NCBI GenBank assembly: GCA_017410325.1
Contig: JAFQRA010000019.1
Coordinates: forward strand, 1-64,000
DNA from: Clostridia bacterium
GTDB taxonomy: Bacteria; Bacillota; Clostridia; Oscillospirales; Acutalibacteraceae
Direction: 5' to 3'
DNA length: 64,000 bases
Shown here: piece by piece, positions 1-64,000 of the stretch
How the letters are laid out: every line of letters begins with the position of its first letter
Position numbering within the stretch: the first letter of the stretch is position 1
The notes under the pieces: model-generated
Database searches by the model: none
Seen by the model: only the letters and a program-made list of their open reading frames with translations
What the model was told of the DNA's origin: nothing
Position numbers and translations under genes: made by a program

Positions 1-80
1 AACTTTTCCTTATGCATTGTTTCTACAACTTTTTGCTTGAATTCTCCTGTATATCTTTTGTTCGGTATTCCTTTGGGCAT
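1..80 (-). CDS. IS3-family transposase OrfA, N-terminal fragment
   Basis: The ATG is at 80-78 on the minus strand, with GGAGGGG about ten bases upstream. The 26 visible codons begin MPKGIPNKRYTGEFKQKVV, which matches the opening of the helix-turn-helix (IS3 OrfA / transposase 8) proteins that bind the element ends. In the family, OrfA is about 100 residues and is joined to the DDE OrfB by a -1 frameshift. That part lies outside the window. Whether the element is intact or a remnant is unknown. Confidence 0.75.
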   Translation of the reverse strand, partial: MPKGIPNKRYTGEFKQKVVETMHKEK

Positions 81-141
81 AAAAAATCACCCCTCCTGTT
101 AAACATTATACCACAATGTCTAACATTTGGGGTGCATTTCA
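1..141 (-). mobile_element. End of an IS3-family insertion sequence (runs off the left edge)
   Basis: Read on the minus strand from 141, the sequence starts TGAAATGCACCCC and continues to TTAGACA. This is the kind of terminal inverted repeat seen in IS3/IS150-group elements (TG...GCACCCC...GTTAGACA). It is followed by a TATAAT-like hexamer, a GGAGGGG ribosome binding site and the start of a transposase gene reading out of the window. Only the left 141 bases are present, so the other end and the target duplication cannot be judged. The element end lies about 60 bases upstream of spoVM. Confidence 0.75.
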
Positions 142-204
142 TAGTATTTATGTAACCCTTTTTTCCTTTCTTTCATAAAATATGACAGAAAGGGGAAATA
201 CATA

Positions 205-291
205 ATGAAAATTGTAGTGTTACGCAGTCCCAAGGCTTTGCAGGGTGTATTGAGAATGTTGTTCGGCATTAAGAAAATCGAATCGGTTTAG
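205..291 (+). CDS. spoVM: Stage V sporulation protein M (SpoVM), 28-residue membrane micro-protein
   Basis: This is a 28-codon ORF with an AGGGGA ribosome binding site and ATG start, followed directly by a terminator. The peptide begins MKIVVLRSPK and ends FGIKKIESV. It matches the SpoVM pattern: a short basic N-terminus, proline at position 9 as in the Bacillus protein, an amphipathic middle (LQGVLRMLFG) and a basic tail. In Bacillus, SpoVM is an amphipathic helix that senses convex membrane on the forespore, recruits the coat ATPase SpoIVA and protects spore factors from FtsH. The monocistronic arrangement (SD, ORF, terminator) is also as expected. It is too short for ordinary gene callers. 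The identity rests on length, Pro9 and hydrophobic pattern, not on an alignment. Confidence 0.85.
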   Translation: MKIVVLRSPKALQGVLRMLFGIKKIESV

Positions 292-300
292 CGTTAAGTT

Positions 301-329
301 ACCGCCATCGCCGTGATGGCGGTTTTCTT
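301..329 (+). terminator. Intrinsic terminator after spoVM
   Basis: A perfect 9-bp stem ACCGCCATC/GATGGCGGT with a 5-base loop is followed by TTTCTT. It lies ten bases after the spoVM stop. Confidence 0.85.
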
Positions 330-336
330 ATAGTAT

Positions 337-372
337 CAAAGAAGCCTTAGCGTAATGCTAGGGCTTTCTTTG
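337..372. terminator. Second hairpin, probably a bidirectional terminator
   Basis: CAAAGAAGCC...GGCTTTCTTTG form a long stem with an inner TAGC/GCTA stem around GTAAT. The arms are A-rich and T-rich, so it could stop transcription in either direction between spoVM and the next operon. Confidence 0.6.
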
Positions 373-403
373 CTATAAAATGGTTACAATTTTGTTACAA
401 TTA

Positions 404-432
404 TTGAAATTTACTTTCTTTAATGTTATGCT
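404..432 (+). promoter_or_regulatory. SigA-type promoter of the methyl-transfer operon
   Basis: TTGAAA at 404-409 and TATGCT at 427-432 are separated by 17 bases. The TTG start codon of the transporter gene lies 29 bases after the -10, with GAGGAGG at 447-453. Confidence 0.7.
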
Positions 433-460
433 GTAAAAAAAGGAAAGAGGAGGTATTATT

Positions 461-1906
461 TTGGAAAAACAGCGTACTTTTCAGCATCCGAATAAAATAG
501 GTATGAAGGACGCTCTCGGCTACGGCCTTGGCGATGCCGCCAACCTGTTTGTTCTGACCTATGTTTCATCATATCTTAAAGTTTTTTATACCGATGTATT
601 AAAGGTTGCTGAGAGTAAGATTACAACTCTGCTTCTCATTTCAAGACTTTGGGACGCAATTAACGACCCGATGTGGGGTGCGTTTGTCGCAAAGCGCAGA
701 CCGGGTAAGGACGGTAAATTCAGACCCTATTTGAAATGGTGCGCCATACCGCTCGGAATAACTTCAATACTTTGCTTCGTCAATTTCAGAGACTTTACAA
801 CGAGTGAAGCCGTTGTGCTCGCTTTAATGTATGCTTCGTATATCGGTTTCGGTATGATGTACACCGGTATGAACATTCCTTACGGCTCTCTTGCTTCCGT
901 TGTTACCGATGACCCGGAGGGCAGAACGCTCCTTTCTACATTCAGGTCTGTCGGTGCAGGGATTGGCGGTGCGATACCGCTGCTTATAGGGCCTATGATT
1001 ATTTACTCCGTAGTCGGCACAAACAGCCAGGGTAATCCGATTAAAGCGGCTGATGCAGGCGGAATGATGAAATTCGGCCTTATTATGGGCGTGCTTTCAA
1101 TTCTCTTCTATTTCTTCTGCTTTGCCACTACCAAGGAGAGAGTTGCCTCGGAAGCTGAGTCTAAAATTGATATGAAGCAGACATACCTCGGTATGTTCAA
1201 GAGTAAGCCCTTTGTTCTTGCTGCAATTTCGGGAATACTTATCAGCGGCCAGCTTCAGTTCAATTCGCTTACGCAGTATTTATATAAGAATTATTTTGAA
1301 AACACGGATTTGTCAATTATAGGCACGGTAGCTACATATCTTCCAATGGCTGTAATGATTTTCTTTACACCTAAGCTGGTTAAGAAATACGGTAAAAAAG
1401 AGCTTTGCACCGTTGGTACGCTGCTTTCCGCAATTGCTTCTATTCTTATGTTCTTTATTGTTCCGGAGTGTGACAGGCTCGGCAGTGCACCCGTTGTGTT
1501 TATGGTGTTCCTGTTCATTATCGGCTTCGGCTACTCCTTTGTCAGCATCACAAACTGGGCCGTTATTACCGACGTTATTGACTATCAGGAATATAAAACC
1601 GGTATACGCAGTGAAAGTGCAGTTTATGCTGTATATACCTTCTGCCGCAAGCTCGGCCAGACTCTTGCCGATGTCGGCGGTATGAAGCTGCTCAGCTCCG
1701 TTGCAGGCTATGACGGTGCGGTACACGGCTCAGCAGGCTACGTTGAGGGTGTCGGCGAAGGAATACTTTTCGTCTGTACGGTAATTCCCGCTGTTGTTTA
1801 TACTCTCGTATTTGTACTGTTCCTTGTATATCCGCTTAACAAATCAAAGCTGGAAGTAATGTATAATGATTTGACCAAAACAAGACACGTTCTCTCCGCA
1901 AAATAA
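461..1906 (+). CDS. GPH-family (MelB-like) sugar/glycoside:cation symporter
   Basis: A 481-residue polytopic membrane protein, the usual length for the glycoside-pentoside-hexuronide:cation symporters. The N-terminal region contains the GYGLGDAANLF stretch and the DAINDPMWGAFVAKR loop typical of MelB/XynB-like carriers. The C-terminal half has DVIDYQEYKTGIRSES, also characteristic. It should import a glycoside or related solute with Na+ or H+. The start is a TTG at 461, supported by GAGGAGG seven bases upstream. It is the first gene of an operon running to 7649 with short gaps. The context (corrinoid methyltransferases downstream) suggests the substrate is a methylated or methoxylated compound rather than a plain sugar; that part is inference. 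Confidence 0.85.
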   Translation: MEKQRTFQHPNKIGMKDALGYGLGDAANLFVLTYVSSYLKVFYTDVLKVAESKITTLLLISRLWDAINDPMWGAFVAKRRPGKDGKFRPYLKWCAIPLGITSILCFVNFRDFTTSEAVVLALMYASYIGFGMMYTGMNIPYGSLASVVTDDPEGRTLLSTFRSVGAGIGGAIPLLIGPMIIYSVVGTNSQGNPIKAADAGGMMKFGLIMGVLSILFYFFCFATTKERVASEAESKIDMKQTYLGMFKSKPFVLAAISGILISGQLQFNSLTQYLYKNYFENTDLSIIGTVATYLPMAVMIFFTPKLVKKYGKKELCTVGTLLSAIASILMFFIVPECDRLGSAPVVFMVFLFIIGFGYSFVSITNWAVITDVIDYQEYKTGIRSESAVYAVYTFCRKLGQTLADVGGMKLLSSVAGYDGAVHGSAGYVEGVGEGILFVCTVIPAVVYTLVFVLFLVYPLNKSKLEVMYNDLTKTRHVLSAK

Positions 1907-1940
1907 AACATTATTTGGAGTTTAAGCAACGGGTGATAAT

Positions 1941-2600
1941 ATGTTAAAAATCAAGGATAAAGACGTAATTCTTTTTCAGGGTGATTCCATAACCGACGGT
2001 AACAGAGGCAGAAACTCTGACCCGAACCATATTCACGGTCATGGCTATCAGTATATACTGGCATCCGAAATGTATGCTGATAATTTATGCGTTGATTTTG
2101 ACGCTATAAACAAAGGCATAAGCGGCAACAGAATATCCGATCTCTACGGCAGGTGGAAAGAGGACTGTTTAAATCTTAAACCGGATGTTTTGAGCATATT
2201 AATCGGTATCAACGATATTTACGCTAATTTTAATTGCGGCAACGGCTCTGATACACAACGGTTTAAAAAGCTTTACCGTTTAATGCTTGATGAGGCGCTT
2301 GAAATTAATCCCGATTTATTAATTGTTATCATGGAACCCTTTTTCGGAACGGCCAAAGATAATGATGACTGGGATAAATATGCTAAAGAACAAATCGGTG
2401 CTTTTGCTTTGGCTTCTAAAGAAATTGCAAAAGAGTATAACGCTGTTTTTGTGCCCTTACAGGATATGTTTGACGAATATGCCGCGAAAACAGATATCTT
2501 TAAATTACTCTGGGACGGTGTTCACCCCACAACGGGAGGACACCAGCTTATTGCAAGACGGTGGAAGGAATGTGTTGAGGCAAGGCTCAACGCTCGGTGA
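1941..2600 (+). CDS. SGNH/GDSL-family hydrolase (lysophospholipase L1-like esterase)
   Basis: A 219-residue protein with all SGNH blocks: GDS at 14-16 (nucleophile Ser16), Gly in block II (KGISGNR, near 59-64), GIND at 89-92, and the catalytic pair D192/H195 in DGVHP. No signal peptide is visible, so it acts in the cytoplasm. The family removes acyl groups from carbohydrates, lipids or small esters. It sits 34 bases after the transporter and 3 bases before the HAD gene, so it is cotranscribed. A role in deacylating the imported compound before demethylation fits the context but is inferred. Confidence 0.82.
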   Translation: MLKIKDKDVILFQGDSITDGNRGRNSDPNHIHGHGYQYILASEMYADNLCVDFDAINKGISGNRISDLYGRWKEDCLNLKPDVLSILIGINDIYANFNCGNGSDTQRFKKLYRLMLDEALEINPDLLIVIMEPFFGTAKDNDDWDKYAKEQIGAFALASKEIAKEYNAVFVPLQDMFDEYAAKTDIFKLLWDGVHPTTGGHQLIARRWKECVEARLNAR

Positions 2601-2603
2601 ATT

Positions 2604-3491
2604 ATGAACGGTACGTATAAAAAATTCGGCAAGGAAGCATTGCCTGTTCTTGCCATTTGCTACGATTTTGATAAAACTCTCACGCCTGATGATATGCAGG
2701 CGCAAGGCTATATTCAGTCTGTCGGCTATAACGTTGAAGATTTTTGGAAGGAATCTAACGAGCTTGCAAAAGAAAACGATATGGATCAGAATCTTGCGTA
2801 TATGCACAAAATGGTGCAGGAGGCTGAAGGAAACCTCGTGCTCAAACGGGAAACCCTCGGCGAATACGGTGCTAACGTAAAGCTGTTTCCCGGTGTGGAT
2901 AAGTGGTTTGAGCGAATCCGCCGATACGGACTTGAAAAGGGTGTAATTGTTGAGCACTATATCATTTCTTCCGGACTTAAAGAAATGATTGAAGGCACTC
3001 AAATGGCTAAAAACGGTGCTTTTAAAAAGATTTACGCAAGCTCCTTCTGGTATAACGAGCGGGGAGTTGCCAAGTGGCCTGCTCAGGTTGTAAATTACAC
3101 AAATAAAACACAGTTCCTGTTCAGAATACAGAAGGGTGTTCTTGACGTTAATGACCCGCGCGTAAACGACTTTTTTCCCGCCGAGGAAATCCGTGTTCCG
3201 TTTCGCAATATCGTTTATATCGGTGACAGTGATACGGATATCCCTTGTATGAAGCTTGTCAGTTCCTACGGCGGTCATTCTATAGGCGTATACGATGCAT
3301 TGAAGAAGAATAAATCAAAGGTTTATAAAATGATGCGCGACAGGCGGATTAGGTATTTTGCTCCTGCCGATTATTCCGAAGGAACGGAGCTTGACAGCCT
3401 TGTAAAAGCAATTATTGACAGAACTGCCACGAACGAGAAGCTTGAATCAATTTATTATTCCTGCAAAAAAGAAACAGAACAAAACGGGTGA
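2604..3491 (+). CDS. HAD-superfamily hydrolase
   Basis: A 295-residue cytoplasmic protein with the full HAD motif set: motif I DFDKTLTPDD (nucleophile D21, acid/base D23), motif II ISSG (121-124), a lysine near 168 (motif III) and motif IV GDSDTDIPC (207-215). These proteins are usually Mg2+-dependent phosphatases. It overlaps nothing, starts 3 bases after the SGNH gene and ends 6 bases before the first methyltransferase gene, so it belongs to the same operon. The substrate is unknown; phosphatase activity on a metabolite from the imported compound is possible. The larger insertion between motifs I and II gives the protein its own cap domain. Confidence 0.82.
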   Translation: MNGTYKKFGKEALPVLAICYDFDKTLTPDDMQAQGYIQSVGYNVEDFWKESNELAKENDMDQNLAYMHKMVQEAEGNLVLKRETLGEYGANVKLFPGVDKWFERIRRYGLEKGVIVEHYIISSGLKEMIEGTQMAKNGAFKKIYASSFWYNERGVAKWPAQVVNYTNKTQFLFRIQKGVLDVNDPRVNDFFPAEEIRVPFRNIVYIGDSDTDIPCMKLVSSYGGHSIGVYDALKKNKSKVYKMMRDRRIRYFAPADYSEGTELDSLVKAIIDRTATNEKLESIYYSCKKETEQNG

Positions 3492-3497
3492 TATCTT

Positions 3498-4616
3498 ATG
3501 ACAAACCGCGAAAGAGCACTCAATATTCTGCATTATAAGGATGTCGACCGTTTGCCTGCCGTTCATTTCGGCTATTGGGGCGAGCTGCTTACGGAGTGGG
3601 TGCAGCAGGGTAAGATTTCAAAGGATTTTGAAGGCGGTATCGGTGACGGAAGCGAAGCTGACAGAGCGCTCGATAAAATAATCGGGTGGGATTTCAACTG
3701 GTTTTGCACCAAAGGAGCAAACAACGGCTTATATCCATGTTTTGAATCAAAGGAGCTTGAAGTTTTACCCGACGGGTCAAAAAGGGTGCTAAACAGTGTC
3801 GGTGTAATCGAAAGAATAAAACCCGGTATTACTTCAATTCCGTCAGAAGACGATTATACACTCAAGGACAGAACGGCATTCGAAGAGCTTTACAAGCCTA
3901 AGATGCAATTTGTTAAAGAGCGTGTTAACTACGAATACTTCAGCTCTTTCAACGAAACCCGTGATTACGACATTCCTATTGGTCTTCATTTGGGAAGCGT
4001 GTTGGGAAATATACGTGATATGACTTCGGTTATCGGTATGAGCTACCTGATGTACGATGAGGATGAGGAGCTTTTGGCAGATATCGTTGACACCTATGCC
4101 GATATGCAGTATGAATGTGCCAAAGCCATACTCGAAACAGGTGCACGGTTTGATTTTGCTCATTACTGGGAAGATATCTGCTTTAAAAACGGCCCGTTGC
4201 TCTCACCCGAAAAATTTGATGAGCTTTGTGCAAAGCACTATAAAAAACGCAATGATTTATGCCGTGAATACGGAATAGATATTATTTCGCTTGACTGTGA
4301 CGGCGTTACGGAAAAGCTGTTGCCGACCTGGTTTGAAAACGGTGTCAATACAATGTTTCCGATAGAAATTGGTGTATGGGGAGACCAGTTTGAAAAAGCC
4401 CGAAATAAATTCGGCAAAGGCATGCTCGGTGTCGGCGGTATGGATAAAACTGCTCTGCGCAAGGATAAGGCGGCTGTTGACGCTGAAATCGAGCGGATGA
4501 AGCGCCTTGCTTCTATGGGCGGCTTTATCCCTTGTCCCGACCACAGGCTTATGCCTGGTACAAAATTTGAGCTTGTGCAGTATTATGCCGAAGAAATAAA
4601 GAAAATCCGAATCTGA
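3498..4616 (+). CDS. UroD-family protein, candidate substrate:corrinoid methyltransferase (MT-I)
   Basis: A 372-residue TIM-barrel protein of the uroporphyrinogen decarboxylase superfamily, beginning MTNRERALNILHYKDVDRLPAV, the family opening. It is not a heme enzyme by context: a corrinoid protein and a second UroD-type methyltransferase follow at once. The position that carries the zinc-binding His-x-Cys in MtaA-type enzymes reads ISLDCDGVTEKL here, so the thiol-activating zinc site is missing. The C-terminus has GGFIPCPDHRLMPGT, seen in a subgroup of UroD homologues found beside corrinoid proteins. I infer that it moves the methyl group from the growth substrate to the corrinoid protein, while the other copy passes it on. 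Confidence 0.7.
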   Translation: MTNRERALNILHYKDVDRLPAVHFGYWGELLTEWVQQGKISKDFEGGIGDGSEADRALDKIIGWDFNWFCTKGANNGLYPCFESKELEVLPDGSKRVLNSVGVIERIKPGITSIPSEDDYTLKDRTAFEELYKPKMQFVKERVNYEYFSSFNETRDYDIPIGLHLGSVLGNIRDMTSVIGMSYLMYDEDEELLADIVDTYADMQYECAKAILETGARFDFAHYWEDICFKNGPLLSPEKFDELCAKHYKKRNDLCREYGIDIISLDCDGVTEKLLPTWFENGVNTMFPIEIGVWGDQFEKARNKFGKGMLGVGGMDKTALRKDKAAVDAEIERMKRLASMGGFIPCPDHRLMPGTKFELVQYYAEEIKKIRI

Positions 4617-4629
4617 GGAGCAGAAAATT

Positions 4630-5262
4630 ATGAGCATTTATTCAGAAATTTCAGAAAACGTCCGCAAGGGAAGAATGAAAGCGGTAAAGGAGCTCGTTCA
4701 GTCTGCAGTTGATTCGGGTAATTCTGCTGCGGATATTCTCAATCTCGGCTTGCTGTCGGGTATGAATGAAATCGGTGAGCTTTTCAAGAACAACGAAGTC
4801 TACGTACCCGAAGTTCTCGTTGCGGCAAGAGCTATGAATGCAGGCGTTGCGATATTAAAGCCTTTACTTATTCAAGATAACGTTCAGTCTGTGGGTAAGG
4901 TGTGCCTCGGTACGGTGCGAGGCGATATGCACGATATCGGAAAGAATCTGGTAAAAATGATGATGGAAGGCAAGGGCCTTGAGGTTATTGACCTTGGTAC
5001 CGATGTTTCACCCGAAAATTTTGTAAATACTGCGATTGAGCAGAATTGCAGGATTATATGCTGTTCCGCTTTGCTGACAACTACTATGGATGAAATGGCC
5101 GAAGTTGTAAAGCAGGCTGAAATCGCAGGTGTGCGTGACAAGGTGAAGATTATGATAGGCGGTGCACCGGTTACCGATGAATTCTGCAAAAAAATCGGTG
5201 CCGACGTTTATACTTCGGATGCCGCATCCGCTGCAGATGCCGCCGTTGAGCTTTGCAAATAA
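4630..5262 (+). CDS. Corrinoid (cobalamin-binding) methyl-carrier protein, MtaC/MtbC type
   Basis: A 210-residue protein with the two domains of methyltransferase corrinoid proteins. An N-terminal helical cap (about 1-85) precedes a Rossmann B12-binding domain with D99-M-H101-D-I-G104, the lower-ligand histidine motif. Ser146 in CCSALLTTTM and GG at 177-178 complete the nucleotide-loop pocket. The length is typical of MtaC/MtbC. It shuttles a methyl group on Co(III) between two methyltransferases. It is flanked by both UroD-family genes at gaps of 13 and 16 bases, which fixes its partners. The Met within DxHxxG is a variant of the more common Val or Ile. Confidence 0.92.
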   Translation: MSIYSEISENVRKGRMKAVKELVQSAVDSGNSAADILNLGLLSGMNEIGELFKNNEVYVPEVLVAARAMNAGVAILKPLLIQDNVQSVGKVCLGTVRGDMHDIGKNLVKMMMEGKGLEVIDLGTDVSPENFVNTAIEQNCRIICCSALLTTTMDEMAEVVKQAEIAGVRDKVKIMIGGAPVTDEFCKKIGADVYTSDAASAADAAVELCK

Positions 5263-5278
5263 ATACGGGTAATTTTTT

Positions 5279-6268
5279 ATGAAAAAATCAGTCTGCAATT
5301 TAATTAAGAATAAAAACAGAACGATTCCGATACTCAGTTTTCCGTCAGTAAAGCTGCTCGGAATAAGCGTCAGTGAGCTTATTTCCTCGGTCGACAACCA
5401 AGCGAAGGGTATGAAGGCAATTTACGACAGGTGTAATATCGGCGCTTCACTCAATATGATGGATTTGTCCGTTGAGGCTGAGGCTTTCGGCGCAAAAATT
5501 AAAGTTAACGATAATGAAATTCCGACTGTTATCAGCGGAATTATTGATGATATTGAGTGCGCTTCACAGGTTTGCGTTCCCGAAATCGGAGCCGGCAGAA
5601 CAAGAGTTTTCATTGACGGAGTAAAAAAGGCAAAGGAAATAATAACCGATATTCCTGTATTCTGCGGTGTAATCGGCCCGTATTCGCTTGCAAGCCGCCT
5701 TTTTGATATGACTGAGCTTATGTACGCTTGCTTCGACAGCCCCGATGACGTAAAAACCCTGCTTGATAAAGCGAGCGAATTTATTATTAATTACATTAAC
5801 GCTTTCAAGTCAGCAGGTGCGGACGGTGTTATTATGGCTGAGCCTGCCGCAGGTATGCTCTCGCCGTCACTTGCCGATGAGTTTTCCGCTCCTTATGTTA
5901 AAAGGATTTTTGATAGTGTAAATTCAAATGATTTTATACTCTGCTATCATAACTGCGGAAATTATGCTGCCGATATGCTTGAAGGTATTTCTGTCGTCGG
6001 TGCTGACATTTACCACTTCAGTAACGCAGTAAATTTGAAAAAAGCTCTTGAATTTTTGCCGAACGACAAAATTATAATGGGTAACGTTGACCCTTTGCTT
6101 TTGCGCTCAGGCACCGCGGAGGATGTGTCGTCTGAGGTCGAACGCATTTTCAACGAGTATTCATCTTATCCCAATTTTATGCTTTCAACGGGCTGTGATG
6201 TTCCTGCAGATTCGGAATGGGAAAATATAGATGCTTATTTTAAAAAGGTAAATGAACTTTATGCATAA
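5279..6268 (+). CDS. MtaA/CmuA-type UroD-family methylcobamide methyltransferase (MT-II)
   Basis: A 329-residue UroD-superfamily protein. It keeps the zinc-binding residues of methylcobamide:thiol methyltransferases: His224-x-Cys226 in CYHNCGNYA and Cys306 in LSTGCD. It also has VFCGVIGPYSLASRLFDM, as in MtaA/MtbA. Enzymes of this type take the methyl group from the corrinoid protein to an acceptor, which is coenzyme M in methanogens. In a clostridial cell the acceptor is more likely tetrahydrofolate or a thiol; the sequence does not decide this. The gene lies between the corrinoid protein and its reactivator, and its last 17 bases overlap the next gene. Confidence 0.82.
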   Translation: MKKSVCNLIKNKNRTIPILSFPSVKLLGISVSELISSVDNQAKGMKAIYDRCNIGASLNMMDLSVEAEAFGAKIKVNDNEIPTVISGIIDDIECASQVCVPEIGAGRTRVFIDGVKKAKEIITDIPVFCGVIGPYSLASRLFDMTELMYACFDSPDDVKTLLDKASEFIINYINAFKSAGADGVIMAEPAAGMLSPSLADEFSAPYVKRIFDSVNSNDFILCYHNCGNYAADMLEGISVVGADIYHFSNAVNLKKALEFLPNDKIIMGNVDPLLLRSGTAEDVSSEVERIFNEYSSYPNFMLSTGCDVPADSEWENIDAYFKKVNELYA

Positions 6269-7649
6269 GGTAAACATTAACGGAAAGACAGTTCTTGCTC
6301 CTCACGGTCAGCTTTTATCCGATTTACTTATAAGAAACGGAAATGCCGTTGAGCATCCGTGCGGCGGTAAAGGAATATGCCGTAAATGTATGGTACGGGT
6401 TAACGGTGAAAATGTATTATCCTGCCGTTACAAAATCGAAACGGACGTTGTTGTAAGCATCGGTGACAATGCTCAAATATTATCCGTAACGGGTGCGGCT
6501 GAAACTGGACGGCTATCGCAAAACAACTGTTTTGTTCTTGATATAGGCACAACAACGCTCGCGCTTGCACTTGTTTGTCTTGACGATAAAAAAGTAATAT
6601 CGGTTATGACCGCCGTCAATCCTCAGCGCGTATTCGGTGCCGACGTAATATCAAGAATTGAATACTGCCGAAATAACGGTGTTAAGCAGCTTCGGTTACT
6701 GCTGGCTGATGAAATTAGCCGTATGATTAATAAGCTTGATGTCGGCAAAAAATTGCCCTTGTTTGTTGCGGGCAATACGACAATGCTTCATTTATTTTTC
6801 GGTGCGGATTGCAGCGGTATGGGTGCGGCACCGTATACACCTGCTTTCCTTGATATACAGAATTCAACGGGCGAAGAGTTGGGGATATCTGGTGTTGGCG
6901 ATATTGTTTCTTTACCCTGTGTCTCAGCCTTTGTCGGTGCTGATATTGTTGCCGGCCTGAATTTTGTCGGTTGGCCTAAGAAAGGCAAATATAATCTTCT
7001 TATCGACCTTGGTACGAATGCGGAACCGGTTTTATTTTCCGCTGATGATATTGTTTGCACCGCCGCTGCCGCAGGCCCTTGCTTTGAAGGTGCCAATATA
7101 TCCTGCGGTATGAGCGCATCCGATGGTGCGGTTTATTCTTTTGCAAACGGAAAAGCTGAAACCGTAAATAATTCCGTAGCTAAAGGAATCTGCGGTACCG
7201 GTCTTGTGGATATAGTTGCATATCTCCTTAAAAACCATATAATAGACGAAAGCGGATATATGCCCTGCGAAAAATATAATATTTCTGCTGATGTTTATAT
7301 TACTCAGGAAGATATAAGACAGTATCAGCTTGCAAAATCTGCGGTTTTTTCAGCCGTTCTGGCTCTTATTAAGCTAAAAGAGATTACCTTTGCCGATATT
7401 GACAAGGTGTTTATTTCGGGCGGATTTTCTGCGAAAATTAATATTGACAGTGCAGTGGAAACAGGGCTTCTTCCGCGTGAGTTTAAAGATAAGTGTGTTT
7501 GTGTAAATAACAGCAGTCTTCTCGGCTGTATAAAATACGCAACTGAAAACAGCGACTTGTCCGCAATTATCAAAAACTCGGAATATATAGATTTATCCTT
7601 GAATAAGGATTTTGCAGATTTGTTTATTGAAAATATGATGTTTGAATGA
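6252..7649 (+). CDS. Corrinoid-reactivating protein (RACo-like: 2Fe-2S ferredoxin plus ASKHA ATPase)
   Basis: A 465-residue protein. An N-terminal 2Fe-2S domain (about 1-75) has cysteines 37, 43, 46 and 58 in the plant-ferredoxin spacing C-x5-C-x2-C-x11-C. The rest is the actin-like ATPase fold found in RACo/RamA-type activators (LDIGTTTLALALV near 95, NVFGADVISRI-like region, LIDLGTNAEPVL, a GG near 390). It reduces accidentally oxidised Co(II) corrinoid to Co(I) at the expense of ATP. It is shorter than the ~600-residue RACo proteins, lacking most of the linker. Its start overlaps the methyltransferase gene by 17 bases; ATG 6252 or 6261 could be used. It closes the operon. Confidence 0.85.
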   Translation: MNFMHKVNINGKTVLAPHGQLLSDLLIRNGNAVEHPCGGKGICRKCMVRVNGENVLSCRYKIETDVVVSIGDNAQILSVTGAAETGRLSQNNCFVLDIGTTTLALALVCLDDKKVISVMTAVNPQRVFGADVISRIEYCRNNGVKQLRLLLADEISRMINKLDVGKKLPLFVAGNTTMLHLFFGADCSGMGAAPYTPAFLDIQNSTGEELGISGVGDIVSLPCVSAFVGADIVAGLNFVGWPKKGKYNLLIDLGTNAEPVLFSADDIVCTAAAAGPCFEGANISCGMSASDGAVYSFANGKAETVNNSVAKGICGTGLVDIVAYLLKNHIIDESGYMPCEKYNISADVYITQEDIRQYQLAKSAVFSAVLALIKLKEITFADIDKVFISGGFSAKINIDSAVETGLLPREFKDKCVCVNNSSLLGCIKYATENSDLSAIIKNSEYIDLSLNKDFADLFIENMMFE

Positions 7650-7653
7650 AAAG

Positions 7654-7681
7654 GCGCCGAAGAGCAATTACTCTTCGGCGC
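7654..7681. terminator. Bidirectional terminator between convergent operons
   Basis: An 11-bp perfect stem GCGCCGAAGAG/CTCTTCGGCGC with loop CAATTA lies 4 bases after the reactivator stop. The T-run (CCTTTTC) is on the minus strand side, so it best serves the convergent MFS gene. Confidence 0.8.
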
Positions 7682-7688
7682 TTGAACA

Positions 7689-8936
7689 TTATTTATTAGC
7701 TTTATTTTTTCTGAAATAGGGGATTAAGAACAGTAAAAGCATTGTGCCCATTAACGGGAACATACCTGTTACAAACATACCTGCCTTCATTCCTATTTGT
7801 TCCGCTGTAAGGTTAAGCGTTGAACTCATTTGAGAAGCGAAACTGCTTGCCGAAACGTTGTCAACAACTATACCCATAAGCTGAGGTGCAACCGAAGCAC
7901 CAAGGTCACCGCCTGCAGCCATAAGCGCATAGGCGGCAACGCCGACATTCGGAACATTTTCCTCCATCATAATCAGCGAACCCGGCCAAAGCATTGCCGT
8001 GCAGAAGCCGGTGAGTATGCAGGCAATAAACGCAAACACAACGCTTGAAGAAAGGCCGATTATCATATAGCAGATAAAAGCACACAGCATACCGACAAAG
8101 AGCACGCGCATTATGTTTTTGCCGAATTTAGCGTAGGCGATTCTTGCGATACCGAGAAGAATTGCAAATGCAGCCATACCCAGAATATCGCCGACAGCCT
8201 TGTCAATATGAAGTGCGTTTTCCATATAGCTCGAAATCCAGCTTGACATTGCGTTTTCCGCACAACTTCCGAAGAAGATGCAGGCAACACACAGCGCAAG
8301 ACCGACTGTACGCTTCTTTGTTCCTTCAAAGCTTTTCTTTTCGCCGCTTGAAATATCCATTTCGGGCATAGGTGAAAGCATAAAGAGTACAGCGGCTGCT
8401 ACAGGCCACATACCGAGGAACATCGTAAGATACATCCAGTTTTCATTGCCGAAAATCTTAAGGAACAGCGTGCTTACAACCACAACGGTGAAAACACCAA
8501 AGGCATAAAGCGAATGGAGAAGGCTCATATCCTTCTGAGGATTGTCAGAAGGTATTGCCGCTATAACGGGGCTGAGAAGCACCTCTGACAGGCCTGCAGA
8601 AACAGAGAAAATTACCGTACCGACGAGCAGTCCTGCATAAGCGTACTGCGGAAGAAGTGTCGGAACCAGCGCATAGATAAACAAACCGACGGAAGTTATC
8701 AGCGGCATTGCTCTGACGACTTTCTTTACGTTGAAATGTTTTGTGAAAACCGTAAAAATAAGATCAATACCGAGCTGTGTGCAGAAGTTTGTAAGTACAA
8801 GCGTACCAAGCAAAGTGTAAGATATTCCGTAGGTTTCACGAAGCGTTACAAACAGAATAGGGGGCAGGCTGAAAATTGATGACATCGTGAAATAAGCCAG
8901 ATAACACGCAAGCTTTGTTCTTTTGAATTTTTGCAT
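7689..8936 (-). CDS. Major facilitator superfamily transporter
   Basis: A 415-residue protein with about twelve hydrophobic segments, the standard MFS size. It has no signal peptide beyond the first transmembrane helix. The pattern (short FKRTKLACYLAYF start, central loop near 190-215 rich in Lys/Glu) resembles sugar or organic-solute MFS carriers; the substrate cannot be read from the sequence. ATG at 8936 is preceded by AAGGAG, which overlaps the stop region of the upstream gene (11-base gap). It is therefore cotranscribed with the propeller protein at 8948-11125, and the two probably handle the same compound. Confidence 0.8.
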   Translation of the reverse strand: MQKFKRTKLACYLAYFTMSSIFSLPPILFVTLRETYGISYTLLGTLVLTNFCTQLGIDLIFTVFTKHFNVKKVVRAMPLITSVGLFIYALVPTLLPQYAYAGLLVGTVIFSVSAGLSEVLLSPVIAAIPSDNPQKDMSLLHSLYAFGVFTVVVVSTLFLKIFGNENWMYLTMFLGMWPVAAAVLFMLSPMPEMDISSGEKKSFEGTKKRTVGLALCVACIFFGSCAENAMSSWISSYMENALHIDKAVGDILGMAAFAILLGIARIAYAKFGKNIMRVLFVGMLCAFICYMIIGLSSSVVFAFIACILTGFCTAMLWPGSLIMMEENVPNVGVAAYALMAAGGDLGASVAPQLMGIVVDNVSASSFASQMSSTLNLTAEQIGMKAGMFVTGMFPLMGTMLLLFLIPYFRKNKANK

Positions 8937-8947
8937 AATGCTTCTCC

Positions 8948-11125
8948 TTAGTCACCGAGTAGGCCGTGATATCTGCCCATCCAGTAGGGCAGGAGATAAA
9001 TGTAGGGGGTAAGTGCACGCATACCGTTTGCACCTGCCGTACCCGGCAGAGTAGTTGTGCGGTTAACCTGCTTTGTGTTTATGTTAACAAATTCTTCGGC
9101 ACCCGAATCACAGATAAAGGGGTTGCCGTCGTAATGGATTACAAGCTTGGAGGAATACTCAACCGGGTATTTGAGCTGTGCGGGAATGCCCATTTCCTCC
9201 TGCTCGGTATCCCAAACGATATCCTTACGGTAGCTGTTGAATATCGGCCATCTGACGGTGTCCATATTCATTTCGGCAAGTGATTTTGCAGCGTTTTCAA
9301 TGTCGCAGAAGTTATTTGTGAGAGCACCGTAAACTATGTTGAAATAAGGTGAACGCTCCGTTCTTTCATAAGCCCAATGGTGGGTCAGACCCATTTTGAA
9401 TACTTCCTTTTGTGCTTCGTTATCCGTATATGTAATAAGCGGATAAATATTTACGAAATCCAGCTGGTCGTCAATATGCGCAACGTGGCCGTCTTCACAC
9501 TTGTACTGCATACAGTTCATTGCGTAGTGATGCTTTTGAATGAGCATATCTAAAACCTTATCGTATTTTGCATCACCTGTTACGTGATATGCGGTTTTGA
9601 GGAAGGAGAGGATTTCAAGAGAGTTTGTGCCGCGCTCGTAATACCATCTGTCATCGTTGTTGAGAAGGTCAGGCTCCCAGTTAGCCCACGTTGTCGGAAT
9701 ACCGTCAACATCGGTAAGGTGGAAGTTGTTGTCAATAATATGGTCGGTTATTGTTTTTACAACCTGAGCAATTCTCATTTTTTCATCTTCGTTTGCAACA
9801 AGGTCATAGTAAATGCCGTATGCGAAATAGTGACCCGTCATTTCATCGCTTGATGTCTCGCCTAGCCATTCACAGTCGGGATTATCTTCGCAGATGTGCC
9901 ATTCCTCACGGTTTCCCGTGCCGAATTCCGGCTCGTGTGAATATCTTGTTGCTCTTGCGGTAAATCCGGGCTTACCGGTAACCTCGGTAAGCTTAATCAT
10001 TGCCTCAAGACCTTTTTTTGCAAACTGCCTTGCCTGCTCATCACCGGTAACGGCATAGCGGAAGCACTGGCTTGCAACGTATACGCCTGTGAAAAGACCG
10101 TCGTTATCCGAATTGGGAAGCCAGCCGGAATCAAGGTCACCGTACTTTTTAAGGCTGCGCGTAACCTGATAGCCCTCGTTGCGGCAGAAGTATTTGTCTG
10201 CCATTTCGTCGTAATGTGCCGCTTTTTCTTCAAGAGTGATATATTTATGAGAAATGAGGCTGATGCCTCTGGGCGTTACTGCGGCAATTGTTCCGTTATC
10301 GGAAACCGAAAGCTTCGTTACCGTCGGGTGCATAAGCCACGTGCCGTATGAGAAATAGGAAAGCTTACCCTCAATCAGCGTTACAACACCTGTGTTCGTT
10401 GCAAAGTATTTCTTGCCGTCGGCAGTAAAGAACATATCGTTGAAGGCTCCGTCGGGCACTGAATAAACGTCATTACCGTTGAACCAGTAATTTCTGCCGT
10501 CATAGATATTAAGGCCCTCGTCAGAGCCAACCCAGAGATGGCCGAGTCCGTCAAGCGCAATACAGTTGACCTTTTTGCTGAGCGCACCCGTAATGCTCGG
10601 AATAAGCTCGGCCCAATGGCGGCGTTTGCCCTTCATAGACATAAGACCCTCTTCGGGACAGCCGATATAAACGGTTTCGGCATATCTTGACGGACAGTCC
10701 TTTGCCGCAAGGCAGGACGTATTTTCGGGGATACCGACAATTCTTGTGAACTCACCGTCTTTTTTCAGGTAAAGGGCAGTGCTTGTAATGAGCCACAGTG
10801 AATTGTCCAGCCCGAACGAAACGTCGGTAACGGGTGCGTCAAACTCCGCAAGCTTTTTAACCTTACCGTTTTTGATTTCTGCCAAGAAATTTCCGACCGA
10901 AGCAAAAAGCGTGCCGTTTCTTGTAAACAGCTTTGAAACTTTTGCGTTAATCTTCTTTATCTTACCGTCTGAATATTCAATAAGACAGTCGGGCTGTGCA
11001 ATATAAAGCGTTTCGCCTGCAAAGGCAACCGATGTAACGTTTTTGGTGTCGATTCCGTTTTCTTCAGTGATAAATACCTTATCGTACTGCTTGAATCTGC
11101 CTAAGCAGAGGGTAGGTTTTTTCAT
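8948..11125 (-). CDS. Large protein: N-terminal beta-propeller, C-terminal alpha/alpha-barrel-like region, function unknown
   Basis: 725 residues from the ATG at 11125, which has AGGAGA upstream; an in-frame start at 11185 lacks a site. Residues about 1-290 contain repeated short strand motifs (LWLITSTALYLKKDG, HLWVGSDEGLNIYDGRNYW), as in the 'two-component regulator propeller' repeat, giving six or seven blades. Residues about 310-725 are helical with aromatic and acidic motifs (SSDEMTGHYFAYGIYYDL, DRWYYERGTNSLEIL) like six-hairpin glycosidase or lyase folds. There is no signal peptide or membrane segment, so it looks cytoplasmic. With the MFS gene downstream it could process an imported oligosaccharide; that is a guess from fold and context. 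Confidence 0.55.
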   Translation of the reverse strand: MKKPTLCLGRFKQYDKVFITEENGIDTKNVTSVAFAGETLYIAQPDCLIEYSDGKIKKINAKVSKLFTRNGTLFASVGNFLAEIKNGKVKKLAEFDAPVTDVSFGLDNSLWLITSTALYLKKDGEFTRIVGIPENTSCLAAKDCPSRYAETVYIGCPEEGLMSMKGKRRHWAELIPSITGALSKKVNCIALDGLGHLWVGSDEGLNIYDGRNYWFNGNDVYSVPDGAFNDMFFTADGKKYFATNTGVVTLIEGKLSYFSYGTWLMHPTVTKLSVSDNGTIAAVTPRGISLISHKYITLEEKAAHYDEMADKYFCRNEGYQVTRSLKKYGDLDSGWLPNSDNDGLFTGVYVASQCFRYAVTGDEQARQFAKKGLEAMIKLTEVTGKPGFTARATRYSHEPEFGTGNREEWHICEDNPDCEWLGETSSDEMTGHYFAYGIYYDLVANEDEKMRIAQVVKTITDHIIDNNFHLTDVDGIPTTWANWEPDLLNNDDRWYYERGTNSLEILSFLKTAYHVTGDAKYDKVLDMLIQKHHYAMNCMQYKCEDGHVAHIDDQLDFVNIYPLITYTDNEAQKEVFKMGLTHHWAYERTERSPYFNIVYGALTNNFCDIENAAKSLAEMNMDTVRWPIFNSYRKDIVWDTEQEEMGIPAQLKYPVEYSSKLVIHYDGNPFICDSGAEEFVNINTKQVNRTTTLPGTAGANGMRALTPYIYLLPYWMGRYHGLLGD

Positions 11126-11190
11126 AAGCTTTCTCCTGTAAAAATATTTCCGCATAATTTTACCATAAGTAAAAATAAAAGACAATATTG

Positions 11191-11218
11191 TTGATATAAT
11201 TATTTTTAATGATATAAT
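11191..11218 (+). promoter_or_regulatory. SigA-type promoter for the double-flavodoxin gene
   Basis: TTGATA at 11191-11196 and a perfect TATAAT at 11213-11218 with a 16-base spacer. The gene starts 30 bases later behind GGAGGAC. Confidence 0.7.
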
Positions 11219-11225
11219 ATCATTA
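11207..11225. promoter_or_regulatory. Perfect palindrome over the -10 box, candidate operator
   Basis: TAATGATAT-A-ATATCATTA is a perfect 9+1+9 palindrome covering the -10 hexamer of the plus-strand promoter, in the divergent gap between 11125 and 11249. The position would let a dimeric repressor block RNA polymerase. It is AT-rich, so chance cannot be ruled out. Confidence 0.45.
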
Positions 11226-11248
11226 TCGATTTAATACGGAGGACAGTT

Positions 11249-12598
11249 ATGAATATTCTTGTAGTTAACGGCAGTCCCAAAGGAAAATACAGTATTACTT
11301 TGCAGACAATCAATTATTTAAAGCTTCTTTATCCGGATTACAGCTTTGATGTATTGGATGCAGGTCAGCGCATAAAGGCACTCGAAAGAGATTTTTCTCC
11401 CGCAATTCAGGCGCTTGAAAAGGCCGAGCTGATTATTTTTTCATATCCCGTTTATACTTTTATTGCACCTTACCAGCTTCACAGGTTTATTGAGCTTGTC
11501 AAGGAACACAATATATCGGTTGAGGGCAAGTTTGCCACACAACTCAGCACCTCCAAGCATTTTTACGATGTAACCGCACACAGATATATCCAGGATAACT
11601 GCGGAGATTTAGGCTTAAAGTACATAAAGGGTCTTTCTGCCGATATGGATGACCTCACGACAGATAAGGGACAGAAGGAAGCAAAGGATTTCTTTGAGTA
11701 CGTATTGTTCTGCGTAAAGAACAATATTTACGAAAGAAATACATTTGAATATTCTCAGGCAAAACATATTACCGTTACCCCGGCTGTAAGTGACAATTCA
11801 GAAAAAACGGGCGATGTTGTCATTCTGACAAACTGTGAAGAAAACGACTCACAGCTCAAAAGCATGATTGACCGTTTTTCAGCTGAATGCCGATATAAAA
11901 CCCGTGTCATTAACATAAGAGAATATCCGTTCAAGGGCGGCTGCCTCGGCTGTTTTAACTGCGCAGTCTCGGGCAGATGTGTTTATAAGGACGGCTTTGA
12001 CGAGTTTCTGCGCAATACCGTACAGACGGCGCAGGCTATAGTTACCGCTTTCTCAATTAAAGACCATTCAATGGGTGCTTCGTTTAAGCTGTACGATGAC
12101 AGACAGTTCTGCAACGGCCACAGAACCGTTACTATGGGTATGCCTATGGGCTATCTTATAAGCGGTGACTACAGTAAAGAATTTAACCTGCAGATGATAG
12201 TTGAGGGCAGGGCACAGGTCGGCGGAAATTTCCTTGCGGGTGTTGCAACGGATGAATTTGACCCCGACGGTGAAATTGATGCGCTTGCCGCTTCGCTTGA
12301 ATACGCTCTTGAATCGGGCTACGTTCCTCCGCAGAATTTCTACGGTATCGGTGGTATGAAGATATTCCGCGACCTTATCTGGACCATGCAGGGTATGATG
12401 AAGGCTGACCACAAGTTCTATAAAAAGCACGGTCAGTACGATTTTCCGCAGAAGCAGTGGCCCAGAATGCTCGCAATGTATCTTGTCGGCGGTCTGCTGT
12501 CTTCCGAAAAAATCAAATCCAAAATGGGTAACAAGATGAACGAGGGTATGCTTATGCCTTATAAAAAAGTATTTGACAAGTTAGAGAAAAACAAATAA
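11249..12598 (+). CDS. NAD(P)H-dependent FMN reductase-like protein with two flavodoxin-fold domains
   Basis: 449 residues. The first half opens MNILVVNGSPKGKYS, the phosphate-binding loop of NADPH-dependent FMN reductases (family pattern GSPR-x-x-S). It continues with SYPVYTFIAPYQLHRFIEL. A second flavodoxin-like start appears near residue 190 (VVILTNCEENDSQLKSMIDRF) with the cysteine-rich segment GGCLGCFNCAVSGRCVYKDGF, typical of the iron-sulfur flavoprotein/FMN reductase group. So two related domains are fused. The gene has its own promoter and a terminator. The substrate is unknown; reduction of a quinone-like or nitro compound would be typical of the fold. Confidence 0.65.
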   Translation: MNILVVNGSPKGKYSITLQTINYLKLLYPDYSFDVLDAGQRIKALERDFSPAIQALEKAELIIFSYPVYTFIAPYQLHRFIELVKEHNISVEGKFATQLSTSKHFYDVTAHRYIQDNCGDLGLKYIKGLSADMDDLTTDKGQKEAKDFFEYVLFCVKNNIYERNTFEYSQAKHITVTPAVSDNSEKTGDVVILTNCEENDSQLKSMIDRFSAECRYKTRVINIREYPFKGGCLGCFNCAVSGRCVYKDGFDEFLRNTVQTAQAIVTAFSIKDHSMGASFKLYDDRQFCNGHRTVTMGMPMGYLISGDYSKEFNLQMIVEGRAQVGGNFLAGVATDEFDPDGEIDALAASLEYALESGYVPPQNFYGIGGMKIFRDLIWTMQGMMKADHKFYKKHGQYDFPQKQWPRMLAMYLVGGLLSSEKIKSKMGNKMNEGMLMPYKKVFDKLEKNK

Positions 12599-12603
12599 AA
12601 ACA

Positions 12604-12636
12604 ATGGCTGTCGGGTTATCCGAAACCTGACAGCCA
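12604..12636 (+). terminator. Terminator after the flavodoxin-fold gene
   Basis: A 14-bp stem with one mismatch, ATGGCTGTCGGGTT/AACCTGACAGCCAT, 6 bases after the stop. It can also serve the convergent ribokinase gene. Confidence 0.75.
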
Positions 12637-12643
12637 TATATAT

Positions 12644-13552
12644 TTAAAAGTTAATTAATTCCTCATAGATGGGCATTGAAGCATCGGCACCGAGTCTGCT
12701 TACGGCTATGCTGCCGGCCTTGTTGCCCATATCACAGGCCTTATAAATATCTCCGCTTACAGCGTATTCAAGAGCCATGGCCGCCGTAAAGCAGTCACCT
12801 GCGGCAGTAGTGTCAACAACGTCACTCGGATAAGTCGGCATAATTTTCAGATTTGTGCCGTCCCACACCGAGCAGCCTCTGCTTCCGAGCTTAAGCACAA
12901 CGTATTTTGCCTTGCTTCTTTCCATAAGACATTCGGAAGCGGCTAATATTTCTTCTTGCGTGTCGGGAGATATGCCCGTAAGTGCCTTTGTTTCGCTTTC
13001 GTTAGGTGTGATTATTGTGACACCCTGCATTTTTTCAAGGGAAAAATTCTTTGCGGGCCCGCAGTCAACTACGGTAATGATTTTTTCTTCAACGGCTTTA
13101 TTAACAGTAGCTGTAACGGCTTCTTCGTTGGTTTCAAACTGTACGAGCAGTAAATCCAGCGTACCGTCTACAGCATCGGAAGCGGCTTTCGGGTCAATCT
13201 GTGCGTTAGCACCCTCGTAAACGACAATTCTGTTTTTGCCCTCGCCGTCAAGCATAATTACCGCTAAGCCCGTAACGTCGCCGTCTGCGGCAACTGAAGC
13301 GGTATCAACGCCGAGACTATTCAGATTATTTATCAGCGAGTGACCGTTTGAGTCATCGGCAACCTTGCCGATCATTTTAACCCCTGCACCGAGCTTTTTG
13401 AGTGCCGTTGCCTGGTTTGCGCCCTTGCCTCCGTTAGCGTAGGAATAAGTGTTACCCACAATATTTTCACCGCATTCGGGTATTTTTTCCATTGACATTA
13501 TAAAGTCCATATTTATACTGCCCATTACGGCAGCACGGATATTTTTATACAT
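12644..13552 (-). CDS. rbsK: Ribokinase-like PfkB-family sugar kinase
   Basis: 302 residues, the ribokinase length. The sugar-binding GGKGANQATALKKLG motif is at 41-55. The C-terminal PfkB signature DTTAAGDCFTAA is at 247-258, with D253 as the catalytic base. N-terminal GSINMDFI carries the substrate-contact Asp. It phosphorylates a pentose or hexose with ATP in the cytoplasm. It lies 18 bases downstream of an epimerase gene on the same strand, a kinase/ketose-phosphate epimerase pair. No sugar transporter is adjacent. Ribose, allose or a related sugar are all possible; the symbol reflects family only. Confidence 0.82.
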   Translation of the reverse strand: MYKNIRAAVMGSINMDFIMSMEKIPECGENIVGNTYSYANGGKGANQATALKKLGAGVKMIGKVADDSNGHSLINNLNSLGVDTASVAADGDVTGLAVIMLDGEGKNRIVVYEGANAQIDPKAASDAVDGTLDLLLVQFETNEEAVTATVNKAVEEKIITVVDCGPAKNFSLEKMQGVTIITPNESETKALTGISPDTQEEILAASECLMERSKAKYVVLKLGSRGCSVWDGTNLKIMPTYPSDVVDTTAAGDCFTAAMALEYAVSGDIYKACDMGNKAGSIAVSRLGADASMPIYEELINF

Positions 13553-13570
13553 AAATCCACCTCTGAAAAA

Positions 13571-14233
13571 TTAAAGAAGCTTTCTCAAATCCTCTGCGGC
13601 CTGCTTAACGCTCTTATCCTTGAGGAAGAGTCCGCTTGTACCGAGAACAAAGATTTCTGCGCCGCATCCGCTCAGCTTTTCAGCATTTGCGGGGTTAATG
13701 TTTCCGTCCACCTCTATCGGTACGTCAGCGTAGCCCCATTCATCAAGAAGTCCTCTTGTATACCTTGTCTTTTCTTCGGCACAGCCGATGATTTTCTGAC
13801 CTGCAAAGCCGGGGTTAACGGTCATTATCAGTACCATATCCGCATTATCCATAAGATATTCAAGGTTTTCGGGTCGGGTGTGCGGATTAATGGCTATACC
13901 CGCTTTTAAACCTTTACTTTTAATCTGTGCAAGTGTACGGTGAATATGTATATCCGCTTCATAATGAACGCAGAGTATATCGTTTTTATCAAGCTTCATT
14001 CGGTCGATAAATCTTGCAGGGTCGTTGACCATCATGTGTATGTCAAGCGGTATGTCTGTAATCTCTTTAATTGCGTTTACAAAATCAAAACCGAAGGTCA
14101 TATTCGGCACAAAGCTGCCGTCCATAATATCGATATGAAGGTAATCAATTCCTGCGTCTTCCAGCTCTTTAACCGATTTGCCGAAGTTCATAAGGTCTGC
14201 ACACATAACCGATGCAGAAAGTAATTTTTTCAT
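13571..14233 (-). CDS. rpe: Ribulose-phosphate 3-epimerase family protein
   Basis: 220 residues with the Rpe TIM-barrel signatures: metal ligands His33 and Asp35 in HIDIMDGSFVPN, His66 in DIHMMV, the phosphate-loop segment VNPGFAGQK and the second catalytic Asp in EVDGNI. The enzyme interconverts ketose 5- or 6-phosphates such as ribulose-5-P/xylulose-5-P. Divergence from the housekeeping type and linkage to a sugar kinase leave open a catabolic variant such as allulose-6-phosphate 3-epimerase. The start has AGGAGTT upstream. It is the first gene of the two-gene operon. Confidence 0.82.
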   Translation of the reverse strand: MKKLLSASVMCADLMNFGKSVKELEDAGIDYLHIDIMDGSFVPNMTFGFDFVNAIKEITDIPLDIHMMVNDPARFIDRMKLDKNDILCVHYEADIHIHRTLAQIKSKGLKAGIAINPHTRPENLEYLMDNADMVLIMTVNPGFAGQKIIGCAEEKTRYTRGLLDEWGYADVPIEVDGNINPANAEKLSGCGAEIFVLGTSGLFLKDKSVKQAAEDLRKLL

Positions 14234-14376
14234 AAAGAATAACTCCTTTTAAATATTATTTACAGAATACCATAAAAAAATATTTTTAACAAGTGCTATT
14301 ATATTATAGACAAATCCTGTTATTTGCTATAAAATAGACACAATGAATTTATAATCTTTCACGATACGGAGGTTAA

Positions 14377-15933
14377 ATGATGAAAAAATACGATGTAATT
14401 ATCATCGGCGCCGGTAACGGCGGCCTTGCCGCGGCAGCTACCTGCGCCAAAGCGGGTCTTTCAACACTGCTGCTTGAAAGGCACAACATCCCCGGCGGTT
14501 CTGCTTCGTCCTTTGTCAGAGGCAGATTTGAGTTCGAGCCTTCATTGCACGAGCTTGCCGGTATAGGCACCCCCGATGAGCCCGGTTCAATTGAAGAAAT
14601 GTTCAACAGATTAGGTGCTGACTGCGACTGGCACAAGCATGATTCAACGTTCCGCCTTGTTGTTCCCGCAAAGGAAGGGGATAAGGATGCTTTTGTGAAT
14701 GAAAACGGCGTTCTTGTCACGGTTGATGCACGTATGCCCGTTGGGTTTGAGAACTTTGCACGTAAGCTTGACGAGCTTGTTCCCGGCTCTTACGAAAGCT
14801 GTATGGCGGCATTCGACCTTTCGGAAAGAATGTTCAATGCTTTTAAAGCGCTTGACAACCCCAAAATGCTTCCCGGTATTCTCAAAGATATGCCCGATAT
14901 TATGCGTATGGTTTCGCATACCCTTAACGAGGGTCTTGATGCACTCGGTATGCCCAAAAAGGCTCAGGATATATTCTCAACCTATTGGTGCTATATGGGT
15001 GTTCCCGGCTCTAAATTTGATTTTCTTTACTATATGGCCGTGCTTCACAGCTATGTCAGAAGCGGTACGGGCATTCCTCACCTTCGCAGCCACGAAATGA
15101 GCCTTGCTATCGATAAGGTTATCCGCGACAATGACGGTGACATCTGGTATAACTCCGAAGTAACAAAGGTTATTTGTGAAAACGGTAAACCCGTAGGTGT
15201 TGTAATTAACGGTGAAAAGGAGGTTTACGGTAAGTACTTCATCTGTAATTCCTATCCTATTGCCGTTTTCAGAGATCTTTTTGATAAAAAGGATGTTCCC
15301 GAAAAACAGCTCAAAATGCTCAATGCACGTAAAACTGCCTGTACTCTTACTACCGTTTATCTCGGTATGAATAAGACAAAAGAAGAGCTCGGTATCACCG
15401 ATTATTCCGTATTTATCGCTCCCGATTCTGATTCCGACAAGCAATGTGCGCTCTGTAATGATTTCGGCAGCGGCTACTGCATTATCAACTGTCTTAACGA
15501 GATTATTCCCGACTGTACTCCCGAAGGCACGTGCCAGCTTTTCCTTACCTCAATGACCTTCGGCGATGTAATGCGCGACGTAAAACCGCAGGACTATAAG
15601 AAATTCAAGACTAAGGTTGCCAAGGATATGATTGAAACCTGCGAAAAGGCTCTCAATATTTCCATTACGCCTTATATTGAGGAAATTGAAATTGCTCTTC
15701 CGCCTACCTTCGCAAGATACCTCAATACCCCCTGGGGTACCCCTTACGGCTATCAGCTCGAAAAGTGGGACAGCATGATTCCCCGTACAGTCCAGTATAT
15801 GGCAGACCAACCGTTTGACAATTTCTTCTTCTGCGGAGCAAGCCAGGAAAGAGGCGACGGCTACGGCTGTGCTTACTATACCGGCGAAAAAGCAGGCGGA
15901 ATTGTTGTAAAAGCACTTAAGGAGGGCAAATAA
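14377..15933 (+). CDS. Phytoene desaturase/retinol saturase-like FAD oxidoreductase
   Basis: 518 residues. The dinucleotide-binding motif IIGAGNGGLAAAA near 8-20 and the ERHNIPGGSASSF segment are those of the carotenoid desaturase/CrtI-RetSat superfamily. The C-terminus has CGASQERGDGYGCAYYTGE, the second FAD contact. There is no signal peptide. No carotenoid genes are present; instead the gene is followed after 1 base by a multidomain iron-sulfur flavin reductase. The likely role is therefore reduction or oxidation of a carbon-carbon double bond using electrons from that partner. The substrate is unknown. Tandem ATG codons make the first residue ambiguous; GGAGG lies just upstream. Confidence 0.75.
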   Translation: MMKKYDVIIIGAGNGGLAAAATCAKAGLSTLLLERHNIPGGSASSFVRGRFEFEPSLHELAGIGTPDEPGSIEEMFNRLGADCDWHKHDSTFRLVVPAKEGDKDAFVNENGVLVTVDARMPVGFENFARKLDELVPGSYESCMAAFDLSERMFNAFKALDNPKMLPGILKDMPDIMRMVSHTLNEGLDALGMPKKAQDIFSTYWCYMGVPGSKFDFLYYMAVLHSYVRSGTGIPHLRSHEMSLAIDKVIRDNDGDIWYNSEVTKVICENGKPVGVVINGEKEVYGKYFICNSYPIAVFRDLFDKKDVPEKQLKMLNARKTACTLTTVYLGMNKTKEELGITDYSVFIAPDSDSDKQCALCNDFGSGYCIINCLNEIIPDCTPEGTCQLFLTSMTFGDVMRDVKPQDYKKFKTKVAKDMIETCEKALNISITPYIEEIEIALPPTFARYLNTPWGTPYGYQLEKWDSMIPRTVQYMADQPFDNFFFCGASQERGDGYGCAYYTGEKAGGIVVKALKEGK

Positions 15934-15934
15934 T

Positions 15935-17134
15935 ATGGCAGACCTTAAATCACTTTCAGCTAAAAAGTTTTTATCTATGCTCCCCGACAGACAGGCGAAA
16001 TTTAAAGCCGCCGCACCCGTACTCCCCAAGGTTGCGGATAACGCAACGGCACTTGCCAAGGCACTGCACCCCAAGCGTCAGTATCTCAAGATTGCCGAGG
16101 TTGTTGACAGGGGAGAGGACTGCAAAAGTTTTACGCTTGTACCCGATACCGATAAAGGAACACAGTCACTTGCTTTCTTCGGCGCAGGTAAATATCTCAC
16201 CGTTTTTGAAACGATTGAGGGTATGCCTGTAACAAGAGCATATTCAATTTCTTCCTCGCCCAAGGATTCTCTTGAAGGCAAGTACGTCCTCACAATCAAG
16301 CTTGTTGACGGCGGTCTTATGTCAAAATATATTTTTGATACGTGGACTGTAGGCACTCAGGTTACTGTTTCCGCACCCTCGGGCAATTTTGAGTATCAGC
16401 CGCTTCGTGATGCCGCAAAGGTTGTCTGCGTTGCAGGCGGCAGCGGCATAACGCCATTCGTTTCAATGGCAAATGCCATTGCCGACGGCGATGAGGATTT
16501 TGAAATGACCCTTATCTACGGCAGCAAAACCTACGACTCAATTCTTTTCCGTGAGGAGCTTGGAGCTCTTGCGGGCAAGTGCGATAAAATCAAGGTCGTT
16601 CACGTTTTAAGTGATGAAGACAAGGTTGTTGAAGGAACCGAAAAGGGCTTTATTACGGCGGATTTAATTAAGAAATACGCTCCCGAAAACGAGCCATATT
16701 CCGTATTTGTCTGCGGCTCACAGCAGATGTACGCCTTTGTTGATAAGGAAATCGAAAAGCTTGGTTTAGAGAAGAAATACATCCGCCACGAGATGTTCGG
16801 CGAGTTCCACAACCCCGAAACACAGGCAGATTATCCTGCAGGAATTCCCGAAAAGGTTAAAATCACGGTTACAATCCAGGATAAAACCTATATCATTTTC
16901 GGTAAATCCTCCGATTCCGTTATGCAGACTATCGAGAAGAACGGTCTTGCCGTGCCTGCACGCTGCCGAAGCGGTGAGTGCGGCTTCTGCCACTCACATC
17001 TTATCAGCGGTAAGGTTTACGTGCCCAAGCACCTTGAGTACCGCAGACTTGCCGATTATAAGTTTGACTGCATCCATCCCTGCTGCTCGTTCCCGCTGAC
17101 CGATATCGAAATCAACGTACCTGCGGCAAAATAA
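15935..17134 (+). CDS. FAD/NAD(P) oxidoreductase with C-terminal 2Fe-2S ferredoxin domain
   Basis: 399 residues in three electron-transfer domains after a ~45-residue leader with basic helices. The FAD domain has RAYSISSSP at 101-109. The NAD(P) domain has GGSGITPF at 168-175. A plant-type 2Fe-2S domain has C344, C349, C352 and a fourth Cys in the 379-384 cluster. Such proteins carry electrons from NAD(P)H through FAD to the iron-sulfur centre and on to a partner. The gene begins 1 base after the FAD oxidoreductase, so the two act together. Ferredoxin reductases of Rieske or monooxygenase systems share this layout, but no oxygenase is present in this presumed anaerobe. Confidence 0.82.
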   Translation: MADLKSLSAKKFLSMLPDRQAKFKAAAPVLPKVADNATALAKALHPKRQYLKIAEVVDRGEDCKSFTLVPDTDKGTQSLAFFGAGKYLTVFETIEGMPVTRAYSISSSPKDSLEGKYVLTIKLVDGGLMSKYIFDTWTVGTQVTVSAPSGNFEYQPLRDAAKVVCVAGGSGITPFVSMANAIADGDEDFEMTLIYGSKTYDSILFREELGALAGKCDKIKVVHVLSDEDKVVEGTEKGFITADLIKKYAPENEPYSVFVCGSQQMYAFVDKEIEKLGLEKKYIRHEMFGEFHNPETQADYPAGIPEKVKITVTIQDKTYIIFGKSSDSVMQTIEKNGLAVPARCRSGECGFCHSHLISGKVYVPKHLEYRRLADYKFDCIHPCCSFPLTDIEINVPAAK

Positions 17135-17152
17135 TCTATATTAAATAAAATG

Positions 17153-17187
17153 ACCGCTTGTGTTTGATTTTAACACAAGCGGTTTTA
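17153..17187. terminator. Terminator between convergent genes
   Basis: A 12-bp perfect stem ACCGCTTGTGTT/AACACAAGCGGT, followed by TTTTAAAA, ends the redox pair. On the other strand it can end the GPH gene. Confidence 0.85.
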
Positions 17188-17190
17188 AAA

Positions 17191-18573
17191 TTATTTACTG
17201 CTTACTGCTTCAAGAACTTCCTTTTTGAAGTCGCCGTAAATTTTGTATTTTTTTGTGAAAATAAACAGGGAAATCAGAATCATAGCAGGGGGTATAATGA
17301 ACATCATAAATGAAATTGCACTTTTTGCGGCAGGTGTCTGAACGGTTGCTGAGCCGTCAAAGCCCGTTACGCTGAACGAAGCGTACATAATGATTGACTG
17401 AACGGTGTACGCCATTTTCTGCAAAAAGCCCTTCATTGAGAAAGTGAGACTCTGGTTACGCTTACCGAGCTTATATTCGCCGTAGTCAACAACGTCTGCA
17501 AGCATAACGGTCTGGTTAACAAACATACTGCCTATACCGAGTGAAGTAACTGCGTAGAAAGCACCGAGCGCATAAACGCTGCCGCCGAAGCCGTAGCCGA
17601 CTATTGCCATGCCTATGTAACCGCCTGCGGCAAGGCTCAACGAGAGCTTATAGGTTGAACGGTTAGTCATATATTTTGAACAGACGGGAACAACGAGAAG
17701 TGAAAGAACTGAGCCGACTGTACCGCAGAGGTTGAAGGTTGACTGCTGCTGAAGGTCGCCGACAACGCTGTCAAAATAATAGCTGCTGATGCCCGAGGTC
17801 ATATAATAACCTGAGTTCGAAATCATAGCAAAAAGCATAAACACGAGAAGCTGGTCGTTTTGCTTTATTACGGAAATTGCGTTTTTGAACGAAAACTTTT
17901 CGGGGTTAGCAATTACTCGCTGTTCTTTTGTTGATGCAACACTGATTAACGCAAAGAAAACGAGTGCAACAGCGGTAATAACAGACCACTTGCCAAAGCC
18001 CGAAAGAAGCGAGTCGGAGGACATTGAGCTGAGCTCATCGCTTTGTGAATTGCCGAGTGCCGCAACAGCCTTTACGGTGAATATCATAATTATGCCCTGA
18101 CCGATACCCGAAAAGGCTCTTGCAACGGTCGAGATAAGGTTGCGGTCTTTTTCTTCGTTGGCAAGCGAGGGAACCATAGACCAGAAGGGGATATCGGCAA
18201 GCGTGTTTGTCATACCCCACAGTACATAGAAAACGGCAACGTAGATGTAAAGCCCTGCAGAGCCCGAGGCAAAACCGGGATTGTTGAAAAGGAAGCACAG
18301 AACAATACCGTTAAGTAACGCTCCCGTGAGAATCCACGGGCGGTATTTGCCCATTTTGGTCTTGGTCTTGTCAACAATCATACCCATCATCGGGTCGTTT
18401 ACACCATCCCATATTCTTGCAAGGGGAGCAAGAATGAGAAGGAACAGGGGATTTATGCCCAATGCATTTGTAAGATAGATTGAAAGGTATGAGTAGAACA
18501 TACCGTAGCTCAGGTCAAGACCGACGGCACCGACGCCGTAGCCGACCTTTCTGCCGAAAGAGAGCTTGTTCAT
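17191..18573 (-). CDS. GPH-family sugar:cation symporter
   Basis: 460 residues from the ATG at 18573, which has GGAGGA upstream; the longer in-frame start lacks a site. It has twelve membrane segments and the GPH hallmarks: GYGVGAVGLDLSYG near the start, RIWDGVNDPMMGMIVDKTKTKMGKYRPW (conserved Asp and Lys/Arg pair) and DVVDYGEYKLGKRNQS in the C-terminal half. It imports a glycoside with Na+ or H+. It is distinct from the copy at 461. It follows the Tet(M)-like GTPase gene on the same strand with about 70 bases between them, so a separate promoter is likely. Confidence 0.85.
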   Translation of the reverse strand: MNKLSFGRKVGYGVGAVGLDLSYGMFYSYLSIYLTNALGINPLFLLILAPLARIWDGVNDPMMGMIVDKTKTKMGKYRPWILTGALLNGIVLCFLFNNPGFASGSAGLYIYVAVFYVLWGMTNTLADIPFWSMVPSLANEEKDRNLISTVARAFSGIGQGIIMIFTVKAVAALGNSQSDELSSMSSDSLLSGFGKWSVITAVALVFFALISVASTKEQRVIANPEKFSFKNAISVIKQNDQLLVFMLFAMISNSGYYMTSGISSYYFDSVVGDLQQQSTFNLCGTVGSVLSLLVVPVCSKYMTNRSTYKLSLSLAAGGYIGMAIVGYGFGGSVYALGAFYAVTSLGIGSMFVNQTVMLADVVDYGEYKLGKRNQSLTFSMKGFLQKMAYTVQSIIMYASFSVTGFDGSATVQTPAAKSAISFMMFIIPPAMILISLFIFTKKYKIYGDFKKEVLEAVSSK

Positions 18574-18645
18574 AAAAATATCCTCCACATCATTTATAGC
18601 AACATAATACTTTAATTCAAACGAATAATCAAGACAAAACAATAA

Positions 18646-20664
18646 TTATTCCGTAGTATAAGCACCTCTTGCCCATAAAATCCATTTTGAACGGTCAAGC
18701 GGATTTACGCCGCGTCTCGGATTTACGTGTTCAAGCGAGTCACAGCATTCACGGTAGCCGTAAAACGTCTGATTAAGCACAGCCTTGCCGGATGAAATAA
18801 CCGCAAGCCTTGTCGGAAAATCCATTGACGTTGCAACGGGAACTACGGCTTCAAGCGATACGGTCTGCGAATGTGTAACGGGAGAATCGTATTCACCGCC
18901 CATTTTAACAATTTCAGACAGCAGCTTTCCCGATAATTCGGCAGGTGCAGTGATTCGGATTTTGAGCAGCGGCTCAAGTATTGTTGAGCCCGTTTCCTGT
19001 AAACCGTTCATAAACGCCATAGGCGTGCACACAAAGAAATCCAGCGGATGAGTGTGAATCGTGTGGTGTTCACCGCCAATGAGCGTGCATTTGAAATCCG
19101 TTACCTCCCAGCCGTAAAGCCCTTGCTCAAGACAGGTGTTGAAGGAGGTACGTATGTGTGACTGATAACGGTAAAAGCATTGGTTTGACGGCAGTCTGCC
19201 GTGGTAGCTGACACCGTAACCCCTCGGCATAGGCTCAAATTTAAACTCAACAACAGCCCAGCAGGGCTTGGGCATAGTATAGCTTGCTCTGGCGAGCCCG
19301 GCTTTTGAAGGCGTTTCTTTATAAATAACGGTGGGCGCTGAAAAAGAAGCATCAAGAGAATAGCGTTCTTTCAGCAGGTTTTCAAGCACCTCAAGCTGAA
19401 TTTTACCTGTTGTGCTTATTGTAATTTCCTTCTGCCCGTTTTCCCATTTTGCATCTATGTACGGTTCTTCATCCGACAGCTGAGAAAGCGCACCTGCAAG
19501 CTCGGGCAATTTTCTTTCATCGCCGTCGGCAGGGGATACCCGAACACGCAGAAAAGGATAAACAAGTTTTGATGCCGTACCCTGAACGAGAGACCCGATA
19601 AAACTTCCTGCCTTAGCCGAGGGCAAGCCGCAAAGCGCCGCAATATCGCCGCCGTGCACAAAGCCTGAATCCGCAAGCTTGGCACCGTTATATGTTTTGA
19701 TTTGAGAAACCTTTTCTTTGGTGTCGGGTTTTTTCTCCTCATCAACCGCATCGTTTTCCGAAACGGCAGATTTTGAATTATCGGCTGTAACAAGAATAAC
19801 CTCATCGCGGTTGGATATTTCACCGCCGAAAAGCCTAATGTGTGAAATTTTTCCGTTTTGCTTATCGTGCTCGATTTTATATATAATTCCGCACAAGCCG
19901 TCGGTGGCTTTGTGTTCCGCAGACGGCATATATTCTGTAATAACATCCGCAAGCTCCTTTACGCCGATACCGTGCTTTGCGCTTCCGTATAAAATCGGGG
20001 AAAGCTTACAGTTGAGAATTTCTTTTCTAATTATTGTCTTTACATCATCGATATTGAGGATATTTTCATTGAGAAACTCCTCTTCGGCCTGTTCGTTAAT
20101 GTCAGCCAGAATCTCCGTTGCGTGCGCTGAAAACTCATCGTCGGAAAACGAAGCAATACTTGCATTTTCGTTTCCCGAATTTAACGGACGGTTCATTTCA
20201 ATATATGCAGTATCGCTCAGTGCTTTCAGTTCTTTTAAAACAGATGCTGTATCAGCGCCTGCACGGTCAATTTTATTGATGAATACTAGCCTGGGGATTT
20301 TTGCACTGTCAAGCGATTTTAAAATGTTTTCCGTGTGTGCGCGCACTCCTTCAACCGCGGAAACGATTACCACGGCATAATCAAGCGCACTTAGTGCTCG
20401 TTCAACCTCTCCCGCAAAATCGACGTGACCCGGTGTATCAATAATATTAATCTTGTTATCTTTCCATTTTATTGAAGCGGCGGCACTTCTGACGGAAATT
20501 CCTCTTTGCTTTTCAATGCTCATATTGTCTGTAGATGCTGTGCCTTCATCAACGCTTCCTATCTGACGTATACTGCCCGACAGATACAGCAGCTGCTCGG
20601 TCAGCGTTGTTTTGCCTGAATCAACGTGCGCCATTATTCCGATATTGTGAATCTTTTCTGACAT
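18646..20664 (-). CDS. Tet(M)/EF-G-like translational GTPase (ribosomal protection family)
   Basis: 672 residues. All G motifs are present: AHVDSGKT (12-19), DTPGHVDF (G3) and NKIDRAG (G4). The domain order is that of Tet(M)/Tet(O) ribosomal protection proteins (about 640 residues) rather than EF-G (about 700, with a G' insertion). An Asp/Lys/Glu-rich insertion (SENDAVDEEKKPDTKEK) sits in domain II. The family binds ribosomes and can eject tetracycline, but chromosomal relatives in Clostridia need not give resistance. It has its own consensus promoter in the divergent gap with the next gene. Resistance is therefore possible, not shown. Confidence 0.75.
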   Translation of the reverse strand: MSEKIHNIGIMAHVDSGKTTLTEQLLYLSGSIRQIGSVDEGTASTDNMSIEKQRGISVRSAAASIKWKDNKINIIDTPGHVDFAGEVERALSALDYAVVIVSAVEGVRAHTENILKSLDSAKIPRLVFINKIDRAGADTASVLKELKALSDTAYIEMNRPLNSGNENASIASFSDDEFSAHATEILADINEQAEEEFLNENILNIDDVKTIIRKEILNCKLSPILYGSAKHGIGVKELADVITEYMPSAEHKATDGLCGIIYKIEHDKQNGKISHIRLFGGEISNRDEVILVTADNSKSAVSENDAVDEEKKPDTKEKVSQIKTYNGAKLADSGFVHGGDIAALCGLPSAKAGSFIGSLVQGTASKLVYPFLRVRVSPADGDERKLPELAGALSQLSDEEPYIDAKWENGQKEITISTTGKIQLEVLENLLKERYSLDASFSAPTVIYKETPSKAGLARASYTMPKPCWAVVEFKFEPMPRGYGVSYHGRLPSNQCFYRYQSHIRTSFNTCLEQGLYGWEVTDFKCTLIGGEHHTIHTHPLDFFVCTPMAFMNGLQETGSTILEPLLKIRITAPAELSGKLLSEIVKMGGEYDSPVTHSQTVSLEAVVPVATSMDFPTRLAVISSGKAVLNQTFYGYRECCDSLEHVNPRRGVNPLDRSKWILWARGAYTTE

Positions 20665-20693
20665 TCAATCACCGCATTTTCAAATATGATGAC

Positions 20694-20722
20694 ATTATAG
20701 ATTATTTCTTCTTTTATTTCAA
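20694..20722 (-). promoter_or_regulatory. Promoter of the Tet(M)-like gene
   Basis: On the minus strand, TTGAAA (20722-20717) and TATAAT (20699-20694) are 17 bases apart, about 30 bases before the start codon. No leader ORF with a terminator, as found before tet(M), is visible in this short leader. Confidence 0.7.
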
Positions 20723-20739
20723 TAGTGCAAAAAGTTGTG

Positions 20740-20768
20740 TTGACTTAATTTTCTTTATTTGGTATATT
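20740..20768 (+). promoter_or_regulatory. Promoter of the secreted propeller gene
   Basis: TTGACT at 20740-20745 and TATATT at 20763-20768 with a 17-base spacer. It is back-to-back with the promoter of the GTPase gene. Confidence 0.7.
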
Positions 20769-20806
20769 CATTTTAGCGATATTCATTATTACTACGGAGG
20801 TCTGCT

Positions 20807-21667
20807 ATGTTTATTATCAGAAAAATCTGGGCAATTCTCACTCTTCCTCTTCTGCTTCTCACTCTTCTCACAACCCCCGATGCTTCAAGCACGGAAAGTG
20901 CCGAGCTTGTTTCGGAAAACACCTTTGTTTTTGAAAAAGCATTGCTTATGGGGCAGGGCATAACTACCGACGGAGAATATTTTTATACCAGCGGCTCAAT
21001 TACCGCTCTTAATCTTACGGCTCTTGCCAAATTTACGTTTGACGGTATGGAGATTACGCAAAGCGCCGTAAATCCTTTGCCCGAAAAATGTACCGAACGC
21101 GGCAATAACCACATCGGCGGCATCAGCTATTATGACGGCAAGATATACGCTCCCGTTGAAGGCGGAGATATCTGCTACGCCTGTATAGTTGTTTTTGATG
21201 CTAATACACTTGAGCCTACCGGTGAAATATATGACCTGCCCAACGAAAATTACGACGACGGTGTACCGTGGTGTGCCGTTGACCGTGAAACGGGTCTGCT
21301 TTACGCTTCCAAGTGGTCAAATGCGAAAACGATTTATGTATATGATATAGAAAATGAAATGAGCCTTGTTAAGGAAATACCTTTGACGGGTCTGGGAGAA
21401 ATCCACCGTATTCAGGGCGGCGAATTCTACAACGGAACTCTTTATCTTTCGGAAGACGTTGAAAACAACGGCAATTACAAGAATATTTTAAGTGTCAACG
21501 TTTCAACGGGTGAAGTAGCTCTTGCGACTGAACGTGACGTCGGCGGAGATAACATCGAAGCAGAGGGTATGACCTTTGGCGTATCTGACGACGGTGCCGT
21601 TATGCACGTTCTGGATTATAACAAGCTTATCGGTATTTTTGTACGCCATTATAAAGTGAATTTCTGA
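20807..21667 (+). CDS. Exported beta-propeller-like protein of unknown function
   Basis: 286 residues. A signal peptide or membrane anchor occupies about 4-27 (basic start, then a leucine-rich core ending in TTPDASS). The mature part shows repeated strand-turn units (GGISYYDGKIYAPVEGGD, GGEFYNGTLYLSEDVE, LYASKWSNAKTIYVYD), suggesting a propeller of five or more blades. No catalytic motif is recognised. GGAGGTCTGCT precedes the ATG. It is monocistronic between its promoter and a terminator. Such proteins often bind carbohydrates or act as extracellular lactonase-like hydrolases, but nothing here is specific. Confidence 0.6.
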   Translation: MFIIRKIWAILTLPLLLLTLLTTPDASSTESAELVSENTFVFEKALLMGQGITTDGEYFYTSGSITALNLTALAKFTFDGMEITQSAVNPLPEKCTERGNNHIGGISYYDGKIYAPVEGGDICYACIVVFDANTLEPTGEIYDLPNENYDDGVPWCAVDRETGLLYASKWSNAKTIYVYDIENEMSLVKEIPLTGLGEIHRIQGGEFYNGTLYLSEDVENNGNYKNILSVNVSTGEVALATERDVGGDNIEAEGMTFGVSDDGAVMHVLDYNKLIGIFVRHYKVNF

Positions 21668-21676
21668 TGCTTATAT

Positions 21677-21707
21677 GACAAGGCTGTTAAAACGGCCTTG
21701 TCTTTTT
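21677..21707 (+). terminator. Terminator after the propeller gene
   Basis: GACAAGGCTGTT/AACGGCCTTGTC stem with one mismatch, followed by TTTTT. Confidence 0.85.
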
Positions 21708-21762
21708 ATGCTTTGTTTTGAACTTTAAATTTTGACTAAATCATTAAAAAAATCAAAATTAC

Positions 21763-21791
21763 TGTACAAATCCGAAATAATGATATATAAT
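21763..21791 (+). promoter_or_regulatory. Promoter of trkA-trkH
   Basis: TGTACA at 21763-21768 and TATAAT at 21786-21791, spacing 17. The 45-base leader before trkA is very AT-rich and ends in GGGGTAAAAGAA. I see no riboswitch. Confidence 0.55.
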
Positions 21792-21836
21792 TAAAAAATA
21801 AAACATAAAATTATTTATTTTACCGGGGTAAAAGAA

Positions 21837-23198
21837 ATGAATATAATTGTAGCCGGCGACGGTAAGGTCGGATTGGCAATTACAAGACTGTTGTCACAGG
21901 AAGGTCACGACATTGTTGCTATTGACACTAAGTCGCAGCAATTGGATGACCAGCTTCAGCGTCTTGACGTAATGTCTGTTTCGGGCAACTGCGCAACAAT
22001 GGAAACTCTCCGCGAAGCCAATGTAGAACAGAGCGATATTCTTATCGCCGCAACAAGTGCTGATGAAACAAACCTTCTCTGCTGTCTTACAGCCAGAAAA
22101 ATGAATCCGTCACTGCACACGATTGCCCGTGTGCGCAATCCCGAATATACAGAGCAGCTTTATATGATGCGCGAGGATTTCGGTCTGTCGTTAATAATAA
22201 ATCCCGAGCGTGAAGCAGCCCAGGAAATACACAGACTCCTTCAGTTTCCGGGTTTTCTTAAAAGAGAAACCTTTGCCAAGGGCAGAGTTGAGATTGTTGA
22301 GCTTAAAATAGAAGATAAAAGTCTTCTTGACGGAGTTGAGCTCTGCCGTCTTTCTCACGCCCTCGGCGGCCATAAAATTCTAGTCTGCGTTCTTGTTCGC
22401 GACGGCAAGGCTTTTATTCCGTCGAGCGATACGGTTTTCCGTGCAGGCGACCATATTTATGTTACAGCTCCCGTAAGCACGCTTACCACTTTACTTAAAA
22501 AGCTTGGTGTAACGCAAAAGAAAATCAAATATGCAATGCTCATCGGCGGCGGCAGGGTAGGATATTATCTTGCTAAATTTTTGATTGATGCGGGCGTTCA
22601 CGTAAAAATAATAGAAAACGATTCTGAAAGATGTGAACATCTTGCGCAGATAATTCCCGAAGCTTCAATTATTTTGGCTGACGGCTCATCTCAGGACGTA
22701 CTTGAAAGCGAAGGCCTTTCCGATATGGATGCTTTCGTTACTCTGACTGGCTTTGATGAGCAGAATGTTATTGCTTCAATGTACGCCTCGGCACAAGGTG
22801 TTCCCAATGTTGTTACCAAGGTAAACCGTATGGAAATTTCGGGTATGCTTGAGGATTTACCGGTCGGCGGTATCGTAAGCCCCAAAGAGCTGTGCAGCGC
22901 TAATGTTGTTCAGTATGTCCGTGCAATGGATAATCAGGAAGGTGCGGCGGTAACACTGCACAGAATTGCCAACGGCAGGGCAGAGGCGCTCGAATTCGTT
23001 GTTGCTTCCAACTCGCGTTGTGTCGGTTTACCGCTTAAAAAGATACATTTGAGGAGCAATATTCTTATTGCCTGCATTACCCACCACGGTAAAACGGTTG
23101 TTCCCGACGGTAATTCATCATTTGAAGTCGGCGATACAGTAATTGTAGTTACCAACCGCCAAGCACCCATTATGCAGTTTAACGACATTTTTGTCTGA
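21837..23198 (+). CDS. trkA: Trk potassium uptake regulator TrkA (two RCK units)
   Basis: 453 residues. It contains two NAD-binding RCK units in tandem: the first begins MNIIVAGDGKVGLAI, the second near 228-245 with LIGGGRVGYYLAKFLIDAGV. Each is followed by a TrkA-C domain (DHIYVTAPV near 205; DTVIVVTNRQ near the end). This is the full-length TrkA layout. It is a cytoplasmic ring that gates the TrkH channel in response to nucleotides. It lies 12 bases upstream of trkH in the same operon. Confidence 0.93.
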   Translation: MNIIVAGDGKVGLAITRLLSQEGHDIVAIDTKSQQLDDQLQRLDVMSVSGNCATMETLREANVEQSDILIAATSADETNLLCCLTARKMNPSLHTIARVRNPEYTEQLYMMREDFGLSLIINPEREAAQEIHRLLQFPGFLKRETFAKGRVEIVELKIEDKSLLDGVELCRLSHALGGHKILVCVLVRDGKAFIPSSDTVFRAGDHIYVTAPVSTLTTLLKKLGVTQKKIKYAMLIGGGRVGYYLAKFLIDAGVHVKIIENDSERCEHLAQIIPEASIILADGSSQDVLESEGLSDMDAFVTLTGFDEQNVIASMYASAQGVPNVVTKVNRMEISGMLEDLPVGGIVSPKELCSANVVQYVRAMDNQEGAAVTLHRIANGRAEALEFVVASNSRCVGLPLKKIHLRSNILIACITHHGKTVVPDGNSSFEVGDTVIVVTNRQAPIMQFNDIFV

Positions 23199-23210
23199 GG
23201 TTAATTAGAA

Positions 23211-24668
23211 ATGAATGTAAAATTTGTTTTCAGAATAACAGCGTTATGCGTGTTCTTTACCTCGCTGTTTATGATAGCACCGGCTATAATTTCATTTATT
23301 GATTCTCAGATGAGAAACGGTTTCATTTATCTTAGCATTGCTGCCGTTATGATGTTGTTCAGCGGTTTGGTGTTTATTCTTACACGTAATTATAAACCGA
23401 CTTTCTATGCGCAGGAGGGTTTTGCTTCTACGAGCATTTCCTGGATAATTATGTCGTTTCTCGGTGCAATACCTTTTAAACTTACCGGAGAAATTCCGAG
23501 TTATATTGATGCTTTGTTTGAAATTGTTTCAGGCTTCACAACAACAGGTGCTTCTATACTTACCGATGTAGAGGCTCTTTCACGTTGCAATCTGTATTGG
23601 CGTAGCTTCAGCCATTGGCTTGGTGGTATGGGCGTTCTCGTCTTTTTGTTAGCAATTGTTCCTACGGCAAAAAAAGAGGGAGGTTCGGGCATATTCCTTA
23701 TGCGTGCGGAAAGCCCGGGACCCTCGGTCGGTAAATTTACTCCTCATATACGTCAGACCGCAATAATTCTGTATGTTATTTACATCCTACTAACTGCTGC
23801 GTGCGTTATACTTCTTCTGGTTGGCGGAATGCCCGTTTTTGACAGTCTGTGTATCGCATTTGGCACGGCAGGCACAGGCGGTTTTGCTGTTTTGAATTCA
23901 AGCATGGCAAGCTACAGCGTATTCTGCAGAGGTGTTGTAACAGTCTTTATGTTCCTTTTCGGCGTAAATTTCAATATATATTTCCTTATTCTTCTTCGTC
24001 AGTTTAAATCTGTATTTAAAAACGGAGAGTTGAGAACATATATTTTAATTGTACTGTCTTCAATTGCTTTGATAGCACTTAATATCCGAAATATGTTCGG
24101 CAATATCGGTGACGCTTTACATCACGCAGCATTCCAGGTCAGCAGTATTATGACAACAACAGGCTTTGCTTCCGTGGATTTTGAGCAATGGCCTGCTTTT
24201 TCAAAGTCCATTCTGTTTATATTGATGTTCATTGGTGCCTGTGCAGGCAGTACCGGTGGCGGACTTAAAGTTTCAAGAGTTATTCTGCTTTTCAAAAGCA
24301 TTTGGAAGACAATTATCAAAACACTTCATCCAAGAAAAGTTCATATTGTTCGCATGGATTCAAAAACTGTGGAAGCCTCGGTTACGCACGGTGTCAATTC
24401 ATATCTTGCAATTTACTGCGTTATAATTCTGACAAGCTTTTTGATAGTTTCGCTTGATAATTACACAATCGGTACTAATCTTTCCGCTGTTGTTGCGTGC
24501 TTTAACAATATAGGTCCCGGCTTTGAGCTTGTCGGCGCAACTGCTAATTATGCGCATTTCAGTGACTTGTCCAAAATCGTTCTGTCCTGTGATATGCTGC
24601 TTGGCAGACTTGAAATATTCCCCTTGCTCGTCCTTTTCAGCCCCGATCTTTGGAGCAGAAAGAGATAA
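23211..24668 (+). CDS. trkH: Trk potassium uptake channel TrkH
   Basis: 485 residues, polytopic, with the repeated pore-loop signatures of TrkH/KtrB: SGFTTTGASIL (first P-loop), GTAGTGGFAVLNSS (second), SSIMTTTGFASVDFEQWP (third) and NNIGPGFELVGAT (fourth). The C-terminus LEIFPLLVLFSPDLW is typical. Together with TrkA it imports K+. The gene pair is complete and no KdpABC-type genes are nearby. Confidence 0.93.
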   Translation: MNVKFVFRITALCVFFTSLFMIAPAIISFIDSQMRNGFIYLSIAAVMMLFSGLVFILTRNYKPTFYAQEGFASTSISWIIMSFLGAIPFKLTGEIPSYIDALFEIVSGFTTTGASILTDVEALSRCNLYWRSFSHWLGGMGVLVFLLAIVPTAKKEGGSGIFLMRAESPGPSVGKFTPHIRQTAIILYVIYILLTAACVILLLVGGMPVFDSLCIAFGTAGTGGFAVLNSSMASYSVFCRGVVTVFMFLFGVNFNIYFLILLRQFKSVFKNGELRTYILIVLSSIALIALNIRNMFGNIGDALHHAAFQVSSIMTTTGFASVDFEQWPAFSKSILFILMFIGACAGSTGGGLKVSRVILLFKSIWKTIIKTLHPRKVHIVRMDSKTVEASVTHGVNSYLAIYCVIILTSFLIVSLDNYTIGTNLSAVVACFNNIGPGFELVGATANYAHFSDLSKIVLSCDMLLGRLEIFPLLVLFSPDLWSRKR

Positions 24669-24692
24669 TATTTTGATTGGAGGTAATAATTT

Positions 24693-25790
24693 ATGCCCAT
24701 AAGAGTTTTACAGATTGTGACAACCATGAACAGAGGCGGTCTGGAAACTATGCTTATGAATTATTACCGCCATATTGACCGCAGCAAAGTTCAGTTTGAT
24801 TTTCTTGTTCACAGACCGGAGGAAGGGGATTACGAAAAAGAAATCCGTTCTTTGGGCGCCAGAATATACAGAGTGCCTGCGCTTAATCCGTTTTCTCCCG
24901 CTTATTTCAAAGCATTGAATTCTTTCTTTTCAAAACATCAATACGATATTGTTCACTGTCATTTGGACTGTATGAGTGCCGTGCCTCTTTCTGTTGCTAA
25001 AAAGCACGGAGTAAAGCATCGGTTTGCACACGCACACAGTATAAGCCAGGATAAAGACTATAAGTTTTTTATCAAATTGATATTTAAAAGATTTATTCCG
25101 TTTTTCGCTAACGAGCTATTTGCATGTGGCAATGAAGCCGGCAATTGGATGTTTAACGGCAAAAATTTTTTTGCAATTAACAACGCAATTAATGCCGATT
25201 TATATTCTTACAATGATTCTGTTAGACTTAGTAAACGTACTGAACTCTGTATTGATGATTGCTTTACAATTTGCCATGTAGGAAGATTTGATTATCCAAA
25301 AAATCACCCGTTTATAATTGATGTGTTTTATGAGTTACTAAAACTTAACCCTCATTCCAAACTGCTGTTAGTTGGAACCGGAAGCACATTACAGACTATC
25401 AAGAGTAAGGTCAATGATTTAAATATTGATAAATCTGTTAAATTTCTTGGTGTCCGGTCAGATATCCCTGAAATACTTATGGCTGCTGATGCCTATTTGT
25501 TTCCCTCTGTGTATGAAGGAGTCAGTCTTGCAACAATCGAAGCTCAAGCCTCGGGTTTACCTTGCTTTTTTTCAGACAGAATACCGGCTGAATGCAAGGT
25601 TACAGACAATGTGATGTTTATTCCTCTTGAAAAATCACCCTCATATTGGGCCGAACAAATATATGGTTGTAGAGGCTGCAAGCGTTCAAATAATTTAGAA
25701 TATATAAAAGCTGCCGGGTACGATATATGCAACAAAGCTGAACAGCTGGAAAATCTTTATCTGAGCAAGGTTGGTGCTGAAGTTGAATAG
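24693..25790 (+). CDS. Family 4 glycosyltransferase (EpsF-like)
   Basis: 365 residues with a GT-B fold. The N-terminal RVLQIVTTMNRGGLETMLMNYY is the opening found in EpsF/CapM-like exopolysaccharide glycosyltransferases. The C-terminal domain has the GT4 donor-site motif YEGVSLATIEAQASGLPCF (E-x7-E pattern). No membrane segment is seen. It starts a group of four genes (to 28826) and follows trkH by 24 bases with AGGAGG-like SD, so it may be read from the trk promoter. The sugar and acceptor are unknown. Confidence 0.85.
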   Translation: MPIRVLQIVTTMNRGGLETMLMNYYRHIDRSKVQFDFLVHRPEEGDYEKEIRSLGARIYRVPALNPFSPAYFKALNSFFSKHQYDIVHCHLDCMSAVPLSVAKKHGVKHRFAHAHSISQDKDYKFFIKLIFKRFIPFFANELFACGNEAGNWMFNGKNFFAINNAINADLYSYNDSVRLSKRTELCIDDCFTICHVGRFDYPKNHPFIIDVFYELLKLNPHSKLLLVGTGSTLQTIKSKVNDLNIDKSVKFLGVRSDIPEILMAADAYLFPSVYEGVSLATIEAQASGLPCFFSDRIPAECKVTDNVMFIPLEKSPSYWAEQIYGCRGCKRSNNLEYIKAAGYDICNKAEQLENLYLSKVGAEVE

Positions 25791-26676
25791 TTTACCCATG
25801 CTTACTGTTTTTACTCCTGCATATAACAGGGCACATACTATCATTCGAACGTATGAATCATTAAAGAATCAGTCCTGTAAAGATTTTATCTGGTTAATTG
25901 TTGATGACGGTTCAACCGACAATACTGCTGAACTTGTAAAGCATTGGCAAAAAGAAGATTCAGGTTTTGAAATACAGTATATTTACAAAGAAAACGGCGG
26001 TATGCATACGGCACATAATACTGCTTATGAAAATATTAAAACTGAACTGAATGTCTGTATTGACTCTGATGACTGTATGCCTGCAGATGCCGTTGAAGAA
26101 ATTTTAAATAAGTGGAATAACGTAAGAGATAAAGGCTATGCGGGTATTATCGGACTTGATGACAATATGATTACCGGCGAAATTATAGGTACCGCTTTCT
26201 CTTCTGATTTAACCGAAACTACATTATGTGATTATTATGCATCGGGCGGTAAAGGAGATAAAAAACTGGTTTATCGCACTGATGTAATCAACAGTTATCC
26301 TCCTTATCCTGTTTTTGACGGAGAAAAATATGTAGCCTTAGCTTATAAGTACCGACTGATTGATCAGGATTATAAATTGGCTGTTATCAATAAAGTTTTA
26401 TGCAATGTTGAATATCAGGACAACGGTTCCAGCGCAACGATGTTCAAGCAATACCTTAAATATCCCAAGGGATTTGCTTTCTGGCGTAAAATATGTATGC
26501 AATATCCCGAATCGAAAAAACGCATTGTTGTTGACGTTATTCATTACGTATCCAGTTGCATATTTTCTAAAAATAAGAATATGCTTCGTGAATCTCCGAA
26601 AAAACTGTTAACTTTTCTTTGTATTCCTCCGGGTTTAGCTCTTACCTGTTACATTAAATATAAAGCAAAAGATTGA
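25771..26676 (+). CDS. Family 2 glycosyltransferase
   Basis: About 301 residues. The GT-A core is clear: TVFTPAYNRAHTI at the start, DDGSTDNTAEL (nucleotide-binding Asp) and IDSDDCM (DxD metal site). It overlaps the end of the previous gene by about 20 bases. The true start is uncertain: TTG at 25771, TTG at 25783 or ATG at 25798 are all in frame and none has a strong ribosome binding site. It is followed at once by another GT2 gene. It probably adds one sugar of the same glycan. Confidence 0.82.
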   Translation: MVLKLNSLPMLTVFTPAYNRAHTIIRTYESLKNQSCKDFIWLIVDDGSTDNTAELVKHWQKEDSGFEIQYIYKENGGMHTAHNTAYENIKTELNVCIDSDDCMPADAVEEILNKWNNVRDKGYAGIIGLDDNMITGEIIGTAFSSDLTETTLCDYYASGGKGDKKLVYRTDVINSYPPYPVFDGEKYVALAYKYRLIDQDYKLAVINKVLCNVEYQDNGSSATMFKQYLKYPKGFAFWRKICMQYPESKKRIVVDVIHYVSSCIFSKNKNMLRESPKKLLTFLCIPPGLALTCYIKYKAKD

Positions 26677-26705
26677 TTGTTCTCTATAGCAAAAGAGGTG
26701 TTTGG

Positions 26706-27704
26706 TTGAAATTTTCAATAATTGTTCCCGTTTATAATGTAGAAAAGTTTTTGGCTAAATGCCTTGATTCTGTTATAAATCAGGATTTTGACGATTACGA
26801 AATAATTGCAGTTAATGACGGTTCATCCGATTCATCTGCTGAGATACTGGATGAATATGCAAAAAAGAATGATAAAATTAAAGTGATTAATCAGGCAAAC
26901 AAAGGCTTAGGCGGTGCCCGCAATACTGCCATTGAAAACGCGTGCGGAGATATTCTCGTCTTTGTTGACAGTGATGATTTTATTCCGAGTAAAATGTTAT
27001 CCACATTATCCGTTTATTTTGATAAATATGAGCTTGACATTCTTTCGTTTGATTTAACCGCAGTTTATTCTATGGATATTCCTGCTGTTGAAAGCATGGT
27101 TTCTGCTGATGAATTTATACTTCTTAACAAAAAAGATTTTCTGATTTCTGAGCCTACCGCTTGTGCAAAGGCTTATCGACGTAGCTTGTATATTGACAAT
27201 AATATAAGATTTCCCGAACGATTATGGTACGAAGACCTTGCTACTGTTTACCGCCTCGTTCCTTTTGCTGACAAAATCGGATATCTGAAAAAGCCGCTTT
27301 ATTATTATGTTCAGCAGCCCGACAGCATTACTCACAGCGCAAATACAACCAGAATGATGGAAATAGTAACTGCTTTTAACACGGTGCAGTCATATTTCAA
27401 AGAAAAGGGTTGTTTTGACGAATATTATGCAGAACTCGAATGGCTTTGTGTTAAACACGTTTTATATTATTCCGCACACAGATTTCTTACAAAGGGTTAT
27501 CATTATAAGCAAATGAACGCTTTGTACAAATTTGTCAGTTCGAATTATCCTGATTTCAAGAACAATAAATATGTTTTGGAATATATGCCTTCAACATATT
27601 GTATGGACTGGATTGTTAACAAACAGTTTTTCAGATTTTATGCCAAAGAGTGTCTTAAAGTCAGATTAGCTAAGTTACTCAGTAAAATTCTTCCTAAAAA
27701 ATAG
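26706..27704 (+). CDS. Family 2 glycosyltransferase
   Basis: 332 residues from the TTG at 26706, chosen because AGAGGTG lies 5 bases upstream and the protein then begins directly with KFSIIVPVYNVEKF, the normal GT2 opening. The motifs NDGSSDSSAEIL and FVDSDDF (DxD) are present. A GGARNTAIENACGD segment completes the donor fold. A possible upstream start would overlap the previous gene. The acceptor is unknown. The C-terminal 120 residues are helical and basic, perhaps membrane-associated. Confidence 0.83.
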   Translation: MKFSIIVPVYNVEKFLAKCLDSVINQDFDDYEIIAVNDGSSDSSAEILDEYAKKNDKIKVINQANKGLGGARNTAIENACGDILVFVDSDDFIPSKMLSTLSVYFDKYELDILSFDLTAVYSMDIPAVESMVSADEFILLNKKDFLISEPTACAKAYRRSLYIDNNIRFPERLWYEDLATVYRLVPFADKIGYLKKPLYYYVQQPDSITHSANTTRMMEIVTAFNTVQSYFKEKGCFDEYYAELEWLCVKHVLYYSAHRFLTKGYHYKQMNALYKFVSSNYPDFKNNKYVLEYMPSTYCMDWIVNKQFFRFYAKECLKVRLAKLLSKILPKK

Positions 27705-27722
27705 TGTTAGCGAGTATTCTGT

Positions 27723-28826
27723 ATGAATATTTTCTTAAAAATCAAAGCTTTGTTAAACAAGATACCTGTGATAAACAAAATATATCTGTGTCTGGCTTGG
27801 TATAAAGGCAGGCTTGTTTGTTATAGGAGTGTTTGTAAAGAAATAAAGAATTACAAGAAAACGCAGCCAAATCCCGTTTTTCTTCTTTTTACTCCGGAAC
27901 ATCAAAATCTTGGCGACCACGCAATTGCTTACGCAGAAAAAAAGATGCTCGATGAACTCAATATTCCTTTTTACGAGGTTACACACAAGCTTTTGCATAA
28001 TTTACATTATTATAAATTGATGTCCGTTTTTAACGGTGCTATGTTATTGATAACGGGCGGCGGAAACCTCGGCTCATTGTGGACATGGATTGAAAATATA
28101 AACAGAGAAATAATCAAGAACAATCCCGATTCAATGATTATTATTCTGCCAAATACCATATATTACGGGAATACTGAGGAAGAGTTACGTTACCTTGAGG
28201 AATCAAAGCGAATATATAATTCTCATAAAAATCTGTACATCTATGCCCGTGAAAAAACATCCTACGATTTTATGAAAGGGATATATAACAACGTAAAGTT
28301 GATTCCCGATATGGTTTTGAGGCTCAGGTTTTCAAGCAGTGCGACAAGAAACGGTTGTATTCTTTGCTTGAGAAGTGATTGCGAGGCCGTTTTGTCCGAA
28401 GAAAAAAAGAACGATATTAAAAGTACCGTAAGCAGTCTATTTAATGGAAATGTTTTTTATTCCGATACGGTTATTGATTACTCGGTTCCTCTTAAGGAAC
28501 GCAGAAACGAGCTGATTAAAAAGCTTTATGCATTTACTTCCTCACAGCTTGTAATAACCGACCGATTGCACGGAATGATATTTGCCGCTATTACAGGAAC
28601 GAATTGCATTGTTCTTAACAGTAAAAGCCCGAAATTACGCGGTTGTTACGAATGGATAAAACATCTTGATTATATCAGGTTTGCTGACGATGTTTCGGAA
28701 ATAGAAAGCGTTTACCGCACAATGCCCGAAACAAACAATAAATATGACAATACCGATTTAATGAAACACTTTGACGAGCTTAAAGCTGATATTTTAAATC
28801 ATTACAACAGTTTTTACAGTAAATAA
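27723..28826 (+). CDS. Polysaccharide pyruvyl transferase family protein
   Basis: 367 residues. NLGDHAIAYAEKKML near 55-70, ITGGGNLGSLWTW and VITDRLHGMIFAAITGT are the signatures of the CsaB/WcaK/EpsI pyruvyl transferase family. Members add a ketal-linked pyruvate to a sugar of a surface glycan. It ends the glycosyltransferase group and is followed by a terminator. No polymerase or flippase gene lies in the cluster, so it modifies or extends a glycan made elsewhere. The region looks more AT-rich than its neighbours, which may point to acquisition. Confidence 0.85.
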   Translation: MNIFLKIKALLNKIPVINKIYLCLAWYKGRLVCYRSVCKEIKNYKKTQPNPVFLLFTPEHQNLGDHAIAYAEKKMLDELNIPFYEVTHKLLHNLHYYKLMSVFNGAMLLITGGGNLGSLWTWIENINREIIKNNPDSMIIILPNTIYYGNTEEELRYLEESKRIYNSHKNLYIYAREKTSYDFMKGIYNNVKLIPDMVLRLRFSSSATRNGCILCLRSDCEAVLSEEKKNDIKSTVSSLFNGNVFYSDTVIDYSVPLKERRNELIKKLYAFTSSQLVITDRLHGMIFAAITGTNCIVLNSKSPKLRGCYEWIKHLDYIRFADDVSEIESVYRTMPETNNKYDNTDLMKHFDELKADILNHYNSFYSK

Positions 28827-28828
28827 AG

Positions 28829-28864
28829 AAATCCCTCCTCTGCAAAAAAACAGGGGAGGGATTT
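28829..28864. terminator. Terminator between convergent genes
   Basis: A 14-bp stem AAATCCCTCCTCTG/CAGGGGAGGGATTT (one G-U pair) closes the glycosyltransferase group. The A-rich loop CAAAAAAA lies between the arms. Confidence 0.85.
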
Positions 28865-28878
28865 CATCATCTTACAGA

Positions 28879-29244
28879 CTATTTGTTTTTGAAATACTCT
28901 TTTATCTTTTCAAAAGTTTCGTTGCTAATTACGTGCTCCATTTTGCAGGCATCGGCAGCGGCGGTTTGTTCACCAACGCCGATTACGCAGAGCATTTTTG
29001 TGAGGATTGTGTGTCGTTCATAAATATTTGCCGCAACATCAAGCCCTGCTTTTTCAAGAGCTATGTGTCCGTCATCGTCAATGCTGATATATCCGTTATC
29101 CTTAAGAAGATTGACCGCTCTGCTGACGCTGGGTTTGGAATAGCCGGTATAGTTGGCAACATCGATTGAACGCACAAAATTCATTTTTTGCGAGAGAATA
29201 TATATAGTTTCGAGATACATCTCGCCCGATTCAAGTAATTGCAT
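28879..29244 (-). CDS. DtxR/MntR-family metal-dependent transcriptional regulator
   Basis: 121 residues. The N-terminal winged helix (ESGEMYLETIYILSQKMNFVRSIDVANYTGYSKPSVSRAVNLLKDNGYI) is the DtxR/MntR/IdeR DNA-binding domain. The following helix has the metal/dimer motif ERHTILTKML...EQTAAADACKMEHVIS with Cys, Glu and His ligands. There is no C-terminal SH3-like domain, as in MntR-type short forms. It should repress iron or manganese uptake genes when metal-bound. It lies 17 bases after an isomerase-fold gene, and no metal transporter is adjacent in the window. Confidence 0.87.
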   Translation of the reverse strand: MQLLESGEMYLETIYILSQKMNFVRSIDVANYTGYSKPSVSRAVNLLKDNGYISIDDDGHIALEKAGLDVAANIYERHTILTKMLCVIGVGEQTAAADACKMEHVISNETFEKIKEYFKNK

Positions 29245-29261
29245 AGCATACTCCTGTAAAA

Positions 29262-30050
29262 TTATATTTGTCTGAGTACTTCAAAGGCTTCCTTGGCTTC
29301 TTCAAAGAAGTTTTCACATCTTCCTTCAAGAGAAATAAGTCCCGCAGAATATTCAGCTTTTTGAAGCATATCAAGAAAAGCTTTATAATCCGTAGTATCG
29401 CTGAATTTCGGCAGTTTCCTTTCGTTGCGTGCGTTGGCAATGTGGATGTGCTGAATATAGCCGGTATAATCAAGTATGCTTTCCAGGGGCTCGTTTTCTG
29501 TATCGAAATGGTACATATCAATAAGAAGTCTCACTTCGGATACGTTCGCGGCCTTGCATATTTCAAAACCGCGCTTTGCCGTAGTGATTAGGTTACATTC
29601 TTTACTGCAAAGAGGTTCTAGAGCGCAAATTATTCCGTGCTTTTTCATATAGGGCGCTATGTGGTCAGCGCATGCTTTGACAAGCTGCTCGGTTGCAGTG
29701 TCGTAGCTCCATCCTTCGGGACAGCGTCTTGACCCGCTGCTGCCGAATACAACCGTCTGACCGCCGACTCTGGAAAATTTTTCTGCGGCATTGTCGAGGT
29801 ATTCGTCGATTGCAGAATAATCCACTTCAGGTCCCACCAGCTTTATTTCTCCGGGGAACATACAGTTTGCCGTAAGGCAGGGGAGCTGCTCCTCTTTTGA
29901 AAAAGCAATAAAATCATTTATCTCGCTGTCGTCTGCTTTTGATAAATCACAGAAGTTGGCCTCGATGTATTCCGCTCCCGCTTTTTTAGCCAGGAGCATT
30001 CTTTCTTTGTCACGGAATGACGTGCATATACCGAATCTGAAATCAGACAT
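29262..30050 (-). CDS. Sugar phosphate isomerase/epimerase (xylose isomerase-like TIM barrel)
   Basis: 262 residues. The pattern MSDFRFGICTSF..., ICALEPLCSKECNLI, LLIDMYHFDTENEP and HIHIANARNERKLP (metal ligands Glu, Asp/His, His, Glu of the AP-endonuclease-2/xylose-isomerase barrel) marks this superfamily. It has the usual length. Members isomerise sugars, inositol intermediates or similar. It is the first of two genes read towards the DtxR regulator. It is one of three such barrels in the window, each in a different context. The substrate is not readable from sequence. Confidence 0.82.
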   Translation of the reverse strand: MSDFRFGICTSFRDKERMLLAKKAGAEYIEANFCDLSKADDSEINDFIAFSKEEQLPCLTANCMFPGEIKLVGPEVDYSAIDEYLDNAAEKFSRVGGQTVVFGSSGSRRCPEGWSYDTATEQLVKACADHIAPYMKKHGIICALEPLCSKECNLITTAKRGFEICKAANVSEVRLLIDMYHFDTENEPLESILDYTGYIQHIHIANARNERKLPKFSDTTDYKAFLDMLQKAEYSAGLISLEGRCENFFEEAKEAFEVLRQI

Positions 30051-30183
30051 AATATTTACCTCATTATATAATTGTTTATAATATAATAACTTAATTCACC
30101 GAAACTTTCAACCGCTTTTGATATTTTAAAATAAAAAATAATCCGCATAATTTGTGTAAAATACCAAATATTGATTTGGGGGC

Positions 30184-30211
30184 TTGACGAACACAAAATA
30201 TGCGATATAAT
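30184..30211 (+). promoter_or_regulatory. Promoter of the nrdG-like gene
   Basis: TTGACG at 30184-30189 and TATAAT at 30206-30211, spacing 16. NrdR-box-like sequence lies within the spacer and just downstream. Confidence 0.65.
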
Positions 30212-30230
30212 GTATTGGCGCATCAAAAGA

Positions 30231-30246
30231 GTACAATATATTGATT
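30231..30246. promoter_or_regulatory. NrdR-box-like site before nrdG
   Basis: GTACAATATATTGATT matches 12 of 16 positions of the NrdR consensus acaCwATATATwGtgt. A weaker match, ACACAAAATATGCGAT, is at 30191-30206, 40 bases upstream. NrdR sites occur in pairs. A matching nrdR gene is at 49470-49925 in this window. Confidence 0.55.
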
Positions 30247-30261
30247 AAGAGGTGAGTGAGT

Positions 30262-30954
30262 TTGATTATTTACGGTCTGCAGAAGTTATCTCTGCTCGAC
30301 TATCCCGGTAAAACGGCCTGTACCGTTTTTACGGGCGGCTGTAATTTCCGCTGTCCGTATTGTCATAACGCATCTCTTGTTGTGGGGCTTGATGAGATTG
30401 AGCCGATTGATACCGAGGAATTTTTTGCTTTTCTGAATAAACGCAAAAACATTCTTGACGGTGTGTGCGTTACCGGCGGTGAGCCTCTGCTTCAGCCGGA
30501 TATTGAAGATTTCATTACCCGAATTAAAAATATCGGTTATTCGGTAAAGCTTGATACCAACGGCAGCTATCCCGAAAAGCTCAGAAGCCTGTCGGAAAAA
30601 GGACTTGTTGATTACGTGGCTATGGATATCAAAAATTCACCCGAAAAATATTCTCTGACCATAGGCACGGACAAGGTTGACTTTTCAAAAATCAACGAAA
30701 GCGTTTCATTTCTTCTTAACAGTGATGTCGACTATGAATTTCGCACAACGGTTGTTAAGGAATTTCATTCCCGTCAGGATTTTGAGGCGATAGGTGAGTG
30801 GATAAAGGGTGCAAAGCGGTATTTTATTCAGTCCTTTATTGATTCGGGCGATATTCTCAACGGTGCGTTTACCTCACGGAATAGAAACGAGCTTGAAGAA
30901 TTCAGAAATATTGTTCTGCCTTTCGTGAAGGAAACTCAAATACGCGGTGTATAG
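30262..30954 (+). CDS. nrdG: Anaerobic ribonucleotide reductase activating protein (radical SAM, NrdG type)
   Basis: 230 residues from the TTG at 30262, which has AAGAGGTG seven bases upstream; the GTG at 30256 is too close to that site. The radical-SAM cluster motif is C27-x3-C31-x2-C34 in GGCNFRCPYCHN. VTGGEPLL is the SAM-binding segment. The family installs the glycyl radical on NrdD. Its position 166 bases before nrdD fits. Clostridial NrdG proteins and the closely related 'NrdG2' group are of this length; some act in other glycyl-radical systems, but the neighbour decides here. Confidence 0.85.
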   Translation: MIIYGLQKLSLLDYPGKTACTVFTGGCNFRCPYCHNASLVVGLDEIEPIDTEEFFAFLNKRKNILDGVCVTGGEPLLQPDIEDFITRIKNIGYSVKLDTNGSYPEKLRSLSEKGLVDYVAMDIKNSPEKYSLTIGTDKVDFSKINESVSFLLNSDVDYEFRTTVVKEFHSRQDFEAIGEWIKGAKRYFIQSFIDSGDILNGAFTSRNRNELEEFRNIVLPFVKETQIRGV

Positions 30955-30995
30955 CACAAGATATCGTGTTTGTGCTGTGATATACACAAAACAAA

Positions 30996-31045
30996 TATCA
31001 ATATATTGTGTGTTTTGCTATTGACAATACCACAATATGATGTTA
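30996..31045. promoter_or_regulatory. Pair of NrdR-box-like sites before nrdD
   Basis: TATCAATATATTGTGT at 30996-31011 has 13 of 16 consensus positions and a perfect right half. CCACAATATGATGTTA at 31030-31045 has a near-perfect left half. The starts are 34 bases apart, about three helical turns, as in known NrdR operators. The second site covers the promoter spacer, so binding should block transcription. Confidence 0.6.
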
Positions 31046-31049
31046 AAAT
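31021..31049 (+). promoter_or_regulatory. Promoter of nrdD
   Basis: Perfect TTGACA at 31021-31026 and TAAAAT at 31044-31049 with a 17-base spacer, overlapping the NrdR-like box. Confidence 0.75.
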
Positions 31050-31120
31050 CAATAGTGCACAAATTCGCAGGCGTAATATTGTCTGCAAACATAAATTTTT
31101 AAAGAAACGGAGAACGACCA

Positions 31121-33493
31121 ATGTATCAGGTTATTAAGCGCGACGGTCAGATTGCTGAATTTGATATTGCCAAAATCAGCGCTGCCATTACCAAGGCTTT
31201 TGAAGCCAACAACAAGCAGTACAACCCCAATATTATCGATTTATTAGCTCTCCGCGTAACCGCTGATTTTGAAGAAAAGATCAAGGACGGAAAAGTCAGC
31301 GTTGAAGACATTCAGGACAGTGTAGAGTCTATCCTCATTCAGGCTGGCTACGGTGACGTTGCAAAGTCATACATCCTTTACAGAAGACAGCGTGAGAAAA
31401 TCCGTAATATGAAGTCAACTATCCTTGACTACAAGGAGCTTGTCAACAGCTACGTCAACGTTACGGACTGGCGTGTTAAGGAGAACTCCACCGTTACCTA
31501 TTCTGTCGGCGGTCTTATCCTCAGCAACTCCGGCGCAATCACGGCTAACTACTGGCTCAGTGAAATTTATGACGATGAAATTGCAAATGCACACAGAAAT
31601 GCAGATATTCATCTTCATGACCTTTCTATGCTTACAGGTTACTGTGCTGGCTGGTCGCTCAAGCAGCTTATTCAGGAAGGTCTCGGCGGTATTCCCGGCA
31701 AGATTACCTCTTCTCCCGCAAGCCACCTTGCAACACTCTGCAACCAGATGGTTAACTTCCTCGGCATTATGCAGAACGAGTGGGCAGGTGCACAGGCATT
31801 CTCATCATTTGACACCTATCTTGCTCCCTTCGTAAAGGTCGATAATCTTTCATACCGCGAGGTAAAAAAGTGCATTGAGTCCTTTATTTACGGCGTAAAT
31901 ACACCCAGCCGTTGGGGTACTCAGGCTCCCTTCTCAAACATTACGCTTGACTGGACCGTACCCAATGACCTCAAGAACCTTCCCGCTATCGTAGGCGGCA
32001 AGGAAATGAACTTCACCTACGGCGACTGTAAGAAGGAAATGGATATGGTCAACCGTGCCTTCATCGAAATTATGATTGAGGGCGACGCAAACGGCAGAGG
32101 CTTCCAGTATCCCATTCCCACATATTCAATCACAAGAGATTTTGACTGGTCCGAAACCGAGAACAATAAGCTCCTCTTTGAGATGACCGCAAAGTACGGT
32201 ACACCTTATTTCTCAAACTATATCAACAGCGATATGGAACCCAGCGACGTACGCAGTATGTGCTGCCGCCTTCGCCTTGACCTTCGTGAGCTTCGCAAGA
32301 AGTCAGGCGGCTTCTTCGGCAGCGGTGAAAGCACGGGTTCAATCGGTGTTGTTACCATCAATATGCCCAGAATTGCATATCTTGCCGACAGCGAGGAGGA
32401 ATTCTACCACCGCCTTGACAAGATGATGGATATTTCCGCACGCTCTCTCAAAATCAAGAGAACAATCATTACCAAGCTTCTTGAAGAGGGTCTCTATCCC
32501 TATACAAAGCGCTACCTCGGTACCTTCAACAACCATTTCTCCACAATCGGTCTTGTCGGTATGAACGAGGCTTGCCTTAACGCCAAGTGGATTGGCAAGG
32601 ACCTTACAAACGAGCAGGCACAGAAGTTTACTCAGGATGTTCTTAATCACATGCGTGAGCGCCTTTCCGATTATCAGGAGCAGTACGGCGACCTCTACAA
32701 CCTTGAAGCAACTCCCGCCGAGTCCACTTCCTACCGCCTTGCAAAGCACGATATTTCCCGTTATCCCGAAATCCGTACGGCAAACGAGAACGGTACACCT
32801 TACTACACCAACAGCTCACACCTTCCCGTTGGCTATACCTCCGATATTTTCGATGCTCTCGAAATTCAGGACGAGCTTCAGACGCTTTACACATCGGGTA
32901 CTGTTTTCCACGCATTCCTCGGCGAAAAGCTTCCCGATTGGAAGGCAGCAGCTTCTCTTGTACGCAAGATTGCCGAAAACCACAAGCTTCCGTACTACAC
33001 AATGTCTCCCACATATTCCGTATGTAAAAACCACGGCTATATAGCAGGTGAGATTTACGAGTGTCCCGAGTGCGGTGAAAAGACAGAGGTTTACAGCCGT
33101 ATCACAGGCTACTACCGCCCCGTTCAGAACTGGAACGACGGTAAGAGCCAGGAATTCAAGGACAGAAAGCTTTACGACATCGCAACCTCCAGAATTAAGA
33201 AGAAGGCTGCGATTGAAGCTGAACAGGAAAATGAAGATGTCTGCGCATGTGCAGGCGATGCTCAGCAGGTGCTTCTCTTCACAACAAAGACCTGCCCCAA
33301 CTGCAAGCTTGCAAAGAAAACTCTTGACGATGCAGGCATCGCTTACACGGTTGTAGATGCTGAGGAAGAGATTGAGCTTACAAAGCAGTTCAATATCACT
33401 CAGGCACCCACACTTATCGTTATCGACGGCGAGGATGCACAGAAGTTTATAAATGCTTCCAACATCAAGCGTTTTGCAGAAAGCAACAAATAA
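31121..33493 (+). CDS. nrdD: Anaerobic (class III) ribonucleoside-triphosphate reductase with fused C-terminal redoxin
   Basis: 790 residues. An N-terminal ATP-cone (about 1-95, MYQVIKRDGQIAEFD) gives allosteric control. The active-site segment is SMCCRLRL. The C-terminal zinc site (CKNHGYIAGEIYECPEC) is followed by the glycyl-radical Gly663 in SRITGYYRPV. The usual protein ends about 40 residues after that. Here a linker with CACAG leads into a complete thioredoxin/glutaredoxin-like domain (about 715-790) with the dithiol CPNC at 725-728 and the cis-proline TQAPT. This implies reduction by a redoxin rather than formate. trxB follows directly. Translation starts at the ATG behind GGAG. Confidence 0.93.
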   Translation: MYQVIKRDGQIAEFDIAKISAAITKAFEANNKQYNPNIIDLLALRVTADFEEKIKDGKVSVEDIQDSVESILIQAGYGDVAKSYILYRRQREKIRNMKSTILDYKELVNSYVNVTDWRVKENSTVTYSVGGLILSNSGAITANYWLSEIYDDEIANAHRNADIHLHDLSMLTGYCAGWSLKQLIQEGLGGIPGKITSSPASHLATLCNQMVNFLGIMQNEWAGAQAFSSFDTYLAPFVKVDNLSYREVKKCIESFIYGVNTPSRWGTQAPFSNITLDWTVPNDLKNLPAIVGGKEMNFTYGDCKKEMDMVNRAFIEIMIEGDANGRGFQYPIPTYSITRDFDWSETENNKLLFEMTAKYGTPYFSNYINSDMEPSDVRSMCCRLRLDLRELRKKSGGFFGSGESTGSIGVVTINMPRIAYLADSEEEFYHRLDKMMDISARSLKIKRTIITKLLEEGLYPYTKRYLGTFNNHFSTIGLVGMNEACLNAKWIGKDLTNEQAQKFTQDVLNHMRERLSDYQEQYGDLYNLEATPAESTSYRLAKHDISRYPEIRTANENGTPYYTNSSHLPVGYTSDIFDALEIQDELQTLYTSGTVFHAFLGEKLPDWKAAASLVRKIAENHKLPYYTMSPTYSVCKNHGYIAGEIYECPECGEKTEVYSRITGYYRPVQNWNDGKSQEFKDRKLYDIATSRIKKKAAIEAEQENEDVCACAGDAQQVLLFTTKTCPNCKLAKKTLDDAGIAYTVVDAEEEIELTKQFNITQAPTLIVIDGEDAQKFINASNIKRFAESNK

Positions 33494-33504
33494 ATAATTT
33501 AAAA

Positions 33505-33539
33505 TCGGGCAGAATGTATGAAAACTACACTCTGCCCGA
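33505..33539 (+). terminator. Strong hairpin between nrdD and trxB (partial terminator)
   Basis: TCGGGCAGAATGT/ACACTCTGCCCGA form a 13-bp stem with one wobble. Only ATTTAC follows, so the U-run is weak. It could reduce trxB expression relative to nrdD or protect the nrdD 3' end. Confidence 0.6.
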
Positions 33540-33556
33540 ATTTACAGGAGAATAAA

Positions 33557-34453
33557 TTGAATTACGATATTGTTATAATCGGCGCAGGCACAGCCGGTCT
33601 TACTGCAGCTATTTATGCCGCAAGAGCAGGAAAAAAGGTGCTTATTCTTGAGAATGAGAGCATCGGCGGTCAGATTGCAACCTCGCCTAAAGTTGAAAAT
33701 TACCCCGGTTTTTCCGAAATAAGCGGTATGGAATTTTCCGACAGACTTTATGAGCAGGCTTCTGCCCTAGGTGTTGAGCTTGAGCTTGACAAGGCTGAAA
33801 AGATTACCGATAACGGAGACAATAAAACGGTTAAAACGGAATACGGCGAATTTACCTGTAAGGCAGTTATTATCGCAACCGGTGTCAAGCACAGACACCT
33901 AGGCATTGAGGCAGAAGAAAAGTATATGGGCAGGGGAGTTTCCTACTGCGCAGTCTGTGACGGTGCCTTCTACAAGGGAAAGGACGTTGCCGTTGTCGGA
34001 GGCGGTAACTCTGCCGTACAGAGTGCAATTATGCTCTCAAATATCTGTAACAAGGTTTATCTTATTCACCGCAGAGATGAATTCCGCTGTGAAAAGAAGC
34101 TCAGCGACGAGGTCAGAGCGATTGAGAATATTGAGCTTGTGCTCAGTTCAACCGTGCAGGATCTTAAGGGCGAGGATAAGCTTACAACTGTTATTACCGA
34201 AAATAAGTCAGGCGAAACCGAAGAAATCAGCGCGGAGGGCTTATTTGTGCTCGTTGGTCAGATTCCCGAAAACGGTGCCTTTGCCGATATAATTACGCTG
34301 GATGAATCGGGTTATATCGTGGCAGGGGAAGACTGCAAAACCAACGTTGACGGCGTTTTCGCCGCAGGTGACTGCCGCACAAAGGCTATCCGCCAGCTTA
34401 CAACCGCAGCTGCTGACGGCTCCGTTGCAGCGCTTGCTGCCTGCAGTATGTAA
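33557..34453 (+). CDS. trxB: Thioredoxin reductase
   Basis: 298 residues from the TTG at 33557, placed by AGGAG seven bases upstream; an earlier ATG at 33518 lies inside the hairpin and is rejected. FAD loop GAGTAGLTAAIYAARAG, the redox dithiol CAVC in GVSYCAVCDGAFYKG, and the NADPH loop GGGNSAVQSA are all present. The C-terminal FAD contact is AAGDCRTKAIRQLTTAAADG. It passes electrons from NADPH to thioredoxin-like proteins. Its position suggests it feeds the redoxin domain of NrdD, although it will also serve general thiol balance. Confidence 0.93.
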   Translation: MNYDIVIIGAGTAGLTAAIYAARAGKKVLILENESIGGQIATSPKVENYPGFSEISGMEFSDRLYEQASALGVELELDKAEKITDNGDNKTVKTEYGEFTCKAVIIATGVKHRHLGIEAEEKYMGRGVSYCAVCDGAFYKGKDVAVVGGGNSAVQSAIMLSNICNKVYLIHRRDEFRCEKKLSDEVRAIENIELVLSSTVQDLKGEDKLTTVITENKSGETEEISAEGLFVLVGQIPENGAFADIITLDESGYIVAGEDCKTNVDGVFAAGDCRTKAIRQLTTAAADGSVAALAACSM

Positions 34454-34537
34454 TCCGAATAAAATAATGCACCCTCAGTTTATCACACTCACACATTTTT
34501 CCGCATAAAATGGGGAAAACAAATGCGGAGTGATTTT

Positions 34538-35611
34538 ATGATAAACGAAGGTGCTGTATTTTTTCTTGCCGCCAATTCGGCGCAAGGCTTCTTTTCGCTG
34601 TTTAATGAGTTATATAAGGCCGATGAGGGCTGGAAGGCATATATTATTAAAGGCGGACCCGGTACCGGAAAATCGGGGCTGATGAAAAGAATTGCAAAAG
34701 CGGCAGAGGAAAGGGGCTTTGAAGTTGAACGCATTATCTGCTCAAGCGACCCCGATTCTCTTGATGCCATAATTATTCCCGAAAAAAAGCTGTGCTTTGC
34801 GGACGGTACTGCACCGCACGTTATGGAAGCAAAATATCCCGGTGCGGTTGAAGAAATAATTAATCTCGGTCAATTCTGGGACGGTAAAGCCCTTGAAAAC
34901 AACAGGGAACATATTATCACCCTGACAAACTGCAACAAGGCTCTTCACGCAAAAAGCGCACGCTATGTCAGCGCATATTATCAGTCAGCTTTGGACAGTA
35001 TGAATATTGCCAAAGCCGCAATTGACTATAAAAAAATCGAGAATTTTGCATCAAGGTTTATCGTTCGCAATTGCCAATGCTCAAACCGACTGGGCGAGCA
35101 GAAAATCAGGCTTCTAAACGGCATTACGCCCAAGGGATACGTCACGCTTTTTGATACAGCAAAGCATTATTGCGACCGTATTTACGCCGTAAACGATGAA
35201 GATTGTTACATTTCTTCTGTTCTTATGGAGAGCTTGCGCCGTTGTGCCGTGTCAAACGGTATTGATGTAATTACGTGCCTTAATCCGTTGATACCGGAAG
35301 AAAATCCGCTCCATATTATTCTGCCCGAAGAAAGAATAGGCTTTTTTACAAGTAATTCATTACAAAGCTTTAAGAATATAGCATACAAAAATATAAACAC
35401 AAGCCGTTTTGTAAACAAAGATATAATTGCGGCGCATAAACAACGGCTGGTTTTTAACCGAAAGGTTTCCTCGGAAATGCTCTCGGAAGCAATTAAACTG
35501 CTCGAAAAAGCAAAAAAGGTACACGACGACCTCGAAGCAGATTATATCAAAGCTATGGATTTTGATGAATTGAATGTATTTACAGAAAAAGTGATTGAGT
35601 CTTTGTTTTGA
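34538..35611 (+). CDS. P-loop ATPase of a conserved Firmicutes family, internally duplicated
   Basis: 357 residues from the ATG at 34538 (GCGGAG eight bases upstream). The Walker A motif GGPGTGKS is at 39-46. Residues about 50-90 (MKRIAKAAEERGFEVERIICSS then IIPEKKLCFADG) reappear in altered form at about 230-270 (MESLRRCAVSNGIDV then IILPEERIGFF). The protein is thus two copies of one domain, but the second copy has VNDEDCYISSV where the P-loop should be. The family (PRK06851-like) is of unknown function. A stem TCCGCAT/ATGCGGA (34500-34529) covers the ribosome binding site. Confidence 0.75.
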   Translation: MINEGAVFFLAANSAQGFFSLFNELYKADEGWKAYIIKGGPGTGKSGLMKRIAKAAEERGFEVERIICSSDPDSLDAIIIPEKKLCFADGTAPHVMEAKYPGAVEEIINLGQFWDGKALENNREHIITLTNCNKALHAKSARYVSAYYQSALDSMNIAKAAIDYKKIENFASRFIVRNCQCSNRLGEQKIRLLNGITPKGYVTLFDTAKHYCDRIYAVNDEDCYISSVLMESLRRCAVSNGIDVITCLNPLIPEENPLHIILPEERIGFFTSNSLQSFKNIAYKNINTSRFVNKDIIAAHKQRLVFNRKVSSEMLSEAIKLLEKAKKVHDDLEADYIKAMDFDELNVFTEKVIESLF

Positions 35612-35625
35612 ATTTAAATTTAAAA

Positions 35626-35649
35626 GAGGAGCGCAATATTACGCTCCTC
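35626..35649. terminator. Bidirectional terminator
   Basis: GAGGAGCG/CGCTCCTC stem, loop CAATATTA, flanked by AAAA and TTTT on both sides, between convergent genes. Confidence 0.85.
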
Positions 35650-35653
35650 AAAA

Positions 35654-36370
35654 TTATTTTTTCTTGAATATAAAATCTAATATCTTGTGAATTGTTTTCT
35701 CGATAAATCCTTTAGGCTCAGGAATAACCGGGTTACCGTAGTTAGCTTTCTGCTTATCAAATTGAGATAATAAAACCTCGTTGGCATACTCGGTGCTGTA
35801 AAACTTTTTGGTTTTATATGCCTTTTTAAAGCTTGGCACAGAAAAAACAAAAAATAATAATGCCCCTGCAAAAATATATCCAAGCTCTTCAAATAGAATT
35901 GTAAGTATCAAAAGAACAATTAAAACAGGCATCCAAGAAACAATACCAATATAGTAAAACAAACTATTTTTTCGTACTGCTTGGGTGTCGGTTAGTTCAT
36001 ATGAAAGATTAGCAATTGTGTTATTGTTACAATCGGCATAAACGGAATTATAAATATAGCCGTTATTATCGTCACGGTATTGAAGGTCTTTCAATGTTAT
36101 TAAAGTATCTGTCTGATAAGATACAATATCAAAGGTTAAATTGCAAACAAGAGAATTGACTACACTTTCTTCACTGACAAATCCGTCAATTAAAGCGAAA
36201 AGCCAATTAAATAAAACCTTGTTCTTTTCTAAAACATACACTTTGATTTTTGAATAATTATCTTCAATTGATACGCATGCAGTTTCTCCTGATTTTAAAT
36301 AATACTCTTTATTATTATGAACAATAATAATTTGTTTATATGATGTCTGATTATTGATATTAACATTCAT
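35654..36370 (-). CDS. Membrane protein of unknown function
   Basis: 238 residues. The N-terminal half is soluble and rich in beta-type sequence, with Asn/Tyr and Asp/Asn runs. Two adjacent membrane helices follow at about 138-180 (YIGIVSWMPVLIVLLILTIL and GYIFAGALLFFVFSV). The basic C-terminus ends IFKKK. I recognise no family. Its ATG overlaps the last 11 bases of the upstream barrel gene, so the two are translated together. The whole group 35654-38133 is AT-rich with long asparagine-containing stretches, unlike the dap genes next to it. Confidence 0.6.
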   Translation of the reverse strand: MNVNINNQTSYKQIIIVHNNKEYYLKSGETACVSIEDNYSKIKVYVLEKNKVLFNWLFALIDGFVSEESVVNSLVCNLTFDIVSYQTDTLITLKDLQYRDDNNGYIYNSVYADCNNNTIANLSYELTDTQAVRKNSLFYYIGIVSWMPVLIVLLILTILFEELGYIFAGALLFFVFSVPSFKKAYKTKKFYSTEYANEVLLSQFDKQKANYGNPVIPEPKGFIEKTIHKILDFIFKKK

Positions 36371-37154
36371 AGTATTTCTTATCCTTAAGCCATTTAACCG
36401 ATTGTTTAAGACTTTCTACGGTTTTTGTTTCAATAACAATACTGCAATTATTTTGCTTTGCTATATCGAGATAACGGGAAACATTAATTTCACCGTTACC
36501 AAGTGCAAGGTGGTGGTTTTTACCGACAGCATCGTGCAGATGTATGTGTTGAAGTTTATCGGTATTTTCAAATACAAATTCGCCGTCACTGCCGCATAAA
36601 CCGTGGTCGTGCCCTATATCATAGGTCAGAGCAAAAACAGGGCTTTTGAGCATAATTCCCAACGCTTTTCTATGATAGTTTTTAAATCCGTTAGAGTTCT
36701 CGATACATATTCTTATATCCGATTCACCGATTTCGGTTTCACACATACGGATAAATTTGTCAACTGCTTTTAGGTAATGTTCACAGTATTGCTCGAACAG
36801 GAAAACACGTTTATCGGGAAGTGTGAAATATACTCCGTCAGACAAATGCATATTCAGTACGGGAACATCGAGCTGTTTTGCAAGTTTTATTGTATCAGCT
36901 ACAGTTTTTAAATACGCATTCGCAACATAGGGGTTGAAATCGCAGAAATTGAGGTTTTCGTCAAGGTGAATGGTGTAATATATGCTGAATTGTTTTGAAA
37001 GATTCTTAAAATGTTCAATATCAATCATGTCGAGCTGATACTCGGGCATATTCATATTGATTTCAATGAAATCTAACTTTAATTCTTTTGCAAGAGAAGC
37101 GCATTCGTCAATAGAATTTGTTTCAATCAGTGTAGGCATACCAAAATGCGGCAT
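36360..37154 (-). CDS. Sugar phosphate isomerase/epimerase-like TIM barrel
   Basis: 264 residues from the ATG at 37154; the earlier ATG at 37163 touches the GAGGTGA ribosome binding site, so the internal one is better. It belongs to the xylose-isomerase/AP-endonuclease-2 superfamily, with RICIENSNGFKNY (Glu ligand), LTYDIGHDHG (Asp and His) and LQHIHLHDAVGKNHHLALGNGEI (His and Glu). Substrate unknown. It is sandwiched between an exported protein gene (10 bases upstream) and a membrane protein gene (overlapping), so it is part of a three-gene operon. Confidence 0.8.
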   Translation of the reverse strand: MPHFGMPTLIETNSIDECASLAKELKLDFIEINMNMPEYQLDMIDIEHFKNLSKQFSIYYTIHLDENLNFCDFNPYVANAYLKTVADTIKLAKQLDVPVLNMHLSDGVYFTLPDKRVFLFEQYCEHYLKAVDKFIRMCETEIGESDIRICIENSNGFKNYHRKALGIMLKSPVFALTYDIGHDHGLCGSDGEFVFENTDKLQHIHLHDAVGKNHHLALGNGEINVSRYLDIAKQNNCSIVIETKTVESLKQSVKWLKDKKYYEC

Positions 37155-37164
37155 ATCATTCACC

Positions 37165-38133
37165 TCATTTTCTGTTGTATGAAGTTATTTGGAAATCTTT
37201 AATTTCTACCGTGCAATCGTAATTTCCGTGAATTTCAAAGCCTATGTTTGTTCCGCCTATATAAAAATCGTCTTCGTTGACCTCATAGCCGAAAGTGTTG
37301 GCTTTATTCGCTTCTTTAATTGCTTTGGCAATATGGGGAGCAAGATCAAGCTCAATATGTACCCATTCATCGGTTACATAGGGTGCACCGTTTCTGAAAA
37401 GTGATTTGTTTTTTCCGCCGAAGGTATCCTTGGTGGAAACACAGTAAATCATTTTCTGGCTTGCTTTATCAAGTGCCCAGTATGTATCCTGATAGCCTCT
37501 GTCGTCAAAAAGATTAACGCCAAACCAGATAAATTCTTTATGGGTAACGCCGTTAAGATAAAAATACGCCAGATACTGCGCTGCGTTGATTCCATCGGTA
37601 TTTGTTGTATCTTTAAAATCGGTTATTCTGATATCAAGCGAAAGCACAATTCTGTCCGCAGAACAGTTATAAAAAGCCTTTTCATCATCGCTCAATGAAT
37701 CGTAATCACAAACAGGGGACTGTTCCAGTAGTAAATGGGGCCAGTTATCAGCACCTGCTGCTTCGCCTTTGTAAACGTTTGCAGCATTAAGACGCATTGA
37801 TACTGAATTTTCGTCAGCATTATATGTTACTGTTTTGGTATGACCGTCGGTTATTGTGTATTTGTCGCTATCAGTTCTGTCTGACCACAGACAAGGACCT
37901 GAATTCCATTGTGCAATCATCCACGAAGGCAAGATTTCGTTATCGCCGTAAACAAAATCTCCGAGAGCAACGCCGGCATTATTTACTGTTTGTTGTGAAA
38001 TAACGGCAAAACCGTTTTCAAAAGCAGCGTCTTTAAACAAAACTTGCGATTCATAACCGTTAAGCGGTAAGCCGAAAGTGTTGCTGACCCACAAAAATAG
38101 CAAAAATATAACAGATAATATTTTATCAATCAT
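37165..38133 (-). CDS. Exported protein with a beta-sandwich (lectin/glycanase-like) character, function unknown
   Basis: 322 residues. A signal peptide occupies about 1-20 (IDKILSVIFLLFLWVSNTFG). The mature part is rich in Trp, Asp and Tyr with alternating strands (MRLNAANVYKGEAAGADNWPHLLLEQS; RIVLSLDIRITDFKD; WVHIELDLAPHIAKAIKEA; IGFEIHGNYDCTVEIKDFQIT). The last segment resembles the closing strands of carbohydrate-binding or concanavalin-like sandwiches. No catalytic pair can be assigned. It is the first gene of the operon with the barrel and membrane protein, pointing to binding or breakdown of an extracellular glycan. Confidence 0.55.
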   Translation of the reverse strand: MIDKILSVIFLLFLWVSNTFGLPLNGYESQVLFKDAAFENGFAVISQQTVNNAGVALGDFVYGDNEILPSWMIAQWNSGPCLWSDRTDSDKYTITDGHTKTVTYNADENSVSMRLNAANVYKGEAAGADNWPHLLLEQSPVCDYDSLSDDEKAFYNCSADRIVLSLDIRITDFKDTTNTDGINAAQYLAYFYLNGVTHKEFIWFGVNLFDDRGYQDTYWALDKASQKMIYCVSTKDTFGGKNKSLFRNGAPYVTDEWVHIELDLAPHIAKAIKEANKANTFGYEVNEDDFYIGGTNIGFEIHGNYDCTVEIKDFQITSYNRK

Positions 38134-38145
38134 ATCTTTTACACC

Positions 38146-38904
38146 TTAACTTTCTGCAACAAGCTCCTTCATTGAGTACATACCGGGTGTTTTACTGCTG
38201 ATAAATACTGCAGCATTGATTGAGCCTGTTGCAAAAATTGACTTTGATCGTGCTGAGTGGGAAACGGTTATTATTTCATCATTTCCTGCAAAAATTACCT
38301 CGTGCTCTCCGACGATAGTGCCGCCTCTGATTGCGTGAATGCCGATTTCGTTCTTGCTTCTCTTTTCACGCTTTGCGTGGCGGTTATATTCGTAAACGGG
38401 CTTATATTCAAGGCCCTTGCTCACGCTGTCGGCAAGCATAAGTGCAGTACCGCTGGGCGCATCAATTTTCTTGTTGTGGTGTGCTTCGATAATTTCAATA
38501 TCAAAGCTGCCGCCGAGTACGCTTGCAGCTTTCTTGACAAGCTCACTTACGAGCGAAACACCGATTGACATATTTGCGCTGAAGAATATCGGAATCTGTG
38601 AAGAAGCAAGCTGAAGAGAATTAATCTGCTCTTCGCTCAAACCCGTTGTTGCAATAACGGCGGGGGTCTTTGTTTTAAGCGCGTATTTCAGAACACCTGA
38701 AAGGGCAGAGGGGTGTGAAAAATCAATAATAACGTCGCACTCAACATTAATATCGTCTGCATTTCCGAAAACTGGAAAAACGCCGTTAGGAGCAGTGTTT
38801 ACGTCGAGACCTGCAACAATGGCACAGTCCTCTCTTTCCTCAACACATTTAGCAATAACCTTGCCCATAGTGCCGTTACAGCCGCTTAAAAGAATTTTAA
38901 TCAT
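38146..38904 (-). CDS. dapB: 4-hydroxy-tetrahydrodipicolinate reductase
   Basis: 252 residues, the DapB length. The NAD(P) loop GCNGTMGKVIAKC is at 8-20. The catalytic segment EAHHNKKIDAPSGTAL carries the conserved His pair and Lys. It reduces the DapA product in the diaminopimelate/lysine pathway. It is last in the asd-dapA-dapB run on the minus strand, separated from dapA by a 72-base gap holding a hairpin. AGGACT lies upstream of the ATG. Confidence 0.95.
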   Translation of the reverse strand: MIKILLSGCNGTMGKVIAKCVEEREDCAIVAGLDVNTAPNGVFPVFGNADDINVECDVIIDFSHPSALSGVLKYALKTKTPAVIATTGLSEEQINSLQLASSQIPIFFSANMSIGVSLVSELVKKAASVLGGSFDIEIIEAHHNKKIDAPSGTALMLADSVSKGLEYKPVYEYNRHAKREKRSKNEIGIHAIRGGTIVGEHEVIFAGNDEIITVSHSARSKSIFATGSINAAVFISSKTPGMYSMKELVAES

Positions 38905-38937
38905 AGATAATCAGTCCTTACGTTTAATTTTAACAAT

Positions 38938-38962
38938 AGCCGGCTCATATTCTGAACCGGCT
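38938..38962 (-). terminator. Hairpin between dapA and dapB
   Basis: AGCCGG/CCGGCT ends of a stem with extra pairs inside (TTC/GAG mixed). It is followed on the minus strand by ATTGTTAAAATT. It may be a partial terminator that lowers dapB expression. Confidence 0.5.
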
Positions 38963-38976
38963 GTGACATTTTGGGT

Positions 38977-39867
38977 TTATTTAACAAGACCGTGGCGAGC
39001 AAGTGTTGCACGAAGCTTTTCTCTTGCAGCTGCATTCATAGGTGCAAGCGGCATACGTACGTCACCGGCATTCCAGCCTATCATATTCATTGCTTCCTTG
39101 ACGGGGATGGGGTTAACATCTACAAACAAATCATTGCAAAGGTCAAGGTACTCAAGCTGCAGCTTACGGCTTGCCTGACATTCACCCTTGAGATAAAGGG
39201 CTGCGATATCGTGCGCAACCTTGGGAGCAACGTTTGAAAGAACGGAGATAACACCCTTACCGCCAAGTGACATAATAGCAGTAATCTGGTCGTCGTTACC
39301 CGAATAAATATCGAGATTGTCGCCGCAAAGTGCTGCAATCTGCGCAACGGCGGAAATATCGCCGCTTGCTTCCTTGGTGGCAACTATGTTGCTCAGCTTT
39401 GAAAGCTCAAAATAAGTTTCGGGCTTGATTGTCATACCTGTTCTTGAGGGAACATTATAAAGAATTATGGGGGTGCTTACTCGGTCGTTGATATACTCGT
39501 ACTGCTTGATAAGACCTGCCTGTGAAGTCTTGTTATAGTAGGGAGTAACCATAAGAAGACCGTCAACACCGCTTTTTTCTGCTTCGTTTGAAAGCTTGAC
39601 TGCATAATCCGTGTCGTTGCTGCCGGTACCTGCAATAACGGGAATACGCTTTGCCGTGTGCTTTACGGCGAAATCGATTGTTTCGGCGTGTTCCTCGTGT
39701 GTGAGGGTAGAGCCTTCACCTGTAGTACCGCAGATAATGATAGCATCCGTGCCGTTTTCAATCTGGTTGTCAATAATTCTGCCGAGTTCATCGAAATTGA
39801 CTTTATTATCCTCGGTAAAGGGTGTAATAATAGCAACGCCTGCACCGGTGAAAATTGTCTTTTTCAT
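38977..39867 (-). CDS. dapA: 4-hydroxy-tetrahydrodipicolinate synthase
   Basis: 296 residues, a TIM barrel. Catalytic features are GTTGEGSTLT (pyruvate site), YNVPSRTG (Tyr of the proton relay) and VATKEASGD (Schiff-base Lys). It condenses pyruvate with aspartate semialdehyde. Its ATG is preceded by TAGGAGGAATC, and it follows asd by 21 bases. It is the first committed step towards diaminopimelate, needed for peptidoglycan and, in spores, dipicolinate. Confidence 0.96.
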   Translation of the reverse strand: MKKTIFTGAGVAIITPFTEDNKVNFDELGRIIDNQIENGTDAIIICGTTGEGSTLTHEEHAETIDFAVKHTAKRIPVIAGTGSNDTDYAVKLSNEAEKSGVDGLLMVTPYYNKTSQAGLIKQYEYINDRVSTPIILYNVPSRTGMTIKPETYFELSKLSNIVATKEASGDISAVAQIAALCGDNLDIYSGNDDQITAIMSLGGKGVISVLSNVAPKVAHDIAALYLKGECQASRKLQLEYLDLCNDLFVDVNPIPVKEAMNMIGWNAGDVRMPLAPMNAAAREKLRATLARHGLVK

Positions 39868-39888
39868 AGTGTGAGATTCCTCCTAAAA

Positions 39889-40968
39889 TCAGTCCATATA
39901 GCCCTGTGCACAAAGAAGCTCTGCAAGAAGAACCGCACCGCCTGCTGCACCTCTGAGAGTGTTGTGTGAAAGGCAAACAAACTTGTAATCATACTGTGTA
40001 TCCTCACGCAGACGGCCGATGGAAACAGCCATACCGCCCTCAAGCTCACGCTGAAGCTTTGTCTGAGGCATATTGTCTTCGGTGAAGTAGTTGAGGAACT
40101 GCTTGGGTGCGCTGGGAAGCTCAAGCTCCTGCGGTACGCCCTTGAAGCTGTTCCAGATATCAATGATTTCCTCCTTGGAGGGCTTGTTTTCAAATCTTAC
40201 GAATACAGCACCCATGTGGCCGTTTGTAACTGGAACGCGGATACACTGAGCCGTAAATGCGGGAGCTGTTGCGGGAACGATTTGGTCGCCCTCTACCTTG
40301 CCGTAAATCTTAAGCGGTTCAATTTCGGACTTCTCTTCTTCGCCGCCGATGTAGGGGATAACGTTATCAATCATCTCGGGCCACGTATCGAAGTTTTTGC
40401 CAGCGCCGGAAATTGCCTGATACGTACAGACGAGAACATCCTTTACGCCGAACTTGTTAAGCGGGAAAATAGCGGGAACATAGCTCTGAAGTGAGCAGTT
40501 GGACTTAACGGCAATAAAGCCTCTCTTTGTGCCGAGTCTCTTGCGCTGTGATTCGATAACAGCTGTATGCTCCGGGTTGAGCTCGGGAATAACCATCGGA
40601 ACATCGGGAGTGTGTCTGTGAGCGGAGTTGTTGGAAACAACGGGGCACTCGTGCTTTGCGTATTCTTCTTCAAGAGCTTTGATTTCGTCCTTCTTCATAT
40701 CAACTGCACAGAATACGAAATCAACCATTGAAGCAATCTTTGCAACGTCTGCCGTTGCGTCCATAATTACCATTTCGCCGACCTTCTCTGAGAAGGGGAC
40801 ATCCATCATCCAGCGCTTGCCGCCGACATCCTTATACTTCTGACCTGCTGAGCGGGAGCTTGCCGCAAGAACAGTAATATCGAACCAGGGATGATTGTCA
40901 AGCAGCGTAATAAAACGCTGGCCGACCATACCTGTTGCGCCTACAATACCAACCTTATACTTTTTCAT
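39889..40968 (-). CDS. asd: Aspartate-semialdehyde dehydrogenase (archaeal-like type)
   Basis: 359 residues. The N-terminal GATGMVGQRF is the NADP loop. The active-site cysteine is in SNCSLQSY and the base in TNGHMGAV. The length and the HPWFDITVLAASSRSAGQ segment resemble the archaeal/fungal-like form rather than the ~340-residue enteric form. It makes aspartate semialdehyde for lysine, threonine and methionine. It is the first gene of the dap operon, with CCGGAGGT upstream of the ATG. No lysine riboswitch fits in the 98-base gap before queA. Confidence 0.93.
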   Translation of the reverse strand: MKKYKVGIVGATGMVGQRFITLLDNHPWFDITVLAASSRSAGQKYKDVGGKRWMMDVPFSEKVGEMVIMDATADVAKIASMVDFVFCAVDMKKDEIKALEEEYAKHECPVVSNNSAHRHTPDVPMVIPELNPEHTAVIESQRKRLGTKRGFIAVKSNCSLQSYVPAIFPLNKFGVKDVLVCTYQAISGAGKNFDTWPEMIDNVIPYIGGEEEKSEIEPLKIYGKVEGDQIVPATAPAFTAQCIRVPVTNGHMGAVFVRFENKPSKEEIIDIWNSFKGVPQELELPSAPKQFLNYFTEDNMPQTKLQRELEGGMAVSIGRLREDTQYDYKFVCLSHNTLRGAAGGAVLLAELLCAQGYMD

Positions 40969-41002
40969 CTGAACTTTACCTCCGGAAAATTAAGCAAACC
41001 GC

Positions 41003-41031
41003 TTGCAATAAGCCGCACTTTGCAATATAAT
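41003..41031 (+). promoter_or_regulatory. Promoter of queA-tgt-yajC
   Basis: TTGCAA at 41003-41008 and TATAAT at 41026-41031, spacing 17. queA starts 36 bases after the -10, leaving no room for a preQ1 riboswitch. Confidence 0.7.
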
Positions 41032-41066
41032 ACAAGTAATAATAACATATATTTAAAGGATTTGCA

Positions 41067-43228
<2,162 letters not shown>

Positions 43229-43271
43229 ATACTATATAATTGATACATTGATTTTTGGAGGTTAACCTATT

Positions 43272-43727
43272 ATGAACTTTATGACACTTCTTATGGGCAT
43301 GGGCTCAACCGCAGCAAGCGGCAGCACAGGCACTCAGCAGAGCAATCCGCTTTCCATGATTCTCATTATGGGCATTATGTTCGGTGCAATGTACATCTTT
43401 ATGATCCGTCCCCAGAAGAAAAAGCAGAAGGAAGAGCAGCAGATGCGTGACTCTCTCCAGATTGGTGACGAAATTACAACAATCGGCGGTATTGTAGGCA
43501 GAGTTGTTACAATCAAGGATGATTCTCTTATCATCGAAACAGGCGCAGACCGCAACAAGATGAAGATTACACGCTGGGCTATACAGACCAACAACACAGC
43601 AACTGAAAAGGCTGAGGCTGAAAGAGCAGCTGCTGCTGAAGCAAAGAAGGCTGAGCGCGACGCCAAGATTGAAGAAGAAGGCAAGAAATTTTCAAAGAAA
43701 AAGAAGAAAAAGTCCGACGAAGAATAA
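43272..43727 (+). CDS. yajC: Preprotein translocase accessory subunit YajC
   Basis: 151 residues. One membrane helix at about 30-50 (MILIMGIMFGAMYIFMI) is followed by RPQKKKQKEEQQMRDSL and the beta-rich GDEITTIGGIVGRVV, the YajC core. The C-terminal 45 residues are a long charged tail (Ala/Glu/Lys), longer than in most YajC proteins of about 100 residues. It helps the SecDF/SecYEG translocase. It is the last gene before a terminator. Confidence 0.92.
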   Translation: MNFMTLLMGMGSTAASGSTGTQQSNPLSMILIMGIMFGAMYIFMIRPQKKKQKEEQQMRDSLQIGDEITTIGGIVGRVVTIKDDSLIIETGADRNKMKITRWAIQTNNTATEKAEAERAAAAEAKKAERDAKIEEEGKKFSKKKKKKSDEE

Positions 43728-43745
43728 TTGTAATAATTATTTGTT

Positions 43746-43787
43746 TTCCCTCATATCTTCTAACAAGAGGATATGGGGGAATTTTTT
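43746..43787 (+). terminator. Terminator whose right arm contains the next gene's ribosome binding site
   Basis: A 16-bp stem (TTCCCTCATATCTTCT/AGAGGATATGGGGGAA, two non-Watson-Crick pairs) with loop AACA is followed by six T. The next ATG begins immediately after the T run. The only Shine-Dalgarno candidate (GGGGGA) is in the stem, so the downstream gene is both attenuated and masked unless the hairpin is opened. Confidence 0.75.
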
Positions 43788-44189
43788 ATGCCGAAACCGA
43801 AAGATAACAGCAATTTAACCGAGCTTATAAAGGGCGGACTGTTAGGCACAGCGTTATTTATTATACTGACCTTGATTATTTGTTCATTACTTTTAAAAAC
43901 GGATTTGGGTAAGGATACGTATTTTCCGTTTTTAATGCTCGTTTCGGCTTTAAGCGGAATTTTCAGCGGCTTTTCAGCGGCAAGAAAGAAACGCGAAAAC
44001 GGCCTCATTAACGGACTTACGGCAAGTATTGTTCCTGCAATAATAATACTGATTGCAATGTCGCTTGCATATAAAAGCTTCAGCGTTTTTGAGTTGATTG
44101 TTGCTGCCTGCTGTCTGTTTGGCGGTATAATCGGCGGTATTGCCGCCGTGAATATAAAGAAAAAAAGAAAACCGATTAAAAAGAGATAA
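43788..44189 (+). CDS. TIGR04086-type membrane protein
   Basis: 133 residues from the ATG at 43788, right behind the terminator T-run. It has four membrane helices and a basic Lys/Arg-rich C-terminus (NIKKKRKPIKKR). It resembles the TIGR04086 family of four-helix proteins found beside yajC and sporulation genes in Clostridia. The role is unknown; the linkage with the SpoIIM-like gene 18 bases downstream suggests sporulation or secretion. An earlier in-frame ATG at 43773 lies inside the hairpin and is less likely. Confidence 0.75.
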   Translation: MPKPKDNSNLTELIKGGLLGTALFIILTLIICSLLLKTDLGKDTYFPFLMLVSALSGIFSGFSAARKKRENGLINGLTASIVPAIIILIAMSLAYKSFSVFELIVAACCLFGGIIGGIAAVNIKKKRKPIKKR

Positions 44190-44207
44190 TAGGAAGAGGA
44201 AAAAGAA

Positions 44208-44834
44208 ATGAAAGCAATGACATTAAATTTAAAGGATTTCAGTTTGCCGATAGACCGAATAAAAGAAGAAGCCGCCCTGCACAGGCGGCTGATACTGCTG
44301 TATGCTGTTTTTACGGGCGGATGCTTTGCAGGTGCTTTGTTATATTCGAATACAGCGGATACAGTGTCGGAATACATAAATAACGCGCTTGAAGTAATGT
44401 TTGATTCGGGTTTTTCGCAAAATTTGCAGATAACTTCGTCAGCCTGTCTTATTCCGCAGGTTATAACTGCGCTTTGCAGCTTCAGTGCACTCGGTCTGCC
44501 GTTTATTCTGCTTTGTCCGGCTGTATGCGGTATGATATTATCGGCAATTATTTCATATCTTTATTGCAATTTCGGTGTTGACGGTGCAGTATTTTCATTA
44601 ATTCTCATTTTACCGTGTGCTGTTGTGTTTTTTTTAATGCTTCTGATAGGCTCAAACGAAGGCTTGATACTTTCTGAAATTGTTGCCGGAAGTGTTTTTT
44701 CAGCACACAGACAGGGCAGGGGAGAGCTAAAGGGTTTTCTGCTAAGGTTTGTAATAATTATTGCGGTAAGCTTTGCTGTTGCGGCACTTGAGGCTTTTTG
44801 CATAAGTAAATTCGGAAAAACGTTACTTTTTTGA
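44208..44834 (+). CDS. spoIIM: SpoIIM-like integral membrane protein
   Basis: 208 residues with about five membrane helices. It has the SpoIIM layout: a short cytoplasmic start, a first helix (LILLYAVFTGGCFAGALL), a soluble segment around 55-80 and the closely packed helices after 88. In Bacillus, SpoIIM is part of the DMP complex that drives peptidoglycan removal during engulfment. Divergence is large, so this is a fold-level call. Its last 12 bases overlap the convergent recombinase gene. Confidence 0.65.
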   Translation: MKAMTLNLKDFSLPIDRIKEEAALHRRLILLYAVFTGGCFAGALLYSNTADTVSEYINNALEVMFDSGFSQNLQITSSACLIPQVITALCSFSALGLPFILLCPAVCGMILSAIISYLYCNFGVDGAVFSLILILPCAVVFFLMLLIGSNEGLILSEIVAGSVFSAHRQGRGELKGFLLRFVIIIAVSFAVAALEAFCISKFGKTLLF

Positions 44835-45803
44835 TTTCTTTTCTTTCTTTACCTGTGCCAAGGGATTAGCGTTAATTGCAGAACGAATCTGTTCATTTGC
44901 GACGTGAGTATAAATCTGCGTGGTTGCAAGGCTTTCATGGCCGAGCAATTCTTTTAAAAGCATTACATCAACGTCACCGTGCTGATACATCAGCGTTGCG
45001 GCAGTGTGGCGCAATTTGTGAGTGGAATATCCTTCAAGACCGGCTTTTTCAAGATATGTTTTTACTATATGCTGTACAGTCTTCGGACTAATTCTGGTCT
45101 TATGCCTGCTGATAAAAAGCGCTTCGCGGTCTTTAACGCCGTCTCTGGGCCTGACAGCAAGGTAGCTGTTAAGCGCATCCGTACAGGCTTTATTGAGATA
45201 AACCATACGCTCCTTATTGCCTTTACCCAAAATTCGCAAGCTTCCGTCAATACCGATGCTCTTAAGGTTCAGCCCAACAAGCTCCGACAAACGTAAACCG
45301 CAGTTTAAAAAAAGTGTGATAATACAATAATCCCTTTCATAATTGGTGCCTTCAACAGCGTCAAGCAAAGCAATACTTGAGTCAAGCGTAAGATACTTCG
45401 GAAGCGCTTTTTTTGCACGCGGTGCATCAAGATCCTCCGCAGGGTTTTTCTCGATTATTCCGTGCGCTTTAAGGAATTTAAAGAAGCCGCGCAAAGTAGA
45501 TGCTTTACGAGCTCTGGTTTTACCGCTGTTTTTAAGTTCACGCTGACAATAGGCAAGAAAAGAATACAGGTCATTAAGCCTGATATTACGCATAAACTCT
45601 TCGTCAAGTCCTGAAATGTCGTATTCGTTCAGAGGTTTAGTTTCCTTTGATTTGTCACGGCTCATCAGACACCAACGGAAAAAAGTTCTCAAATCCGAAG
45701 CGTATTCAAGCACTGTTAAATCAGATTTGTTTCGGACAGCCGTCTGATAATCAAGATAACCCTTGACGGTATCCGGTAAAAAGCGTAATTCATCTTTTTT
45801 CAT
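44823..45803 (-). CDS. XerC/XerD-type tyrosine recombinase
   Basis: 326 residues from the ATG at 45803, with GGAGGA upstream; a longer in-frame start at 45827 lies beyond this site. The N-terminal SAM-like core-binding domain spans about 1-120. The catalytic domain has Arg in CGLRLSELVGL, the His-x-x-Arg box in HKLRHTAATLM, His in LLGHESLATTQ and the Tyr in IYTHV. It resolves chromosome dimers at dif, or acts in a mobile element. It is in the usual Xer size range and has no partner gene here. No dif site is visible in the window. It faces the AT-rich gap at 45.8-46.7 kb. Confidence 0.85.
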   Translation of the reverse strand: MKKDELRFLPDTVKGYLDYQTAVRNKSDLTVLEYASDLRTFFRWCLMSRDKSKETKPLNEYDISGLDEEFMRNIRLNDLYSFLAYCQRELKNSGKTRARKASTLRGFFKFLKAHGIIEKNPAEDLDAPRAKKALPKYLTLDSSIALLDAVEGTNYERDYCIITLFLNCGLRLSELVGLNLKSIGIDGSLRILGKGNKERMVYLNKACTDALNSYLAVRPRDGVKDREALFISRHKTRISPKTVQHIVKTYLEKAGLEGYSTHKLRHTAATLMYQHGDVDVMLLKELLGHESLATTQIYTHVANEQIRSAINANPLAQVKKEKKSKK

Positions 45804-46280
45804 AGGGCAAAATCCTCCGCCGAACATTTGTTTATAGGGGATTGAGAATCAGTAATGAAAGGGTAATCAAAACAGAATTTAATGATTTCTGTAGATTTGA
45901 TATAAAAGCGCGCTTTGATATATGAATAATGCATTGCAAGCAGATAGGCAAGAAAAATTAAGACATTGAATGGACGGATTTAATTTATTGAGAATCAGAT
46001 GCTCGATTTAAATCCGCTCAGTTTTTTTGCAACGACCAAAGTATCGTTTAAAAAATTTCTATCGGATGAGAAACAGACTGCAGCAAACAAAAACAAGAAA
46101 ACCGCTCACAGCGAAGATACAAGTGTAAAATTAAAAAAGAAAAAGAACTGAAATAAAAAATTTTTCTGATAACAATATAAATTGTAATACAGTGTTAAAG
46201 AACAATCAATATAAAATTATAGTAAAGATATGAGAAAACGTTGAAACATCAACGCTTGTGGTGTCTTTATTATAAATACA
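45804..46280. other. AT-rich intergenic stretch with no convincing gene
   Basis: It contains two direct copies of ATTGAGAATCAG (45841-45852 and 45987-45998), 146 bases apart. A 50-codon ORF at 45999-46151 starts directly after the second copy but has no ribosome binding site. Its product is lysine-rich and would be a weak prediction. A small stem CGTTGA/TCAACG is at 46239-46254. Nothing else stands out. Confidence 0.4.
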
Positions 46281-46376
46281 TTATACAACAAATTTTACCC
46301 TTTGTCCATCCCCTAAATTATACAAAACATTAATTTTGTATAACTCGCAATTTCGTAAAAATGACCTTTTGTATAA
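46281..46376. promoter_or_regulatory. Cluster of TTTTGTATAA half-sites, candidate operator array
   Basis: TTATACAAAA-CATTAA-TTTTGTATAA (46318-46343) is a perfect inverted repeat of 10-base arms. TTTTGTATAA recurs at 46367-46376, 33 bases later, and TTATACAACA (one mismatch) is at 46281-46290. The cluster lies 65-160 bases upstream of a strong promoter. No regulator gene is next to it. Confidence 0.5.
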
Positions 46377-46440
46377 TGGTTTTGCAGCCCCCTGCCTCAG
46401 TTTTCTTCATCTTGAAAAATTTTTATTTTTCACAAAATGC

Positions 46441-46470
46441 TTGACAAATGCATTTGTTTAGTGCTATATT
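46441..46470 (+). promoter_or_regulatory. Promoter of the leader-controlled operon
   Basis: Perfect TTGACA at 46441-46446 and TATATT at 46465-46470, 18-base spacing. The leader ORF starts 27 bases after the -10. Confidence 0.8.
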
Positions 46471-46496
46471 GTCAAAAAATCAATTGAGGTAAAACC

Positions 46497-46604
46497 ATGA
46501 TTACATATCTTACTAAAAAATTTGATATGAATATGGATTGGCTTGCACAGCATGATTATCAGTATCGCTTGCAGGCTTATACCTCTGTATTCATTTTGGA
46601 ATAG
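46497..46604 (+). CDS. 35-codon leader peptide, probable attenuation sensor
   Basis: The ATG has GAGGT seven bases upstream and the ORF ends in TAG. The peptide starts MITYLTKKFDMNMDWLAQH and ends SVFILE; it has no signal sequence and no run of one amino acid such as His or Trp. The stop lies 26 bases before a strong terminator that precedes the methyltransferase gene. The segment CTTATACC at 46576-46583, inside the ORF, can pair with GGTGTAAG at 46634-46641, the terminator's left arm. That is the layout of ribosome-mediated attenuation. A ribosome-directed inhibitor, rather than one amino acid, is the likely signal; this is inference. Confidence 0.65.
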   Translation: MITYLTKKFDMNMDWLAQHDYQYRLQAYTSVFILE

Positions 46605-46630
46605 TAAGACTTATATTTCAAAATGTTTAT

Positions 46631-46674
46631 AACGGTGTAAGTAGCTGCAGATACTTACACCGTTAATTTTTTAT
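46631..46674 (+). terminator. Attenuator terminator before the methyltransferase operon
   Basis: A perfect 13-bp stem AACGGTGTAAGTA/TACTTACACCGTT, loop GCTGCAGA, then AATTTTTT. It lies between the leader ORF stop and the AGGAG of the next gene. Confidence 0.9.
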
Positions 46675-46692
46675 ATTCAAAGGAGAAAACTT

Positions 46693-47529
46693 ATGAAGTT
46701 ATTTGATTTAATCAAAAGAAAGCTATTTAAAAAGAAGCCTCAAACTACAGGAAATCATCTTGTCGATTTTTATAACAGAATTGATGAGGACTCTCGTCTG
46801 CTGTCAAAATGCGGTCAGATTGAGTTTTTGACTACCGTTAAATACATTGATAAATACCTGCAAAAAGGTATGAAAATTATTGAAATCGGTGCAGCCACGG
46901 GCAGATATTCCCATCATTTTGCAAGAAAAGGCTTTACTGTTGAAGCTGTTGAGCTAATTGAGCACAACATTGAAGTTTTTAAAGCCAACACCATGCCCAA
47001 TGAAAAAATCAATATTATACAAGGCAATGCTGTCGATTTATACGTTTATCCGGACAATAGCTTTGATGTATCGCTTTTACTCGGTCCTATGTATCATTTG
47101 TATACGGTTGAAGAACAGAAAAAAGCGTTATCAGAGGCGCAACGCATAACAAAAAGCGGCGGTTACATTTTTGTTGCCTACTGTATGGTTGACCCCTCGG
47201 TACTAACCCGTGCTTTTGCCGAAAACCGTCTGCAGGAGTTTATCGATACCGAATTAATAAACATCGACACCTTTGAAACCTTCTTTCCTCCGCACGGCGT
47301 ATTTAAGCTGTACACAAGGGATGAGATTTTTGATTTGACAGACAGCCTTAATGCTAAAAGGCTTCATTTCGTTGCAACAGACGGCTACGCTCCGCATATG
47401 AGTAAATCCGTTGAAAAGATGGATGATTTCACTTATGAAACCTACTTGAGATATCATTTTAAAAACTGTGAACGGCAGGATTTAATCGGAATGTCGCCGC
47501 ACACACTTGAAGTATTGAAAAAGGAGTAA
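46693..47529 (+). CDS. Class I SAM-dependent methyltransferase
   Basis: 278 residues. After a basic leader (KRKLFKKKPQ) the SAM fold has motif I IIEIGAATGRYSHHFARKG, motif II around GNAVDLYVYPDNSFDVSLLLGPMYHL and a post-motif KSGGYIFVAY. The C-terminal third carries the acceptor domain. There is no rRNA-methylase (Erm) or small-ribosome motif I can name, so the acceptor is unknown. It is the first structural gene behind the leader ORF and terminator, with CAAAGGAG as ribosome binding site. It is cotranscribed with a phosphodiesterase 4 bases downstream. Confidence 0.82.
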   Translation: MKLFDLIKRKLFKKKPQTTGNHLVDFYNRIDEDSRLLSKCGQIEFLTTVKYIDKYLQKGMKIIEIGAATGRYSHHFARKGFTVEAVELIEHNIEVFKANTMPNEKINIIQGNAVDLYVYPDNSFDVSLLLGPMYHLYTVEEQKKALSEAQRITKSGGYIFVAYCMVDPSVLTRAFAENRLQEFIDTELINIDTFETFFPPHGVFKLYTRDEIFDLTDSLNAKRLHFVATDGYAPHMSKSVEKMDDFTYETYLRYHFKNCERQDLIGMSPHTLEVLKKE

Positions 47530-47533
47530 TTTT

Positions 47534-48646
47534 ATGTTTAAGCATTTGAATTATGAACGAAGTATATTATCCTTAACTGCCTCGGTGCAAAAGCATTTCG
47601 GCGTAAAAGCCGAGCACTCTCCCCTGCCCGAATTTGATAAACTTCTGGAGAAAAATTATAAAAACGTTGTTTTAATGTTGTTTGACGGACTCGGCGTATC
47701 CGCAATTAACGAGCACCTGCCCGAAGATTCATTTTTAAGAAAGTACCTTGTTTGCGGAATTTCTTCCGTTTTTCCGTCAACAACCGTTGCCGCCACCGTT
47801 ACGGTAATGACCGGACTTTCCCCTGCCGAACACGCCTGGCTTGGATGGGATTTGTATTTTAAGGAAATCGGCGAAAACGTTGCCGTGTTCCGCAACACAT
47901 TACAGAAAGACGGCAAACCTGCCGCCGATTATAACGTAGCCCGTAGGTATATCCCCTATAAGGATATATTTGAACAAATTGAACAAGTAAACGGCAAGGG
48001 CACAGCTTACTGTGTTTCACCATTTTCAAAATACCGTTCAAAAAATGTTCGTGATATCTGCAAAACAGTAAAAAGGTTGACTCATAAGAGAAAGAAGAAA
48101 TATATCTATACATATTGGTATCAGCCCGACAAAGCTATGCATGATTATGGCGTAAAAAGCCGACAGGCATACGAGCAGATTTTACTTATAAACAACGAGG
48201 TTGAAAGGCTTTGCAAACGCCTTAAAAACACAGTTGTTATTGTTACGGCCGACCACGGACTGTGCGACAGCGTTAACGTTTATCTTGAAGATTATCCCAC
48301 TCTTTCCGCAATGCTTAAAACACCCCCTTCGATTGAGCCAAGCAGAGCCTTGAGCTTCTTTGTAAAAGAAGGTATGCTTGAAGAATTCAGAAATGAGTTC
48401 AACCGTCATTTTGGTGATGATTTCATACTTATGACAAAAGAAGAAGTATTTGCGGAAAATCTTTTGGGATTCGGCAAGCCTCACCCGAGAACGTATGATT
48501 TTGTCGGAGATTTCCTCGCAATAGCAACGGGAGAAAAATCGTTGTTTATTGAACGAGAAGAACACACATTTACTGGAGTTCACGCAGGACTTACCAAGGA
48601 AGAATTGACGGTACCGTTTATTTGTATTGAGAGGGATAGCTTATGA
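47534..48646 (+). CDS. Nucleotide pyrophosphatase/phosphodiesterase-like alkaline phosphatase superfamily protein
   Basis: 370 residues. The first metal ligand is D51 in MLFDGLG. The nucleophile loop is FPSTTVAAT (Thr83/84). The second-metal ligands are D199 and H203 in PDKAMHDYG, then D240-H241 in TADHGLCD, and a late His in FTGVHAG. This is the full two-zinc set of the NPP/autotaxin branch. No signal peptide is present, so it should act inside the cell. It hydrolyses a phosphodiester or pyrophosphate, substrate unknown. It starts 4 bases after the first methyltransferase and overlaps the second by 4 bases (ATGA), so the three work together. Confidence 0.82.
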   Translation: MFKHLNYERSILSLTASVQKHFGVKAEHSPLPEFDKLLEKNYKNVVLMLFDGLGVSAINEHLPEDSFLRKYLVCGISSVFPSTTVAATVTVMTGLSPAEHAWLGWDLYFKEIGENVAVFRNTLQKDGKPAADYNVARRYIPYKDIFEQIEQVNGKGTAYCVSPFSKYRSKNVRDICKTVKRLTHKRKKKYIYTYWYQPDKAMHDYGVKSRQAYEQILLINNEVERLCKRLKNTVVIVTADHGLCDSVNVYLEDYPTLSAMLKTPPSIEPSRALSFFVKEGMLEEFRNEFNRHFGDDFILMTKEEVFAENLLGFGKPHPRTYDFVGDFLAIATGEKSLFIEREEHTFTGVHAGLTKEELTVPFICIERDSL

Positions 48647-49407
48647 AAATAGAAAATATTGATAATGGAAACACTTTTGATTTCGGAAAAACCTCTGCCG
48701 AATATGCAAAATACAGAGATATCTATCCTAAAGAGTTATATCATAGACTATACGAACTCGGCGTAGGACACAAGGGCTGCTCGTGGCTTGATATTGGCAC
48801 GGGAACAGGTGTTTTACCTCTTAACATGTACTTATATGGTGCGGATATTAAAGCAATAGATATTTCAGAATGTCAGATTGATGCCGGAAAACTATTGGCA
48901 AAAGAAAAAGGTGCAGAAAACATTGAGTTTTCTGTTTCTCCAGCAGAAGAAACACCATTTGAAGATAATAGTTTTGACTGCATTACGGCGGCACAGTGTT
49001 TCTGGTATTTTGATCGTGAAAAGATTATCGAAGAAATTAAACGCTTGTTAAAACCGAACGGAATTTTTGTGAAGATTTATATGAGCTATACTCTCCTTGA
49101 TGAGATAGCGAAGAGGTCACATACACTTGTTAAAACGCTCAACAAGAATTGGACTCCCGGTGCATCCGGTTCAAAGGATATGTATAATCATCCTTTTGTA
49201 AACGGTCAGCTTGATATTTTTGATTGCAAACTCCCGTTTACCCGTGAAAGCTGGCACGGCAGAATGATTGCCTGCCGAGGCACAAAAGCTTCTATGGACA
49301 AAGAAACATTAGTTAGGTGGGAAAAAGCGCACACGGAATTACTTTCAAAATATCCGAAAGAGTTTGAAATCAACCACAAAATCTATATCGCAACATATAA
49401 GTTATAA
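48643..49407 (+). CDS. Class I SAM-dependent methyltransferase
   Basis: 254 residues. Motif I is WLDIGTGTGVLPLNMYLYG, motif II AIDISECQID, motif III SVSPAEETPFEDNSFDCITAAQCFWYFD, typical of small-molecule methyltransferases of the Methyltransf_11 type. The C-terminal domain (ESWHGRMIACRGTKASMDKE) holds the acceptor. The start overlaps the stop of the phosphodiesterase gene in ATGA, so translation is coupled. It is the last gene of the leader-controlled operon. It is not closely similar to the first methyltransferase, so the operon carries two different methylation steps or two acceptors. Confidence 0.82.
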   Translation: MKIENIDNGNTFDFGKTSAEYAKYRDIYPKELYHRLYELGVGHKGCSWLDIGTGTGVLPLNMYLYGADIKAIDISECQIDAGKLLAKEKGAENIEFSVSPAEETPFEDNSFDCITAAQCFWYFDREKIIEEIKRLLKPNGIFVKIYMSYTLLDEIAKRSHTLVKTLNKNWTPGASGSKDMYNHPFVNGQLDIFDCKLPFTRESWHGRMIACRGTKASMDKETLVRWEKAHTELLSKYPKEFEINHKIYIATYKL

Positions 49408-49426
49408 TCAGGGTTTAAAATTACAA

Positions 49427-49459
49427 AAGGCTTGTGCGACAATCAATCGTACAAGCCTT
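49427..49459. terminator. Bidirectional terminator between the methyltransferase operon and nrdR
   Basis: AAGGCTTGT/ACAAGCCTT stem with an inner GCGA/TCGT pair and loop CAATCAA. The minus-strand side runs into TTTTGTAATTTT, so it ends nrdR well. Confidence 0.8.
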
Positions 49460-49469
49460 GGATATTCAA

Positions 49470-49925
49470 TTATTTCTCGCTAAGGAGCTTTGAAAGCTCT
49501 GACATAAAGGTGTTGATATCCTTGAACTGACGGTAAACCGAAGCAAAACGGATATAGGCAACCTCGTCAACCGCCTTAAGCTTGTCCATTGCAAGCTCGC
49601 CTATATAAACGGAAGTAACCTCTCTGTCAAGAGAATTCTGAATTGTAAGCTCAATATTATTGACGATTTCATCAATCTGCGCAAGAGAAACGGGACGCTT
49701 GTCGCAGGCTCTGAGCAGGCCGTTGAAAAGCTTTTCTCTGTCAAAGGGCTCACGGGATTTGTCACGCTTGACAACAATAACGGGAACACTTTCGATTATT
49801 TCATAAGTAGTAAATCTTTTTGCGCATTTAATACACTCACGGCGGCGGCGTATACGCTCGTTTTCGTCTGTGGGTCTGGAGTCTATAACCTTACTTTCTT
49901 CATAACCGCAAAACGGACACTTCAC
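49470..49925 (-). CDS. nrdR: Ribonucleotide reductase repressor NrdR
   Basis: 151 residues, standard length. The N-terminal zinc ribbon is CPFC...CIKC (residues 3-6 and 34-37) with the basic RIRRRREC segment. The ATP-cone domain follows ([26 protein letters not shown], about 49-140). It senses the ATP/dATP ratio and represses nrd genes at paired NrdR boxes. Sites of that kind lie before nrdG and nrdD in this window. It is monocistronic with a terminator. Confidence 0.96.
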
Positions 49926-49970
49926 ACTAACACTTCCAATTTATATAGTATATTTTAATAAAGTATATCA

Positions 49971-50750
49971 TTATAAAAGAATTTTGTCAAATTTTTCTGC
50001 CGCTGTAATAATCTGCGCTTCGTTTTCAAAGCCGTTGCTGTACAGCTCAATCAAATAATTGCCTTTATAGCCCTTGTTATTTAATGCAGAAATTATTGAA
50101 TTAAAATCCTCTTCTCCCTCAAACGGCGCAATACAGTCTTTACCCTCGGTAAAGTCACTTATGTGAACGGCCTTTATCTTTTCACCTACGGCATCAATAA
50201 AATCCGTCGCCTTCTCCCCTGCCCTGCGGCACTGTTTAAGGTCTAACGTCAACGCAAAACCGTTTCCGAGATAATCACTCATCCGCTTTATAAATTCAGG
50301 GCTTTGCGAGCGGTAATTGACAACGTTTTCCTGGGAAACGGTTATACCGAATTCTTTGCCCGCTTCAAAAAGCCTTGCGTAACGGTTAAAATATTCCTCA
50401 TTGTCAACAGTATAAAGCGTTTTTGCACCGTGCAGGTTAATCAGCCCTGCGCCGAGGAAAGAGGCAAATTCAAAGTAATTTTTGTAAAATTCAATGCCGT
50501 CATCAACTCTTCTGCCGTAGCTGCCGAAAAACACAAACGATTCCGCAAAGGAAGTAAACGGATGAACGGAGCAAGCCCTCATACCGTAATAATCACATAT
50601 TGCTTTTATTTCATTTTTTATTGCGCCGCTTAATTCGCAGTAGGAATTTACGAATATTTCAATATTCTTAAAGCCCATTTTGCCGCATTTTTCAACCGCT
50701 TTTTCTGTTTCAAGCGGATAAAAGCAGGCGCTTGACATACCCGTTTTCAT
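49971..50750 (-). CDS. Sugar phosphate isomerase/epimerase-like TIM barrel
   Basis: 259 residues. The barrel starts MKTGMSSACFYPLETEKAVE and carries VSQENVVNYRSQ (Glu ligand), ALTLDLKQCRRAG (Asp in strand 5, with Lys/Gln where His is usual), and VHISDFTEGKDCIAPFEGEEDF (His and Glu). The second His ligand of the metal site seems changed, so activity or metal may differ from the other two copies in this window. AAGGAAGAAG precedes the ATG. It stands alone on the minus strand. Confidence 0.78.
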   Translation of the reverse strand: MKTGMSSACFYPLETEKAVEKCGKMGFKNIEIFVNSYCELSGAIKNEIKAICDYYGMRACSVHPFTSFAESFVFFGSYGRRVDDGIEFYKNYFEFASFLGAGLINLHGAKTLYTVDNEEYFNRYARLFEAGKEFGITVSQENVVNYRSQSPEFIKRMSDYLGNGFALTLDLKQCRRAGEKATDFIDAVGEKIKAVHISDFTEGKDCIAPFEGEEDFNSIISALNNKGYKGNYLIELYSNGFENEAQIITAAEKFDKILL

Positions 50751-50825
50751 AAAATCTTCTTCCTTTGGCAGTATTTTGGCTTTGAATTTGTACCGATTTT
50801 ATATTATCATTATTTCGGTGATTAT

Positions 50826-51083
50826 GTGAAGAGCTTTTTTAAAAATAATTATAAAATATTACCCAAAACCGTTATAATGCTTAACTGTACGCTCGTCTTT
50901 GCACTGAGTGTAATAATATGCTCATCTTTAGCCTTTTATCTGGCCGAGTACACAAGCTATTATTATGATATGAAGGTACTGAGTGCCGAATTAATAGCAG
51001 TGCTTCGTTCGGGCGTTGCGGTGCTTACGGCAGGAACAGCAATAATGGCATATATTGAAAAACAAGAAAAGCGCAGTAATTAA
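50826..51083 (+). CDS. Small two-helix membrane protein, function unknown
   Basis: 85 residues from a GTG at 50826, with CGGTGA as a modest ribosome binding site. Two membrane helices at about 18-40 and 61-77 are joined by a Tyr-rich loop (EYTSYYYDMK). The end is basic/charged. No family is recognised. Its stop codon lies in the loop of a hairpin terminator. It is on the plus strand between two minus-strand genes, so it has its own unseen promoter. It may be a real small gene, but evidence is limited to the helices and reading frame. Confidence 0.5.
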   Translation: MKSFFKNNYKILPKTVIMLNCTLVFALSVIICSSLAFYLAEYTSYYYDMKVLSAELIAVLRSGVAVLTAGTAIMAYIEKQEKRSN

Positions 51084-51094
51084 AACTGCGCTTT
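51068..51094. terminator. Bidirectional terminator
   Basis: AAAGCGCAGT/ACTGCGCTTT stem with 7-base loop, between the small membrane gene and the convergent lipid-kinase gene. It contains the stop codon of the former. Confidence 0.8.
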
Positions 51095-51099
51095 CAGTA

Positions 51100-52059
51100 T
51101 TATTTCATAGGTTTATTGTCGCAGATAATGCCTTTTTCTACTCTGTCAAAGTACCACGAGGTAGTGGGAATAACAAAAGTAATACCCTTTTCAACGATTT
51201 CAAACGTACAGTCGTTGACGTACTCACATTCGCCGTCAATATTGACTGCGGCAGGTCTGTCACTGTGAATTACAAGCTTTTTACCTCTTTCAAAGGTTGT
51301 TATATCCCAGTCAAGGTGCTCACCACGCTTATATTTATTAATAAGGCCGAGGAGCTTAATTCTGGGCATATTCTTTTTAACGTGTACAAAATCGAGCAAG
51401 CCGTCGTCAGGCATTGCGTGCGGCGCTGCCATATATCCGCCGCCGTACCAACGGGAATTACCGCAGTAGCAGAAAAGAGTAGGAGCCGTAAAAGGCTCTT
51501 TATCATCAAACTGTACGGTAAACACACTCTTCATTTTGCCGATAAAGGAATAAAGCAGAGATGCTGTATAAGCAGCCTCACCGTTGATAAACGGAATCTT
51601 TTTGAATTTTGCCTGGCCTGCGCAAACCTCTGCATCAAGACCCATTGAACACTGGTTAATTGCAATCTTACCAAGGCACTTGATAACATCGAGCTTAATC
51701 GGTGTACCGTTTACCTGTGCTTCAACGTCTATAAGGTCTTCTTTATTTCCGAAAAGACGGATAAAGTCATTGCCGGAGCCGAGAGGAATTACGGCAACCT
51801 CAACGTTTTCCTTACCGTAGGCACCGTTTACCACCTCAAAGAGCGTACCGTCGCCGCCGCAAGCATAAAAACGAACAGTTTCTTCCCCCACGGGGTAATA
51901 CTTTACGAAATTAATACCCTCGTAAGGCTCTGTCGTTTCGTGAATTTCGTAATTTCCTCCGTTTTTTTCGAAATACTCTTTAATACGGGGAATAATATAG
52001 TTTGATGCCTGATTTTTGCCTTTACCTGCACAAGGGTTGACGATAAATACGTGTTTCAT
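51100..52059 (-). CDS. Diacylglycerol kinase-family lipid kinase (DagK/YegS type)
   Basis: 319 residues. The catalytic domain contains VNPCAGKGKN near 7, the nucleotide motif ACGGDGTLFEVVNG and VIPLGSGNDFIRLFG. The C-terminal domain has CGNSRWYGGGYMAAPHAMPDDGLLD. It phosphorylates diacylglycerol or a related lipid (bacterial DgkB makes phosphatidate for recycling of lipoteichoic synthesis products). It stands in the minus-strand run with an RNA methyltransferase gene 16 bases upstream. Confidence 0.92.
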   Translation of the reverse strand: MKHVFIVNPCAGKGKNQASNYIIPRIKEYFEKNGGNYEIHETTEPYEGINFVKYYPVGEETVRFYACGGDGTLFEVVNGAYGKENVEVAVIPLGSGNDFIRLFGNKEDLIDVEAQVNGTPIKLDVIKCLGKIAINQCSMGLDAEVCAGQAKFKKIPFINGEAAYTASLLYSFIGKMKSVFTVQFDDKEPFTAPTLFCYCGNSRWYGGGYMAAPHAMPDDGLLDFVHVKKNMPRIKLLGLINKYKRGEHLDWDITTFERGKKLVIHSDRPAAVNIDGECEYVNDCTFEIVEKGITFVIPTTSWYFDRVEKGIICDNKPMK

Positions 52060-52075
52060 TCAGCCCACATTCCTT

Positions 52076-53191
52076 TCATTTAAAGTACATAAATAACTGA
52101 CATTTAATCATACCGTTGTAAAGCTTGCGGCGTTTATCAGCCTTTCTGCCGAAATCCTGTTCAAAGGTTTCGGATGGGCTGATTATTGTATAAGACCAAC
52201 CGTGCTTACGTTCAAAAACCTTACCCATTACGGAATAAAGCTTTGATGCTTCTTCAATATCGAGCAATCTTTCACCGTAAGGAGGATTACAGATAAGTGT
52301 ACCCTTTTCTGTTTCTCCTTTGAAATTTTTAACATCAGCAACGCTTATTTTTATTTTATCCGCTACACCTGCCTGCTGAGCATTGATTTTAGCAAGCTCA
52401 ACGGATTCGGGTGAAATATCCGAGCCTATTGCAAAAAAATCGCAATCGCGCTTTTCAAGGTCTCTTGCTCTTTCTTTTTCAACGGCCCATATCGACCTAT
52501 CCATCTGATCCCAGCGGTCGCAGGAGAAGTTACGCTTAAGGCCGGGAGCTATGTTCATTGCCATCATAGCACCTTCAACGAGAATTGTACCCGAGCCGCA
52601 CATAGGGTCATAAAGCGTGTGGTACGGTCTGAGCCTTGACGCGGCGCAAAGAGAAGCGGCAAGCGTTTCCTTAATGGGTGCGGAATTAGACTGCGGACGG
52701 TAGCCGCGTTTATGAAGTCCTGCGCCTGAGGTATCAAGCAGCAGAGTAACAACATCTTTATTAAAAGCAAACTGTATCTGGTGAACGGGTCCCGTTTCAT
52801 CAAACCATGAGACATTGTATTTGCTTTTGAGTCTTTCGACAACAGCCTTTTTGATTATTGCCTGACAGTCTCTTACGCTGAAAAGCGTTGAATTGATTGA
52901 ATAGCCCTTAACGGGGAATGCATCTCTTGCGCCTATCCACTGCTCCCACTCAAGAGCCTTAGTACCCTGAAACAGCTCCTCAAAGGTTTTTGCGGTAAAA
53001 GAGCCGACAACAATCTGAACGCGCTCGGCAAACCTTGAGCAGATATTGACACGGGCAAGAATGTTTTCATCTCCCGAAAAAAGAACTCTTCCGTTTTCAG
53101 CCTGAACATTCTGCGCTTCAAGAGCACGAAGCTCATCGGCTATAAAGCCTTCAAGCCCGAGAAGACACGGAATACAAAAATTAATAAGCAT
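52076..53191 (-). CDS. 23S rRNA methyltransferase, RlmL/YpsC-type with THUMP domain
   Basis: 371 residues. The N-terminal FCIPCLLGLEGFIADELRAL and a THUMP domain (to about 150) bind RNA. The methyltransferase half has LYDPMCGSGTILVEGAMM (SAM loop) and LICNPPYGERLLD (the N-P-P-Y catalytic motif of N2-guanine methylases). In Bacillus, YpsC is the orthologue, and the N-terminal half of E. coli RlmKL is similar. It methylates a guanine in 23S rRNA. It follows the hpf gene on the same strand, separated by a terminator. Confidence 0.9.
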   Translation of the reverse strand: MLINFCIPCLLGLEGFIADELRALEAQNVQAENGRVLFSGDENILARVNICSRFAERVQIVVGSFTAKTFEELFQGTKALEWEQWIGARDAFPVKGYSINSTLFSVRDCQAIIKKAVVERLKSKYNVSWFDETGPVHQIQFAFNKDVVTLLLDTSGAGLHKRGYRPQSNSAPIKETLAASLCAASRLRPYHTLYDPMCGSGTILVEGAMMAMNIAPGLKRNFSCDRWDQMDRSIWAVEKERARDLEKRDCDFFAIGSDISPESVELAKINAQQAGVADKIKISVADVKNFKGETEKGTLICNPPYGERLLDIEEASKLYSVMGKVFERKHGWSYTIISPSETFEQDFGRKADKRRKLYNGMIKCQLFMYFK

Positions 53192-53220
53192 ATTATAATG
53201 CCTTTCTTTTTAAGAAATAA

Positions 53221-53242
53221 GGGAGCGGATTGCTCCACTCCC
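53221..53242 (-). terminator. Terminator of hpf
   Basis: On the minus strand, GGGAGTGG/CCGCTCCC with loop AGCAAT, followed by TTATTTCTT. Confidence 0.75.
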
Positions 53243-53279
53243 TATTATAAATAAAATATTTAATATAGTCAACTAAATT

Positions 53280-53807
53280 TTAATCAATTTCAGGCTCCAA
53301 TAAGCCGTAGCCTCCGTCGTTTCGTACATAAACCACGCTTACGTTGCCCGTTTCAGCGTTAAGGAACATATAAAAGCGGTGACCGACAAGATTCATTTTA
53401 AGAATAGCCTCGTCAACAGTTTCAGGTCTTAAAGAAACCGTTTTGGTTCTGACAACCTCGTATTCCGGTTCTTCATCAACAGCGTATTCGCCGATATAGC
53501 CGTCGAAGGCACCGTCGCGCAGTTTCTTTTCTATTCTCGTTTTGTTCTTGCGAATCTGGCGGATGAGAGAATCAACACAAAGGTCAAGTGCATCGTTCAT
53601 ATTGTCGGCACGCTCCTGAGAACGGAATACCATACCGCCGTTGAGAACGGTGACTTCAACAATCTGCACGTTTTTCTCTACGGTCGCGGTAACCTTGGCT
53701 TCTGCATTGTCGCCGAAGAAGCGATCAATTTTGGCAAGCTTCTTTTCCGCATGTTCTTTGAAAGAATCTCTGAGTGTGCATTTACGACCGATAGTTGTGA
53801 TTTTCAT
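53280..53807 (-). CDS. hpf: Ribosome hibernation promoting factor, long form
   Basis: 175 residues. The N-terminal S30AE/HPF domain (about 1-105, IGRKCTLRDSFKEHAEKKLAKIDRFF) binds the 30S head. The C-terminal domain (about 120-175, RPETVDEAILKMNLVGHRFYMFLNAE) is the dimerisation domain of the long form that makes 100S ribosomes in stationary phase and sporulating cells. It has its own promoter and terminator. A stem (AAGATAG/CTATCTT) encloses its leader. Confidence 0.94.
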   Translation of the reverse strand: MKITTIGRKCTLRDSFKEHAEKKLAKIDRFFGDNAEAKVTATVEKNVQIVEVTVLNGGMVFRSQERADNMNDALDLCVDSLIRQIRKNKTRIEKKLRDGAFDGYIGEYAVDEEPEYEVVRTKTVSLRPETVDEAILKMNLVGHRFYMFLNAETGNVSVVYVRNDGGYGLLEPEID

Positions 53808-53876
53808 AGTTACATCCCCTTTTTGTGGAATTAAGATAGAGCTTGTGTTGTTAGTATTTCCCCTATCTTTAATTCA

Positions 53877-53905
53877 ACTATATCATATTGCACATAATTT
53901 GTAAA
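53877..53905 (-). promoter_or_regulatory. Promoter of hpf
   Basis: Minus strand TTTACA (53905-53900) and TATAGT (53882-53877) with a 17-base spacer. The 70-base leader contains the AAGATAG/CTATCTT pair before GGGGATG. Confidence 0.55.
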
Positions 53906-53939
53906 GAGGTATAACAATATTTTATATCAAATAACCAAT

Positions 53940-54782
53940 TCATAAAATTGTAGTTTTGTGTCGGGTAACGTGGCAGCCGAAATTAACCGAAACGGGAAGG
54001 CCTGCAATATGAGTCGGCGCGGTTTCAATATTGACGGCAAGAGCAGTGGTTTTACCGCCAAAGCCCTGCGGACCGATATTCAGACAATTTACAAGAGAAA
54101 GAATTTCTTTTTCCATATCGGCATAATACTCATTACTGTTTCTTATACTCACATCTCTGCAAAGAGCTTTCTTTGCAAGATATGCGCATTGCTCAAAATC
54201 ACCGCCGATGCCGATACCGAGCACAATCGGCGGGCAGGGATTACCGCCGGCTTTAACAACACAGTCGAGAATATACTCAATAATATCTTCTCTCGTGGCG
54301 GCAGGGGTAAACATTTTGAGCTTACTCATATTTTCGCTTCCGAAGCCCTTGGGAGCAACGGTGATTTTAACCTTATCGCCGTCAACGATTCTTGTGTGAA
54401 TTACGGCAGGCGTATTGTCACCCGTATTTTTTCTCATAATCGGGTCGGCTACAACAGAGCAGCGGAGAAAGCCTTCGGTATATCCCTTTCTCACACCGTC
54501 GTTTATCGCTTGTTCAAAGCTGCCACCCGCAAAATGAACATCTTGACCTATTTCGGCAAAAACAACTGCCATGCCGCAGTCCTGACAAATCGGAATGTCA
54601 AGCTCTTGCGCAGCAGAAATGTTTTCAATTATGTCATTCATAACCGATTTTGCAAGAGTGTTTTCTTCGGTTAAGGTAAAATCATTAATTAATTTATTGA
54701 GGTCACAGGGCAGATTTTTATTAGCCTGAATACAAAGAGCTGCCACTGCATCGGTAATTAAATTCACATTGATTTCTCTCAT
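53940..54782 (-). CDS. Fumarate hydratase class I alpha subunit (orphan)
   Basis: 280 residues from the ATG at 54782, with AAGGAAA upstream; a longer in-frame start at 54923 overlaps the S1-domain gene. CQDCGMAVVF (iron-sulfur Cys), FGSENMSKLKMFTPAA and NPCPPIVLGIGIGGDFEQCAYLAKKAL are those of the alpha domain of [4Fe-4S] fumarase/tartrate dehydratase. It normally pairs with a beta subunit from the next gene, but the next genes are hpf and a promoter region. The beta gene must be elsewhere or missing. Fumarate/malate interconversion in a branched TCA pathway is the expected role. Confidence 0.88.
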   Translation of the reverse strand: MREINVNLITDAVAALCIQANKNLPCDLNKLINDFTLTEENTLAKSVMNDIIENISAAQELDIPICQDCGMAVVFAEIGQDVHFAGGSFEQAINDGVRKGYTEGFLRCSVVADPIMRKNTGDNTPAVIHTRIVDGDKVKITVAPKGFGSENMSKLKMFTPAATREDIIEYILDCVVKAGGNPCPPIVLGIGIGGDFEQCAYLAKKALCRDVSIRNSNEYYADMEKEILSLVNCLNIGPQGFGGKTTALAVNIETAPTHIAGLPVSVNFGCHVTRHKTTIL

Positions 54783-54840
54783 AATTATTTCCTTATAAAC
54801 AATGCACTGTAAAGACACGGCTTCACAGTGCAGATTTAAA

Positions 54841-55299
54841 TTATTTTCTGTTTCCTCGTCTGGAGCTTGTCTGGCTGTAGCGGGAATCGTTTGAGCGGCG
54901 AAGATCAGAAAACTTATCGTCACTTACCTGCTTGAATTTAGCCATCATATCCTCAAAGGAGGCAGGCTCGTTTGAGCTTTGCTGAGGCTGACCCTGCCAA
55001 ACATTGGGTCTTGAGTGGTTTGTTCTGGGCTTATGCTGCTGAGCGGGAGCAGATTGCTGTACGGTAGAATTTGCCTGCTTGATTGATAGGCTGATTTTAC
55101 CGTCCGCCCCAATTGAAAGAACCTTAACCTTAACCTGCTGACCCTCGGAAAGATGCTCTTTAATGTCTTTTACGTATGTGTTGGATACTTCGGAAATATG
55201 TACCATACCGGTTGTGTTACCCTCAAGTGTAACAAAGGCACCGAAATTGGTAAGGCCCGTTACCTTACCCTCAACAATTGCTCCAACTTCAATCTGCAT
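54841..55299 (-). CDS. yabR: S1 RNA-binding domain protein (YabR-like)
   Basis: 152 residues. An S1 domain fills about 1-72 (VGAIVEGKVTGLTNFGAFVTLEGNTTGMVHISEV, ISLSIKQ). The remaining half is a Gln/Ser/Asn/Arg-rich tail without a fold. YabR in Bacillus sits directly beside divIC, as here. It binds RNA or ribosomes. It is the last gene of the yab block on the minus strand. Confidence 0.88.
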   Translation of the reverse strand: MQIEVGAIVEGKVTGLTNFGAFVTLEGNTTGMVHISEVSNTYVKDIKEHLSEGQQVKVKVLSIGADGKISLSIKQANSTVQQSAPAQQHKPRTNHSRPNVWQGQPQQSSNEPASFEDMMAKFKQVSDDKFSDLRRSNDSRYSQTSSRRGNRK

Positions 55300-55361
55300 A
55301 GAAACCTGTGTTCTCCTCTGAAAATAATTTAGGTTGACAAATATAGGCTTAACCAGCCACC

Positions 55362-55649
55362 TTAGGTTGCCGAATTCGCATATACTCTTTCGCCGGGCAT
55401 AACGTAATCGAGCTCTTCTCTTGCGTACTGCTGAAGATACTCAGACTCATTTTCACTGTTGAGTATATTTTCGAGCTCTTTGTTTTTCTCGTCCTGTGCA
55501 GAAATCTGCTCAGAAAGCTCGGAAACCTCATCAGTCTTGTCCTTTATGTCCATACGAAGCTGTATCGAATTAATAATAAAATAACCAATCAATGCCACCA
55601 GAGCGAGAACAAGGACGATACTTACTCTTCCTTTGGTTTTCTTGTTCAT
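55362..55649 (-). CDS. divIC: Septum formation initiator (DivIC/FtsB-like)
   Basis: 95 residues. One membrane helix at about 8-30 (RVSIVLVLALVALIGYFII) is followed by a coiled coil (about 33-70, LRMDIKDKTDEVSELSEQISAQDEKNKELENIL) and the terminal EYLQQYAREELDYVMPGERV, the FtsB/DivIC end. It stabilises the FtsL-DivIB division complex. The position between yabR and yabQ matches Bacillus. Confidence 0.9.
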   Translation of the reverse strand: MNKKTKGRVSIVLVLALVALIGYFIINSIQLRMDIKDKTDEVSELSEQISAQDEKNKELENILNSENESEYLQQYAREELDYVMPGERVYANSAT

Positions 55650-55691
55650 GATGCACCTACTTTATAATATTTCAATTAATTATATAACATA

Positions 55692-56162
55692 TTATTCTTT
55701 ATTTTCAAGAGTTTTTTTGCCTTTTTTTCGGAAATTTTTAATATTTTTAAAATTGACAGGCCATTTTCGGAATAATTTTAGGAATAAATCAGCAGAATGC
55801 CTGAACGGTGCGGTTATAATCATTGAAAATACGTTGATAATCCCTTTAATTTTTTTTGAAAAAGAAACGGCAACGCTAACGGAAAATCTGCCAAGCGTGA
55901 GATAATAAATAAAAAATCCCGTAACCAAGGCAACCAGAATATTGAAACGAAATCTTCCGTTATTTACCACAAGCAGAAATACAAATGTCAATATTCCGCA
56001 AATCAAAAAATATGCAATATCCTGCACGGGTATTGCTTTGCTGTTTTTTATAACCAAAACACGCACAATTCTGAAAATGTCATAAATCAGACCGAGAATA
56101 AAGCCAAATCCGACTGAAGACAGAAAAACCTGCAACTGAAAAGATATATTTTCAATATACAT
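55692..56162 (-). CDS. yabQ: Spore cortex biosynthesis protein YabQ
   Basis: 156 residues with about four membrane helices in the first 110 residues. The opening ISFQLQVFLSSVGFGFILGLIYDIFR is the YabQ family start. The C-terminus is basic. In Bacillus it localises to the forespore outer membrane and is needed for cortex synthesis. Its gene begins 3 bases after yabP ends, so the two are coupled. Confidence 0.88.
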   Translation of the reverse strand: MYIENISFQLQVFLSSVGFGFILGLIYDIFRIVRVLVIKNSKAIPVQDIAYFLICGILTFVFLLVVNNGRFRFNILVALVTGFFIYYLTLGRFSVSVAVSFSKKIKGIINVFSMIITAPFRHSADLFLKLFRKWPVNFKNIKNFRKKGKKTLENKE

Positions 56163-56165
56163 AGG

Positions 56166-56444
56166 CTATCTGAAAATTCGGCTGAAAAAGCCGCCCTGTT
56201 CACGGGAATTTTCAGAATAGCTTATGGCGCATATCTCTCCGTCAATTGCCAGCTCACCGACATCGGTGCTGAAACGGTTTATACGCAGATTGCTTCCGCT
56301 TACCGTCATTTCACCAAGCGAAGTGAGTGCTACGATATTCATTTCATCAAAGCTGTCAACATCCATAACACCTGAAACGGTAAGGTGTTTTCTGTCCTCA
56401 AGAACAATATTATGCGGCAATAAATTTTTGTTCTTCTCTTCCAA
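56166..56444 (-). CDS. yabP: Sporulation protein YabP
   Basis: 92 residues from a TTG at 56444, behind GGGGAGAAG. The pattern HNIVLEDRKHLTVSGVMDVDSFDEMNIVALTSLGEMTVSGSNLRINRFS is the YabP/YqfC spore family core. It acts in mother-cell envelope assembly. Together with yabQ it forms the expected sporulation pair. Confidence 0.9.
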   Translation of the reverse strand: MEEKNKNLLPHNIVLEDRKHLTVSGVMDVDSFDEMNIVALTSLGEMTVSGSNLRINRFSTDVGELAIDGEICAISYSENSREQGGFFSRIFR

Positions 56445-56504
56445 GACGCTTCTCCCCTATTTATAATATTCATTATAAAATATGTGAAAAAGCGTTAAAA
56501 TATG

Positions 56505-56747
56505 TTACTGAAGCTGTCTGAACATCAACGCGGCATTTTCCTTTGTTGCGTGCTCGCTGACATTTAAAACCTCATATTTGGTAAGATTTGAGCCCATCTG
56601 AATTTCAATTATGTCTCCGACCTTAATTTCAAGCGAGGCTCTGGCAATTTTACCGTTTACCGTTACGTGCTTTGCGTCGCAAACTTCATTTGCAACAGTA
56701 CGTCTTTTGATAATTCTTGATACTTTAAGGTATTTATCCAATCTCAT
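56505..56747 (-). CDS. yabO: S4-domain RNA-binding protein (YabO/RqcP)
   Basis: 80 residues, a single S4 domain: MRLDKYLKVSRIIKRRTVANEVCDA then the loop VTVNGKIARASLEIKVGDIIEI. The Bacillus orthologue RqcP/YabO works with RqcH in alanine tailing of stalled peptides on 50S subunits. It is placed between hup and yabP, as in Bacillus (without hup). Confidence 0.9.
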   Translation of the reverse strand: MRLDKYLKVSRIIKRRTVANEVCDAKHVTVNGKIARASLEIKVGDIIEIQMGSNLTKYEVLNVSEHATKENAALMFRQLQ

Positions 56748-56790
56748 AGAATAGTTACTCCTGATAATTTTTTTAGTTTAACAAAAGAAG

Positions 56791-56816
56791 TGGCTGCCTT
56801 CAAGAAAAGGCAGCCA
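56791..56816 (-). terminator. Terminator of the HU gene
   Basis: TGGCTGCCTT/AAGGCAGCCA stem, loop CAAGAA on the plus strand; followed on the minus strand by CTTCTTTTG. Confidence 0.8.
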
Positions 56817-56828
56817 TAAGAAAATGAC

Positions 56829-57101
56829 TTATTTTGCAGCGTTCTTGAAAGCCTGACCGGCCTTGAAAGCGGGAGCCTTGCAAGCGGGAACAGTCATTGT
56901 TTCGCCTGTTCTGGGGTTGCGAGCCTGCTTCTCTGCGCGCTCACGAAGCTCGAATGTACCGAAGCCGATGAGCTGTACCTTCTCGCAGTTTGCTACTGCA
57001 GCTGTGATGGCATCAAGAGTTGCGTTGAGAGCCTTTTCGGAATCCTTCTTGGAGAGACCTGTTTTTTCAGCTACTGCGCTGATAAGTTCGTTTTTGTTCA
57101 T
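56829..57101 (-). CDS. hup: HU-family DNA-binding protein
   Basis: 90 residues. MNKNELISAVAEKTGLSKKDSEKALNA and the DNA-binding arm RNPRTGETMTVPA, then FKAGQAFKNAA, are classic HU. It binds and bends DNA as a nucleoid protein. AGGAGGTT precedes the ATG. It lies between mazG and yabO, as often in Clostridia. Confidence 0.97.
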   Translation of the reverse strand: MNKNELISAVAEKTGLSKKDSEKALNATLDAITAAVANCEKVQLIGFGTFELRERAEKQARNPRTGETMTVPACKAPAFKAGQAFKNAAK

Positions 57102-57159
57102 TTTGTTAAACCTCCTGAAATTTATATATAATACTACAGTAATTATAACCTTAGTATTA

Positions 57160-57957
57160 TTAACTTTTTTTCGCTTCGTCCCAAAGCTTGTCCAATTCTT
57201 CGAGAGAAGTATTCTTCATATCAATGTTTTTCTTTTCTGCAAGCTGTTCAACGATTGAAAAGCGGTTGAAAAACTTGTCCGTTGCGGCGGTAAGAGCCTC
57301 TTCCGCATCAACGTCAATAAATCGGGAAACATTTACCGCAGAGAAAAGAACATCACCGAGTTCATCAAAGCAGGCATTATCATCCTGCGAGTCAATTGCC
57401 TCACGGAGCTCTGCTATCTCCTCTTCCAGCTTATCGAGTGCACCGGAAATATCATCCCAGTCGAAGCCGGCCTTTTTAGCCTTCTTCTGAATTTTTGTGC
57501 TTCTCATAAGCGCAGGTAATTCACGGGGCACCGCCTGCATAGCCTGAGTCGTTGTTTTTTGGCCCTTGGTACGGCGTTTTATATCGTCCCAATTTGTCAG
57601 CACGTCCTCAACGCCGTCAACATTTACCTCGCCGAAAACATGAGGATGGCGTTCAATCAGCTTTTTGCAGATGCCGTCGCAGATATCGTCGATATTGAAG
57701 CACTGCGCTTCGGTTTCAATCTGCGAATGGAAAACAACCTGCAGCAAAAGGTCGCCAAGCTCTTCGCAAAGGAGCGTTTTATCATCCTTGTTGATAGCTT
57801 CAATTACCTCGTAGGTCTCTTCAATGAGATCCTTCTTGATTGTTGTGTGGGTCTGCACGGCATCCCACGGGCAACCGCCCTCACCGCGAAGAAGAGCAAC
57901 AATATTTACAAGGTCGGAAAACACGTAATTCTTTTTGAATTCAAAATTATCTACCAT
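57160..57957 (-). CDS. mazG: MazG nucleoside triphosphate pyrophosphohydrolase
   Basis: 265 residues from the ATG at 57957 (AAGGAG upstream; a longer start lacks a site). It carries two MazG domains: CPWDAVQTHTTIKKDLIEETYEVIEAI then EELGDLLLQVVFHSQIE in the first, and EEEIAELREAIDSQ then FDELGDVLFSAV in the second, with the E-x2-E and E-x2-D metal ligands. It hydrolyses non-canonical NTPs to NMP and PPi. In Bacillus the YabN protein (MazG plus a methylase domain) holds the same slot; here only the MazG part is present. Confidence 0.92.
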   Translation of the reverse strand: MVDNFEFKKNYVFSDLVNIVALLRGEGGCPWDAVQTHTTIKKDLIEETYEVIEAINKDDKTLLCEELGDLLLQVVFHSQIETEAQCFNIDDICDGICKKLIERHPHVFGEVNVDGVEDVLTNWDDIKRRTKGQKTTTQAMQAVPRELPALMRSTKIQKKAKKAGFDWDDISGALDKLEEEIAELREAIDSQDDNACFDELGDVLFSAVNVSRFIDVDAEEALTAATDKFFNRFSIVEQLAEKKNIDMKNTSLEELDKLWDEAKKS

Positions 57958-57999
57958 TTTAAAGCTCCTTGTACGCACAAAAACCGTACTTTACTAATT

Positions 58000-59790
58000 T
58001 TAACCTATTAAGTCAAATTTTTCAAGGGTTTTTGCAATTTTTTTGCCCTTCGGAAGCATTAATAAATCATCTTTTGATATTCCCTTGATAACAAGCAGTG
58101 AAACAGCGTAAACAACAACCGCAACACCTACACCGAGAAGTGTGGAGAAATTATAGCCGTTGAGTCTGCTTCCAGCATCGCCGAAGGTGAGAAGATTGGA
58201 AAATACAGCCTGAGCTGCATAAGCGGAAAAAGCGCAGATTGCCGCCGCAATCATCGGCTTTACAATTGTCGATACAAGCTTTACCTTACAGCCCGATATT
58301 TTAACGGCAAAGTAAATATTGAGAACAACTATAACGGTATAGCAGACAAGCGTACCGATTGTAGCACCGTAAATATTGAATTTCGGAATACCGACAAAGA
58401 TAAAGTTACAGATTACCTTAATTACAGCGCCGATTGCAACGGTTTTTGCGGGAATATCTGCCCTGCCCATTGCCTGCAGGACATTGGTAAGCGGTGTGGA
58501 AAGCGCAATAACAAAGGTACCGATGCCGTAAATCATTACTATGGGAGAAGAGATGGGAATAAGGTTTTCCGCAGCAGTGCCGCCGTAAAGCAGAGTCATA
58601 ACCGGAGTGGAAAGTGCGGCAATGCCGAGGCCTGCAGGGGCGGCAACAAGCATACAGACACGGACAACGGAGTTAATTATGCTGCCCGTTTCCTTTTTAT
58701 TCTTGATTGCTACAGCGGCAGCAAGCGCGGGAATCGCGCTGACACCAAGCGACATTGTAATTGAAGTAATAAGATTTTTAAAATCAAGTGCAGAAAAATA
58801 ACATCCGTAAAGATAGGTACCGATATCCTTATCAAGCGTTCCGGAGCCCTGGAGAGATGCCGCAAAAGCGGTTTTGAAATAGTCAAGGTTATCCGCTACG
58901 GCATGAGCAAGACGGGTACGGATGGTAAAATTATCAACAAGGTTAGTAACGTTGGTTATAAGCGCACTGATAACCATCGGGATAGCTATGGTTATCATAG
59001 TGTTTGTAATATCGGAAGAGGACTTGGGTCTGGGAGAATTGACAAGCATAGTCCTTGTAAAAGAGTCACCCTTGATTTTTTTATGAATAATCATAAACGC
59101 AAGAGCAGCCATAGTGCCGATTGTGACCGAAAGCACGGCTGCTGCCGCCGCAAACGGATAAATAACACTGAGTGCTTCCGCTTCATCAGCGCAAACCTTA
59201 CCGAAAACAGCTTCGCCGTTGCTGAATTTCTTGAGGCCGAAGCTCATAACAGCCTTGGCAAACGTAAGGCCGAGAACAAGCTTGCCGAGTGCTTCAATAA
59301 CCTGCGAAACAGCAGTAGGCGTCATATTGCGAAGGCCCTCGTAGTAACCTCTGTATGTAGACATCACACAGCAGAAGAATATGGAGGGAGCAATCATCAG
59401 AATACTCCAGAGGTTGTCCTCGCATTTACCGAGCTTTACATAGGGAAAAGCAATCAGCACCAGTAAAAGCGTACCGACTATACCGACAATAAGGAAAAGA
59501 CGCTGTGCAACCCTGAAAATCATTCTTGCATCACGGTAATTACCGAGGGTAACACTTTCTGATACCATTTTGGAAACCGCCACGGGCAGACCCGCCATTG
59601 ATATAGCATAAATGGGCGTATAAATTTCATAAGCAGAGCTGAAATATCCTCTGCCCACCTCACCGATAAGAGCTGTCAGCGGAATTTTATAAATAGCGCC
59701 TATAACCTTAACGATGAGTGTTGCGGCAACAAGAATGAGTGCTCCGTTGAGCATTGACTGGCCTTTAACGGCTGATTTTTCCTGTCCCAA
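58000..59790 (-). CDS. spoVB: Stage V sporulation protein B-like flippase (MVF/MATE family)
   Basis: 596 residues, with about fourteen membrane helices. The start is a TTG at 59790 with AAGGAAG upstream. The N-terminal KSAVKGQSMLNGALILVAATLIVKVIGAIYKIPLTALIG is the SpoVB/MurJ-like opening of polysaccharide-lipid flippases. In Bacillus it is needed for spore cortex, presumably as a lipid-II or precursor flippase. It is the upstream neighbour of mazG (as yabM-yabN), which supports SpoVB over a general wzx flippase. Confidence 0.88.
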   Translation of the reverse strand: MGQEKSAVKGQSMLNGALILVAATLIVKVIGAIYKIPLTALIGEVGRGYFSSAYEIYTPIYAISMAGLPVAVSKMVSESVTLGNYRDARMIFRVAQRLFLIVGIVGTLLLVLIAFPYVKLGKCEDNLWSILMIAPSIFFCCVMSTYRGYYEGLRNMTPTAVSQVIEALGKLVLGLTFAKAVMSFGLKKFSNGEAVFGKVCADEAEALSVIYPFAAAAAVLSVTIGTMAALAFMIIHKKIKGDSFTRTMLVNSPRPKSSSDITNTMITIAIPMVISALITNVTNLVDNFTIRTRLAHAVADNLDYFKTAFAASLQGSGTLDKDIGTYLYGCYFSALDFKNLITSITMSLGVSAIPALAAAVAIKNKKETGSIINSVVRVCMLVAAPAGLGIAALSTPVMTLLYGGTAAENLIPISSPIVMIYGIGTFVIALSTPLTNVLQAMGRADIPAKTVAIGAVIKVICNFIFVGIPKFNIYGATIGTLVCYTVIVVLNIYFAVKISGCKVKLVSTIVKPMIAAAICAFSAYAAQAVFSNLLTFGDAGSRLNGYNFSTLLGVGVAVVVYAVSLLVIKGISKDDLLMLPKGKKIAKTLEKFDLIG

Positions 59791-59821
59791 AATAACACTT
59801 CCTTACATATTGAAATATAAA

Positions 59822-60748
59822 TTAACCTAAAAACTCACATACAAGCAGAGATGAACGGGGAATTTTTTCTTCGGCAATGTCCGAAAACCTTTCAAGCTTT
59901 TCGGTAAGCCTTTGTGTTTCGGCAAACCAGATGCTGTCAGGTTCAACGGTTTTAAACAGTTCCAAAGCTCTGCCTTTGAAAACACAGGGCTCATAATTAT
60001 GGATTGTATCAATCAGAATATCCGCACAGTATTTATACGGCGCAAGATATTTGTTTTCCCCTTCAAGTACACCGTCCCACATATCAAAGGTGTTTTCAAC
60101 CGAACTGCTTCTCGAATGGAAATCCCTTACGGTGCGTCTTATAAGGCGCAAATCGCGCTTTGTCATTAAAACGAAGCCTGAATCGTCATATATTCTTGTT
60201 GATACGCTGATATAAATTTTTAGCAGTGCCTCAGTCGGCAGATAACCGTAAATCAACGGATTAAGCGCGTGAAGACCTTCAAGAATTACAACGTCGCCTT
60301 CTTCAAGAGAAATGTCAAAAGCATTATCGGTTCTTATTCCCGTGTCAAAATCGAAACGAGGAATTGACGCAGTTCTGTCTTTGACAAGTTTTTTTAAGAC
60401 CTTTTCCAACAAATCAAGGTCAAGAGCATGAACGGTTTCATAATCGGGCTTACCGTCATCACCTATTATAGCATCAACGGAATTTCTGTAAAAATCATCC
60501 AATGAAATAGTATATGCCTTATGCCCTTTTTCTTTGAGCATTTCTTTAATTTTGTTGGCTGTAGTTGTTTTGCCCGAACAGCTGGGACCTGCCAGAAGAA
60601 CAATTTCAATGCTTCTGTTTGTTATAATCCTTTCAACGACACATTCAAGAGCAAGGCTGTATCTCTCCTCAGCGGCGGAGATAAAAGCTGCCGTATCATT
60701 TTCTGCCTCGTAATTTATCTGTGAAAGCGTGTTGATAACATCTGCCAT
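59822..60748 (-). CDS. Uridine kinase/phosphoribulokinase-like nucleoside kinase
   Basis: 308 residues from the ATG at 60748, with GGAGGT upstream; an earlier start at 60883 would overlap hemZ. Walker A GPSCSGKTTTANK is at about 55-67, and SLDDFYRNSVD, YETVHALDLDLLEKVL and VILEGLHALNP are typical of the PRK/uridine kinase fold. Many clostridial relatives are ~550 residues with an N-terminal TGS/ThrRS-type domain. That domain is absent here and only the kinase remains. Probably phosphorylates uridine or a related nucleoside. Confidence 0.85.
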   Translation of the reverse strand: MADVINTLSQINYEAENDTAAFISAAEERYSLALECVVERIITNRSIEIVLLAGPSCSGKTTTANKIKEMLKEKGHKAYTISLDDFYRNSVDAIIGDDGKPDYETVHALDLDLLEKVLKKLVKDRTASIPRFDFDTGIRTDNAFDISLEEGDVVILEGLHALNPLIYGYLPTEALLKIYISVSTRIYDDSGFVLMTKRDLRLIRRTVRDFHSRSSSVENTFDMWDGVLEGENKYLAPYKYCADILIDTIHNYEPCVFKGRALELFKTVEPDSIWFAETQRLTEKLERFSDIAEEKIPRSSLLVCEFLG

Positions 60749-60776
60749 AAGCAGGACCTCCGATTGATTTACTAAA

Positions 60777-62243
60777 CTAATTGTATGTAGAATAAAACTC
60801 GGATATTCTGTTTTTTCTTTCCACGAGAGTGTTGAATCCCGTATTATATTCGTACGGATATTTATAATTGAAAATACGCTCAATAAGATTATCGTGCGGT
60901 GCCTTAAGCTTGGTAACCGCTCCCGCTCCGACAGCGAGCACGGTATGAATTTCTTCCATCATATAAACATTATAAAAGCACTCTTTACCCGGTAAACACC
61001 AACCGACGTTTTCAAGATTGCCTACGCAGCGGCTCTGACGGTACATATAATACGGAATGTAACCGTTTTCAGAAAGGGTTTTATTCGCGTAATCAATCAT
61101 AAGTGAAGCCGCCGCATCCTGTGAAAGAGCCGCGTTTTCTTTGGTAACAAGATTGCTCGAACGTTTAAGCGCAAGTGCGTGAACAGTAATGTTTTCGGCA
61201 CCGAGCGAAATTGCCTTATCCACCGAATTCTTAAAGCCTTCAACGCTGTCACCCGGCAAGCCCGCAATCAGATCCATATTAATGCTCTCAAAGCCGATAT
61301 CGCGTGCCAGCAGATAAGCCTCAACCGCTTCTTCCGCAGTGTGTTTTCTGCCGATTGTTTCAAGCACACCGTTATCAAACGTCTGCGGATTAATGCTGAT
61401 TCTGTCAACGCTGCAGCTTTTAAGAGTGAGCAGCTTTTCGCGCGTAATTGTATCTGCTCTGCCCGATTCAAAGGTGAATTCACGGCAGTATGACATATCA
61501 AAGCTGTTTTTAACTGTATCAATCAAAAACTTTGATTGCTCAGCCGAGAGAATACCGGGTGTACCGCCGCCGAAATAAACGCTTTCCAGTCTTAATTCAT
61601 TACGCTTTGCATATTCCGCAGTGATAATCAGCTCTTTTGCAAGATTTTCAATATACGGCTCAAGAAGTTTTTTTGCATTACTGCTTGTAATGGAATGAGA
61701 AACAAATGAACAATAGCTGCATCGACTGGGACAGAAAGGAATTGATACATATAAGCTGAAGGAATCGTGTCTGTTTTCGGCAAAAATCTGTTTCTGTGCT
61801 TTTGCAACATCAAAAGCGAGCTGTGCTTTGCTCTCGGTAACAAGAAGCTTATCCGTAAAATAGGATTTTGCATTTTCTTCGCCGTTTTCGTCAATAAGCC
61901 GATTCATCAGCTTGGACGGTCTTACACCCGTAAGCAAGCCCCACGCGGGAGTATATCCCGTAATTTTAATAAGACAATCGTATAAACATAAGGCTAAATT
62001 ATATTCCGCCTCACTGTCGGAATAAACATCGAGTGTTCTTTCGCTGTTTTCGGTTTTGCCGTCAATTGAAGCATTGACTGATAAAACGGTATTACCGTCA
62101 ACCGTATTCATTTTTGTGATTATATATTCGCCCTGAACATCATTCATCTCATATTCAAGGTGTATGTCAGAGTTGGGATAAAACATACGGCACAGGTTTT
62201 CGGTTTCAAAATGAAACTTGTGACCGATAATGTAAACTGTCAT
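60777..62243 (-). CDS. hemZ: Coproporphyrinogen dehydrogenase-like radical SAM protein HemZ
   Basis: 488 residues. The radical-SAM motif is CPSRCSYC in SIPFCPSRCSYCSFVSH. The HemN-like YFGGGTPGIL and GLPGD motifs follow. The N-terminal ~160-residue region (FHFETENLCRMFYPNSD, with GVRPSKLMNRL near 122) is the HemZ-type extension. In Bacillus HemZ oxidises coproporphyrinogen without oxygen, but clostridial relatives can act in other pathways. It overlaps the MBL gene stop by one base (TGATG), so they are coupled. Confidence 0.88.
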   Translation of the reverse strand: MTVYIIGHKFHFETENLCRMFYPNSDIHLEYEMNDVQGEYIITKMNTVDGNTVLSVNASIDGKTENSERTLDVYSDSEAEYNLALCLYDCLIKITGYTPAWGLLTGVRPSKLMNRLIDENGEENAKSYFTDKLLVTESKAQLAFDVAKAQKQIFAENRHDSFSLYVSIPFCPSRCSYCSFVSHSITSSNAKKLLEPYIENLAKELIITAEYAKRNELRLESVYFGGGTPGILSAEQSKFLIDTVKNSFDMSYCREFTFESGRADTITREKLLTLKSCSVDRISINPQTFDNGVLETIGRKHTAEEAVEAYLLARDIGFESINMDLIAGLPGDSVEGFKNSVDKAISLGAENITVHALALKRSSNLVTKENAALSQDAAASLMIDYANKTLSENGYIPYYMYRQSRCVGNLENVGWCLPGKECFYNVYMMEEIHTVLAVGAGAVTKLKAPHDNLIERIFNYKYPYEYNTGFNTLVERKNRISEFYSTYN

Positions 62244-62866
62244 CAGAGCTTCCTCATATATCTGTTTCTTTTGCGTTCAAAGCCTATGGTTGTAGCGCGG
62301 TTGTGGCCGGGATAAACCGAATATTCATCATCAAATTCTGAAAGCTTCTTAATTGATGCCATCATATCGTCAAAATTTCCGCCTGCAAAATCTGTTCTGC
62401 CGACTGTTAGACAGAACAACGTATCGCCGCTGAAAATAAGTTTATTCTTAGTGTCGACATAGCATACGGAACCCAGTGAATGGCCGGGTGTGCTTAAAAC
62501 GAAGAATTCAGTATCAGCAAATTTAATAATATCACCGTTCTTGAGCACTTTATCTGCAGTAACTCCGGGAGTCGCTTCGTAATCGCCCGCAAGATTTATC
62601 TTGTTATCAATCAGACATTTTTCATCATCGCTATGGATGCAAATTTCGGCCTGCGGATAAATTTCTTTCAACGATTTACAGCCGAATATATGATCAAAAT
62701 GGCCGTGTGTAAGAAGGATATATTTTAAATCAAACCCAAGCAAGGCGTCGTTGAGTTCGTCCGAGGAAACGCCGGGGTCAATAACTGCTGCTGTTTTTGA
62801 AACATCGTCAGTTAATAAATAGCAGTTTGCTCCGTAATCACCAAGCGGAAAACATTGCATATTCAT
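62243..62866 (-). CDS. MBL-fold hydrolase (glyoxalase II-like)
   Basis: 207 residues from the ATG at 62866, placed by GGAGG eight bases upstream. The metal motif is THGHFDH in LLTHGHFDHIFG. Further ligands are His in STPGHSLGS, Asp in FSGDTLF and His in YPGHNRAT. Together these make a complete two-metal site of the glyoxalase II branch. It may hydrolyse a thioester or similar. An upstream TTG at 62881 is read by some callers but lies over the ribosome binding site. It sits between dtd and hemZ. Confidence 0.88.
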   Translation of the reverse strand: MNMQCFPLGDYGANCYLLTDDVSKTAAVIDPGVSSDELNDALLGFDLKYILLTHGHFDHIFGCKSLKEIYPQAEICIHSDDEKCLIDNKINLAGDYEATPGVTADKVLKNGDIIKFADTEFFVLSTPGHSLGSVCYVDTKNKLIFSGDTLFCLTVGRTDFAGGNFDDMMASIKKLSEFDDEYSVYPGHNRATTIGFERKRNRYMRKL

Positions 62867-62868
62867 AT

Positions 62869-63324
62869 TCATTTCCTCCAAATATCTGTGTCCAGAATAA
62901 TTGTAACGGGGCCGTCATTGACAAGCGAAACCAGCATATCGGCACCGAAAACACCGTTTTCAACCTTTCGTATGCCGTTTTCAAGCAATAACGCGGAATA
63001 CTTTTGGTACAAAGCATCGGCAACATCGGGAGCGGCAGACGGCGTAAAGGACGGTCGGTTTCCTTTTTTACAGTCAGCACAAAGTGTAAACTGAGAAACG
63101 ACAAGTGCTTCGCCGTCAATATCAATCAGAGAAAGGTTCATTTTCTCATTTTCGTCCTCAAAAACACGAAGCTTTGCTGTTTTTGCGGCAAGCACTTCGG
63201 CTTCTTTTTCGGTATCTCCTTCCACAACACCGAGAAGAATCAGATACCCCGACCCGATAGCGCCTACGGTTTTACCGTCAACGACAACATCGGCTTTTTT
63301 TACTCTTTGAATAACCGCTTTCAT
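62869..63324 (-). CDS. dtd: D-aminoacyl-tRNA deacylase
   Basis: 151 residues. [21 protein letters not shown] and the motifs [17 protein letters not shown] and [11 protein letters not shown] are the DTD signatures (the second contains the Gly-Pro of the chiral filter). It removes D-amino acids and glycine from mischarged tRNA. It is next to rel, a common pairing in Firmicutes. Confidence 0.96.
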
Positions 63325-63336
63325 TGTCTCACCACG

Positions 63337-64000
63337 TTACTTTCTTTCAACTTTCAATACACCGTCAATTTTTTCAATCTTTGAAATTACACTCTTAAGG
63401 TGCTCTATACCGTCCACAAAAATCGTACAGGTCATAATAAAGGAGCCGTCCTTAAGCGAGCGTGAGTTGATGTTTGTAATCAGTACTCTGATATTACTGA
63501 GCATAACTGAAATATCGGCAAGAATACCGATTCTGTCAATACCCGTAATAAAGAGATTTGCGTTGTATTCTTCCTTTACGCCCTTATCCCAATAAGCATT
63601 GAGCCATCTGTAGGGCTCGGCGCAGTTTTCTATATCTTTGGGAACGTTGGTACAGCTTCTTGAGTGAATTGAAACACCGTGGCCTCTTGTAATAAAGCCT
63701 ATGATTTTATCACCGGGAAGCGGATTACAGCAATGGGCAAATTTAATAAGACAGTTGTCAATGCCTTCAACGACAGCACCCTCACTGCTCTTTACGCGTT
63801 TTTTGGGCGTTTCAACAGGAACCTTGATTTGCTTGGATGAAACAAGCTTTGCGTATTCATCCTTGATTCTGGGCATAATCTTGCTCAGCAAAATGCCGCC
63901 GTAGCCGATTGCGGCATAGAAATCATCAATAGTCTGACAGCGCTGTCTTTCGGCAATCTTTTTAAGAAAAGCTTCGCTTTCATCATCAGGCAGTCTGATT
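63337..64000 (-). CDS. rel: (p)ppGpp synthetase/hydrolase Rel, C-terminal part (runs off the right edge)
   Basis: The reading frame is open to the window edge, so only about the last 220 residues are present. They include the ERQRCQTIDDFYAAIGYGGI segment of the regulatory region, the zinc-finger-like HCCNPLPGDKIIGFITRGHGVSIH with SRSC, and the C-terminal ACT domain (YNANLFITGIDRIGILADISVML). These are the ribosome/tRNA-sensing domains of long RelA/SpoT proteins. The synthetase and hydrolase domains lie outside. The gene is directly upstream of dtd (12-base gap). Confidence 0.93.
   Translation of the reverse strand, partial: IRLPDDESEAFLKKIAERQRCQTIDDFYAAIGYGGILLSKIMPRIKDEYAKLVSSKQIKVPVETPKKRVKSSEGAVVEGIDNCLIKFAHCCNPLPGDKIIGFITRGHGVSIHSRSCTNVPKDIENCAEPYRWLNAYWDKGVKEEYNANLFITGIDRIGILADISVMLSNIRVLITNINSRSLKDGSFIMTCTIFVDGIEHLKSVISKIEKIDGVLKVERK

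Follow-up and report, generated by a model that had tools for sequence, protein, structure and literature searches.

The window, a 64 kb stretch of DNA, carries on its forward strand a promoter, a short leader reading frame, an intrinsic terminator, and three genes. In the promoter (46441–46470), 18 bases separate TTGACA from TATATT, and a TG precedes the −10 element; TTGAC of the −35 element is kept in 20 of 22 close copies of the locus, and TTGA in all of them. The ribosome binding site GAGGT (46486–46490) begins 11 bases upstream of a leader ORF of 35 codons (46497–46604) with the predicted translation MITYLTKKFDMNMDWLAQHDYQYRLQAYTSVFILE. Residues D10, M11, W15, L16, A17, and D20 are unchanged in the 22 close copies. 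Between the leader and the first gene lies the terminator hairpin (46630–46665), formed by regions R3 and R4, with a T run beginning at 46666. The first-pass annotation had listed these features, and the promoter, the ORF with its own ribosome binding site, and the tight linkage of the three genes (a 4-base gap, then an ATGA overlap) are real. The terminator and its T run are real as well, but the 13 base pairs assigned to it correspond to the family consensus; the stem in the window has 14 pairs and a loop of 8 bases.

The first gene (46693–47529) encodes MT1, a class I SAM methyltransferase of 278 residues with a Lys-rich N-terminal stretch, as identified from sequence and Pfam. It is followed after the 4-base gap by the gene for a predicted NPP-type phosphodiesterase of 370 residues (47534–48646; PF01663). 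Residues D51, T84, D199, H203, D240, H241, and H350 of this protein are invariant in 16 of 16 sequences; they correspond to the metal-binding Asp/His set and the Thr nucleophile of NPP enzymes. The overlapping third gene (48643–49407) encodes MT2, a BioC/UbiE-like class I methyltransferase of 254 residues. MT2 falls below the cutoff of every NCBIfam family among the best 25 of its 33 matches. Pfam reports generic methyltransferase, NPP, PNP_UDP, and GNAT domains for the cargo of the window and its relatives, and PADLOC reports mad2 only, via the methyltransferase part. No product was assigned to a known resistance family, all NCBIfam matches listed being under the curated cutoffs, in agreement with the earlier description. 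The order methyltransferase–phosphodiesterase–methyltransferase holds in the window but is one of several cargo versions and no fixed unit: relatives combine a methyltransferase, a phosphodiesterase or phosphorylase, a GNAT protein, and a second methyltransferase in modular fashion. At the corresponding site, two congeners lack the operon.

Comparison of the close copies was used to evaluate the hairpins. Three of the 14 terminator pairs are altered on both sides, a number reached by 16 of 500 shuffles; the 15 cells altered on both sides and the covariation score of 0.157 were each reached by none of 500. The competing structure is formed by R2 (UGCAGGCUUAUACC, 46570–46583), which can pair with either R1 or R3, and by R3 (GGUGUAAGUAGCUGCA, 46634–46649), which takes in the terminator's left arm and loop. 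The duplex of 46576–46583 with 46634–46641 is complete, with 8 pairs including one G-U, and is lengthened by TGCAG (46570–46574) pairing with CTGCA (46645–46649). Two short stems are stacked inside it, with the left strands UGUA and CAU (within 46586–46594) and the right strands within 46623–46631; these stems (46586–46589/46628–46631 and 46592–46594/46623–46625) are paired in 22 of 22 close copies, as are R2 and R3. Dinucleotide shuffling of the window's leader gave a leader/terminator-arm duplex of equal quality in 4 of 400 cases. If only the 22 close copies are considered, the antiterminator shows covariation at a single cell and does not exceed its shuffles (240/500).

Across a set of 22 loci, 17 of them distant, R2 and R3 are paired in 168 of 176 core cells; the segments were selected and put into register manually, with a check of each within its locus, and L066, L129, L022, L026, and L031 were omitted. 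Re-dealing R3 among these loci gives a mean of 161.7 paired cells, and none of 5000 re-dealings reaches 168. Watson–Crick cells number 133 against 120.1 upon re-dealing (0/5000 as high), and a 19-locus subset in which the close clade was thinned to two gives 144 of 152 against 137.9 (0/5000). In the shuffle test of the leader/terminator-arm duplex, the terminator arm of L066 pairs best with a different leader stretch (codons 11–15), and the duplex in L063 is no better than its shuffles (175/400). The first-pass annotation had made attenuation depend on conservation of the leader ORF and of the alternate pairing in relatives. Leader ORF, terminator, and core R2–R3 pairing are kept in all 22 close copies, and the covariation over 22 loci supports both leader-peptide transcription attenuation and the mutual exclusion of terminator and antiterminator that it had proposed.

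R1 (46540–46546, GGCUUGC, codons W15–A17) is the strand of a protector helix with 46571–46577. The helix was found by RNAalifold, and every one of the 22 close copies can form its 7 pairs; for the window, 3 of 300 shuffles do as well. Of 23 leaders tested, only 5 beat their shuffles at p < 0.05, and most of the distant ones show no detectable helix. Judged by sequence, the R1:R2 protector makes a four-region, trp-like switch in the window clade. The helix 46540–46546/46571–46577 had been absent from the earlier reading. Leader CUUGCAC (46542–46548) was also considered as a second partner of GGUGUAAG, with 99.4% of cells able to pair without covariation; this reading was dropped because RNAalifold explains the stretch better as R1.

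The R2 core is read in frames 0, 1, and 2 by 15, 5, and 5 of 25 leaders, respectively, with R2 placed by similarity in L066 and L129 and 6 of the 25 belonging to the close clade. The end of the stop codon lies 16–34 bases behind the core, and 20–25 bases behind it in 19 of 25. Reading of R2 in all three frames argues for selection on the RNA and not on a C-terminal arrest peptide, and no conserved peptide of this kind was found in the 25 leaders. The sequence RLIPLYSFWDR, considered as an arrest peptide and sensor for the class, was rejected on the same result; a search for LIPLY-like small ORFs in 11 distant loci gave no convincing candidate. The C-terminus of the leader is itself frame-shifted in the window, L001, and L002 relative to the 19 other close copies. 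Two changes in L002, TAT to TAC and ACC to ACT, leave both the peptide of the new frame and the pairing intact.

Two search models of the element, termed model R1 and model R2 and distinct from the RNA regions R1 and R2, were used to locate it elsewhere. Of the 18 matches of model R1, 13 lie in sense orientation outside the genus: 12 precede class I methyltransferases and 1 a GNAT acetyltransferase, with first genes identified by Pfam in 8, by alignment only in L102, L107, and L110, and by sequence in L104 and L108. The remaining matches are L099 and L100 of the same genus, the antisense L115 and L116, and L114 without a fitting gene. In L110, about 190 bases separate the terminator from the gene start, and L108–L113, at 32–38 bits, score no better than antisense matches to the palindromic terminator (up to 39.7 bits). 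Model R2 gave 15 matches, of which 5 were counted as real (L117, L118, L119, L120, and L129, with L117–L119 in the training set). It recovers the L063 site, outside the training set, with an E of 2.8e-6, and L129 precedes a GNAT–methyltransferase fusion. L130 is an antisense palindrome, and neither a methyltransferase nor a GNAT gene follows L121–L128 or L131.

A scan for a short ORF with a Shine–Dalgarno sequence, a terminator, and a gene was positive for 22 of 22 close loci, 6 of 43 distant loci, and 1 of 186 other genes of the same loci; the 43 are 45 minus the recognized repeats L077 (L063) and L094 (L068). The scan found no attenuator in the other 37 distant methyltransferase loci, although manual inspection or a model later revealed leaders in the scan-negative L022 and L068 (identical to L129). 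The match at L097 is spurious, its "gene" lying about 2.7 kb from the methyltransferase, and the hairpin scanned in L031 differs from the terminator used in the duplex and protector shuffle tests. A pattern search of 398 genomes located 17 sites in 16 of them; among these sites, L045, L049, and L055 look unrelated. The exact R2...R3...R4 pattern occurs, among 391 genomes of the class, in the own genome only, and in none of the viral contigs. Searches with the leader peptide (tblastn) gave no match in plasmids and 62 records in phages, with a best E of 1 and 80% query coverage in only 1 of the best 20 of the 62. MT1 has no match in viral contigs, MT1-type genes appear in 16 and 23 plasmid records, all below 60% identity, and no credible leader was found at the best plasmid copy (L096) or the phage-collection copy (L097). 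Rfam 15 gives no match at the gathering cutoff in the window and 20 relative loci, and the literature search found no report of the element. Its wide distribution had not been part of the earlier reading.

The E. coli trpL type of attenuator comprises a leader ORF, a protector R1:R2, an antiterminator R2:R3, and a terminator R3:R4. The window shares this four-region layout, with R1 inside the ORF and R2 shortly before the stop codon. It differs in having no run of regulatory codons, in controlling genes other than amino acid genes, and in that R1 is undetected in most distant leaders tested. Most likely, 46441–46673 acts as a ribosome-position switch, the leader being translated while RNA polymerase transcribes. 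A ribosome that reaches the stop codon would sit on or against R2, and R3 would then pair with R4 and end transcription. With no ribosome, R1:R2 would pair in this clade and termination would again follow. A ribosome stalled over R1, at about codons 10–19 around the invariant Trp15, would cover R1 and leave R2 free to pair with R3, thereby blocking the terminator and allowing transcription of the methyltransferase operon.

Sequence comparison shows the leader ORF, the terminator, the antiterminator, the protector of this clade, and the recurrence of the element before other genes; we infer that stalling is the signal, with an antibiotic or a hungry codon as candidate triggers. Since the diverged element precedes several methyltransferase and acetyltransferase genes of other Clostridia, the operon is most likely an inducible protective cassette for detoxification or target modification, turned on under translational stress. 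The B. subtilis attenuators of yxjB/tlrB (PMC6851288) and vmlR (PMC9226507) are reportedly drug-inducible, control Firmicutes resistance genes through a leader, and precede a gene that guards the ribosome. The cargo of the window lies outside known resistance families, and across relatives R2 is read in each of the three frames, which speaks against a single fixed C-terminal arrest motif in the class. The resemblance to inducible resistance genes that had been suggested is supported in part, by the type of cargo (methyltransferase, acetyltransferase, nucleotide-cleaving enzyme), its modularity, and its presence or absence at one site.

A serious, if less favored, possibility is that the leader is a general sensor of many drug classes and that the cargo serves housekeeping or damage repair instead of resistance. 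The model would be E. coli toiL-topAI-yjhQ-yjhP, where, as reported (PMC12121999), a uORF responds to ribosome stalling, senses at least 5 antibiotic classes, and likewise precedes acetyltransferase (yjhQ) and methyltransferase (yjhP) genes. Reading of R2 independently of frame fits such a sensor in speaking against a single arrest peptide. However, toiL is described there as acting by occlusion of the ribosome binding site and Rho-dependent termination, whereas the window has an intrinsic terminator. YjhP homology was rejected on BLASTP E values, which are 0.82 for MT1 (undetectable) and 0.046 for MT2 (unconvincing).

It is unlikely, though worth weighing, that the switch instead senses a shortage of charged tRNA, foremost tRNA-Trp, with a cargo directed against an aminoacyl-tRNA synthetase inhibitor or amino acid stress. 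Of the 25 leaders, 6 of which come from the close clade, 20 have a Trp codon ahead of the R2 core, and in 10 it stands exactly 14–15 bases away (L043, L079, L093, L101, L102, L104, L105, L108, L111, and L113), although the leaders are partly homologous and these counts are not independent. From the footprint of a ribosome, Trp in the A site at this distance would just leave R2 free. W15, which all 22 close copies share, overlaps R1, and a weak match, L128, has a leader with Met codons before a methionyl-tRNA synthetase gene. Against this, a Trp codon ahead of R2 is missing from 5 of the 25 leaders (L107, L109, L112, L063, and L129), and the cargo has no link to Trp. No run of regulatory codons was found: the close clade has a single Trp codon before R2, adjacent Trp codons were never seen, and the most in any leader examined is three, non-adjacent (L026).

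Improbable as well is a cargo that modifies tRNA or other RNA to adapt decoding under stress. The MT1 AlphaFold2 model (mean pLDDT of 88.7) has CmoM and TM1389 as its nearest solved folds, and a common fold proves no function. The hhalign probability of 94.3 over 190 columns at 13% identity may be reached by generic class I methyltransferases too, CmoM being the sole family compared. According to PMC10516636, CmoM is a tRNA cmo5U34 methyltransferase whose K12, N16, and K22 contact tRNA. MT1 keeps none of them, having N21, D25, and D31 in a register set by hand (Y27/R35 on Y18/R26 of CmoM), and CmoM-type tRNA methylation was rejected as the main reading on these two results. A chance hairpin, with an unremarkable promoter, a short ORF in decay, and the terminator of an upstream transcript, would account for the frame-shifted C-termini, but is very hard to reconcile with the conservation, the covariation, the silent changes in L002, and the recurring association with the same gene types.

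Leader-peptide attenuators are useful signposts of genes that protect translation. In this case a single RNA element that survives peptide-rewriting frame changes marks methyltransferases and acetyltransferases of gut bacteria without assigned function; R2 and R3 offer a sequence handle for further such genes, and what these enzymes protect against becomes a directly testable question. Tentatively, the element may represent a new attenuator class that detects a stalled ribosome purely from its position before unrelated protective genes of Clostridia, and the cassette, so far undescribed, might destroy a nucleotide-like translation inhibitor of the ruminant gut. Such a cassette would comprise methyltransferases, GNAT proteins, and, interchangeably, NPP phosphodiesterases or AMP-nucleosidase/phosphorylase-like enzymes.

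The promoter, leader ORF, terminator and three genes that the first-pass annotation had placed in the window were correctly positioned on re-reading. A sigma-70-like promoter (46441-46470) is followed by a 35-codon leader ORF (46497-46604), which has a ribosome binding site of its own, and an intrinsic terminator (46630-46665). Three tightly linked genes lie 3' of the terminator and encode the class I SAM methyltransferase MT1 (46693-47529), an NPP-type phosphodiesterase (47534-48646) and a second class I methyltransferase, MT2 (48643-49407). The comparative evidence shows this attenuator to be real.

Genome contigs were searched with MT1, and 32 loci were obtained. The same promoter, leader and terminator appear in 21 of these, all at least 65% identical, and addition of the window gives 22 close copies. 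All 21 are titled Clostridia or Oscillospiraceae MAGs, with sheep, goat or deer gut samples named for 16. The first-pass annotation had proposed a comparison with homologous operons, and the leader ORF and terminator are common to 22/22 close copies. The terminator covaries, with two-sided changes at 3 of 14 pairs (reached by 16/500 shuffles) and 15 such cells (0/500). The window-type leader is absent from the remaining 11 MT1 loci (at most 47% identity), three of which (L022, L026 and L031) carry a different leader and terminator upstream of a GNAT-methyltransferase operon.

The antiterminator core, CUUAUACC in R2 (46570-46583) with GGUGUAAG in R3 (46634-46649), is paired in 22/22 close copies; with too little variation in this set alone, shuffles were not beaten. 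Folding with RNAalifold without the right terminator arm lengthened the antiterminator by GCAG/CUGC (21/22) and by UAUA/UAUA and CAU/AUG (22/22). Folding of the whole sequence paired GGCUUGC (R1, 46540-46546) with GCAGGCU (46571-46577) in 22/22, and this helix gives the switch a trp-like protector. The antiterminator of the two-way switch proposed earlier was retained, and the proposal was incomplete in overlooking the R1:R2 protector. Leader residues D10-M11 and W15-L16-A17 are kept in 22/22 close copies, with the third base of codons CTT and GCA likewise invariant, and codons W15-A17 coincide with R1. The leaders of the window and of relatives L001 and L002 are frame-shifted relative to the 19 other close copies. 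Two L002 substitutions, TAT to TAC and ACC to ACT, leave the peptide of the shifted frame unaltered and preserve the pairing.

Covariation of R2 with R3, which the first-pass annotation had also proposed examining in relatives, was scored in 22 loci (5 close clade, 17 distant) with segments chosen and registered by hand. The eight core pairs are paired in 168/176 cells, above all 5000 re-deals of the R3 strands among loci (mean 161.7), a result that is not a strict probability because the loci are related. With the close clade reduced to two (19 loci), 144/152 cells are paired versus 137.9 after re-dealing (0/5000). Several pairs show two-sided changes: U-A becomes C-G in L017 and, at a different pair, in L109; A-U becomes G-C in L093, L110 and L113; and C-G becomes U-A in L109, L111 and L063. 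Compared with shuffles of the leader, a leader/arm duplex of this quality is rare for the window, L043 and L093 (4-6/400), uncommon for L017, L079, L066, L031, L026 and L022 (21-26/400) and unremarkable for L063 (175/400). The best duplex in L066 lies at codons 11-15, away from the R2 used in the frame count below. R1:R2 exceeds shuffles (p<0.05) in 5/23 leaders (window, L043, L103, L063 and L031), and the protector is therefore specific to the window clade plus a few other loci and does not characterize the class.

Among 25 leaders (6 of them close copies), the R2 core lies in frame 0 in 15, frame 1 in 5 and frame 2 in 5, and like RNA yields LIPLYSF-, AYTSVFI- and GLYCRTQ-like peptides. The stop codon ends 16-34 bases 3' of the core (20-25 in 19/25). 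Conservation lies with the RNA more than with the C-terminal leader peptide.

Outside the close clade, a pattern search located a like element before a tandem GNAT gene (L043), and protein searches located others ahead of more divergent MT1 homologues (L063, L066, L079 and L093). A first covariance model, trained on 12 close copies, L043 and L079, gave 18 matches in 15/394 genomes of the order, 13 of them on the sense strand and outside the genus. Behind 12 of the 13 stand class I methyltransferase genes of differing types, and behind L109 an acetyltransferase gene; ten aligned methyltransferases are 22-49% identical to MT1. The weaker loci score no higher than antisense matches on the palindromic terminator, and what supports them is therefore the downstream gene together with the leader ORF and the pairing. 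A second model, built from 21 copies and run on 391 genomes, gave 15 matches in 12 genomes, of which 9 look unrelated and 1 is antisense. It refound the L063 site, which was outside the training set (E 2.8e-6), and added L129, with the element upstream of a GNAT-methyltransferase fusion. Both domains lie in a single ORF (L129 1623-2993), an arrangement that suggests cooperation between the activities.

A simple scan for leader ORF plus terminator was applied to 75 loci with an MT1-type gene, and 38 were positive: 30 from the close clade (22 distinct loci and 8 repeats), L063 twice, L066, L079, L093, L026, L031 and L097, the last a spurious match. With two recognized repeats removed, the combination is present in 6/43 distant loci versus 1/186 other genes of the same loci. 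Genes for nrdR and a tyrosine recombinase flank the operon in the window; in congeners L133 and L134 they adjoin, about 220-240 bases apart, with the operon absent between them and a copy elsewhere in each (contigs of L012 and L009, matched by length). The recombinase gene was not found within reach of nrdR in the other 5/7 nrdR loci, which are silent on operon presence. The leader moves together with the genes. The XerC/XerD-like recombinase gene (44823-45827; below both equivalog cut-offs) directly adjoins the presence/absence site.

From general ribosome footprint sizes, a ribosome whose P site lies at about codons 10-19 would cover R1 and leave R2 free, giving antitermination, and one at the leader stop codon would reach back onto R2, giving termination. 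In 10/25 leaders a Trp codon is placed 14-15 bases 5' of the R2 core; in diverged leaders this would be about the last ribosome position leaving R2 free. No Trp codon precedes R2 in 5/25. This placement would fit stalling at a hungry Trp codon as well as stalling by a drug. The likeliest reading is that the switch would answer to translation inhibitors and the operon would guard against them.

No Rfam family matched in the window or 20 relatives. A full-text literature search, with most subscription papers and preprints outside its coverage, returned no recognizable description of such a leader or operon, and the available part of PMC2965389 makes no mention of a methyltransferase. The nearest described systems are two: Bacillus resistance genes under leader attenuation, and the E. 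coli toiL uORF, which likewise precedes an acetyltransferase and a methyltransferase gene but acts by another mechanism (PMC12121999), with no detectable homology between the methyltransferases. The attenuator is one of a wider class that is apparently undescribed.

Several minor features were also observed. A second leader type in Lachnospiraceae MAGs, MQDMN..YVVYPVW..QWGLFADG (L026 and L031; diverged in L022), precedes the GNAT-methyltransferase operon and shows R1:R2 and R2:R3 complementarity (R1:R2 in L031, 2/300 shuffles). In L069 and L072, the end of a TetR-type regulator (by eye) lies directly upstream of the MT1 homologue, and in other members a repressor may take over the control. In a weak match, L128 (34.9 bits), the leader ORF at about 1440-1540 is rich in Met (MDCLVNKTIYGSMQMMCRMLHDLWPLSLYS*) and is accompanied by a GGTGTAAG terminator; the gene from about 1700 looks by eye like methionyl-tRNA synthetase, possibly with a Met-codon leader attenuator in place of the expected T-box. 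The MT1 N-terminus in the close clade is Lys-rich and amphipathic-looking over about 20 residues (window 46693-46752), with low pLDDT, and matches to MT1 start at residue 17-25 in 10/11 distant loci. The MT2-nrdR gap contains a hairpin, AAGGCTTGT...ACAAGCCTT (49427-49459), with a minus-strand T-rich tail (by eye); it is probably the nrdR terminator.
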